A stretch of 36,733 nt of DNA from a virus. Under the pieces are notes generated by a model, which worked only from the letters and a program-made list of their open reading frames with translations, was not told where the DNA came from and ran no database searches. The stretch covers positions 1 through 36,733 of the IMG/VR virus record IMGVR_UViG_3300021168_000063; one strand, 5' to 3'. The translations under genes and the position numbers were made by a program. How positions within the stretch are numbered: the stretch's first letter is position 1; each line of letters starts with the position of its first letter. Below are positions 1 to 36,733 of the stretch, piece by piece.

Positions 1-488
1 TGATTCACATCAGTTGGAGTAAGCAACATACCTAGTGAATCAACTACAAATAAAACCTTAGGACGTTCATCTTCTGGCAGTTCTTTGTAATCCTTAACAA
101 AATCACTGAGAGTCTTTGCAACGTCATCAATCATCGCCATATTAAGCTTTAGCATCTTAGATTCGTCTGTATCGACGCCTAGTGCTTGCAACCATGCTTC
201 ATCTAGTGCATTTTCACTGTCAATCAAGACAACAAAAATTCCTTGCTGTTGAGCATGTCTAATCAAATTGCCAGAACAGATGTAACTCTTACCTGCTCCA
301 GAATCTCCTGCGAATACTGTAACTTTTCCTAGCGGGATTCCCTTAAAGAAATCGCCAGAAATCAAATAATTTAATGCATAATTACCAGTGCTAATCCAAT
401 CCTTAGGATCATTATATCCTGCACTGATACCTGGAATACTTTTTGTAATGCTTTTGCGGAACTTACTTATATCGAAAGGCTTAGCCAT
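1..488 (-). CDS. uvsX: UvsX-like RecA-family recombinase (N-terminal part, cut by window edge)
   Basis: The first 162 residues of a RecA/UvsX strand-exchange ATPase are present. I translated them by hand from the ATG at 488, which has AGGA about 9 nt upstream. Walker A is GDSGAGKS at residues 61-68. A Walker B strand (KVLFVVDSLG) is at 144-153. The segment VLIDSENALDE at 88-97 matches the family pattern after the P-loop helix. UvsX forms filaments on single-stranded DNA together with the gp32-type SSB, whose gene lies directly upstream on the same strand. Only 73 nt separate the genes, and a hairpin terminator occupies much of that gap, so uvsX is probably read by terminator readthrough or from a promoter inside the SSB gene. 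The C-terminus lies outside the window. The family call is firm. Confidence 0.93.
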   Translation of the reverse strand, partial: MAKPFDISKFRKSITKSIPGISAGYNDPKDWISTGNYALNYLISGDFFKGIPLGKVTVFAGDSGAGKSYICSGNLIRHAQQQGIFVVLIDSENALDEAWLQALGVDTDESKMLKLNMAMIDDVAKTLSDFVKDYKELPEDERPKVLFVVDSLGMLLTPTDVN

Positions 489-503
489 ATTATTTTATCC
501 TAT

Positions 504-541
504 AAAAAAGAGTGACAACCTCTATTGATAGTCGTCACTCT
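504..541 (-). terminator. Rho-independent terminator between SSB and uvsX
   Basis: Eight-bp perfect stem AGAGTGAC/GTCACTCT (arms 509-516 and 534-541) with a 17-nt loop. On the minus strand it is followed by six T. It lies downstream of the SSB stop codon and ends only 16 nt before the uvsX start. Confidence 0.75.
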
Positions 542-561
542 GTGATGCACACAATTACTGA

Positions 562-1563
562 TTAGTCCTTCTTACGATTACGAATCATAGCCAAAATGTC
601 TTGCGCTTTTTGGTTATTTCCAGATGCTGCATCTGGTGCCTTAACATCTTCGTCATCATGACTTTCAATAACTTTACGTGCTGGGATTGTAGTCACAGAA
701 ACGTCTGATTTTGGTGCATGGTATTCTTTTTCAACTTGATTATGAGTTGCATAAGCTTCTGCACCTGCTGTATCTGAATCATCCTTCATACCAAATGGCT
801 TGAAGTATTGACCCCAGCGTTCTAAATCATATGGTTCGCCATTGACGCTTGCTTCGAACATTTCTTTCATTACCTGCAACTCTACTTCATTTGGCTTCTT
901 TGGCAAGAATGTTTTCAAGTCAAATAGACCATGCTTTTCGATTGCCTCATGTTCTTCACTAGTCAATGCACTTTCACGACGAGCCCAATTACTTGTGCTG
1001 TAGTCTGCATAACCACCCTTAGATCCCTTCTTAATTCTAAAATCAAGACCTTGCTCAAAGTGAGTTGGGATTTCTTCAATTTCAGGATTCATGATGCCTT
1101 CACGGACAAGCTTGAATAGCTCAGGTGTTAGCAACAATTTACGAATAGGATTTTCTGTAACATCATCTTTATTTGGGTTTTCACGAATGAAACCCTGAAG
1201 AATATAACTGCGCTTTTTCCAATACTTACGACCCATATCTTCTAGAGCCTTGTCCTTGAACCAAGTGCGAACCTCAGCTAAAATAGGGCAATGTTCTCCC
1301 CACATTTCAACGCAAGGAACAGTAACTACGACTGGTTTATCGGATTTACCTTTTACACCTGCGAAAGGAAGCTTAATCTGAAGTCTTTCAACCCAGAAAA
1401 AGTCATTTGAGGAATCTGCATCTGGTAGGAATCGCACTGAAGCTGTATCACCCTCTTGGATGTTCCAATGTGCGAAAAGAATTGTGTCTGTATTTTTTTG
1501 ATTATTGCCTAGCTTGTCTTGTTGCGCTTTTAGCTTGGCACGGATTTCTGCTAATGAGGTCAT
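562..1563 (-). CDS. 32: gp32-like single-stranded DNA-binding protein
   Basis: A 333-aa protein of the T4 gp32 family, which coats single-stranded DNA in replication, recombination and repair. Residues 25-200 show the family core: a strand with RFLPD at 44-48, VPCVEMWGEHCP at 82-93 in the zinc-region position, and a conserved WKKRSYILQGFI segment at 115-126. The T4 zinc ligands (one His, three Cys) are reduced here to Cys84, His91 and Cys92, so metal binding is uncertain. The frame is open up to 1659, but I take the ATG at 1563. It has a strong AAGGAG Shine-Dalgarno and gives the N-terminus MTSLAEIRAK. The extra upstream codons cross the late promoter box at 1650-1657, so they are probably untranslated. 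The leader carries two perfect hairpins that may serve autogenous control. UvsX lies downstream. Confidence 0.9.
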   Translation of the reverse strand: MTSLAEIRAKLKAQQDKLGNNQKNTDTILFAHWNIQEGDTASVRFLPDADSSNDFFWVERLQIKLPFAGVKGKSDKPVVVTVPCVEMWGEHCPILAEVRTWFKDKALEDMGRKYWKKRSYILQGFIRENPNKDDVTENPIRKLLLTPELFKLVREGIMNPEIEEIPTHFEQGLDFRIKKGSKGGYADYSTSNWARRESALTSEEHEAIEKHGLFDLKTFLPKKPNEVELQVMKEMFEASVNGEPYDLERWGQYFKPFGMKDDSDTAGAEAYATHNQVEKEYHAPKSDVSVTTIPARKVIESHDDEDVKAPDAASGNNQKAQDILAMIRNRKKD

Positions 1564-1596
1564 ATAATTTCTCCTTTGGTGTTTATATTTTCCCGA

Positions 1597-1644
1597 TGAT
1601 TCAAACCTTCTTGTTTGAATCAACTTAAGTGTAGATTCTACACT
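1597..1644 (-). promoter_or_regulatory. Structured 5' leader of the SSB mRNA (two hairpins)
   Basis: Two perfect inverted repeats lie between the late promoter box and the SSB start. One has 8-nt arms at 1628-1635 and 1637-1644. The other has 10-nt arms at 1597-1606 and 1613-1622 with the 6-nt loop AAGAAG on the mRNA. They are followed by about 33 nt of A-rich, apparently unstructured RNA containing the ribosome-binding site. T4 gene 32 is repressed by its own product binding an unstructured leader next to a folded element. Similar control is inferred here, not shown. Confidence 0.5.
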
Positions 1645-1649
1645 ATATG

Positions 1650-1657
1650 TATTTATC
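1650..1657 (-). promoter_or_regulatory. Late-type promoter box for SSB (GATAAATA)
   Basis: GATAAATA on the minus strand, one mismatch from the T4 late box TATAAATA. The predicted transcript start is near 1643, directly at the first leader hairpin. Confidence 0.5.
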
Positions 1658-1676
1658 ATAGCAACACAAATACAAA

Positions 1677-1710
1677 GAAAAACAGCCTTAATGTTATGTT
1701 AAGGCTGTTT
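1677..1710 (-). terminator. Rho-independent terminator after the 580-aa gene
   Basis: Twelve-bp perfect stem (arms 1680-1691 and 1699-1710, 7-nt loop) ending in a T run on the minus strand. It lies 27 nt past the stop codon of the 580-aa gene. Confidence 0.85.
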
Positions 1711-1736
1711 CATTTTACCATACAACTAATTTAGAT

Positions 1737-3479
1737 TTATAGTCCTGCTAAACGTTTCATATCTTCCATTACTGCCGTCTTTTCTTCAGTCTGGATTGAT
1801 TCTGTTGCCTTCTTCTTTTTACGATCTTGTTGCTTCATACGAGAAAAATCAATCTGTTGAACCAACTCTGGCATATTATGGCGTATCCACCACTCAATCA
1901 TAGGGCGAGCATCAGCATCAGGCCCAGAATGCTTTGAACCTGAATACAATTCATCAAACAAACCCTCGTCCCCTAGAACATTATACAGTGCTGAACTTGC
2001 GTTGTTCCCATCTACTCCAAATTCAAGTGGCTTTTCAAGAATAGTCTGCAATTCCTTAACCTTAGCTTCAGTGTCTGGCATAGCCCAAGTGCCTTCTGAC
2101 AATCTTTCGATAGATTCAGCAAATTCTTGAATTGCTTTTTCCTGATTTTTGTTCGTTCGTAATGAGCCCATATATGCTTTTGCAAATTCAAGTGCTAATA
2201 TTTTTCTGCTCTCTGATTCTTCTAGATTTGACGACCAACGTTTTGCTGAACGAGCTAAATTTTTAACCTCTGGGCTATCTTCATTAATTTCAATAAATTC
2301 ATAGATTCTAGTAGCCAATGAAGATTTATCTTCCATCTTCATTACATCTTTCATTTCTTTAAATTTATCCGTCTTCATTGGATCTTTAGTGATATTTGGA
2401 GTTCTAATGAATGACTTCATAGTTGCTTCCATTGCTGTATCACGATTCTGCTTATTTGCATATGCTCTTGCAATGTGTGGTAATGCTGCTTCAAATTTAT
2501 CATCAAATGATTTGCGTGTAAATTTGTCTTTCAATGATTCCGCAAAACGATCATAATCTGGTTTAACTGCTCCGATTGCTGAAGATGAATCATTTGGTGC
2601 TCGGGCTGCACTCATTGCTGCGCCACCATCTTGAGATCCATTAATATCTTCTAATGCGCGTTGATAGCCCTTTTGCCCTTTAAGACTAGAAAGTTTCTTA
2701 TGCATGTCATAGTAATGATCTATAGCTGTTTCAACAATATCTGTCGTTTCACTGTCTTCATATACGGTGTTTTTTGTCTTTCTAACGAAGTGTGCTAGGT
2801 CACTCATTTCGCTAATCATATTGTTGATATGACGTCCGAAATCATCATAAACTTGTCCGCCATTCATCAAATGTCTAGCCATTGCTCTTGCACCACTTAA
2901 CTTTTTAAATGGCATCTTGAATCTTTCGCCTTCATCTGTTTCCAAGTAAATTGAATCAATCTTGCGAGTTCTGGCGCCTTTGACGCCTTCATCTACTTTG
3001 TCTGAATGTTTGATTACAAGTTTAATTGGACCAAAGTTTTGGTAACTAGTCTTAGATGTTCCCTTGAGAGGTTCAATACTTTCTCTCATAGTGTATGCTT
3101 GTTTTGTATATGCGAGATTTCGAATATCATTAACTTGCATATTACCTTTACCGATATCGCGAGGATCGAAACTAAGCATGTTCATTTTTGCAAATGAGCG
3201 CAACTCTTTCAAGAATCCGAACCATTTTTCTTTTGCATGTGGGTCAGTCAAATTTTTTGTAACATTCGAACCATAATATACTTTCAATGAATCTTGATCG
3301 TTCAAAGAAATCGTTACGTTACCTAAGTCGCTGCCATCAAATTCAAAATCGAAGTTAATAAATCTCGCTTCTCGTGGCATAGAGGTTGCCTTTGCATCTT
3401 CTTTACCTAACGAGATACGAGGAAATCTTGATCTGATTTTTCCGAATAGCTTCTCTGCAATGTCGTCAATATTTTTCAT
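1737..3479 (-). CDS. Conserved T4-like phage protein of unknown function (580 aa)
   Basis: I recognise this as a family common in environmental T4-like phages but know no function for it. The N-terminal half is well ordered: FPRISLGKEDAKAT near 19-32, EARFINFDFEFDG near 37-49, WFGFLKELRSFAK near 86-98, and GTSKTSYQNFGPIKLVIKHS near 140-159. The segment ERFKMPFKKLSGARAMARH near 185-203 precedes YDDFGRHI. The second half (about 290-580) is helical and highly charged, with Lys/Glu-rich stretches. There is no signal peptide and no transmembrane helix. It has its own late-type box and terminator, so it forms a single-gene late unit between gp17 and SSB. A virion or DNA-associated role is possible, but nothing in the sequence proves it. 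Confidence 0.8.
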   Translation of the reverse strand: MKNIDDIAEKLFGKIRSRFPRISLGKEDAKATSMPREARFINFDFEFDGSDLGNVTISLNDQDSLKVYYGSNVTKNLTDPHAKEKWFGFLKELRSFAKMNMLSFDPRDIGKGNMQVNDIRNLAYTKQAYTMRESIEPLKGTSKTSYQNFGPIKLVIKHSDKVDEGVKGARTRKIDSIYLETDEGERFKMPFKKLSGARAMARHLMNGGQVYDDFGRHINNMISEMSDLAHFVRKTKNTVYEDSETTDIVETAIDHYYDMHKKLSSLKGQKGYQRALEDINGSQDGGAAMSAARAPNDSSSAIGAVKPDYDRFAESLKDKFTRKSFDDKFEAALPHIARAYANKQNRDTAMEATMKSFIRTPNITKDPMKTDKFKEMKDVMKMEDKSSLATRIYEFIEINEDSPEVKNLARSAKRWSSNLEESESRKILALEFAKAYMGSLRTNKNQEKAIQEFAESIERLSEGTWAMPDTEAKVKELQTILEKPLEFGVDGNNASSALYNVLGDEGLFDELYSGSKHSGPDADARPMIEWWIRHNMPELVQQIDFSRMKQQDRKKKKATESIQTEEKTAVMEDMKRLAGL

Positions 3480-3499
3480 TAAAACTCTCTTTGATACTA

Positions 3500-3507
3500 T
3501 ATTTATT
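3500..3507 (-). promoter_or_regulatory. Late-type promoter box (AATAAATA) for the 580-aa gene
   Basis: AATAAATA on the minus strand, 20 nt before the ATG at 3479 and just past the gp17 stop codon, with AAAGAGAG as ribosome-binding site. Confidence 0.5.
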
Positions 3508-3511
3508 AGTT

Positions 3512-5095
3512 TTAGACTGAGAAGGGCGTGCTTCCAATATAGAAGGGCAATGGCATTTCCATATCTTCATCTAGACCCTCTTTGATAGCAGTATCGATTT
3601 CAGCATCGAAATTTTGCAATTGTTGTATCATAGATACACAAAGTAACATGGCGGTAACTAAGTCATCATTTTCGCCTGGTTTTGCCGCATAACCGGTGCC
3701 ATCTGCCACGAAATTCTTCAATTCTGATATCAAATTCTTACTGTTTATTGTGAGCTTATCTTTCTCAACTAAACTCTTGAATTTGTTACACGCAACAAGT
3801 TTCTTCTTATTTGTTGTATTGTAACCTTTTCTATAAAGCCTTTGTTGTCCTGGACGATATGGCTCGCTTAAGAAATATCCTTTTATGTTTTCTTCTCCGA
3901 TTTCTCGAATGACAACTAAATGAGCTTCACCTAGAGTATTATTTTCTAAGCTATAATATACTTTGTCATCACCAGCAATTTCACAAAGATGTGTTGTAAT
4001 ATCATTCAAAATAGAAATTTGCTTTTCCACTGGTGTCTTGTTATGCTGCCATTCTGCCACTTGAATCAATGTAGGAAGTTCAACAACTTGAATTGTTGCA
4101 TAGTCACCACCTGTTCCTATTGCTGGATCTAACGCTACAGCATAAGTAAATCCAGCTTTGGGTTGTTTATACCATCTGACTTGGCCAATCTTATCGACAG
4201 GTTCAATTCCCATCAATGTCGGAAGCTTCATAGGAGAAATAAGTGTTTCATCATTAATAATGAATTCACAATTATGTTCTCGTTCAAAGCGTTCATCGCC
4301 GACGCTTGCACGCTGTTCGTTTTCCCAACCTTGATCGCGCTCTGGATGTTCATTCCATATAGCCTTGAATGCTTTGAAACCATTGCGACCTATTCCTATA
4401 TCATTACCATATTCGTCAATAGTTTTAAGTGCAGTTCTCCAGATTTGAGAAAATTGATCTTCGTCTGAGTTAGGAGTTGATGTGATAATTGCTTTACCGC
4501 CAGTCGCAAGGGTAGGAGAAATTGATGTCCAAAATTCTTTCGCTTTGTTCGGTGGAACGAATGCAAACTCGTCACAATACAATAAAGAAATAGACATGCC
4601 TCGACCTGTTGTTTCAGTAGTCGTCTGAGACATAATACGAGAGCCATTATCAAAGTCTATAGAACCTTTATTATAGCTAGGAACACCAGCACGAATAAAG
4701 TTTGGGCAATGTTCATATCCAAATCTAATACGCTGCATAATTTCTTGAGCACCGATGTATTTGTGGGCAGCGACCAAAATCGTTGAATCAGGCACAAACA
4801 TAGCATACCAAAGTAGGTATCCTGCCGCAGTAGCCGTTTTACCCATTTGTCTGCCCATAAGTGCAATAGCGTGTCTATTATTATGGTAAGTGTCTATTAG
4901 CCCAATTTGATAAGGAAATGGTTTATATTGAATACAACCCCTCGTCGCATGCTGAATATGATAGTAATTGCTTAAGAAATAATGCGGGCCCAAAACTGGA
5001 TCCATACATCTTTGCAATTCTATAATTTGGTCGAATGTGAATTCTTCCTTTTTGTGTGGCGTTTTTACAATTGTTTGTTCGTTTTTATTGCTCAT
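3512..5095 (-). CDS. 17: Terminase large subunit (gp17-like packaging ATPase-nuclease)
   Basis: A 527-aa DNA-packaging motor protein. The N-terminal ATPase has a Walker A-type GRQMGKT at residues 81-87 (T4 gp17 has the same SRQxGKT layout). It also has Walker B plus catalytic Glu (LLYCDEF, 171-177) and a coupling motif TSTPN at 205-209. The C-terminal RNase H-type nuclease has ALDPAIGTGGD at 321-331 (Asp323), the acidic ENN at 384-386 and ENDDLVTAML at 475-484. These correspond to the three acidic residues of T4 gp17. The length is somewhat shorter than T4 gp17 (610 aa). The small subunit lies 6 kb away at 11292-11798, not adjacent as in T4. A divergent HNH nuclease gene starts 60 nt upstream. 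Confidence 0.97.
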   Translation of the reverse strand: MSNKNEQTIVKTPHKKEEFTFDQIIELQRCMDPVLGPHYFLSNYYHIQHATRGCIQYKPFPYQIGLIDTYHNNRHAIALMGRQMGKTATAAGYLLWYAMFVPDSTILVAAHKYIGAQEIMQRIRFGYEHCPNFIRAGVPSYNKGSIDFDNGSRIMSQTTTETTGRGMSISLLYCDEFAFVPPNKAKEFWTSISPTLATGGKAIITSTPNSDEDQFSQIWRTALKTIDEYGNDIGIGRNGFKAFKAIWNEHPERDQGWENEQRASVGDERFEREHNCEFIINDETLISPMKLPTLMGIEPVDKIGQVRWYKQPKAGFTYAVALDPAIGTGGDYATIQVVELPTLIQVAEWQHNKTPVEKQISILNDITTHLCEIAGDDKVYYSLENNTLGEAHLVVIREIGEENIKGYFLSEPYRPGQQRLYRKGYNTTNKKKLVACNKFKSLVEKDKLTINSKNLISELKNFVADGTGYAAKPGENDDLVTAMLLCVSMIQQLQNFDAEIDTAIKEGLDEDMEMPLPFYIGSTPFSV

Positions 5096-5113
5096 ATCAT
5101 GTAGTTAGTGTAT

Positions 5114-5121
5114 AGTAAATA
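5114..5121 (+). promoter_or_regulatory. Late-type promoter box (AGTAAATA) for HNH gene
   Basis: AGTAAATA, 34 nt before the ATG at 5156, inside the 60-nt divergent region shared with gp17. Its first two bases diverge from TATAAATA, so the call rests mainly on position. Confidence 0.35.
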
Positions 5122-5133
5122 GTTGTATATAAT

Positions 5134-5141
5134 TATTTAAC
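5134..5141 (-). promoter_or_regulatory. Late-type promoter box (GTTAAATA) for gp17
   Basis: GTTAAATA on the minus strand, 38 nt before the gp17 ATG. The same octamer, followed by the same AATT, occurs before the GNAT-like gene at 16168-16175, which supports it as a used variant. Confidence 0.42.
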
Positions 5142-5155
5142 CAAAAGGTGCATTT

Positions 5156-5737
5156 ATGAGCGACTGCTTAATCCTAAATCAAAGCTATCAACCAATTTCC
5201 ATACTTCCGCTGTCTGTAATCAGCTGGAAGCATGCCATTCGTTTGCAGTGTTTGGACAAACTCCAAGTATTGGAAACGTATGACAATTGGTTTATCCGTT
5301 CAGAACATTTGGCTCTAGCTGTGCCTGCAGTTGCAGTTTCTACAGAGCAATTCAGGTATAAGAAGGCTGTCAAGTTTTCACGATACAATTTATTTCTTCG
5401 TGACTTATTCCAATGTGCATATTGCGATGAAGTATTTGATTTTGATGACCTCACAATCGACCACGTTATCCCGCGTAAGCTGGGAGGTAAGACTACGTTT
5501 GAAAACTGTGTAACTTCTTGTTATCACTGTAACTCAAAGAAGGGTCACAAGCTTATCAGGCCAAAGCGTCCGCCATTCAAGCCTGATTACTACCACCTTG
5601 TTCAAAATTGGAAGCAAGAAACTCCGATTAAGATCAAGCACGATTCTTGGTGGCAGTATTTGGGAATCGAAAAGCCCAATGAACAACGATTAGATTTAAG
5701 TTTGTCTCAGCAAGGTAAGACATTCAAGATGAAATAA
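5156..5737 (+). CDS. HNH endonuclease (193 aa)
   Basis: A complete zinc-type HNH nuclease. An N-terminal region with ILNQSYQPISILPLSVISW at 6-24 is typical of a widespread bacterial and phage HNH family. The core has a CxxC pair at 87-90, the catalytic IDHVIPRKLGG at 101-111 (His103), the Asn of FENC near 117, and a second CxxC at 122-125 followed by NSKKG. It is expressed divergently from gp17. In some phages an HNH protein beside the terminase assists packaging. It could equally be a freestanding homing-type nuclease, and the sequence does not decide. The start has AAAAGGTG upstream. Transcription ends at a bidirectional terminator directly after the stop. Confidence 0.88.
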   Translation: MSDCLILNQSYQPISILPLSVISWKHAIRLQCLDKLQVLETYDNWFIRSEHLALAVPAVAVSTEQFRYKKAVKFSRYNLFLRDLFQCAYCDEVFDFDDLTIDHVIPRKLGGKTTFENCVTSCYHCNSKKGHKLIRPKRPPFKPDYYHLVQNWKQETPIKIKHDSWWQYLGIEKPNEQRLDLSLSQQGKTFKMK

Positions 5738-5738
5738 C

Positions 5739-5763
5739 AAAACGGGACATTAAGTCCCGTTTT
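5739..5763. terminator. Bidirectional terminator between HNH gene and packaged-protein operon
   Basis: Ten-bp perfect stem AAAACGGGAC/GTCCCGTTTT with loop ATTAA; A and T runs on both sides serve both strands. The stop codon of the minus-strand 109-aa gene lies inside it. Confidence 0.85.
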
Positions 5764-6079
5764 TCTTTTCTAGCATATCCATTAATCTATAAAAGATTTT
5801 ATGTAATTCTGATGCTGTTGTAAATTTGAAAGATTTTGTTGTGTTATTAGGAAACACAATTCTAAATTCGTAAGAATTTGGATATTTTATATAAATGAAC
5901 TTCATTCGCCCATGAATACTCGTTAAGTTATAAACATCTTCTGTTTTGCTTCTAGCAAGTCTATCTACAGATTGAATCATCTCAACGTCTGCATAATTCA
6001 TAAGTTGCGGACCAGTTGTTCTCTGCTCATCCTTACTAAACCAATCTCTAAAGCCTTCATTAAGTTCGCAGGCTCTCAT
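5750..6079 (-). CDS. Small protein with capsid-targeting-like N-terminus; polyprotein-module relative (109 aa)
   Basis: Begins MRACELNEGF, a variant of the MRAYE start shared by other genes here. It has a possible prohead protease site L-N-E before Gly. The C-terminal half (IYIKYPNSYEFRI ... FTTASELHKIFYRLMDML) resembles residues 228-287 of the 1208-aa protein of the same operon (VYFKHPAEYVIGI ... FRNANELKQIFQNLASKM) in spacing and key residues. This looks like a single-module paralogue of the polyprotein. It is the last gene of a seven-gene overlapping unit; its ATG overlaps the upstream stop as ATGA. Biochemical function is unknown. Packaging in the head is inferred. Confidence 0.7.
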   Translation of the reverse strand: MRACELNEGFRDWFSKDEQRTTGPQLMNYADVEMIQSVDRLARSKTEDVYNLTSIHGRMKFIYIKYPNSYEFRIVFPNNTTKSFKFTTASELHKIFYRLMDMLEKKNGT

Positions 6080-6246
6080 TCTTTTCCCTTTTGTGCATCT
6101 TGAATGGTTTTAACTATGCTTGAAGGTGCATCACTATCAACAGTAATCAAATCCCAAGCTGGATCATCTGGTGGAAGAATCGCATCAGGGACCCCAATTT
6201 CACCCATCCCCATAATATCTTTTGAAGTAATTCTATATTGCTTCAT
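6076..6246 (-). CDS. Small protein of unknown function (56 aa)
   Basis: Read by hand: ATG at 6246, stop TGA at 6076-6078, sequence beginning MKQYRITSKDIMGMGEIG and ending KTIQDAQKGKE. It exactly fills the gap between the 121-aa and 109-aa genes, with ATGA overlaps on both sides. That pattern strongly supports translation as part of the coupled operon. The product is hydrophilic and acidic in the middle (PPDDPAWDLITVDSD), with no membrane segment. No family recognised. Confidence 0.75.
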   Translation of the reverse strand: MKQYRITSKDIMGMGEIGVPDAILPPDDPAWDLITVDSDAPSSIVKTIQDAQKGKE

Positions 6247-6608
6247 TTACCACTTTTCCTTTTCACTCCGGGAAACGATAATACAGGGCTAACTTTGTGT
6301 GTATCATCTGGCTCTCTACTTCCTCTGCCTGACACTTGAACACTTGATCTTCCTGTTGCAGCCAATGCCTTGTTAATTTTATCTTCATCACCTTGAGAAT
6401 AACTAATAGTAGCTGGATTATCAGTAGCATCAGTTCCATCAGTTATTGGATGCTCATGATCTGGCGAACCAGCTAATGCAATAGAAAATCTATACATGTC
6501 ATAAGACTGCCCCATACCAGGAAACGTTTTAGCTCCTGGTATGGCCTGATGGTGATAATGATGCATGTCTGCTTCAGTTAGCTTCCTGACAAACTCATAA
6601 GCTCTCAT
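6243..6608 (-). CDS. MRAYE-start putative packaged protein (121 aa)
   Basis: Starts MRAYEFVRKLTEAD, with L-T-E followed by Ala, as expected for a T4 gp21-type prohead protease site. A His-rich stretch (MHHYHHQ, 15-21) follows. The body contains the segment MGQSYDMYRFSIALAGSPD, then the C-terminal GRGSREPDDTHKVSPV and a basic end (KRKSGK). I recall this architecture from environmental T4-like phage proteins of unknown role. The start overlaps the upstream stop by one base (TAATG) and the end overlaps the next start (ATGA). Delivery inside the head is inferred from the N-terminus and the operon context. Confidence 0.72.
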   Translation of the reverse strand: MRAYEFVRKLTEADMHHYHHQAIPGAKTFPGMGQSYDMYRFSIALAGSPDHEHPITDGTDATDNPATISYSQGDEDKINKALAATGRSSVQVSGRGSREPDDTHKVSPVLSFPGVKRKSGK

Positions 6609-7018
6609 TATAACTGTTCCAATTTTTCTAAAATAGCTACTGCACTTTTTGACATACGAGATTTAGGTGCATACTTATCAACTTGACTTCTCGCATCATC
6701 ACCTATTTTCTTCAGAAGATCCTGCTCGTTTGTCGCATTTACGCCGATGCCTAAATCTCTTGATCCCATTATTCTCATGCTCATTCTAAACATTAAATAA
6801 CCACTGGATTTTATAAGCAGCGCATTGAAAGGTGGTTTATTCCATCCAATATCTTCTGTTCCCCATCTAAATGCATCTACAGGCTTTCCGCTCATGTCAA
6901 ACGTTCCTTGCTTTCCGTGCTCACCTAAAATCGGATTTAAAAGGAATGCTGTTTTTTTCAAATCTTTACTGTGACCTCCAAAAATATCAGTAGTCTCAGT
7001 TATTTCATAAGCTCTCAT
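6608..7018 (-). CDS. MRAYE-start putative packaged protein (136 aa)
   Basis: N-terminus MRAYEITETTD gives I-T-E, another possible prohead protease site. The remainder is compact and mixed alpha/beta: WGTEDIGWNKPPFNALLIKSSGYLMFRMSMRI near 52-83, then an NEQDLLKKIGDDA helix near 97-109. The order (strand pair followed by a helix with a Leu-rich face) vaguely recalls the 109-aa protein and polyprotein module 2, but similarity is weak. It overlaps the polyprotein stop by 4 nt (ATGA). Function unknown. Confidence 0.7.
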   Translation of the reverse strand: MRAYEITETTDIFGGHSKDLKKTAFLLNPILGEHGKQGTFDMSGKPVDAFRWGTEDIGWNKPPFNALLIKSSGYLMFRMSMRIMGSRDLGIGVNATNEQDLLKKIGDDARSQVDKYAPKSRMSKSAVAILEKLEQL

Positions 7019-10000
7019 TTAATGCCTTTATACTCTGCCCAAAGTTTTGATTCCGATACAGATTCATTTTTCTTCCAAGATTTTGGTTCATCACTATATG
7101 TCAAATCATCTTCGTAATCTGCTGCTTGTGCGTGGTCGCCAATCTTTCCTGAAAATGCTTTCTTTTCATTTCTTGCGCGATCAAGATCCGCAGTAGCATC
7201 ATCAAGGCTAGGTTTTTTACCTACGACCTTCTTGAATTTATCCATCCAGCCTTCTTCAAGATCAGCAGATTCAAATGCAGCATCACGTTTTGCAGTATCC
7301 ATACGATTATCGCCATCGTATTCTTTAGCATACTGACCCTTAGGTGAATTCAAATCAGAGCCCTTATTGATCTGTGTATCTAGATCATACACATCTCTCT
7401 TAGGATTGTTACTATATGCATGAGTGTCACCATATTCACCAGATGGTTCTTTGTCTGGATCAGCGTATTGTTCGTCAGCTTCACCAACCATTTCATATGC
7501 ACCTTGATAACCACCTGGTGCTTGCTCAGGTGTTTCTCCGTTAGTAGGTTCCATATGTGCAGAAACTACTGCAACAGCTTGTGGTTGTGCAATACCAGAC
7601 AAACATAGAAGCTTATCAAGTTCGTCACCATGTTGATCTGTGATAGTTAATGACATTGATTTGCCGTCTTCACATTTACTCATAGTTAATGTAGCGCTCA
7701 AATCTTCATTGATACCTTCACTTACATTTTCTGGTGAATATGCTGGGTGACCCTCATGACCTTGTAGTGTTCTTTTTACTGCATCAGCACTGTTATGTCC
7801 TGCTTGTGGCAGATGAAAATGCACATAATCTCCTTGCTGAGACGAAGGAATCTGACCACCGTTATCGCTATGATATTTTTGCAAATCGGACCTGATTGCA
7901 TTTACTTTTCCAGGGTATGCCTTATGAACCGCAACAGATGTTCCTTCATTGACTGATTCATCTTTCTTGAAGTGGTTACGAAGTTTGTCGCCGATTCCTT
8001 TAAAATCAGGTGTTTCTCTTTCTTCATCAACTTCGCCATCCTTCAATGCATTTAGCTTATCCGCTAAACCGCCGAAGTGCTTACCTGGTTCTTTTCCAGT
8101 TGCAAGAGCTTTAATGTTGTCAGCTAGTCCCGAGAAATGGCCTTCACCATCACTTGACATTGAAACGACTTCAGTATCACCATCATCGCTGCAATTTTCT
8201 CCGCTACCCTCGCCACTACCACTTTCAACACCTGACCCTTCGCCACTACCTTCTTCACTTTCAGGTGCTTCTATATCGAAGTAATCCATCATGCGAGAAA
8301 ATACATCACCTTCGCTTTCTGCAACATATGGTTTGTATTCTGCTTTTTGACTTTGCAATCCAGCAAGCTTCATCATTGAGCCTAAGCTATCAACAATCTT
8401 CTTAGTATCTTCTGTTTGCGTTAAATCAAAGCTTTCATTAATCTTTTTAGTTTTCTTTGTCATAGGTTTATCTTCCATTGCTTCAGCAAACATAGATTCG
8501 AATGCTTGACTTTGTTCATCGTTATTTACAGATTCATTCTTTTTACTTCTCTTCCAAGCTGTAGCATAAAGAACTTCTAAGCCTTTCTTTTTACCGTATT
8601 CTTTCACGAACTTAGATTTATTAGCTTTAATCCAAGATTCTTGACCTGGCGCAGATTTTTCATTCAATTCTACACTTTCATTGATATATCCATGATTGTT
8701 CTGAGCAACTTTTAAAGTTGCAAACTTACCTTTAACTTTACCATCTTTATCAACTGCATGATATGTGTAATTTGCATCCTTATCACCATTCACAGACTTA
8801 ACTTTAAAGCCCAACTTAGACGCATGGGACTTCCAGCCTGATAAGTCTTTAAACATTTTTCTTCCTTCTAGCACAATTGATTCACCAACTTGCTTAGGAT
8901 TCTTTCCTGCTTGCTTAGACGGCATTGAGTCATAGAATTCATCAATAACTTTCAAAATCTCTGCCGGTTTAATCAAATTATCACGACCTTTCTCATATCC
9001 TGTGACTCTCAAGTATCCAGGATATTTTTCAGACCATCCGACAACTTTACCTGACACTTTATTTCTATTGTCATCAATATACGAAACTGTTTTACCTACA
9101 TAGTCTTCTGCATTTTCATCAATAACTGAATCTGGATCGGCTTGCATTGGACTATCTTCCATTTCAATATCATGACGATCACCATCTAGAGGCCATGGAC
9201 CTTGAAGCTTACCGCTCAAATCTTGAATAATTTCATCTTCACCATTATCATTTTCTTCTTCCAATTCATGAGAACGAGGAATATATGAATGTTCTCCTGG
9301 AGCAGAAACGGGGTTGTGTTGGCGAGACTTTGGTGCATCGATCATCTTTTGACGATTGTATTCGTCTGCCGACCAATCTTCATCCATATCAAGATTATCA
9401 ATACCGTGAGTCAATGGGCTTGCTTCAGCAGAGAAATCTACGTCTTCGCCGATTTCGTGCATAGGTTCAGCATAGATGGGATATGGCTTTTCACCATGAG
9501 TCTTGCCCACTAATCCCATCTTATACACTGCTGGATCGTGTGCTTTAATCATTTTGATTGCGTCACTTGCTGCATCTTCTGATTCAAAGTCTCGGGCTTC
9601 GCCCTTATCCGCAGTCCAGTAATAGTTTCCATTTGCATGAAACTCTTTGAAATACATTTTGTGGCCGTCTTTATGCATACAAATCACCACTGGATCTGTT
9701 CCTACATCTTCGTCCCACATGCTTTCATTTGTTTGTTGTTTTTTCATAGTATGATTTTCCCTGACAGATTCTTCTAAATTCATTTTACTTGCAAGATTTT
9801 GAAAAATCTGTTTTAATTCATTTGCATTTCTAAACCCTTTAGTGATAAAAGAACCATATTTCAGGCCTGCTGGGTTGCCTGGTGTTCTTTCATTCGATTT
9901 ATAGTATGGTTGAATACCGATAACATACTCAGCTGGATGCTTAAAATATACAACATCAACTCCACCTGTATGTGAATCGTTGCGATGAGTTGCATTTAAA

Positions 10001-10641
10001 TTAAATGTCGGCTTGTCCATATCAAGCCCGTGATCCTTAAATCTATTCGTTGCTGAAGAATCAATACTTTTGATCAATGCAATATCTGCATCGTCAAGAG
10101 GTAACATTTCAGTTTTATCTTTTTTCTTAAATATGTCAAAAATACCTTCATTCACAGACTCATCCATATGATGTTCGTAACGCATACGATTCATCAACTC
10201 TCTAGCTTGAGTGAATTCTTGACGAGCTTGTAATTTATTATATTCTGACCAACGTGGATCATTTTCAAAATTTGACTTATCTTTAGCAGCATGATCACTT
10301 TCTTGATGTGGTTTCATACCTGAGCCGTAATCCATCGCTTGTCTAGGAAAATCGTTTTGCTCACCTAAGTCAGACTCAAATTTGATTTGATTTGAATCTT
10401 CTTTGTCCCTCTTAGCCCATTCTTCTTCTCGGCCAGCTTTTGATTTTTTATAACCTTGTTCAAAACTATCCAATGCACGTTCAGCTTTAACTAAATCTTT
10501 AGTAAGGAGCATGACTTTACCATCGTTCTCTCCGCCGTTGATAACAACTTCATATGCATTAGCACCTTTAGTTCTAATGCGATAGCGTGATTCAGAAATA
10601 GAGTCAATACTTTCTAGTAGTTTTTTGATATCACCTGACAT
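7015..10641 (-). CDS. Putative internal-head polyprotein, 1208 aa, many modules joined by prohead-protease-like sites
   Basis: A long acidic protein built from short globular modules separated by near-repeated linkers: ESVNEG at 161-166 and 895-900, LEESV at 289-293, NESM at 305-308, SIVLEG at 588-593, INESVELNE at 653-661, NESV at 702-705, INESF at 734-738, INED at 977-980, ADLEEG at 1126-1131 and NESVSE at 1192-1197. Most contain (I/L/V)-x-E followed by a small or polar residue, like T4 gp21 cleavage sites. Modules include 167-288 (resembles the 109-aa gene), 308-380, 510-560 (possible small beta barrel), 597-650 and 669-700 (YGKKKG ... LYATAWK). Residues 793-816 are Ser-Gly-Glu rich, and 835-893 hold three degenerate repeats of the form HFxGLADKL. 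The C-terminal part (1060-1115) has YDLDTQIN. There is no enzyme motif. It may be an enlarged scaffold/core precursor or a carrier of injected proteins. Confidence 0.72.
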   Translation of the reverse strand: MSGDIKKLLESIDSISESRYRIRTKGANAYEVVINGGENDGKVMLLTKDLVKAERALDSFEQGYKKSKAGREEEWAKRDKEDSNQIKFESDLGEQNDFPRQAMDYGSGMKPHQESDHAAKDKSNFENDPRWSEYNKLQARQEFTQARELMNRMRYEHHMDESVNEGIFDIFKKKDKTEMLPLDDADIALIKSIDSSATNRFKDHGLDMDKPTFNLNATHRNDSHTGGVDVVYFKHPAEYVIGIQPYYKSNERTPGNPAGLKYGSFITKGFRNANELKQIFQNLASKMNLEESVRENHTMKKQQTNESMWDEDVGTDPVVICMHKDGHKMYFKEFHANGNYYWTADKGEARDFESEDAASDAIKMIKAHDPAVYKMGLVGKTHGEKPYPIYAEPMHEIGEDVDFSAEASPLTHGIDNLDMDEDWSADEYNRQKMIDAPKSRQHNPVSAPGEHSYIPRSHELEEENDNGEDEIIQDLSGKLQGPWPLDGDRHDIEMEDSPMQADPDSVIDENAEDYVGKTVSYIDDNRNKVSGKVVGWSEKYPGYLRVTGYEKGRDNLIKPAEILKVIDEFYDSMPSKQAGKNPKQVGESIVLEGRKMFKDLSGWKSHASKLGFKVKSVNGDKDANYTYHAVDKDGKVKGKFATLKVAQNNHGYINESVELNEKSAPGQESWIKANKSKFVKEYGKKKGLEVLYATAWKRSKKNESVNNDEQSQAFESMFAEAMEDKPMTKKTKKINESFDLTQTEDTKKIVDSLGSMMKLAGLQSQKAEYKPYVAESEGDVFSRMMDYFDIEAPESEEGSGEGSGVESGSGEGSGENCSDDGDTEVVSMSSDGEGHFSGLADNIKALATGKEPGKHFGGLADKLNALKDGEVDEERETPDFKGIGDKLRNHFKKDESVNEGTSVAVHKAYPGKVNAIRSDLQKYHSDNGGQIPSSQQGDYVHFHLPQAGHNSADAVKRTLQGHEGHPAYSPENVSEGINEDLSATLTMSKCEDGKSMSLTITDQHGDELDKLLCLSGIAQPQAVAVVSAHMEPTNGETPEQAPGGYQGAYEMVGEADEQYADPDKEPSGEYGDTHAYSNNPKRDVYDLDTQINKGSDLNSPKGQYAKEYDGDNRMDTAKRDAAFESADLEEGWMDKFKKVVGKKPSLDDATADLDRARNEKKAFSGKIGDHAQAADYEDDLTYSDEPKSWKKNESVSESKLWAEYKGIK

Positions 10642-11249
10642 TATTTCTTCCTATTCTTAAATGGATTAGGAATCTCATTTTGATGTGTTCCCACTGGACT
10701 AGTGTCACCCATCGGTAGGTCATTAGTTGTTTGTGTGCGATTCTTGTTAGGAATATCATTAGCATCAAATTCATATTCACGAGTTGGAATATTTTTCTTA
10801 ATTCCATCAACACGCTTTTCACCCACCAAATCTTGTGCATCACCTTCAGCTTGTTCTAGATTGGGATCCGTAAGTGCAGGAGTTTTTCTGCGAGCAATTT
10901 CAGAATAATCAATATTTGCATCAACTTGATGTTTATTAAGAACCATCATATGATCGAAAGGAACGCACATTTTCTGATTTAATAGATTTCTAATAGTAGA
11001 ATCGTTTGCTGGATAGTTAATAGCGATATCAACTGAATATACATCGACTGAACCCATCTTAGGGAAATCAGGATGCACTAATTGAATCGGTTCGTGCTTA
11101 GGACCATCAACACTGATAACATCATATGTCTTCAATGCATCTTCTAGCTTAGTTTTAAAAGAATCATCAACCTTGCAATCTGCAAACTTGATTCGAAAAT
11201 GGTAAGTTTTCTTTGTCTCGATAATGTAGTCATGGAGGGACTTAATCAT
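10641..11249 (-). CDS. First gene of putative packaged-protein operon (202 aa)
   Basis: N-terminus MIKSLHDYIIETK is close in pattern to the T4 internal-protein targeting sequence MKTYQEFIAE, with I-I-E as candidate cleavage site. Residues about 14-112 form a conserved-looking alpha/beta domain (TYHFRIKFADCKVDD ... MGSVDVYSVDIAINYP). I associate this domain with proteins of T4-like phages from aquatic bacteria, function unknown. The C-terminal 85 residues are polar and probably disordered. A late-type box lies 26 nt upstream of the ATG. The stop overlaps the polyprotein start (TAATG), so the two are translationally coupled. A scaffold or packaged role is inferred. Confidence 0.75.
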   Translation of the reverse strand: MIKSLHDYIIETKKTYHFRIKFADCKVDDSFKTKLEDALKTYDVISVDGPKHEPIQLVHPDFPKMGSVDVYSVDIAINYPANDSTIRNLLNQKMCVPFDHMMVLNKHQVDANIDYSEIARRKTPALTDPNLEQAEGDAQDLVGEKRVDGIKKNIPTREYEFDANDIPNKNRTQTTNDLPMGDTSPVGTHQNEIPNPFKNRKK

Positions 11250-11275
11250 TCTGGAATAACCTCAAATATATCTTA

Positions 11276-11283
11276 TATTTAGT
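11276..11283 (-). promoter_or_regulatory. Late-type promoter box (ACTAAATA) for the seven-gene operon
   Basis: ACTAAATA on the minus strand, 26 nt before the ATG at 11249. The same octamer precedes the plus-strand fibre-type gene at 33828. Confidence 0.45.
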
Positions 11284-11291
11284 TCAAAGTA

Positions 11292-11798
11292 TTATTTCTT
11301 TTTGTCTTTAGCTTGATCTAAAAGTTCTTTCAAAAGAGCATTTCTATCCATAACTATGCCTTTAGATGTAGATTCTTCTTCATCAGGACCTTGTTTTGCT
11401 GCTAATGCGCGCTCTTTTTGATCAAGTGCAGCTTTTCTAAGTTGTAGTTCAACCATTCTAAGTTTCTTATCAATTTTGGCTGTCTTAGCATTGATCGAGT
11501 TCGTCATCATTGAGGAGGCCACTTCTAAAAGCTTGCCACCAAATCTCGGATCAACTGATAACCCCATATCAAGTAAATCGTTGAATGCTTGTTTAGACAA
11601 TTGAGCAAGTTCATCCATTTCTTCATCACTCGCTTCCAAGTCTCTTACTGACGGCAATGCAATATCGATCTTATCGATACTCTTATCAATTTCTCTCAGT
11701 TGAGTTAAATCAACTTTTTTTACTTCTTTCTTTGTTTCAACTTCATCTTCTTCTTCAGAAGATGGCAAGTTAAATAAATCTTCTAATTTTTTACTCAT
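11292..11798 (-). CDS. 16: Terminase small subunit (gp16-like)
   Basis: 168 aa, close to T4 gp16 (164 aa). It has an acidic, flexible N-terminus (SSEEEDEVETKKE). The central helical segment, FNDLLDMGLSVDPRFGGKLL followed by ASSMMTNSINAKTAKIDKKL, matches the T4 gp16 pattern (short helix, xDPR/SPRH turn, then TTTNxxILKLHK-type helix). A long charged coiled-coil helix follows to about residue 135. Gp16 rings regulate gp17 and recognise DNA for packaging. It sits directly after gp4 (stop TGA, one base, ATG), so the head-completion and packaging genes share a transcript, whereas gp17 is separate. Similarity is by pattern, hence moderate certainty. Confidence 0.75.
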   Translation of the reverse strand: MSKKLEDLFNLPSSEEEDEVETKKEVKKVDLTQLREIDKSIDKIDIALPSVRDLEASDEEMDELAQLSKQAFNDLLDMGLSVDPRFGGKLLEVASSMMTNSINAKTAKIDKKLRMVELQLRKAALDQKERALAAKQGPDEEESTSKGIVMDRNALLKELLDQAKDKKK

Positions 11799-11799
11799 A

Positions 11800-12246
11800 T
11801 CATTTTTTTCCTGTCATTGCGAATAAGTCTTTTTCTGTCAAAATTTTGAAATTTATGCCTTGTGACTTTGCCCAAGCCATTGCAGCTTGCCATTTGGCTT
11901 GATTTAAAATTACAGCAGCCTTATTCCTCGAACTTTTTCCTGCACTTTCCATTGTTGCTTGACTTCCTGGTTTGATTTCAATCAAATCAACGTGTTTCTT
12001 TCCATTTTTATCTTCATACATTATAAGAAAATCTGGCACATATGATGAGTTCTTTCCTGTAAGTGGATTTCTATACGGGATTCGAACAGGCTCACTTGAC
12101 CATTGTAGAATTCCAGCGTGATTATCGCAGAAATTTGCAAACACGAATTCCCAGCTACTCCTCATTTTTGGTGTGCCTCTTCCTATATACTTTTCTTTAT
12201 TTCTTACTGTATAAGGTCCCTGCATCCATTTGTTTGCCATTTTCAT
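11800..12246 (-). CDS. 4: Head completion protein, gp4-like (nuclease-fold)
   Basis: 148 aa versus 150 in T4 gp4. The N-terminus has KWMQGPYTVRNKEKYIG, then the diagnostic RSSWEFVFANFCDNHAGILQW segment (T4: RSNWEKFFFEWLDKNPEIIAW) at 29-49. This is followed by PVRIPYRNPLTGKNSSYVPDFLI and a VDLIEIKPGSQA strand at 86-97. The C-terminal WQAAMAWAKSQGINFKILTEKDL matches T4 closely. The PDF and EIKP residues are those of a TnsA-like endonuclease fold. Gp4 acts on filled heads before tail joining. The start overlaps the 3' end of the upstream HNH gene by 50 nt. The internal ATG at 12240 (MANKW) is an equally good start. Confidence 0.88.
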   Translation of the reverse strand: MKMANKWMQGPYTVRNKEKYIGRGTPKMRSSWEFVFANFCDNHAGILQWSSEPVRIPYRNPLTGKNSSYVPDFLIMYEDKNGKKHVDLIEIKPGSQATMESAGKSSRNKAAVILNQAKWQAAMAWAKSQGINFKILTEKDLFAMTGKK

Positions 12247-13123
12247 AATCCTCTAATAGTTGTTCTAAAGTAATAGAACATTTTGCTCCCTTAGTGCAAT
12301 TATCGTGTTGAGAAATAATTCGTAAGTTTTGCTTACTTCCAATGATCTTAGGATCTATATTATGAATAAACCCAGCTTTAATACTAAATGCGTGATCTAA
12401 ATGCCAATCCTTACTTCTGAGGCTAGTGGGATCTATACTCATTTTATTCAAATTATAAGAAATATTTGTGCTATACCACACCGCTTCAGTATATTTAACA
12501 TAATCTTGATTGTTAGCTTTTACGTCAGCTATCAATTCTTCTTCTATTTGTAGCATCGTAGCGAAACGCTTTTTAACAACATCATCTATTTGTTCTATTG
12601 ATGCAGTTTTCCACCACGCAAACATTCCCGCATTAAACATTACGTCATTCTTCCATTGCTCTTTTTCGTCTTCAGTAAGTTTATTCAGCCATCCGTATTT
12701 CTCCTTCAATTCGTCATCTGTCATTTGAGAATTTTTTAGAGACAATGTATTTCCAATTCGTTCTCTTATTTTTTCTGCTTCTCCGGACGCCACTCTTTCT
12801 GCCCAAATTCTCTCTTGATTCCTAGCTACTTTATCAGTAAAAGCTGTAAATTTTTCTTTATTTTCCCTAAGGTTTTTACGAATCTCTTTAGCTATTTTGG
12901 ACTTGCACTCTGAATCATTACAAATTTTAGCATATCCAACAGAAATACTCACATACGAAGTATTCTTATCGCAAAATTTACAACGACCTTCAAGTTCATC
13001 TGTTTTAAGATATATATCATAGTATTCTTTCGTAGATATCAAGTTGTGTGCTTGCATCGTATGCTTTGTTAGCGCGCCGAAACTTTTTAATTCTGATCTA
13101 CCACAAATTTTACATTCATGCAT
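12197..13123 (-). CDS. Homing-type HNH endonuclease (308 aa)
   Basis: A freestanding nuclease. It has a Cys2His2 finger (C4, C7, H21, H26), a second zinc site (C48, C51, C68, C73), then a helical, Lys/Glu-rich DNA-binding middle region (75-215). The C-terminal HNH core is HLDHAFSIKAGF at 241-252 (His244), KQNLRIIS with Asn266, and HDNCTKGAKC at 273-282. This resembles phage HNH endonucleases that spread by cutting intron- or nuclease-free alleles. It lies between a structural gene and gp4, overlaps the gp4 start by 50 nt, and is the first gene after a late-type box, so it shares a transcript with gp4 and gp16. GGGAGAAT precedes the ATG. Mobile insertion is the likely origin. Confidence 0.85.
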   Translation of the reverse strand: MHECKICGRSELKSFGALTKHTMQAHNLISTKEYYDIYLKTDELEGRCKFCDKNTSYVSISVGYAKICNDSECKSKIAKEIRKNLRENKEKFTAFTDKVARNQERIWAERVASGEAEKIRERIGNTLSLKNSQMTDDELKEKYGWLNKLTEDEKEQWKNDVMFNAGMFAWWKTASIEQIDDVVKKRFATMLQIEEELIADVKANNQDYVKYTEAVWYSTNISYNLNKMSIDPTSLRSKDWHLDHAFSIKAGFIHNIDPKIIGSKQNLRIISQHDNCTKGAKCSITLEQLLEDYENGKQMDAGTLYSKK

Positions 13124-13144
13124 AAAAATATTCTCCCATAACTT

Positions 13145-13152
13145 TATTTATC
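13145..13152 (-). promoter_or_regulatory. Late-type promoter box (GATAAATA) for HNH-gp4-gp16
   Basis: GATAAATA on the minus strand, 21 nt before the ATG at 13123, same octamer as before SSB and gp19. Confidence 0.5.
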
Positions 13153-13166
13153 ATGGGAGTTGCTTC

Positions 13167-13532
13167 TTATGGTAGTATCGTCCTCAGAATATAGGGATTA
13201 ACCGTTTGATTAGCATTGACTCCCAACAAACTAGTTCCATATCTAGTGTTATTAAAAAACATAGCCAAGTATATATCAACATTAGGTTGTGATAATTTCT
13301 TAAAATAATCAAGTTGGGTGACAGGAAGAACATTTTGAGTAATACAAGCTTGTAAAAATGCAGATGCGAGACTTTGTGCTGCTTCTACATTATTAGTTCG
13401 TTCTTCGAAGAAGCTCAACACTGCATCATATTCACCATCTGAAACAGTGGGTTGAGTTCCTGGAGAATTTAAACTGTCAAAGAATGATTGTGTATTGTTT
13501 TGTTGAACTGGTATATTTGTTGGATTTGGCAT
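13167..13532 (-). CDS. Probable virion-associated protein (121 aa)
   Basis: A small helical protein. A polar Pro/Gln/Asn N-terminus (1-30) is followed by EYDAVLSFFEERTNNVEAAQ near 34-53, helices to about 80, and a conserved-looking end: MFFNNTRYGTSLLGVN near 91-106, then NPYILRTILP. I believe similar proteins occur beside baseplate or tail genes in T4-like phages, but I cannot name a function. The gene starts 2 nt after the stop of the tube-like 381-aa gene and has no clear ribosome-binding site, so translation is probably coupled to that gene. Confidence 0.68.
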   Translation of the reverse strand: MPNPTNIPVQQNNTQSFFDSLNSPGTQPTVSDGEYDAVLSFFEERTNNVEAAQSLASAFLQACITQNVLPVTQLDYFKKLSQPNVDIYLAMFFNNTRYGTSLLGVNANQTVNPYILRTILP

Positions 13533-13534
13533 AA

Positions 13535-14680
13535 TTAAAATAAACTACTATCAGTTGAATTGTCAGCAGCATCATTCATGGTAAAATTGTATGTTCCTAC
13601 GCTAGAACCAATTCCTGATCCGTTAGAAGAAACTGCTGTGCTGACGAATGAAGCTGGTCCAGACAATGCACTTAAACTACTGTCTCCTGCAGCAACTATA
13701 TTTGCTGAATTAATGTTAAATGCAGCTTGCTGAGTTGCTGAAGCTGAAAAATCTGCTGTAGGGAACAAATAGTTAGAAATAGAACTCAAATTTGATAAGC
13801 CAGACGAAATAGCAGCACTAGTTAATTTATTAATTGATCCACTAGCAATACCTGACAGTGTATTGGACAGCGCATTTGATGCGGAATTTGTCATTGTATT
13901 AATTCCAGACAATACCGAAGATGCGCTTGTTAGTTGTGAATTCAAATCTGTAATAACGTCTGAACGATTTCCAGATTTATCCCATGGACTTGGTCTATCA
14001 TCATAGTGAATAACATCAAACCCACTTACTGTATCTGAAGATGTTTGACCTGTTCGATAATGAATTGCTTCATATCCTATTCTTAATGTGTTTTGCAATG
14101 TTCCATTTTCTGCATACGAATGTTCTCCGTGTTCCATAGCTTCAATGACGGGATTAATCAAGTAATACTCAGTAAATTTGCCAGCATATAAGCTATACAA
14201 GCTTATCGATGTTAAGAATGCTTGATTAGAATGATTTGCAGGAGAATAGCCCCAAGTCTGTGAAGGCATCACACCATACTTATAAGGAGTTTGATACAAT
14301 GCAGGACTATAATCACTATCCCTGTAATAGAAGCTATAATATCTATACCAAAAATCTCTAACTCTATCTGCGCTATCATCATGCAGTCTAATGATGATAG
14401 GCTCATACTTTACTTTACTTTGAATAATGTTCCAGCGATTGTATGAGTTTAGTGTTTTAGTATCGATAGTAAATTTTGGTAAATCAACACTCTTGACCAT
14501 CATTCCTATTTCAGTTTGCTTGTCATTTCCGATAGCATATGCTGATTGATTGATATTAAAATACACATGAAACAAAAACGATTGTTTCGGAACGAGTGCA
14601 TAGTCATTCGTAACAAAAAGATCAGAGGCGTGGCTATAATCTTTTAAAATCACATTATTAATGCTGTTGATACTGGCCAT
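13535..14680 (-). CDS. Tail-tube-like baseplate protein (gp48/gp54 class)
   Basis: 381 aa. The N-terminal 220 residues read as a tail-tube-fold protein: PKQSFLFHVYFNINQSA, MMVKSVDLPKFTIDTKTLNSYNRWN, VKYEPIIIRLHDDS, then DRVRDFWYRYYSFYYRDSDY. The SV-(D/Q)-LP and MRLHDD-type strands are those seen in tube and tube-initiator proteins. The C-terminal 160 residues are Ser/Asn/Ala-rich low complexity. T4 has two tube-like baseplate proteins, gp48 (tube cap) and gp54 (initiator). This is probably one of them, but I cannot tell which. It lies one unit downstream of gp19 with its own perfect late box and is followed by the 121-aa gene. Confidence 0.66.
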   Translation of the reverse strand: MASINSINNVILKDYSHASDLFVTNDYALVPKQSFLFHVYFNINQSAYAIGNDKQTEIGMMVKSVDLPKFTIDTKTLNSYNRWNIIQSKVKYEPIIIRLHDDSADRVRDFWYRYYSFYYRDSDYSPALYQTPYKYGVMPSQTWGYSPANHSNQAFLTSISLYSLYAGKFTEYYLINPVIEAMEHGEHSYAENGTLQNTLRIGYEAIHYRTGQTSSDTVSGFDVIHYDDRPSPWDKSGNRSDVITDLNSQLTSASSVLSGINTMTNSASNALSNTLSGIASGSINKLTSAAISSGLSNLSSISNYLFPTADFSASATQQAAFNINSANIVAAGDSSLSALSGPASFVSTAVSSNGSGIGSSVGTYNFTMNDAADNSTDSSLF

Positions 14681-14699
14681 TATGAGATATCCTATCTAG

Positions 14700-14707
14700 T
14701 ATTTATA
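14700..14707 (-). promoter_or_regulatory. Late promoter box, perfect TATAAATA
   Basis: Exact match to the T4 late consensus on the minus strand, 19 nt before the ATG at 14680 and directly after the gp19 terminator. Confidence 0.65.
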
Positions 14708-14712
14708 GCCGT

Positions 14713-14737
14713 AAAAAAGCGCTCCGAAGAGCGCTTT
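14713..14737 (-). terminator. Terminator after gp19 with UUCG tetraloop
   Basis: Nine-bp perfect stem (AAAGCGCTC/GAGCGCTTT on the plus strand) closed by a C-UUCG-G tetraloop on the minus-strand RNA and followed by six T. Confidence 0.88.
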
Positions 14738-14755
14738 GTGTGTAGCAAAAACAAA

Positions 14756-15370
14756 TTAGCCAGTGATAACTGAACCAGTTGTGCGACCAACATTGACACC
14801 GATACCTTCGCCAGCACCTTGAAGTGCGTTATCGAAACGAAGTTGTAACTGGATTGTTGCAGGAGCTGCTGTTTCGTAGTTCAAATCACCATAATTCAAT
14901 GATGCGATCAAGCAACCATCTAGTTCCCATGATTCAAGAACTGTTGGCTTAAATGATCCGTTACCACCGTCTAGCATTTCTAGCAAAGTAACAAACTTAT
15001 AATCAACACCTGAAGCTGCTGAAGATTGTTCTAAGAAGTCAAATTGACGTTGAACTTGCTGGCCAACTAGCAACGAAACATTTCCTTGAACATCGTCACG
15101 CAAATTAACTGTAACCATTTCCCATTCTGGCTTACCAACCAAATATACTCTTGAGTTATAAACTGGGATTTCGAAAGGGTTGAAGTTATTCGCTGGACGT
15201 GTAAAGTCAATGACTTGTTTAGTCAATTCTGTTGTATCTGAATTAATACCAAAGTTTTGAAAAGTAACACGGAAACGATACTTCAGTTTTGGCATTAGCA
15301 AACCTTGCGTAGTGGAGCTTTGATCAGACGCCAAAGGCACTGTAAAATTAGTTAATGATGCTGAGGCCAT
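14756..15370 (-). CDS. 19: Tail tube protein (gp19-like)
   Basis: 204 aa (T4 gp19: 163). The order matches the tube subunit: PKLKYRFRVTFQNFG near 27-41, LTKQVIDFTRPANNFNPFEIPVYNSRVYLVGKPEWEMVTVNLRDD near 48-92, then LDGCLIASLNYGDLNYETAAPATIQLQLRFDNA near 150-182. Subunits stack as hexamers inside the sheath. The start is the ATG at 15370 (MASASLTNF), which carries a GGAGAAAT site. It is a single-gene unit with its own late box and a strong UUCG terminator, consistent with high late expression. Confidence 0.9.
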   Translation of the reverse strand: MASASLTNFTVPLASDQSSTTQGLLMPKLKYRFRVTFQNFGINSDTTELTKQVIDFTRPANNFNPFEIPVYNSRVYLVGKPEWEMVTVNLRDDVQGNVSLLVGQQVQRQFDFLEQSSAASGVDYKFVTLLEMLDGGNGSFKPTVLESWELDGCLIASLNYGDLNYETAAPATIQLQLRFDNALQGAGEGIGVNVGRTTGSVITG

Positions 15371-15399
15371 AAATTTCTCCTTAACGGGCTCTATTCAAA

Positions 15400-15407
15400 T
15401 ATTTATC
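15400..15407 (-). promoter_or_regulatory. Late-type promoter box (GATAAATA) for gp19
   Basis: GATAAATA on the minus strand, 29 nt before the gp19 ATG. Confidence 0.5.
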
Positions 15408-15435
15408 CAAATCTATAAGAAATCATAATAGCATG

Positions 15436-16146
15436 CTATTTCCACCAATTTGGACGTTTTGTTGTTAGCAATTCTATTGTCTGTGTGTCGCTATTAGGAA
15501 CTAAAACATATTGATTAGCATAACTAGAAAAAACTTCTTTTCTAACATCACTCAAATTTGTTGCATTGATAGGGCCTAAAGCTTTTTCTAACTCTAGGGT
15601 GCTACTTTTATTAATCACTAATCCCCAAGCAGAAAACTGACCGCTAGCTAATAATTTATTCCACAGCTTTTCTCCATCAGGGGTTTGAGACGTATCACTG
15701 AACAGTATCTGCCCGTGATTGACAAGCATTTTATAAACTTGTTGAGTGTATCCTTTTCCTCTGTATTTTGCTGCTGTTCCTACAGAAGAAACTTTGAGGC
15801 CGTGCATAGATGAATAATTAGGTGGTCCGAAATATAAATTTTCTGGATTGAACCATATATAAGAAACTACGTCCGGCTTGTTTATATCTTGTGTCGCATC
15901 AATTAATGTCACCATAAATTTGTCAGAAGAAATATCAGACCATGGATCAGAAGATTTTTTGTACGCTAAGTAAAATCCCTCAGGCAAACCAGTAACTGGA
16001 ACAAATTTATATGATCCAAATTTCTGAGGTGTATTACTCTTACCTTTTTGACTCTGGACACCTCTTTTTACATCTCCCACAAAATGTTTGACACGGTTGG
16101 GATCCAAAAATTCTGGAGATATTTGACTAATTTCATTAATTTTCAT
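15436..16146 (-). CDS. GNAT-like acetyltransferase with capsid-targeting-like N-terminus (236 aa)
   Basis: The central region has the GNAT motif A pattern: strand VSSVGTAA then KYRGKGYTQQVYKMLV (R-G-x-G-x acetyl-CoA loop) about residues 119-142. It is followed by ILFSDTSQTPDGEKLWNKL, a SD-x(2)-QT-x-x-G-x-x-LW signature I associate with phage GNAT proteins. The substrate is unknown. The open frame extends 4 codons upstream to 16158, but that start is only 9 nt from the late box. The ATG at 16146 leaves 21 nt, like other late genes here, and gives MKINEISQIS, similar to T4 internal-protein targeting sequences, with I-N-E as possible cleavage site. Neither start has a clear Shine-Dalgarno. It lies between gp18 and gp19. 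Confidence 0.68.
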   Translation of the reverse strand: MKINEISQISPEFLDPNRVKHFVGDVKRGVQSQKGKSNTPQKFGSYKFVPVTGLPEGFYLAYKKSSDPWSDISSDKFMVTLIDATQDINKPDVVSYIWFNPENLYFGPPNYSSMHGLKVSSVGTAAKYRGKGYTQQVYKMLVNHGQILFSDTSQTPDGEKLWNKLLASGQFSAWGLVINKSSTLELEKALGPINATNLSDVRKEVFSSYANQYVLVPNSDTQTIELLTTKRPNWWK

Positions 16147-16167
16147 ATTAAATGCCATTTATAGAAT

Positions 16168-16175
16168 TATTTAAC
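16168..16175 (-). promoter_or_regulatory. Late-type promoter box (GTTAAATA) for GNAT-like gene
   Basis: GTTAAATA on the minus strand, same octamer as before gp17. It directly abuts the T run of the gp18 terminator. Confidence 0.42.
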
Positions 16176-16199
16176 AAAAAAACCGCCCGAAGGCGGTTT
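16176..16199 (-). terminator. Terminator after gp18 with UUCG tetraloop
   Basis: Eight-bp perfect stem AAACCGCC/GGCGGTTT closed by UUCG on the minus strand, followed by seven T, 22 nt past the gp18 stop. Confidence 0.9.
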
Positions 16200-16221
16200 A
16201 ATGTTTTTACATAACTTCTTA

Positions 16222-19200
16222 TTACACAGGAAATATTGCTGTAGTTCCTGGTTGATCGATTACCAATGGGATGAAAATAAATTCAACGTCAGTAATTGGA
16301 ACAATTGCAACATCCATAAACAATTCTCTAGCAGAGATTGTTGCTGGTGTATTGTTGCTTGTGTCGCAAACAACTAGATAATCGCTAATAGCACGTTGAG
16401 TAATCAATGTGTTCAACAATTGATTAGTAATTGCTGCGATTTGGTCTCTAGTAATCTTGTCGTTAGGCTGGAACAAGAATGGACGACTCAAAATATTGAG
16501 ACGGTAACGTAGATAACAAATCAAACGAGCAATATTGATTGAACCCAATGCTGTTGATTGACCATTTGCGTCGCGTGTCAAGTTACCCCACAACAGAATT
16601 CCTGAATTCGGAATAAATGTGATTGGGTTGATGTTGTTGGCATACAATGTATCGCGCAAACCTTGATTCACAGAGTTTGTTACGAAATTACCAGTCGTTC
16701 CATCAACATAACCAATTGCTGTAGCATTATTAACTACACCACGAGTAGTTCCTGCTGGAGAGAACCATTGGTGTGAAATACTATCACTGTAGATAATACC
16801 AGCAAGAGCCATGTATGATGGAGGCATGATAATTGCATTGCCACTCAAATCAGTTGTCTGACCACATGAATACCATACACCAGTATAAGTATCTGCAACA
16901 TGCAGAACTTCGTCTTGGAATGTTGTTCCTGTGCCACCAGATGACCAATTAACAATTTCAGTAGCATTGTTGTTCAAACGCATTGGAGTTTCACTAACTA
17001 CAAATGCCACGTTCTTGATATCTGCATTCAAGTTAATCATCTGTGGAGCAACTTCTGTATAACCTGGAGCACAGATTAGATTATAGAAGAATTGTTCGCT
17101 TCTGATATCTTGGTTTGTCTCTACAACAGAATTCATTGCTGCAACAACCATTGCACGTTGAGCCTTTCTACCGAAATATGGCGTGCCATCGACACGATTA
17201 CCAATTGCAGTTACCCAAGCATTTTTGACGGCAGGCAAGCTACCACTAAATGATTGTGCATTGAAGTAATTTGATTCAAATTCTTTAATATTATAGCCAC
17301 TACGACGAGTGTTATACAATAAAGTTCCACGTGGATACAATGCTGGATTAGGAGCATCTAAATCAACATAATTTGAAGTCAATAGTCCAACAGTTGAAGG
17401 CAATGCACCAGACACAATATCTGTGGTGCCTGAGCTATCCCAACGCGCATCAGCAAAGATGATACCGTTGCTAGATGTTGAATCAGTATTATTAATCAAT
17501 ACCCAACTATTAACGCTAGTCAATGGATTAGTTGTGTAACGATACAATAGTGGGAAATGTTCAAGATCACTAGTATTGAGCCATAGATCACCAGGAACTA
17601 ATGCAGTTCCAGTAGTTTGAGTCAACGGTTGTGATGCTTCACAAATAACACCATTTGGATCTGTTTGTGTTAGATTATAACCACGTGCATCATAAGTTAC
17701 TGTTTGATAACCCTTCCATGCTGTTCCATCATTAATCATGACATCTACATCAGTAGGAGAATTAAAATACCACAATGTATCCTCAGCGGGATTTTGTGAT
17801 GGTTGAGTAGTACTTGCAACATATGGCATCAATGTCCAATTACTTACAATCAATGCGGTGCCGTTAAACGGATATGCACGAACATAAGCAGTGCTAGTAG
17901 TAATACCCACTGTGGTCAATGGAGTTCCGGTGCCTGGAGTAAGAACAATCACACCACCTGAAGTATTAGTCATTACAATGTTGCCATTGCCATTTACTGA
18001 TGCTGTAAAGTTAGGAATATTCAGTGCAAGCAAATTACCCACTAGTGATGCAATTGTGGTTCCTGTCAAAGTTACAGTAACTGGAGTAGGTAATGTTGAT
18101 GCTCCTGGTTGTGAAACTTGAATTGTAAATGTATTACCTGGAGTTAATACTGCTGTTGAAGATGTTCCAGTCACAGTTGTTGCGCCTGCTGCAAATCTTT
18201 GATATAGCAAGAAGCTAACAGTTCCATCATTTGCTACATTATATTCAACGTATGATGCACCTTGCTTGATATTAGCTCCGCCACCCACTGGATCTAGTCC
18301 TGCATTAGCTGCAACATCGCTTGCATATGCATTACACGCTTGATAATTGAATGTACTAAGAGTTGCGTTAAATTTTGCTAATGAGAAATTAAGTCCACCA
18401 TTGACTGCATTAGTTTTAACCCAAAGACTTCCTGTTGGTTCTGGAGTTGGATCTTGAGCTAACCAAGTCGGAACTTGTGTGCTTAGGCTAAATTGAATCT
18501 TAGGTGCGTAATATGTAGCTGACGCAATTCCTGCATTAGTCAATATTGTACCAGTTCCGTTAGCAATAATAACCTTACCGTCAGCAACGCTACCATTCGA
18601 TTCTGCTGCTGAAGTTGCAAAAATATTAACACGACCATTTGCGTCTACTGCTGCTGTAACACCTGGGATCGCAGCAGTGTTAATAGCACCGACAAACGAT
18701 GATACAGTTGTTCCAGTTGCTGTAACTGTGATTGTGTTAATTGTTATAGTATTACCAATTGTAAATGTTGGATTAGTCACAGATCCGATTACTGTAGCAA
18801 AGCTATTTTGCCATGCAGTAGTTCCAACTTCAACCCATGTATTAGATGCGTTTTTATAATACAATTGTTGTGGAACACTAGAGTTATAAGCAACAACAAC
18901 ATAAGATCCAATTGTTCCGTATGTGTTAATAGGAACACCACTTGATAGATTAGTCGTCGTAGTCAAAACTGTTGGAGTTACATTAGTGAATGTTTGAGTT
19001 GTTGCATTCCAAACGTTCAATCCATAAGTAGTCAAACCTAAATTCAACCAGAATGATCCATCTTGTGGAGCACCAGTCGGACGAACAGTTGTTCCTACTA
19101 ATTGACTTAAATCAATGTTTGCGCGCAATACATATGCAGTATTAGTAATACCTAGAATATTGTATGCGGTCATCAAACCATATTCATTCAATTCATATGC

Positions 19201-19455
19201 GTTCAATGCTGTTCCACTAGCTGTCTTGTAGAAAGTCGGTGATCCAAATTGAGTCAATAAATCACGCTGACTCGTTAATAATGTCAATTGACCTGCGTTA
19301 GCTGCTGTAGTTCCAGAAGCAACATTAGAAGTTAGTGGTGAAATTTTATTAGCTGCACTAGCTAATACGATTAAAGGAATCGTTCCTGGTGAAGCGCCTG
19401 GGGACGTTGAATTATTGATAACATCAATCTCAACGCCTGGGGAAATAAGTGCCAT
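16222..19455 (-). CDS. 18: Tail sheath protein, gp18-like, strongly enlarged (1077 aa)
   Basis: T4 gp18 has 659 residues. Family features are at both ends. The N-terminus has MALISPGVEIDVINNS, then FGSPTF and YELNEYGLMTAYNILG at 87-102. The C-terminal core runs from about 690: YNTRRSGYNIKEF, IGNRVDGTPYFGRKAQRAMV and SPAGTTRG at 899-906. It continues with RYRLNILSRPFLFQPNDKITRDQI and the FMDVAIVPITDVEFI strand. Residues about 120-660 are insertions. They contain two related beta domains (about 230-317 and 437-525) and four short GDLW-type modules (about 131, 342, 559 and 622). The inserts probably decorate the outside of the contractile sheath. Transcribed from its own late box and closed by a UUCG terminator. 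Confidence 0.93.
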   Translation of the reverse strand: MALISPGVEIDVINNSTSPGASPGTIPLIVLASAANKISPLTSNVASGTTAANAGQLTLLTSQRDLLTQFGSPTFYKTASGTALNAYELNEYGLMTAYNILGITNTAYVLRANIDLSQLVGTTVRPTGAPQDGSFWLNLGLTTYGLNVWNATTQTFTNVTPTVLTTTTNLSSGVPINTYGTIGSYVVVAYNSSVPQQLYYKNASNTWVEVGTTAWQNSFATVIGSVTNPTFTIGNTITINTITVTATGTTVSSFVGAINTAAIPGVTAAVDANGRVNIFATSAAESNGSVADGKVIIANGTGTILTNAGIASATYYAPKIQFSLSTQVPTWLAQDPTPEPTGSLWVKTNAVNGGLNFSLAKFNATLSTFNYQACNAYASDVAANAGLDPVGGGANIKQGASYVEYNVANDGTVSFLLYQRFAAGATTVTGTSSTAVLTPGNTFTIQVSQPGASTLPTPVTVTLTGTTIASLVGNLLALNIPNFTASVNGNGNIVMTNTSGGVIVLTPGTGTPLTTVGITTSTAYVRAYPFNGTALIVSNWTLMPYVASTTQPSQNPAEDTLWYFNSPTDVDVMINDGTAWKGYQTVTYDARGYNLTQTDPNGVICEASQPLTQTTGTALVPGDLWLNTSDLEHFPLLYRYTTNPLTSVNSWVLINNTDSTSSNGIIFADARWDSSGTTDIVSGALPSTVGLLTSNYVDLDAPNPALYPRGTLLYNTRRSGYNIKEFESNYFNAQSFSGSLPAVKNAWVTAIGNRVDGTPYFGRKAQRAMVVAAMNSVVETNQDIRSEQFFYNLICAPGYTEVAPQMINLNADIKNVAFVVSETPMRLNNNATEIVNWSSGGTGTTFQDEVLHVADTYTGVWYSCGQTTDLSGNAIIMPPSYMALAGIIYSDSISHQWFSPAGTTRGVVNNATAIGYVDGTTGNFVTNSVNQGLRDTLYANNINPITFIPNSGILLWGNLTRDANGQSTALGSINIARLICYLRYRLNILSRPFLFQPNDKITRDQIAAITNQLLNTLITQRAISDYLVVCDTSNNTPATISARELFMDVAIVPITDVEFIFIPLVIDQPGTTAIFPV

Positions 19456-19486
19456 TTGATAATCCTTAATAAGAAATAACTATTAA

Positions 19487-19494
19487 TATTTAGC
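19487..19494 (-). promoter_or_regulatory. Late-type promoter box (GCTAAATA) for gp18
   Basis: GCTAAATA on the minus strand, 31 nt before the sheath gene ATG. The same octamer stands before the candidate small RNA at 30411. Confidence 0.45.
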
Positions 19495-19555
19495 AAATAA
19501 CCACGTTAAGACCCTGTTTGGAGCCTCTTCGGAAAAGAGGTGGTTCAAAATAAAT

Positions 19556-19921
19556 ATGTATATGACCACTAAACATCGTCCATTTTGTCAATCTTGCCAC
19601 GAACGATTTTGTGCCAATAACTATACTGATAAAAATGGAAAAATGCACTATCGTTCCAGGTGCTACCAATGCGAAAAACGAGGAAAAAAGAAAAAACCTG
19701 CCCCAACAAATTGGGAACAGGCTGGCTATAAGAAAAGCATTCGCTGCGATAAATGTGGGTTTGTCGCAAAGTATCAACAGCAACTAACAGTATTTCATAC
19801 TGACGGAAAACTCAAAAATACTTCATTCAGAAACTTAAAAACTATTTGTAGAAATTGTATCGAAGCAATCAAGATCGAAGGATTGGGCTGGAAACAAGGT
19901 GAGCTTACGCCAGATTTTTAA
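19556..19921 (+). CDS. Four-CxxC zinc protein, degenerate HNH-like (121 aa)
   Basis: Two zinc knuckle pairs: C11/C14 with C36/C39, and C64/C67 with C98/C101. The second half (CDKCGFVAKYQQQLTVFHTDG, then NLKTICRNC) has the outline of an HNH zinc nuclease (CxxC, L-x-V-H-H-x-D-G, NLxTLCxxC). However, the first catalytic His is Phe80, so nuclease activity is doubtful and a binding role is possible. A Lys-rich linker lies at 41-48. I recall relatives in T4-like phages of aquatic bacteria. The ATGs at 19556 and 19562 are both possible. Its stop overlaps the stop of the convergent dNMP kinase gene by 4 nt. Confidence 0.75.
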   Translation: MYMTTKHRPFCQSCHERFCANNYTDKNGKMHYRSRCYQCEKRGKKKKPAPTNWEQAGYKKSIRCDKCGFVAKYQQQLTVFHTDGKLKNTSFRNLKTICRNCIEAIKIEGLGWKQGELTPDF

Positions 19922-20547
19922 ATGACATATTTTACCATAATATTATCTATTTTAACAAACAAGTCATCGAGTGTTCCATCATTAGTCAATACTAAATCGA
20001 ATTCTTCTCCCACCCAACTGTATTCAGAAGCATGAATACCTAAATTCTGCAATTCGTTTTTAGATTCTTGATTTCCTTTATTAGCATCCTGTGCCAATGG
20101 AAACCAAATTGGATCGTCACCTCTCTTTACTCTTACAAGTAAGCTCCCTTCTTGTTCTCTAACCATCTTAAGTTCATTGGGAAATCTTGAATCAGTTAAT
20201 ACGACATGCTTTTCTTTATGTTGCAGCTTGTTTTCTAGACTTGCAATCCAAATATCATTATGAAAATGTTGCCTAAATACTTCTGTGCCCCAATTTTGCA
20301 ATACCCAGCGAGGTGTCAGATGAGGAATTCCTAAACGTTCTGCCCACCATGGATCAATTTTCTCTCGCCATTCTCTAGAAATTCTAGTAGCACCTTCTAC
20401 TAGCTCTCTATCCCACCCAAACACTGCTGCCGCAGCATCTTTCAATGATCCAGCGAAACTCTCTTTTTCAAAATAATAATTCTCGATCAAATATGATGCT
20501 ATTGAATCCTTACCACTACCGATCAAACCTGTGACGCTTATAATCAT
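19918..20547 (-). CDS. 1: Deoxynucleoside monophosphate kinase (T4 gp1-like)
   Basis: 209 aa. The P-loop is GLIGSGKDS at residues 7-15, directly after the first strand (MIISVTG). Other features of the phage dNMP kinase family are SFAGSLKDAAAAVFGWDRE at 35-53, a PRWVLQNWGTEVFRQHFHNDIWI segment at 79-101 and HVVLTDSRFPNELKMVRE at 113-130. Together these form the nucleotide-binding lid and LID-adjacent strand seen in T4 gp1. It phosphorylates dNMPs for phage DNA synthesis. The start has an AGAGGT site. No late box precedes it, and it runs against the flanking plus-strand genes, so it may be expressed earlier than they are. Confidence 0.88.
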   Translation of the reverse strand: MIISVTGLIGSGKDSIASYLIENYYFEKESFAGSLKDAAAAVFGWDRELVEGATRISREWREKIDPWWAERLGIPHLTPRWVLQNWGTEVFRQHFHNDIWIASLENKLQHKEKHVVLTDSRFPNELKMVREQEGSLLVRVKRGDDPIWFPLAQDANKGNQESKNELQNLGIHASEYSWVGEEFDLVLTNDGTLDDLFVKIDNIMVKYVI

Positions 20548-20569
20548 GTCTTACACCTCTCGTATTCTG

Positions 20570-20577
20570 AATAAATA
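20570..20577 (+). promoter_or_regulatory. Late-type promoter box (AATAAATA) for endolysin
   Basis: AATAAATA, 24 nt before the endolysin ATG, in the divergent region shared with the dNMP kinase gene. Confidence 0.5.
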
Positions 20578-20601
20578 TACAATATTACAAAGAGAAATTC
20601 A

Positions 20602-21213
20602 ATGATATCACTCACCGAACAACAATTGCAATTATGTTTGCCATCCAATCGTTCTGTGTCGGCTTGGTATCCTATTGTTGCTACTATGCTGAGCAAATAT
20701 TCAATTAATACAACGAATCGTGTGGCAGCATTTCTTGCACAAACGGCACACGAATCAGTAGATTGGAATGTTCTACAAGAAAATTTAAACTATTCTGAAC
20801 ATGGATTACTTGTCACATTCTCGAAATACTTTAATGCAACTACTGCCACACAATATGCTAGACAACCACAAAAGATTGCGAATAGGGTTTATGCCAATCG
20901 TATGGGAAATGGGCCTGAATCGAGTGGTGATGGATGGAATTTCAGAGGTAGAGGATTAATTCAAATCACAGGAAAATCTATGTATCAAAGCATAGGCGCT
21001 GTTATAGGACAGGATCTGATTAGCAATCCGGACTTATTGATGGCTCATGCTGGTGCATTAGAGTCTGCATGTGTATTCTGGTCTCAGAAAGGTTTGAATA
21101 CGTTAGCTGATGCAGGAAATACTAGAGCCATTACAATGAAGATCAATGGCGGAACGTTAGGGCTTGCTGAACGCGAATCAAATTACACTAGAAATTTAAC
21201 GGTATTAAAATAA
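20602..21213 (+). CDS. Endolysin, glycoside hydrolase family 19 (203 aa)
   Basis: Single-domain GH19 muramidase/chitinase-type enzyme that would cut peptidoglycan at lysis. Signature segments are AAFLAQTAHESVDW at 42-55 with the likely catalytic Glu51, LQENLNYS at 58-65 with the second Glu60, and WNFRGRGLIQITGKSMYQ at 112-129 with the RGRGxIQxTG substrate loop. ESACVFW near 151-157 and a TMKINGG near 178-184 complete the fold. No signal peptide or transmembrane helix is seen, so a separate holin must release it; none is apparent in the window. The gene ends in TAATG, overlapping the start of the next gene. Confidence 0.93.
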   Translation: MISLTEQQLQLCLPSNRSVSAWYPIVATMLSKYSINTTNRVAAFLAQTAHESVDWNVLQENLNYSEHGLLVTFSKYFNATTATQYARQPQKIANRVYANRMGNGPESSGDGWNFRGRGLIQITGKSMYQSIGAVIGQDLISNPDLLMAHAGALESACVFWSQKGLNTLADAGNTRAITMKINGGTLGLAERESNYTRNLTVLK

Positions 21214-22073
21214 TGAGAGCATATGAAATTTTAACTGAGGCACCAATTGGAAATTTTGATTTGATTGGGGACTTCAATCAGAAAGGATCATTCGATAAGA
21301 TTAACAATCCTGATGATGTTTCTAAAACATTAGTTCAAAACCCAAAAGCTGTTCAGAAGATCAAGTCATTGTGGGAACGTGTTCCACAGACATTCAATTT
21401 CTATATTGTTAATCAACCTGAAAAAGATTACAATGTGGCAGGAGAAGTCTGGACTTACGATTCCTTAAAGTCCCCTAATACCAAGCTTAAACAATTAGTA
21501 GCAGGTCATATTAAATATGATCCTAATGCGATATCGGTAGTTTATACATCAAATTTCACCAGTAGAACTATTCCTATGACGGGATGGATATTAGCACATA
21601 GATTCTTGCACACAATGCAATTTGGTTCATTAGACACTCCAGATGTTGATTGGGCACAAACTTATAAACTTATTGCTAGTAAAATTTGGAATCTATTTTC
21701 TACTATTGCTGTAAAAGTTTATGGTGGCAGTAATAATGGCGAATACAAAGGTGTAAGTGCATCTTCTTTCTTGCAGAATGAAGCTAAACTTCTTATCAAT
21801 AAGACATTTACAATGCGCTCAGCGAGAAATGGTTGGATTAATACCTTCCTGGATGTGCCAAATGAATTATTTGCACAATATTTGATGACAGGAAAAGTTA
21901 CATTTAATGCTTTACCTGACAGTATTGATTCTAGATATGATAGAAGTGTTGAAGCTGATAAGCATCAAAAACTTGCAGCAGATTTAATGCTCAATGAGCT
22001 ATCACAAAAACTTCCTGAAATATTTGATAAGCTATTAGATGAGCTAAAGGGAAAAATCTGCGTATTCGGTTGA
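21213..22073 (+). CDS. MRAYE-start putative packaged protein with HRxxH motif (286 aa)
   Basis: Begins MRAYEILTEAPIG, the clearest capsid-targeting-like N-terminus in the window, with L-T-E before Ala as possible prohead protease site. The body has TGWILAHRFLHTMQF at 123-137 and, 80 residues later, DVPNELFAQYLMTG at 214-227. The pair HRxxH plus NExxA resembles the ligand layout of HExxH zinc peptidases with the catalytic Glu replaced by Arg, so it is at most a degenerate peptidase fold. The function is unknown. Coupled to the endolysin by a one-base stop-start overlap. It lies 10 kb from the other MRAYE genes and on the opposite strand. Confidence 0.72.
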   Translation: MRAYEILTEAPIGNFDLIGDFNQKGSFDKINNPDDVSKTLVQNPKAVQKIKSLWERVPQTFNFYIVNQPEKDYNVAGEVWTYDSLKSPNTKLKQLVAGHIKYDPNAISVVYTSNFTSRTIPMTGWILAHRFLHTMQFGSLDTPDVDWAQTYKLIASKIWNLFSTIAVKVYGGSNNGEYKGVSASSFLQNEAKLLINKTFTMRSARNGWINTFLDVPNELFAQYLMTGKVTFNALPDSIDSRYDRSVEADKHQKLAADLMLNELSQKLPEIFDKLLDELKGKICVFG

Positions 22074-22087
22074 TTACTACGTTTATC

Positions 22088-22095
22088 TATAAATA
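22088..22095 (+). promoter_or_regulatory. Late promoter box, perfect TATAAATA
   Basis: Exact T4 late consensus, 78 nt before the ATG at 22174. The roughly 70-nt leader contains small potential hairpins (for example GCAG-6nt-CTGC) of unknown relevance. Confidence 0.62.
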
Positions 22096-22173
22096 TTACT
22101 GTCGTATCACGATTTATGCAGGTCCTTCTGCGTAGACGCTAGAACGTCAAATCTTAAACAAAAAGGAAATATC

Positions 22174-23046
22174 ATGGGTCGTCCCATTAAGAAAAAATTC
22201 ATTAAATCAACACAACCGCATCACATTACTTGCACAGCATGGACTACATCTGGCGGATCAGCAAAAGCAGGAACAATCGTAAGACAAAAAACTAGCAATA
22301 GATATAAAGTTACTACTGCTGACGGCACTGCCCTTTGCAAACTAGTGACAGGAACGCCTACTGCTGCAGGTCAAATGTCTATTACTGTTCAACCATATGT
22401 TACTCCTACCGTAGCAGCAATTTTTGTTGTGCATATGCAAGCTGATAGTGCAACTCTAGGAAATGCAGGAACTGGATATGTTGCAACTAACACAATAACC
22501 CTGGCAGGCGGAACTGGAACAGCAACAGTAATTACTGTTGATACAATCGGTGCAGGCGGAAGCGTCGCAACATTTCATATTTCTACGCCTGGCGATTACA
22601 CTGCACTTCCTACAAATCCAGTGGCGCAAGGTTCAACGAACGGTATCGGAACAGGTGCTACATTTAATTTGAAATACAAAGTTTTAAGTTTTTCAGATAC
22701 AGGCAATACAGGAACTGGTTATGGTGCAAACACTGAAATCGTATTCGATGGTGGTGGCTTTACTACACAAGCAACAGGAACTGTGGCATCAGGAACAGGC
22801 TCATTGCTTACACCAACAGTTACTGCAACTGGATCAGGATATACTAGCATCCCCACAATTACTGCATTATCATTCGGAATTACACAATATGCGAACAAAG
22901 TTAATAATCGTACTGTTGAAACTTTTCAAGATAAAAAGTATAAATGGGAATTGACTGGAGCAGAATTAATCGGCGTTGCAATACCAAATGGTCCCACTTC
23001 TCAAGGAACTGGAACATTAGGATTAGCATTGATTCAATCTAGCTAA
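22174..23046 (+). CDS. Virion structural protein, GRPxKKKF-type with repeat insertion (290 aa)
   Basis: N-terminus MGRPIKKKFIKST and the segment GTIVRQKTSNRYKVTTADGT near 38-57, with YANKVNNRTVETFQDKKYKWELTG near the C-terminus, match a family of small proteins I recall from many marine T4-like phages, thought to be virion components. Between about residues 95 and 235 is an insertion of glycine-rich beta repeats (GNAGTGYVATNTITLAGG, GNTGTGYGANTEIVFDGGG, GSGYTSIPTIT) typical of fibre or decoration proteins. Good AAGGA ribosome-binding site. Single-gene late unit closed by a strong terminator. Confidence 0.7.
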   Translation: MGRPIKKKFIKSTQPHHITCTAWTTSGGSAKAGTIVRQKTSNRYKVTTADGTALCKLVTGTPTAAGQMSITVQPYVTPTVAAIFVVHMQADSATLGNAGTGYVATNTITLAGGTGTATVITVDTIGAGGSVATFHISTPGDYTALPTNPVAQGSTNGIGTGATFNLKYKVLSFSDTGNTGTGYGANTEIVFDGGGFTTQATGTVASGTGSLLTPTVTATGSGYTSIPTITALSFGITQYANKVNNRTVETFQDKKYKWELTGAELIGVAIPNGPTSQGTGTLGLALIQSS

Positions 23047-23065
23047 ACTAATTAAATTGTTTTAC

Positions 23066-23094
23066 AAAAAAGCGAGCCCTAGACTCGCTTTTTT
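23066..23094. terminator. Rho-independent terminator after the 290-aa virion gene
   Basis: AGCGAG/CTCGCT stem extended by A and T runs on both sides, 7-nt loop, 20 nt past the stop. Confidence 0.88.
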
Positions 23095-23107
23095 CATTTG
23101 TAAAACA

Positions 23108-23115
23108 TATAAATA
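23108..23115 (+). promoter_or_regulatory. Late promoter box, perfect TATAAATA
   Basis: Exact T4 late consensus, 23 nt before the ATG of the 599-aa fibre gene. Confidence 0.65.
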
Positions 23116-23138
23116 TACACATATATTTCGGAAACGAT

Positions 23139-24938
23139 ATGACAAAACAAGTAATTAATGTAGGGACTCTCCCAAATGATGGAACAGGTGATACGCTTCT
23201 ATCAGCAATGCAAAAGATCAATGCAAACTTCACTGATCTATACACAACATCTTATTCCACAAATGTCGTCAATACTTTTAATAATCGCGCTGGTGCAGTA
23301 AATCTGCTGTCAGCAGACATAACTGGCGCACTAGGTTACACGCCAGTTAATAAAGCAGGTGATACATTTACTGGCTTAGTTGTCATGAACAATGGTTTCG
23401 TGTCTGGCCAGGCTGGTGTTTTTGATTCTAACGTGGCTAGTATTGGTGCTTTACCATCAGTGCCCACAGGAACAATGATTCGCGCTATCAATTTAGATAC
23501 AACACCATCTATAATAACGTTAGATTCATTTATTAATGCTGGCGGAACAATGTCTTCTGTTGTATTGCGCGGTAGTAGAGGAATTGGGTCTGCTCCAGCT
23601 AATGTGCAAACAGCAGATATCATTGGTCAAGTAGGTGCAACTGGATTCGGAACAACACAATTCACAACTGCGGTAACTGGACAAGTCAATTTCGTAGCAG
23701 AAGGTAATTTTACTAACATTTCAAATCCTACTGCAATTTCTTTTCAAGTGACTCCGAGTGCAAGTGTTACTCCTTCAGAATTCATGAGATTAACTTCTGC
23801 TGGTAATTTGATTCTTAGTGGGACTGGTGCAATTCAATTGCCAGTGGGAAATACAGGACAACAACCAACCCCAGCAACAGGTATGCTTCGTTTTAATACA
23901 ACCACATCTCGTTTTGAGTTTTATAATGGTGCTGGTTGGATTAATCACGTTAAGGTGGCTGGCGATACGATGACTGGCACTTTAACATTGCCGGCATTAG
24001 TAGGAACGACGGGCACAGCTACATTAGATAGCTTTATCATCGGTAGCATTACACCAGAAGCTGCCACAGTAACGACATTAACAGCATCATCGCTATCTCT
24101 GACGACTACAAAACTTACTGTAGCGAATGGTGGAACTGGATTAGCAACACTGACTGCCCATAACGTATTATTAGGTGAGGGCACAAGCAACGTAGCATTT
24201 GCTGCACCAAGTACGGCAGGTCAAGCATTGATTAGCGCAGGGGCAACTTCAGATCCAGTATTTGGTTTTCCTACAGGAACATTGATTAACGTTCAAACAT
24301 TTACTTCGTCTGGAACTTATACTCCTACTGTGGGTGCTAATAGTGCAATAATCGAAGCATCAGGTGGCGGCGGTGGTGGCGGTGGATGTCCCGCCACCTC
24401 GACTACAAACGTATCAATTGCTGGTTCAGGTGGTGGCGGAGCATTCGGTAAAGTTCGTGCCACAACATTATCCTCACAGACAGTTACAATTAATACAGGT
24501 GGTGGAGGTGGTGCAGCTGGTGCTAATCCAGGAACTGCAGGTGGATCAGTAAGTATTGGAACTTGGTTAGCATGTCCTGGTGGAGCTGCTGGAGCTGCTG
24601 GAGCAGTTCAAACAACAACAAATGCAACTTTCCAGGCGGCTGCTGCCCAGGGCGGCACAGTAGCAACTTCGTCAGGTGCGGGTGTTACTGCGATATTTTT
24701 ATCGGGCGGCGAACCATCTGGTATAGGTAGTTCTACTTATAACGCAAGTACTGGTGCAAGTGGTCAAGGCGGATCAAGTTGGTATGGAAGTGGTGGAAGT
24801 CCAATCACAGCAGGAGCAGGACAAGCAGCAACTGGCAAAGGTTCAGGAGGTTCAGGCGCATTCTTAGGTGCCTCAGCTTCTGCTGCTGCTGGTGGAGCAG
24901 GGACGAACGGTATTATTATAGTTTATGAGTATGCTTAA
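23139..24938 (+). CDS. Tail fibre protein with glycine-rich C-terminus (599 aa)
   Basis: The N-terminal VGTLPNDGTGDTLLSAMQKINANFTDLY (8-35) is the virion-attachment motif common to T4-like fibre and baseplate-wedge proteins. Residues 60-80 have the fibre-type repeat GALGYTPVNKAGDTFTG. A triple-beta-helix-like middle is Thr/Ala/Gly rich. A TLTVANGGTGL-type repeat (about 327-337) is often seen in fibres. From about 405 the sequence is extremely Gly-rich (runs of up to eight Gly), in the manner of polyglycine adhesin tips or the glycine-rich domain of other tail fibres. It ends in GGAGTNGIIIVYEYA, a typical closing strand. It probably binds a host surface receptor. No separate chaperone is seen. 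Confidence 0.82.
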   Translation: MTKQVINVGTLPNDGTGDTLLSAMQKINANFTDLYTTSYSTNVVNTFNNRAGAVNLLSADITGALGYTPVNKAGDTFTGLVVMNNGFVSGQAGVFDSNVASIGALPSVPTGTMIRAINLDTTPSIITLDSFINAGGTMSSVVLRGSRGIGSAPANVQTADIIGQVGATGFGTTQFTTAVTGQVNFVAEGNFTNISNPTAISFQVTPSASVTPSEFMRLTSAGNLILSGTGAIQLPVGNTGQQPTPATGMLRFNTTTSRFEFYNGAGWINHVKVAGDTMTGTLTLPALVGTTGTATLDSFIIGSITPEAATVTTLTASSLSLTTTKLTVANGGTGLATLTAHNVLLGEGTSNVAFAAPSTAGQALISAGATSDPVFGFPTGTLINVQTFTSSGTYTPTVGANSAIIEASGGGGGGGGCPATSTTNVSIAGSGGGGAFGKVRATTLSSQTVTINTGGGGGAAGANPGTAGGSVSIGTWLACPGGAAGAAGAVQTTTNATFQAAAAQGGTVATSSGAGVTAIFLSGGEPSGIGSSTYNASTGASGQGGSSWYGSGGSPITAGAGQAATGKGSGGSGAFLGASASAAAGGAGTNGIIIVYEYA

Positions 24939-24955
24939 TAATACTTTACAAAAAC

Positions 24956-24982
24956 AAAAAGCGCTCAACAGAGCGCTTTTTT
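24956..24982. terminator. Bidirectional terminator between fibre and gp13 genes
   Basis: GCGCTC-AACA-GAGCGC stem flanked by A and T runs, located between convergent genes ending at 24938 and 24999. Confidence 0.9.
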
Positions 24983-24998
24983 ATTTCTACTTTTAAAT

Positions 24999-25823
24999 TT
25001 AACCGATTAAAAATGACGGAGGCATCGAACCGTTTGACATATCTTGATAATTCTTCAAGTCTTCTTCCAATTTGGCCATTTCTTCTTTAGCTTCTGCTTT
25101 TAATTCGGAGCCATTGAGTGATGTGCCCCCATTGGGGCCTGCAATTGACTGATATTTGGAACGTGCCTCACCTAACATAAACTTTGCTTTTGCATAAGCA
25201 TAATCTTGAATCCATGGGAACGAAGAATAACTATTTAAAATAGCTTGATCTGTTCTATAGTTATAAACCCACAGTAAAACAACTTCTCCGCCGTCAGGAA
25301 CTTTACGACTGATAACAAGCTTCTTTGATACTGGATCGAATGTGTATTGAATATGACCACCGAACATACGCATTGCTAGAGATTGATATTCACTAAACAA
25401 TTCATACGAAGCTAGGCCACCAACTTTACCTGCAGTAAGCATATAAGTGTTAAGATAACCAGATGCAAATGGCTCGAATTGTGATGCTGCTGTTCCTGTA
25501 ACACTACCGATACCACGACGCAAAATTTGACGCACACTTATTGTTTCAAGTGGCAAATAATAATCTGTTTGATCTTTAATAAGTTCCATGAATGCATAGC
25601 TTTCTTCTACTGAGTTAGCTGAACGTTGGCGATACTTTTGCATTGCGTAAGCAATGGCCACATCATAATGTTCTTTATCTAGATCAATATCGACCATTTG
25701 ATCGCCAAGACTGTAGCGAATATAATCTTTAATTAATTTTTTTTGGGTTTCAGCATCAGGCAATGTTGGTGCCATGTATTGCTGTGGGGGTGGGTTGTAG
25801 GGAAATACAGGGTTGAGTGCCAT
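24999..25823 (-). CDS. 13: Neck protein (gp13-like)
   Basis: 274 aa versus 309 in T4 gp13. After a Pro-rich N-terminus (YNPPPQQYMAPTLPD), the sequence has DYIRYSLGDQMVDIDLDKEHYDVAIAYAMQKYRQRSANSVEESY at about 32-75. This matches the neck-protein pattern (helix, LGxxxVxVELxxEHxxxAIxxAL..Y). It continues with YYLPLETISVRQILRRGIGS and IQYTFDPVSKKLVISRKVPDGGEVVLLWVYNY near 155-187, followed by a C-terminal helix bundle. Gp13 with gp14 closes the filled head for tail joining. The gp14 and gp15 candidates are encoded 5 kb away, split off by the small-gene array. Single-gene unit with a late box and a shared terminator. Confidence 0.75.
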   Translation of the reverse strand: MALNPVFPYNPPPQQYMAPTLPDAETQKKLIKDYIRYSLGDQMVDIDLDKEHYDVAIAYAMQKYRQRSANSVEESYAFMELIKDQTDYYLPLETISVRQILRRGIGSVTGTAASQFEPFASGYLNTYMLTAGKVGGLASYELFSEYQSLAMRMFGGHIQYTFDPVSKKLVISRKVPDGGEVVLLWVYNYRTDQAILNSYSSFPWIQDYAYAKAKFMLGEARSKYQSIAGPNGGTSLNGSELKAEAKEEMAKLEEDLKNYQDMSNGSMPPSFLIG

Positions 25824-25843
25824 AAAAATACTCCGATTACTGA

Positions 25844-25851
25844 TATTTACC
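25844..25851 (-). promoter_or_regulatory. Late-type promoter box (GGTAAATA) for gp13
   Basis: GGTAAATA on the minus strand, 20 nt before the gp13 ATG and just upstream of the 3' end of the small-gene array. The same octamer precedes the gp14-like gene. Confidence 0.47.
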
Positions 25852-25853
25852 AG

Positions 25854-26072
25854 TTAGTCAGAGTATTTTAAACGTAGAGATAATTTGTGTTGTTCTGATT
25901 CAACGAGAATTATATTTCTTATATCCCAAAATTCTCGTCTAAGCGTTCTCTTAGAGAATCCGGGAATCTCAAATTCTACCAACCAATAAACAGTATCAAG
26001 CACTATTCGTTCAAATACTAGCCGACCAAAATAATGTGATTTTTTATGAAATACTTGATCATTAGCTTTCAT
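25854..26072 (-). CDS. Array protein 14 (72 aa)
   Basis: Last member of the 14-gene paralogous array. N-terminus ANDQVFHKKSHYFGRLVF aligns with the family pattern (G-D-x-V-x-H-K-K-x-x-x-F-G). A WLVEFEIPGF strand and WDIRNIILVESE follow. The C-terminus HKLSLRLKYSD keeps the L-K-Y ending, but the D-T-P-Q-N-R block has become SEQHK. Closest to member 13, which has the same WDxxNIIxxESExHxL segment. Start overlaps the upstream stop by 4 nt. Confidence 0.78.
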   Translation of the reverse strand: MKANDQVFHKKSHYFGRLVFERIVLDTVYWLVEFEIPGFSKRTLRREFWDIRNIILVESEQHKLSLRLKYSD

Positions 26073-26284
26073 GATTTCAAAATCAATTCTAGATAATGCT
26101 TTTCTGATTCTATTTTTATGATATTTTTAGAATCCCAATAATTGTGTCGCAGGAATTGGGAATCTCCTGAATCAGGGATTATTTTCAGAAACGGTCTATT
26201 TTTATAGAGAACAGTTTCTCCTGTCGCAGTTCCGAATTTTTTCCATCTTTTATGATAATACTTATTATCAAATTCGTCTATCAT
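26069..26284 (-). CDS. Array protein 13 (71 aa)
   Basis: DEFDNKYYHKRWKKFGTATGE keeps the aromatic and x-K-K-F-G part of the N-terminal family pattern. NYWDSKNIIKIESEKHYLELILKS is clearly related to member 14 and marks these two as a recent pair within the array. The final K-Y is replaced by K-S. ATGA overlaps on both sides. No known domain. Confidence 0.76.
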   Translation of the reverse strand: MIDEFDNKYYHKRWKKFGTATGETVLYKNRPFLKIIPDSGDSQFLRHNYWDSKNIIKIESEKHYLELILKS

Positions 26285-26529
26285 CGTCTAGCATCTCCTA
26301 ATTTTAACTTGTAGAACAGAAATTCTTGTTCCGTAATCTTTTCACAGTCAGGAGCAAGCCAATAATCACTTTCGTCGCATTCTACGTCATACATCCGATG
26401 ATATTTTTCTTCTATATCATCAGAGAAGATTGTATTGATGTATCTGACTACACTAGCTAAGTTGTATTTTCTGTTGTAAAGATGATCACCTATTTGAAAT
26501 ACAGGTAGGTTAGTAACTGTTTGTTCCAT
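26281..26529 (-). CDS. Array protein 12 (82 aa)
   Basis: VFQIGDHLYNRKYNLASVVRYI matches the family start (F-x-I-G-D-x-x-Y-N). The body has DVECDESDYWLAPDCEKITEQEFLFYKLKLGDARR. The position of D-T-P-Q-N-R-L is occupied by TEQEFLF, so this is one of the most diverged C-termini. Its start codon lies inside the upstream gene's K-Y-G codons, giving a 20-nt overlap. Confidence 0.74.
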   Translation of the reverse strand: MEQTVTNLPVFQIGDHLYNRKYNLASVVRYINTIFSDDIEEKYHRMYDVECDESDYWLAPDCEKITEQEFLFYKLKLGDARR

Positions 26530-26818
26530 ATTTAAGAATTACTGCTAGTCGTTGTTTTGGAGTATCTTCTTTAAGTAAAATACCGTGCTTATAAAAATTC
26601 AGAAATCCTGCTCGTGAATCTTCAATGTCAATACAGTAAGAGTAACACAAGGTTCCAAATGTTTTCATGAAGCCATTTTCAGCTATAACTTTGGCTCCCT
26701 GGCGCTGCCCGAAGAATTTATATTTTTTTCTGAACCCAACTACATGCCACCATTCTTCAGAAGGCGGATAATAAATTACGTCACCTTTTTCTATAGAAAA
26801 CATTTCGTCTTTAGTCAT
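26510..26818 (-). CDS. Array protein 11 (102 aa)
   Basis: Longest member. FSIEKGDVIYYPPSEEWWHVVGF at 7-29 is the family N-terminus. A middle extension contains two aromatic clusters (KYKFFGQRQGAK and TFGTLCYSYCIDIED). The C-terminus is LKEDTPKQRLAVILKYGTNSY, retaining D-T-P-x-x-R-L and L-K-Y-G with a 4-residue tail. The ATG sits in the upstream gene's K-Y-D codons (8-nt overlap). Confidence 0.78.
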   Translation of the reverse strand: MTKDEMFSIEKGDVIYYPPSEEWWHVVGFRKKYKFFGQRQGAKVIAENGFMKTFGTLCYSYCIDIEDSRAGFLNFYKHGILLKEDTPKQRLAVILKYGTNSY

Positions 26819-27026
26819 ATTTCAATTGATAAAATAAACGGTTCTCAGGAGTATCAGTTTCTAAAAATGAAAATTCTTGTTCGCCAATAATGCCATAATA
26901 TTTAAATTGTTCATTATAATATTTGTATATTTTGTAACCATACTTATTTGATAGTTCTTTGTCTAACTCTCCCACCTGGATAAAACGTTTTCCCTTAAAG
27001 AAATATCCAATTTTAAATGCATCCAT
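26811..27026 (-). CDS. Array protein 10 (71 aa)
   Basis: MDAFKIGYFFKGKRFIQVGEL is a shortened family start. The middle is Tyr-rich (YGYKIYKYYNEQFKYYG). C-terminus FLETDTPENRLFYQLKYD keeps D-T-P-E-N-R-L and L-K-Y-D. Start overlaps the upstream stop by one base (TAATG). Confidence 0.78.
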   Translation of the reverse strand: MDAFKIGYFFKGKRFIQVGELDKELSNKYGYKIYKYYNEQFKYYGIIGEQEFSFLETDTPENRLFYQLKYD

Positions 27027-27280
27027 TAATGCGCGCCTCGTTGCCCTTGATATTTTAACTGTACTGCTAATCTATTCTGAGGTGTGTCTGGAGTCACTTT
27101 CATATAATCACAAATCCACCAAGACCCTGAACGATTAAATAAAGTTATTCCATCATCATCCACTAGATGCACTCGCGTATGATCTTCTAGATCAAGCTTG
27201 CTCACCTTTGCGAATACAAAATTATTTTGATCAGAAGGCCTAAAGTAGAGTACATCACCGACTTTAAATTCATTGTCCAT
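27026..27280 (-). CDS. Array protein 9 (84 aa)
   Basis: MDNEFKVGDVLYFRPSD, with the same first 23 bp as member 8. FAKVSKLDLEDHTRVHLVDDDG reads as two beta strands. GSWWICDYMKV precedes TPDTPQNRLAVQLKY, the canonical C-terminal motif. Unlike most members it has a six-residue tail (QGQRGAH), and the next start therefore falls at the stop codon instead of in the motif. Confidence 0.8.
   Translation of the reverse strand: MDNEFKVGDVLYFRPSDQNNFVFAKVSKLDLEDHTRVHLVDDDGITLFNRSGSWWICDYMKVTPDTPQNRLAVQLKYQGQRGAH
27258..27280. repeat. 23-bp direct repeat at the start of array gene 9
   Basis: Identical to 27463-27485, 205 bp away; encodes the MDNEFKV start. Confidence 0.88.
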
Positions 27281-27485
27281 ATTTAATATCCATCATCAAT
27301 TTTGTTTGGGGTGAATCATTACTTACTGCAACTATATTTTTTTCTAACCACAGCTTAGTATTTGAACCAAGTGCGTCAGTAACTTTAACATGAATAAACC
27401 CTCGATCCGCTAAAAAAGTCACCTTTCCGAATTTATGAAAAATTTTATGATAAACAATAGCCCCGACTTTAAATTCATTGTCCAT
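27270..27485 (-). CDS. Array protein 8 (71 aa)
   Basis: MDNEFKVGAIVYHKIFHKFGKVTFL is a model family N-terminus (F-K-V-G-x-x-V-Y-H-K then F-G-K-V). C-terminus VSNDSPQTKLMMDIKYGQ keeps spacing with conservative changes (D-S-P-Q-T-K-L). Start embedded in the upstream K-H-G-Q codons (11-nt overlap). Confidence 0.8.
   Translation of the reverse strand: MDNEFKVGAIVYHKIFHKFGKVTFLADRGFIHVKVTDALGSNTKLWLEKNIVAVSNDSPQTKLMMDIKYGQ
27463..27485. repeat. 23-bp direct repeat at the start of array gene 8
   Basis: Perfect copy of 27258-27280. Confidence 0.88.
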
Positions 27486-27705
27486 GTTTAATCCTGATGG
27501 CTAAGCGATTTTTAAGATTGTCTGGCCCAATACACTTTACTAAGCTACCGAAAAAATATGTATCTGTTCTTAGATAGTAAGGTCCAATTCCTTTGTGATT
27601 ATAAATATCCACTACAGCAACTCTTCCATACGTTCTCTTTATAATTCCGAATTCATCTTCATTAGGATTATAAACAAAATCAAATTTTTTAAATTCAGTC
27701 AGCAT
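27475..27705 (-). CDS. Array protein 7 (76 aa)
   Basis: MLTEFKKFDFVYNPNEDEFGIIKRTYGRVAVVDIY follows the family plan. C-terminus GPDNLKNRLAIRIKHGQ has N-R-L and I-K-H-G in place of the commoner R-L and L-K-Y-A. Its ATG lies in the K-Y-A-D codons of member 6 (11-nt overlap), and its own K-H-G codons supply the next ATG. Confidence 0.78.
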   Translation of the reverse strand: MLTEFKKFDFVYNPNEDEFGIIKRTYGRVAVVDIYNHKGIGPYYLRTDTYFFGSLVKCIGPDNLKNRLAIRIKHGQ

Positions 27706-27928
27706 ATTTTATTTGAAGCGCCAATCGTTTTTGTGGTGTATCTTCTTTTAAAATTACCATATTAGACACATACCACTGTCCATGTATGTCAGGATTATGA
27801 TCTTCCACCTCGACTTCATATATTAATTCTTCTAAATTTTGTAGGGCAGGTCGACCGATGCCATCAACCAAAGAACCAAATTGTTTTCGTTTCTTATGAA
27901 ATACTATCGTACCGGTTTTTAATTCCAT
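27695..27928 (-). CDS. Array protein 6 (77 aa)
   Basis: I choose the ATG at 27928 (MELKTGTIVFHKKRKQFGSLVDG) because it aligns with the other members. The frame extends three codons to a GTG at 27937 that would overlap the upstream stop. Middle: LIYEVEVEDHNPDIHGQWYVSNMV. C-terminus LKEDTPQKRLALQIKYAD is canonical. Confidence 0.78.
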   Translation of the reverse strand: MELKTGTIVFHKKRKQFGSLVDGIGRPALQNLEELIYEVEVEDHNPDIHGQWYVSNMVILKEDTPQKRLALQIKYAD

Positions 27929-27933
27929 GCTAA

Positions 27934-28179
27934 TCACTGATATTTTAATGAGATAACAAGTTTTTCTTCTACAGAACGAACAGGAATGAATTTGCTTTTA
28001 TCAAGCAAGGAATAATCAGATATATAAACTGGCACATGTTTAAAATTATCATAATCTATCTTAATATAATTGATACGTTTGCCATTACACATCAATCCTA
28101 TTTCAGCTACCGTACAAAACACTAGTCGATCTAAATCAAAAAATATCGAATTCAATTTAACATCATCCATTATTTGCAT
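27934..28179 (-). CDS. Array protein 5 (81 aa)
   Basis: Diverged member: VKLNSIFFDLDRLVFCTVAEIGL replaces the usual K-V-G-D start, and YIKIDYDNFKHVPVYISDYSLLDKS forms the middle. C-terminus FIPVRSVEEKLVISLKYQ retains only the V-x-x-K-L and L-K-Y positions. An internal ATG (MDDVKLN) three codons in is an alternative start. Overlaps member 4 by 10 nt. Confidence 0.73.
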   Translation of the reverse strand: MQIMDDVKLNSIFFDLDRLVFCTVAEIGLMCNGKRINYIKIDYDNFKHVPVYISDYSLLDKSKFIPVRSVEEKLVISLKYQ

Positions 28180-28469
28180 CCGTGTTTTAGAATAAATGCC
28201 AATTTGTCTTGTGGAGTAGCTATCTTATACATTTTATTATCTCGCAGCCAACAATTCCAATGATGCAAACTTATTGTTCCGTATGTTGGTGCATCATCTA
28301 AATCCCCTTCGTATCCATAAGCACAAAGATAATGTACCAACATACTGTCTCCTGACTCACTTAATACTGTTTTGGTGACTTTCATTTTGCAAAATTCGTC
28401 ATACCTATTAATTAGATAATAGATATCGTCATCAGTTGCTGGTGGATTAAGAAGATGCATATCAGGCAT
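28170..28469 (-). CDS. Array protein 4 (99 aa)
   Basis: The N-terminal half is unlike the others (LLNPPATDDDIYYLINRYDEFCKMKVTKTVLSE), though DEFCKMKV recalls D-E-F-K-V. LHHWNCWLRDNKMYKIATPQDKLAFILKHGCK shows the W-x-x-x-N-M and T-P-Q-x-K-L ... L-K-H-G C-terminus. Could be a fusion of a family C-terminus to another small domain. ATG lies in the K-Y-A codons of member 3. Confidence 0.76.
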   Translation of the reverse strand: MPDMHLLNPPATDDDIYYLINRYDEFCKMKVTKTVLSESGDSMLVHYLCAYGYEGDLDDAPTYGTISLHHWNCWLRDNKMYKIATPQDKLAFILKHGCK

Positions 28470-28722
28470 ATTTTAGCTTTAAAAATAAACGATTTTCGGG
28501 AGTGTCTGGATTAAGTTTAATTGTGAGAGTAGTTGCCCACAAATAAATGTCATGTCCTCTTAGAGGTCGGCAATCAATGTCATGTTTTGCCCTAAAAATG
28601 ATAGGATCGTAGTACGGATTCCGCTCCGGAGTTATAGAATACACCTTTCCAAAATAACCAGTTTTCGTATTAAACACTGAATCACCTTCTTTTAATTCTA
28701 ACCCATTAATATCTTTAAGCAT
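28462..28722 (-). CDS. Array protein 3 (86 aa)
   Basis: LELKEGDSVFNTKTGYFGKVYSI at 8-30 is a textbook family N-terminus. The middle carries a Pro/Arg/Asp-rich loop (PERNPYYDPIIFRAKHDIDCRPLRG). C-terminus LNPDTPENRLFLKLKYA. Start and end both use the K-Y-A/ATG overlap (8 nt each). Confidence 0.8.
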   Translation of the reverse strand: MLKDINGLELKEGDSVFNTKTGYFGKVYSITPERNPYYDPIIFRAKHDIDCRPLRGHDIYLWATTLTIKLNPDTPENRLFLKLKYA

Positions 28723-28906
28723 ATTTAAGTTGAATTTTTAATCTGTTTTGTGGTGTGTCTGGATTTACAACAACGATTGTGTAATTTGGCCAAAGATGAC
28801 CTACATTGAGATCATAATCAGCAGCAAACACACTTTCGTTATAGACATGAGTAATTTCAGCGAATTGCTTATTATGAATATTGAAAACAATGTCGCCGAT
28901 TTTCAT
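28715..28906 (-). CDS. Array protein 2 (63 aa)
   Basis: Shortest member and probably the minimal unit: MKIGDIVFNIHNKQFAEITHVY, then a short strand (VFAADYDLNVGHLWPNYTIVVV) and NPDTPQNRLKIQLKYA. Its last 47 bp are identical to the corresponding part of member 1. GAGG in the upstream gene precedes its ATG, one of the few junctions with a Shine-Dalgarno-like site. Confidence 0.82.
   Translation of the reverse strand: MKIGDIVFNIHNKQFAEITHVYNESVFAADYDLNVGHLWPNYTIVVVNPDTPQNRLKIQLKYA
28719..28765. repeat. 47-bp direct repeat, copy in array gene 2
   Basis: Identical base for base to 28916-28962, 197 bp away. It encodes the C-terminal N-P-D-T-P-Q-N-R-L motif through L-K-Y-A and runs past the coding motif into the sequence at the next start. 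Confidence 0.92.
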
Positions 28907-29118
28907 TATGCCTCTGCATATTTAAGTTGAATTTTTAATCTGTTTTGTGGTGTGTCTGGATTCACTTCCACAAAATTATCACTATGAATTAGGATTTCGT
29001 TTTCCTGACCTTCATATTTAATTTTGAAAAATCCAGGCGGAGTGTAATGGCTTTCACGAATAACTTTCGAAAAGTTCTTCCGCTTGGGATGAAACAAAGT
29101 TGATCCAATTCCAATCAT
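28906..29118 (-). CDS. Array protein 1 (70 aa)
   Basis: First array gene, starting immediately after the stop of the 403-aa gene. MIGIGSTLFHPKRKNFSKVIRE follows the family plan. FFKIKYEGQENEILIHSDNFVEV is the strand region. NPDTPQNRLKIQLKYA is followed by Glu-Ala, which displaces the downstream start from the motif to a TAATG overlap. Confidence 0.82.
   Translation of the reverse strand: MIGIGSTLFHPKRKNFSKVIRESHYTPPGFFKIKYEGQENEILIHSDNFVEVNPDTPQNRLKIQLKYAEA
28916..28962. repeat. 47-bp direct repeat, copy in array gene 1
   Basis: Perfect copy of 28719-28765. The rest of the two genes differs, so the identity is confined to the 3' block. Confidence 0.92.
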
Positions 29119-30330
29119 TTATTCCACCTTAAGAATAATCACATCCTCACTCAAGCGACCAGTAAGCTTCACTTCTGTTGCTTTGATTCCACTCATGAAT
29201 TTACGCAATTGAACCTTACCTGCCTTCATGAATTCAGCAAGAGTGACTTCTGGCTTACGAACAGTTTTGCACACACTTTTGACTTCATCAAATCCAGTAA
29301 TGCTTGTGCCTTTAATGCTCATAGTGCCGATTGTAGAATCAGCAACATAGCAACCGATTTTACGATACTTGACTTGATAAACCCAAACAACCTTCGAACC
29401 CACAATATTAACTGGATTCACACTTGTAATTTCAATGCTGGCATCTTGCTTGCAATACTTCACTTTAGAAACGAGCTTGTCTTTCGAAGGCGCTTTCTTC
29501 ACGCGTGGCTTACGAACAGCCTTCTTCGCATTGTCATATGCAGCAACATCATTCAAAATTGCATTATAAAAATCAATGCGTTTCTTGAAATCTGCTACCT
29601 TAAATTGCGAATAACCTTCTTTGAGTTGCTTATCTTTTCCTTCTTGCGCTTCAACTAATTCATCACGCTTTGTTTCAAATACTTTCTTGAAACGTGCAAG
29701 TCCCGGCTTAGGAAAACTCTTTGCGTTAAAATATGCAAATGCATCTGGATTCAGTTGCTTTTTCGTATAGAAATCGTTTTCCATATCTTCGAAAAATGCA
29801 ATATGTTGATCGACAATTTCATTAACGCGATCACGAACAGATGGACGTGCTACTTTTACTGGAGCCTTTTTAACTTTAGATTGATCTTCTAGAATCGGAC
29901 CTTCTTCATCGCTAACAAGTTTATCATTAGCCATACGAATTGCTTCATTCACTTTCGATAGAATGAATTCAATATGATGATCTTTAAGCGGCATCTTTTT
30001 CTTTGATGCCATAACTAGACTGCACACAGTCATTGGTGTAAGCCTTTCAGCAGTCTTACGATAGCTTTCAAGAGTGTCAGCTTCAACGTCAGTACGACCT
30101 TTCAACCACTCTACAACATGCTTACGAGCATCTTTCGGTGTGTAATGATGGTTGTAAAAATTCATGCTGCGACGCAATTTGTTATCGAATTCGTCATCCG
30201 ATAGCGTCAAGCTTTCATCCCCTTTCCATTCGGGTTCGGGGCCAGTATATTTTTCTTCAATGTGTTGCGAGGAACGGATTGCGCGGGGCTTTGTCTTACG
30301 AGCGCCATCGATCTTAATCTTGCCTGCCAT
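29119..30330 (-). CDS. Basic early-type protein of unknown function, head of the array operon (403 aa)
   Basis: Lys/Arg-rich, mostly helical, not recognised. A basic N-terminus (MAGKIKIDGARKTKPRAIRSS) precedes a charged helical domain to about 130 (MNFYNHHYTPKDARKHVVEWL). Residues 150-165 and 268-285 are basic linkers (KVKKAPVKVARPS; AKKAVRKPRVKKAPSK). Between them lies a helical domain with FFEDMENDFYTKKQLNPDAFAYF and FKKRIDFYNAILNDVAAYD. The C-terminal third is beta-rich (ASIEITSVNPVNIVGSKVVWVYQVKYRKIGCYV), ending LTGRLSEDVIILKVE. A nucleic-acid-binding role would fit the charge but is unproven. Expressed from a consensus sigma70-type promoter with a GGAG site. The first array gene begins directly after its stop codon. 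Confidence 0.8.
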   Translation of the reverse strand: MAGKIKIDGARKTKPRAIRSSQHIEEKYTGPEPEWKGDESLTLSDDEFDNKLRRSMNFYNHHYTPKDARKHVVEWLKGRTDVEADTLESYRKTAERLTPMTVCSLVMASKKKMPLKDHHIEFILSKVNEAIRMANDKLVSDEEGPILEDQSKVKKAPVKVARPSVRDRVNEIVDQHIAFFEDMENDFYTKKQLNPDAFAYFNAKSFPKPGLARFKKVFETKRDELVEAQEGKDKQLKEGYSQFKVADFKKRIDFYNAILNDVAAYDNAKKAVRKPRVKKAPSKDKLVSKVKYCKQDASIEITSVNPVNIVGSKVVWVYQVKYRKIGCYVADSTIGTMSIKGTSITGFDEVKSVCKTVRKPEVTLAEFMKAGKVQLRKFMSGIKATEVKLTGRLSEDVIILKVE

Positions 30331-30356
30331 ATTAAATCTCCATTGAATGAAACTAT

Positions 30357-30385
30357 ATTGTACAGCCGTTTGGATAATTTGTCAA
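30357..30385 (-). promoter_or_regulatory. Host sigma70-type promoter for the 403-aa gene and small-gene array
   Basis: On the minus strand: -35 TTGACA at 30385-30380, 17-nt spacer, -10 TACAAT at 30362-30357. The -35 is perfect, the -10 differs from TATAAT at one position, and the spacing is ideal. The ATG follows 26 nt downstream of the -10. It is the only such clear promoter I found in the window. Confidence 0.82.
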
Positions 30386-30410
30386 TAACCGTTGTTTTTA
30401 TGCAACAACC

Positions 30411-30418
30411 GCTAAATA
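30411..30418 (+). promoter_or_regulatory. Orphan late-type promoter box (GCTAAATA)
   Basis: Same octamer as before gp18, but on the plus strand with no open reading frame downstream. A terminator lies about 105 nt further on. Confidence 0.38.
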
Positions 30419-30423
30419 TCTAT

Positions 30424-30546
30424 ATCAGAATAGTATTCTGATAGTTCAGTGGTTTTGAATTTGGCGAAGGGCATAAAAATAAGACCCGAATAGCTTTTGC
30501 AAGCTTGTTGTAAGAAACGAAAAAGCGCTCACTGAGCGCTTTTTTA
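30424..30546 (+). ncRNA. Candidate small non-coding RNA
   Basis: The segment between the orphan late-type box and the terminator contains no ATG on the plus strand and no convincing GTG/TTG frame with a ribosome-binding site. It begins with a perfect inverted repeat (10-nt arms at 30423-30432 and 30434-30443, one central base). If the box is used, the roughly 120-nt RNA would start at this hairpin and end at the GCGCTC/GAGCGC terminator. The 3' terminator also serves the convergent 168-aa gene, so its presence alone is not proof. Confidence 0.33.
30520..30546. terminator. Bidirectional terminator after the 168-aa gene
   Basis: GCGCTC-ACT-GAGCGC stem flanked by A and T runs; it nearly touches the minus-strand stop at 30544. 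Core stem identical to the one at 24956-24982. Confidence 0.88.
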
Positions 30547-31050
30547 TTTTGATTTGATTGTTTTTGGTGTGACATTCACACGTTCTAGATTTTCAAAATA
30601 TCCAGTCCAGGGAACATGAATACTATATGTTTGCCCATTGTCCAACTCAATCTTAAGACTATATCTTTCTGCATCTAAATATGTTGCATGTTGATTTTCA
30701 ACAAAATTTTCACAGTCTTTAGCACATTTATTTGCTTTTTCTTCATCTACGAATGCAGCAATAAGTTCATATTGCCCATAATCTGTTCCAAATGAGTCAC
30801 CTGTCGTATATTCAGCCCAAACGATATACACTATATCGCCCGGTCCAACTTCTGCTCCTACAACTAGATCACAATTTGGAAAATCGCCGTTCTTCAACGA
30901 ATACGCCAATGATTCTTTCGCATCCAAAGATGTTACTGCATTGAGTCTATTAATCTTCCTGGAAGAATCCCGAGACCATTCATCGTCATCTACGCGACCA
31001 CCTAGACTTTCTTGCTCAGAATCTACGTCTATCAATAATCCAGGTGCCAT
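30544..31050 (-). CDS. Protein of unknown function (168 aa)
   Basis: Acidic N-terminus (LLIDVDSEQESLGGRVDDDEWSRDSSRKINRL). A central alpha/beta part has GPGDIVYIVWAEYTTGDSFGTDYGQYELIAAFVDEEKANKCAKDC at about 70-114, a pattern I have seen in small phage and bacterial proteins without assigned function (strand, GDSFG turn, strand, then a helix). The C-terminus has DNGQTYSIHVPWTGYFENLERV. No catalytic motif. It follows gp15 by 51 nt with no late box between them, so it is probably the third gene of the gp14-gp15 transcript. The stop overlaps the terminator stem. Confidence 0.75.
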   Translation of the reverse strand: MAPGLLIDVDSEQESLGGRVDDDEWSRDSSRKINRLNAVTSLDAKESLAYSLKNGDFPNCDLVVGAEVGPGDIVYIVWAEYTTGDSFGTDYGQYELIAAFVDEEKANKCAKDCENFVENQHATYLDAERYSLKIELDNGQTYSIHVPWTGYFENLERVNVTPKTIKSK

Positions 31051-31101
31051 TTTAATCTCAATTCAGTAAAACAACAACTATATCACCAATCCAAAATTAA
31101 A

Positions 31102-32475
31102 TCAAAGAATGATTTGCCAATTTCCTGCTGCATAAAAACCATCAACAGATTTCAACCATTCTGATCCATTCCAACGATATTGAATAGATGTAGTCAAATT
31201 GGTTACATATTCTGTAGCGGATGTTGCTTGTGAATTGAATGTGACGATCCAATGTGTTCCGTTATAAGTGATAATATCGTTTGCATTAGCAATAGTTCCG
31301 CCCCAAGCAGTTTCTTGATATGCTGATCCTGGCGCCCCCAATTCATTAAGTAACAAATAACTTTGGCCTGTAGCTGCTGCTGGAAAGTTTCCAATTCCTG
31401 GTCCGCTACCCTGAGGATTTACGATAGCATTGATTGGAGAAAGCGTATTTGCAGGAATTGTATTAGCGATTACGTTGTAAATCATCGTCGTATCATCTAA
31501 AGGATTATATGCTATAGAACCCACAATATCTGCATTACCATTTGGCTGACTCAATTTGATTTGAGATACACCATTACGCAATGATCCATACATGTTAATA
31601 AAGTTGTGCCAATTGTCTGGCGTGCCAATCTTAGTATCAGCATTCAATGTATTCTTTTGTAAATCGATATCACCCTGTTTAAACAAAGTAAGTTGATTTC
31701 CTAGCAATACAACATTAAAATCTAGTGGAGTAATGACCTGACGACTCAATAATGTTCCAGCTAACACTGCTTCATCTGACAATTCACCTTGAGTATCATG
31801 AATACTAGCAATGATCGTTTGAATAACTCCCATCGTTTGAACTTTAGCTGGAGCAGAAATCCAAATCGGCATAGTAAATGTCATAGATGTAACATCAATG
31901 GGATTGTCTGTCCCTACAGGTATTGTTCTAGATGTCCAACTATTATCTTCTAAAAATATAGTCGTCAAACTAGTCCAATCAAGATAATTATCTGTAGATT
32001 GTACGTCGAACGACATGTTAAACAGCGGAATAATTTGTTCTAGTAATTGCATTTTTTGTTCTGTATTACTAGTCCATATTTCAGCTTTCAGAGTTAGAAT
32101 ATAAGGAACAGGCATCAATCTTTCAATGTTATAATCCATGCCATGGGCCATAGTATATTGTGATGTAGATGGATCATAATGTCTATTTCTTACTGACATT
32201 GTATTGACGAATGAAGTATCTTGAATACGTGTTCTATCGTGTTTCAGATCACTAATATCAACAGCTATGACAGGAACAGTGGGTGTTGTATTCTCACTAT
32301 TGTTTGCAATGACAGTAGCAACTTGACGAGATGGGTCACCATAAACAACAGGAACTTGTTTTAATATTTTGTTTCCGTTGGTATCTAATGATTGAAATTG
32401 AAAGTTATTCAATATACGCATCATTTGAACTAGATACCTTCTGATTTGATTATCATAATAAAAATTTCGTAACAT
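31102..32475 (-). CDS. 15: Tail sheath stabiliser/terminator, gp15-like with C-terminal extension (457 aa)
   Basis: The first 230 residues match T4 gp15 (272 aa). MLRNFYYDNQIRRYLVQMMRILNNFQFQ at 1-28 corresponds to the T4 FYNSSFRRYATLMGDLFSNIQIK start. GNKILKQVPVVYGDPSRQ at 34-51 matches its IRVPITYASKEH. YILTLKAEIWTSNTEQKMQLLEQIIPLF at 125-152 matches LSIFTRYEDDMFQIVEQILPYF. Gp15 caps the tail and joins it to the neck. The 200-residue C-terminal extension has W-rich modules (WGGTIANANDIITYNGTHWIV at 391-411; IQYRWNGSEWLKS at 431-443), probably surface decorations. Its start overlaps the gp14 stop (TAATG), fitting T4 order 14-15. Confidence 0.88.
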   Translation of the reverse strand: MLRNFYYDNQIRRYLVQMMRILNNFQFQSLDTNGNKILKQVPVVYGDPSRQVATVIANNSENTTPTVPVIAVDISDLKHDRTRIQDTSFVNTMSVRNRHYDPSTSQYTMAHGMDYNIERLMPVPYILTLKAEIWTSNTEQKMQLLEQIIPLFNMSFDVQSTDNYLDWTSLTTIFLEDNSWTSRTIPVGTDNPIDVTSMTFTMPIWISAPAKVQTMGVIQTIIASIHDTQGELSDEAVLAGTLLSRQVITPLDFNVVLLGNQLTLFKQGDIDLQKNTLNADTKIGTPDNWHNFINMYGSLRNGVSQIKLSQPNGNADIVGSIAYNPLDDTTMIYNVIANTIPANTLSPINAIVNPQGSGPGIGNFPAAATGQSYLLLNELGAPGSAYQETAWGGTIANANDIITYNGTHWIVTFNSQATSATEYVTNLTTSIQYRWNGSEWLKSVDGFYAAGNWQIIL

Positions 32476-33728
32476 TATTGATTCTCTCCGTTATCTGCGC
32501 CAGGTCTCAATGCATCACTCAAACTCTGTAATGATGGTTGAGTCGTATTGTTATCATCAACAAATGTAGCAGTATTACTATAAAAACCTTCAAGCTGTGT
32601 ATTATTAGGATTGTTAGTGCTTCCACCAGGAGTGTAATTTGTTCTAACAGAATCTTCAATTTTAGTCCAACTTGTTCCGCTATATCTAAACAAACGATTC
32701 GGCAAAAAGTCTAAGCGCAAAAAGAAATCACCTATGCTTGGATTTGATGGGAATGTTATTCCAGCACCAACAGGGAAACCATTGGGAGGAACGCCATCTC
32801 CACTAAGATATGCTTTCTGTTTAGCGTCAGGGGAATCTGGTCCCAGGTCAGCATTGATAGTGAAATTGCTATTCGAACCATGATTTGCACCACCTGAATT
32901 AACATTGTCAGAAGTAACTGTTGTAACGTCTGAAGAAGGTTGAATTCCAGGGCCTGCACCAGGATACTCTCCTTGAGAATTTTGTAATACTGGTAGAACA
33001 TACATATCATCTACATTGTATCCTGACATTGGTGTTTCAGTTTCTGCTTCGCCTAATACAGCTTCACTAATTCCTATCTGTGTTTGATAATTGCTTACTA
33101 ATTGTCCCACTGGTGTAGTTACATTATCACTTGCAGCAATTTGATCTAGAATACTTTGATACTCTTGTGAATCAACTAGAGGACCGCATTTTACGCGCCA
33201 TAGATGTGGCCACCAAGTTTGACTAAATCCTTCGCTTGCATTAGCAGCATCTTGAATAACAAAAAATCTAGCTAGACTAGCATCTAGTGTTGTATTCAAT
33301 GGATTATAGTCTCTAATGTGAGGTAATTCGATAACATCACCAACCATCAATTTTCTACCTAAAATATCAATCATATCATTGATATGAAACACTATAAAGA
33401 TGATATCTGAGCTTAAAAATAAGCCAAATTGTGACAAATCGAAGTCTAGATTAGATACATTATAATGGCCACGAATATCATAAATGCTCGTATCATATAC
33501 TCTGTCTCTATTTTCCAAGAAAAGCATGTCCTGAATATTAGTTTCTGATTGTGTAGGATACGTAGGAACTGCAGGATTATCTGTAGGTGTAGCTGGATTT
33601 TGTGGGCCTAGATATTTGTGAATTAAGCAACCAGTTCCGCCAGCAGTGAGCATGCCTCTTATCTGCTTGTCAATAAAACGATAATCTGCAGAATGGTCTC
33701 CCTGTTTCCATAGACTTAACTTTGGCAT
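32475..33728 (-). CDS. 14: Neck protein (gp14-like) with C-terminal extension (417 aa)
   Basis: Adjacent to and coupled with gp15, as gene 14 is in T4. Residues 75-180 give the neck core: DRVYDTSIYDIRGHYNVSN, GDVIELPHIRDYNPL at 130-144, RFFVIQDAANASEGFSQTWWPHLWRVKCGPLVDSQEYQ at 154-191. The G-D-x-I-x-x-P ... F-x-I ... P pattern resembles T4 gp14 (EGDLIYFPMDN ... FEINWVEPYDP). T4 gp14 is 256 aa. The extra C-terminus (about 250-417) is Asn/Ser/Gly-rich and carries a GDFF ... RLFRYSGTSW module at 333-354 related to those in gp18. Call by synteny and pattern; exact homology not checked. Confidence 0.66.
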   Translation of the reverse strand: MPKLSLWKQGDHSADYRFIDKQIRGMLTAGGTGCLIHKYLGPQNPATPTDNPAVPTYPTQSETNIQDMLFLENRDRVYDTSIYDIRGHYNVSNLDFDLSQFGLFLSSDIIFIVFHINDMIDILGRKLMVGDVIELPHIRDYNPLNTTLDASLARFFVIQDAANASEGFSQTWWPHLWRVKCGPLVDSQEYQSILDQIAASDNVTTPVGQLVSNYQTQIGISEAVLGEAETETPMSGYNVDDMYVLPVLQNSQGEYPGAGPGIQPSSDVTTVTSDNVNSGGANHGSNSNFTINADLGPDSPDAKQKAYLSGDGVPPNGFPVGAGITFPSNPSIGDFFLRLDFLPNRLFRYSGTSWTKIEDSVRTNYTPGGSTNNPNNTQLEGFYSNTATFVDDNNTTQPSLQSLSDALRPGADNGENQ

Positions 33729-33752
33729 ATATAATTTCTCATCAATATCAAG

Positions 33753-33760
33753 TATTTACC
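33753..33760 (-). promoter_or_regulatory. Late-type promoter box (GGTAAATA) for gp14-gp15
   Basis: GGTAAATA on the minus strand, 24 nt before the gp14 ATG; forms a divergent pair with the plus-strand box at 33794. Confidence 0.48.
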
Positions 33761-33793
33761 GATATATGCTTGTTCAATTTTTGAAGATTATTT

Positions 33794-33801
33794 ACTAAAT
33801 A
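33794..33801 (+). promoter_or_regulatory. Late-type promoter box (ACTAAATA) for fibre-type genes
   Basis: ACTAAATA, 26 nt before the ATG at 33828, which has CGAGG as ribosome-binding site. Confidence 0.47.
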
Positions 33802-33827
33802 CATTTACCAATTTCGAGGTTATCACT

Positions 33828-34235
33828 ATGTCACAAAAATCACTTACAACTCAAGTCGTAGCAAATGGAACCGGAAGTCCCATGCTTGATCAACAAATCG
33901 CATTTAATCAGCAACTTGCTGCTTTAGCTAATAATGCTGCTGCTAACTTTACTGAATTGTATTCTGGAACTACTGTAGCTCCTCCTACTATTGCAAGTGC
34001 TTCAACTATTGCCCCCGCAACAAACATTTTGTTTGTGTCTGGAACTACTGCGATTGTTAATATAACACCCCCTGGAACTATGGCAACAAATGGTGGACAG
34101 ATTACAATCATTCCTAAGGGTATCTTTACAACCACTACTGCAGGTAATATTGCATTGGCATCCACTGCTGTAGTAAGTAAGACTCTAACAATGACTTACG
34201 ATTCTGCTACTCTAAAGTGGTATCCAAGTTACTAA
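33828..34235 (+). CDS. Short fibre-anchor or decoration protein (135 aa)
   Basis: Residues 12-48 (ANGTGSPMLDQQIAFNQQL ... NFTELYSG) are nearly the same as residues 13-48 of the following 628-aa fibre. The NFTELY ending recalls the attachment motif of T4-like fibres. The rest (50-135) is one small beta domain: ATNILFVSGTTAIVNITPPGTMATNGGQITIIPKG, closing in LTMTYDSATLKWYPSY. This C-terminal strand pattern is common in phage fibre and head-fibre tips. Probably a short virion-attached protein sharing a docking site with the longer fibre. Confidence 0.72.
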   Translation: MSQKSLTTQVVANGTGSPMLDQQIAFNQQLAALANNAAANFTELYSGTTVAPPTIASASTIAPATNILFVSGTTAIVNITPPGTMATNGGQITIIPKGIFTTTTAGNIALASTAVVSKTLTMTYDSATLKWYPSY

Positions 34236-34283
34236 GTAATAAAGAAATACAATAAAAATTATACGACTAACGAGGTCATTTAA

Positions 34284-36170
34284 ATGTCACAAAAACCTAT
34301 AACACCACCGCCTTCGGTGCCAAATGGGACCGGTAGTCCCTTACTTGATCAACAAATATTACTCAATCAACAACTAGCGACGTTGATTGCAAATACTACT
34401 GCTAATTTCACTGATTTGTATAATGGTGCAGGTGGTGGAGGTGGTGGAGGTAATGTTCTCCGTAATGGTACTGGTGCTCCTTTAAATTCATTAGGTATTG
34501 ATGGTGATTTCTATATCGATACTACTGCGCACAATCTTTATGGTCCTAGAGCAGGAGGTGTTTGGCCTTCTGGAATTGCTATTGTGGGTCCACAAGGGTC
34601 AGCTGGATCTGCAGGCAGTAATGGAACTAACGGTAATACTGTAAATCATGGTACTGGCGTGCCAGGGTCTGGCGTAGGTAACAACGGCGACTTCTATATT
34701 GATACTGCAGGTAACATGCTTTATGGCGCTAAGTCAGCTGGAGCTTGGGGTTCTGGAACTAGTTTAGTTGGGCCAGCAGGTGGAAGCGGTAATACTATGC
34801 TAACTACTAGTGGTGCGCCTTCAAATGGGACTGGTAACAATGGCGACTATGCAAATGATCCTACTGCTCAAATAATGTATGGACCGAAGGCAAGCGGGTC
34901 TTGGCCTGCAGGTAAGTCGTATGCTGGATCCGGTGGTGCGGCTGGTACTATGCGAAATATTGCCACTAGATGCCGACATAATTATCAAACATGGGTCACA
35001 TCCACTGCGTATGCATTTAAAAGTCTGACAGAACACATTAATCAAGGTAGTACTGTAAATGGTATCACCGTTAAGTACGGTAACTGGTATGCTAACAATG
35101 TGAATGAATTTAGTTCCTGGACAAATTCTGGAACATTAAACTACTACGCGTCTCTTGAATATCCCAATGGCAATTTCAATATGTTTGAATGGTCTGCTGT
35201 TCAAGGAACACCTCATGCTAGATTCGGTACAGCTACTGGTGGATCTACCATTGAATCTGACCTATTAGGCATCGGAATTCCGCATGGAGCAAAATTTAAG
35301 ATTCACTTAATTGTTGTTTCAGCCTCCGGCACTCCTCTAGCTATTCCTGTTTCAGCTAGTACAGTTGCAGGTGGTTCAGATGCTACTGCATATTGGGCAA
35401 CATCAGCAGCGATGGGAACAAATGATCCCTGGTTGCTGAATTTTACTGGAGCTACCACGGGTTCTTCTGGTACTTCTGGAGCGCCAAATATATATCCCTT
35501 AGCAATTAAGGGCGTATCATCTGTGCCTAGTGTAATTCTATATGGCGATAGTCGCCTGTCAGGTAAGATAGATTCTACTACTTCTACTGCGCCAGCATCT
35601 GAGAATACTAATCTTGGTTATTGGGGTGTGGGCGAAATTGCACGAACACTTGATTATGGTCTTCCATATGCAAATATTGGATGTGAATCAGATACCATTC
35701 TGCAATTTACAACCAATCATGCATTACGAGCTGCCTTAGCCTCAGACCATCAATACGTTCATTTCGAATACGGTATCAATGATGTATCTGCTGGCCGAAC
35801 AGCCGCAACAATAGAAGGGCAATTGACGACGGCGTATGGTTACTTTCCGTCTCAAAGAGTATCGCAATCAACGATTCCTCCCAAGACCGCCTCATCAGAT
35901 TCATGGGCTACAGCAGTCAATCAGACAGTCGATGGCTTCAATAGTACTCGTACTGCATTAAATGATTGGATACGGACTAAACCATCTCCATTATGGCAAT
36001 ATTTTGAAATAGCTGATATTATGGAAACTGCAAGAAATTCGGGCATCTGGAAGAATGTCGGTGATGGATCAGCGACAGCAGCGATGACAGGTGATGGACT
36101 TCATGAAGTACCATTTTCATATAATTTAATTAGATTGTCTGGAAATATCAATTTAGCATTATTCACATAA
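34284..36170 (+). CDS. Tail fibre with C-terminal SGNH esterase domain (628 aa)
   Basis: Domain order: a docking segment (13-48) shared with the preceding gene, then an eight-Gly linker (49-56). Three repeats of the form G-D-(F/Y)-Y-I-D-x ... L-Y-G-(P/A)-(R/K) ... W at about 74-94, 135-155 and 187-207 follow, separated by short collagen-like Gly-rich pieces. A beta-rich domain runs about 225-400. The SGNH hydrolase domain is 410-628: block I YGDSRLSG (Ser423), Gly466, block III GIND (Asn499), block V DGLH (Asp604, His607). Such domains remove acetyl groups from host surface polysaccharide during attachment. Start preceded by CGAGG; no late box directly upstream, so probably read with the preceding gene. 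Confidence 0.86.
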   Translation: MSQKPITPPPSVPNGTGSPLLDQQILLNQQLATLIANTTANFTDLYNGAGGGGGGGNVLRNGTGAPLNSLGIDGDFYIDTTAHNLYGPRAGGVWPSGIAIVGPQGSAGSAGSNGTNGNTVNHGTGVPGSGVGNNGDFYIDTAGNMLYGAKSAGAWGSGTSLVGPAGGSGNTMLTTSGAPSNGTGNNGDYANDPTAQIMYGPKASGSWPAGKSYAGSGGAAGTMRNIATRCRHNYQTWVTSTAYAFKSLTEHINQGSTVNGITVKYGNWYANNVNEFSSWTNSGTLNYYASLEYPNGNFNMFEWSAVQGTPHARFGTATGGSTIESDLLGIGIPHGAKFKIHLIVVSASGTPLAIPVSASTVAGGSDATAYWATSAAMGTNDPWLLNFTGATTGSSGTSGAPNIYPLAIKGVSSVPSVILYGDSRLSGKIDSTTSTAPASENTNLGYWGVGEIARTLDYGLPYANIGCESDTILQFTTNHALRAALASDHQYVHFEYGINDVSAGRTAATIEGQLTTAYGYFPSQRVSQSTIPPKTASSDSWATAVNQTVDGFNSTRTALNDWIRTKPSPLWQYFEIADIMETARNSGIWKNVGDGSATAAMTGDGLHEVPFSYNLIRLSGNINLALFT

Positions 36171-36171
36171 T

Positions 36172-36208
36172 AAATAAAGAAAGAGTGGGTCCCACTCTTT
36201 CTTTATTT
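36172..36208. terminator. Long perfect inverted repeat, bidirectional terminator
   Basis: Eighteen-nt arms (36172-36189 and 36191-36208) around one central T. It starts directly after the fibre stop codon. The GC-rich top (GAGTGGG/CCCACTC) is followed by a T-rich tail. Confidence 0.85.
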
Positions 36209-36221
36209 CCACATGCAATTG

Positions 36222-36230
36222 TGCTATACT
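36222..36230 (+). promoter_or_regulatory. Possible extended -10 promoter (TGCTATACT)
   Basis: TG-C-TATACT, one mismatch from TATAAT, 21 nt before the ATG at 36252. No convincing -35 hexamer. It is the only promoter candidate between the terminator and the last gene. Confidence 0.28.
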
Positions 36231-36251
36231 TTTCCTTTTAAAGGAAAATAT

Positions 36252-36733
36252 ATGTACGATAGCACAAACATAATTCAAACGACTTTGCCGGGTAATACTA
36301 CTTTTAGCAGTCTCATTGATTCATCTGCTCCAGACAATGTGATAAAAGCATATACTGGTGCGCCTGGTGTTTCATTACCCACCGATTCACCATCAGGTGC
36401 TACTGGTACAAACGGATTCACTTTGCTACAATTAGGAACAACGCAATTTTATCAAGAACAAGGCGCAGTATGGGTGCGATCAGTGGCAGGCCCTCAACCA
36501 TGGTTTAAACTACTACCCCCTATTAATCCTAATGCAGCCTCTGGATATCCATATGGACTCACAAATCTACCATTGGAATATATGGCACTAACCGCCGATG
36601 AGTCTATGTCTTTCAGTGTAATTCCTGGCATTTATATTGGTGATGCTACTGAATGTTTTAATCTTGGTGCTGAAATTCCTACCGGGGCTACTGGTCATGG
36701 ATTTGCAATGGAAGTTAAAACATTCCCGATTGT
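36252..36733 (+). CDS. Structural or fibre-type protein (N-terminal part, cut by window edge)
   Basis: ATG at 36252, open to the end of the window (160 codons). N-terminus MYDSTNIIQTTLPGNTTFSS. The segment GFTLLQLGTTQFYQEQGAVWVRSVAGPQPWF near 65-95 resembles the short W-rich modules in gp14, gp15 and gp18. The rest is Gly/Pro/Thr-rich with GATGTNG and GATGHG turns. The product is probably a virion protein of the fibre group. AAGGA precedes the start but lies within a perfect inverted repeat (arms 36230-36238 and 36240-36248). Confidence 0.6.
   Translation, partial: MYDSTNIIQTTLPGNTTFSSLIDSSAPDNVIKAYTGAPGVSLPTDSPSGATGTNGFTLLQLGTTQFYQEQGAVWVRSVAGPQPWFKLLPPINPNAASGYPYGLTNLPLEYMALTADESMSFSVIPGIYIGDATECFNLGAEIPTGATGHGFAMEVKTFPI

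Follow-up and report, generated by a model that had tools for sequence, protein, structure and literature searches.

A conserved hairpin at the predicted late start of the SSB mRNA in giant T4-like phages

Giant T4-like phages of one large group have a small hairpin at the predicted start of the late SSB mRNA, preserved by paired changes in its two arms. We describe it here in a fragment of such a phage, the 36,733-nt stretch of IMG/VR record IMGVR_UViG_3300021168_000063 (hereafter, the window), and across 80 non-redundant SSB leaders comprising the window, IMG/VR contigs and annotated phages. The conservation and covariation of this 5' hairpin point to an undescribed control element of a key replication gene, and our literature searches found no description of an SSB 5'-end hairpin element.

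On the minus strand of the window, SSB (562-1563) is preceded by terminase (3512-5095) and then a virion protein (1737-3479), and is followed by a RecA/UvsX-type gene (1-488), an arrangement shared with most annotated jumbo-phage relatives that we fetched. The upstream gene ends in an intrinsic-terminator-like hairpin with a T tail (1679-1711, minus strand), so that SSB has a promoter region to itself. The longest SSB reading frame begins at 1659, but relatives align from its M33, which places the actual start codon at 1563-1561 and gives a protein of 333 aa. This protein matches phrog_1192 (E 3.1e-59), as does T4 gp32 (3.5e-16), and it also matches phrog_224, the gp32 family (3.8e-4). Judged by these family matches held in common, the SSB is a distant relative of T4 gp32; it has no Pfam match and, by sequence, no convincing PDB relative. 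Elsewhere in the window, a plus-strand HNH endonuclease (5156-5737) has its neighbours on the opposite strand, and about 14 small, tightly packed ORFs of 63-102 aa lie in a row on the minus strand (25854-29118).

The promoter and leader features that follow are all on the minus strand. Both marks of a T4-type late promoter were found, the (T)ATAAATA core in the window (ATAAATA, 1650-1656) and a gp55-family late sigma factor in relatives (six of eleven large ones). The T4 late element TATAAATA sits at -13 to -6 (PMC1524935), and by analogy the late start (+1) of the window would fall on A1644, the first base of the upstream leader hairpin, hp1. The original prediction that hp1 forms the extreme 5' end of the mRNA is therefore upheld, provided that T4 spacing applies. 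Late-like motifs also precede other genes in the window; in 22089-22173, ahead of 22174-23046 (phrog_460, head closure), two hairpins are predicted after such a motif (E -10.4, z -2.3).

Overlapping the late promoter is a sigma70-like pair, TTGCTA (-35, 1659-1664) and, after 18 nt, TAGAAT (-10, 1635-1640), the latter inside hp1 and reading TATAAT in the sister contig L090. This promoter was overlooked earlier and implies an early transcript without hp1; a sigma70-type transcript would start near 1628 and carry hp2, the second hairpin. Among relatives too, a sigma70-like promoter usually overlaps and has its -10 box in the 5' arm of the hairpin; a sigma70 -35 element matching at least four of six positions is present in 62 of the 80 leaders, against 12 expected. 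Nine leaders that lack a good -10 box still have a hairpin, which argues that the hairpin follows the late start and not the -10.

The window leader (1657-1564) has a minimum free energy (MFE) of -18.7 kcal/mol (z -4.1), a value as low as which was reached by none of 200 shuffles, and z is -3.9 when the fold begins at the predicted +1. Both perfect hairpins proposed for it fold as claimed: hp1 (1644-1628), a 7-bp stem with loop AAU at the predicted late-transcript 5' end, whose structure is conserved in relatives, and hp2 (1622-1597), a 10-bp stem with loop AAGAAG. The final 33 nt (1564-1596) are indeed A-rich and hold the ribosome-binding site, with the Shine-Dalgarno sequence AGGAG (1571-1575) 7 nt before the ATG, but the further claim that they are unpaired has to be softened to mostly unpaired, as the MFE structure contains a 2-bp GG/CC contact. 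In simulated 94-nt Markov leaders, a perfect stem of at least 7 bp occurs in 4.5%, one of at least 10 bp in 0.06%, and both together in 0.035%. By this measure hp1 is unremarkable and, taken alone, weak evidence, which cannot be said of hp2; the strength of hp1 as evidence therefore comes from relatives. The exact hp1 sequence has eight matches in viral contigs, a number that we judge to be near chance. No Rfam family rose above threshold in the window or in ten relatives, and the weak sub-threshold matches in the window are probably due to chance.

To assemble relatives, SSB and terminase queries to IMG/VR (best 80 per query) were combined with annotated phages, yielding 166 leaders, of which 104 were non-redundant and 95 had a late motif; the analysis covered the 80, termed class 1, whose motif lies close to the hairpin. 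Leaders were anchored on the late motif, since a first promoter picker had misplaced sites in some of them. Because folds begun at +1 cannot start any earlier, folding was repeated freely over -18 to +40, and here 60 of 80 leaders placed the 5' edge of the helix between -3 and +3 relative to the predicted +1, most often at +1 (25 leaders) and -1 (17 leaders).

Pairing between the arms is specific to each leader. When arms were swapped among 33 clusters less than 55% identical, a clustering that lessens kinship among the leaders while some remains, own arms averaged -10.0 kcal/mol vs -5.0 for swapped arms (z -13.1); over all leaders z reached -20. A set of 12 without gaps had 94.2% of its cells paired (80.4 in shuffles) and 20 cells with double changes (7.4 in shuffles); seven pairs were changed on both sides. 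Slid controls of this set were 19-51% paired, and its covariation score was reached by none of 500 shuffles. The hairpin is also largely a property of SSB leaders: one at +1/+2 with E of -6 or lower is found in 75 of 84 SSB leaders vs 4 of 32 other late-type promoters, a control set that may include some non-promoters and in which one of the four is an SSB leader that slipped in. Computation thus supports a structure with covarying arms that is registered to the predicted late +1 and is rare at other late-type promoters.

A quick tree places the hairpin throughout most of the clade of the window, which itself sits on a long branch; in the same tree the hairpin is absent from the cultured RaK2/121Q/GAP32/Vibrio group and from PA5oct-like phages. 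One subclade (L002, L029, L035, L039, L058, L078 and others) is arranged differently. There the late motif lies upstream of the -35 and is separated from the -10 by about 33 nt, which places the hairpin away from the late 5' end; the hairpin is followed by a T tract and contains the sigma70 -10, amounting to a promoter inside a terminator-like hairpin.

The nearest relative of the window is L090, whose SSB protein is nearly identical (CDS 97.9% identical). Its leader is strongly altered, yet both hairpins are retained, even though its own hp1 is weak (z -1.1). Hp2, kept there with changed sequence, is recognised only in these two contigs, and L090 is therefore the only evidence that hp2 is conserved. 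Between SSB and uvsX, L090 also carries an insertion of about 700 nt (around 7002-7709), in which one ORF (MASEFIPTWLYIKQHNVTGLKYFGKT...) resembles a GIY-YIG homing endonuclease; in T4 it is SegG that lies next to gene 32.

Downstream of the hairpin, relatives have a median of 45.5 nt before the ATG, folding no better than shuffled sequence (z +0.36), and so combine a folded element with some 40 or more weakly structured nucleotides. In the window, 33 nt follow hp2 and 64 nt follow hp1, with hp2 inside the latter span. Two motifs recur in this stretch among relatives. AGGCA is found in 59 of 80 leaders and AAGACCA in 30 of 80; AGGCA(A) often stands in two or three copies between the hairpin and the Shine-Dalgarno sequence (for example in L002, L017 and L043), and AAGACCAWCUU directly before the latter (for example in L124, L123 and L121). 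AGGCA reaches 26 per kb, a figure inflated because the leaders were chosen for at least two copies, vs 1.3 per kb before other genes, and 48 of 52 occurrences of AGACCAWCTT were in SSB leaders among the fetched loci, some of which overlap. Overall repeat content is barely above that of shuffles (4.1 vs 3.4); single motifs are nonetheless specific. The window leader has neither motif and no repeated 6-mer. Conservation of these motifs in relatives suggests more than end protection.

We propose that the SSB promoter and leader would form a compact module, with a T4-type late promoter set within a sigma70-like one. The late transcript would begin with a stem-loop and almost no unpaired 5' nucleotides, continue through an open stretch (about 45 nt in relatives, interrupted by hp2 in the window) and reach the ribosome-binding site, whereas the early, sigma70-type transcript would start at the hairpin's far edge, leaving it out. 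The explanation that we favour, tentatively and at somewhat less than even confidence, is that the stem-loop stabilises late SSB mRNA by shielding it from 5'-end-dependent decay, which would keep up the supply of SSB late in infection. We infer this protection, and every other functional step, from the computed features; it is preferred because registration to +1 is the most constrained of them and because 5'-terminal stem-loops are known to stabilise the E. coli ompA and papA mRNAs (according to references in PMC3997798). Counting against protection are the weak hp1 of L090 and the long branch of the window, the subclade with its hairpin away from the late 5' end, the lack of the hairpin in the RaK2/121Q/GAP32/Vibrio group and in PA5oct-like phages, and the conserved downstream motifs of relatives. 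Hp1 may in addition supply the folded element of an operator for SSB autoregulation.

That second role, taken by itself, is the main rival, and we consider it possible but less probable. As a gp32-type autogenous operator, the leader would let free SSB nucleate at the 5' hairpin, spread cooperatively and block the ribosome-binding site. The relationship of the SSB to gp32 speaks for this, as do the T4-like layout of a folded element followed by more than 40 less structured nucleotides with the ribosome-binding site, the near restriction of the hairpin to SSB genes with little structure over its 45.5-nt median distance to the ATG, and the enrichment of AGGCA and AGACCAWCTT in SSB leaders. Yet a pseudoknot finds no support (complementarity between loop and downstream sequence in relatives, own 4.59 vs swapped 4.62, p 0.64; the hp1 loop in the window is 3 nt), the window lacks repeats, and a sigma70 transcript would evade repression mediated by hp1. 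A nucleation site, moreover, need not be at +1, where the hairpin is predicted to lie, and 5'-end protection accounts for this tight registration at least equally well. Protection and an SSB-bound operator can coexist: in T4, the stable gene 32 mRNA is trimmed at -71 and has its operator starting beside that site (PMC3014915). A bolder combination, which we think unlikely, is an SSB autoregulatory leader of a new kind, which would join a pseudoknot-free 5'-terminal hairpin to clade-specific single-stranded motifs read by SSB or a partner. The hairpin would be late-only, with the early start at its far end, so that only late SSB mRNA would be both stabilised and repressible.

Readings in which the hairpin acts otherwise fare worse. 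It is improbable that hp1 is a terminator or attenuator, stopping transcripts that arrive from upstream or begin at the late promoter while sigma70 transcripts begun inside it escape; a T tract directly follows the hairpin in 8 of 80 class 1 leaders, and in the subclade with the upstream late motif, but the other 72, the window included, have none, and the window has its separate terminator-like site at 1679-1711. More improbable still is a DNA palindrome serving as a dimeric-repressor operator across the overlapping promoters. The hairpin overlaps the -10 box in most leaders, as such an operator might, but it persists where the -10 is lost, pairing is kept while sequence is not, and the common G-U pairs (49 TG and 12 GT of 521 pairs) are left unexplained by a palindrome in DNA. 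Least probable of all is a chance hairpin without function in this phage: the frequency of 7-bp stems in Markov leaders and the weak hp1 of L090 would allow it, but its position and its conservation in relatives tell against it.

Set beside known systems, the element that we favour as a protective stem-loop is comparable with the gene 32 operator of T4 and RB69, which likewise serves an SSB gene of a related family and places a folded 5' element before an open, ribosome-binding stretch. In T4 that operator consists of a pseudoknot and UUAAA/UAAA repeats (PMC535899), whereas here the predicted late +1 is occupied by a plain hairpin, no such repeats were found before the ribosome-binding site of the window leader, and relatives carry other motifs. 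The proposed likeness to gp32 control thus survives as a layout conserved in the group but not in its T4 particulars, and since pseudoknot and repeats were not found we do not class the element as a gp32 operator. No T4 message is more stable than that of gene 32, which RNase E trims to -71 next to the folded element, and autocontrol by gp32 in diverse T4 relatives is said to need more study (PMC3014915). With its predicted +1, our hairpin would share with the ompA and papA stem-loops the near absence of unpaired 5' nucleotides; those serve genes that are neither SSB nor phage genes, and experiments have shown that they protect, whereas here protection is proposed from computation and linked to a late promoter overlapping a sigma70-like one. 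In the leader of T4 gene e (lysozyme), too, a class-specific promoter within a hairpin makes early and late transcripts differ in structure, but there the early RNA bears an inhibitory hairpin over the ribosome-binding site, while here the late RNA would bear a 5' hairpin away from it. The STAXI motif is also structured and near SSB genes, but is made of tandem pseudoknots (PMC2864571), and no Rfam family passes threshold here.

In a broader context, giant T4-like phages of a broad group conserve a covarying leader element that makes the question of gp32-type autocontrol testable there, and among cultured phages Agrobacterium phage Atu_ph07 and Sinorhizobium phage Phosso provide candidate examples. 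Phage replication and recombination proceed at a pace set by the SSB level, and gp32 serves as a textbook example of a protein controlling its own mRNA.
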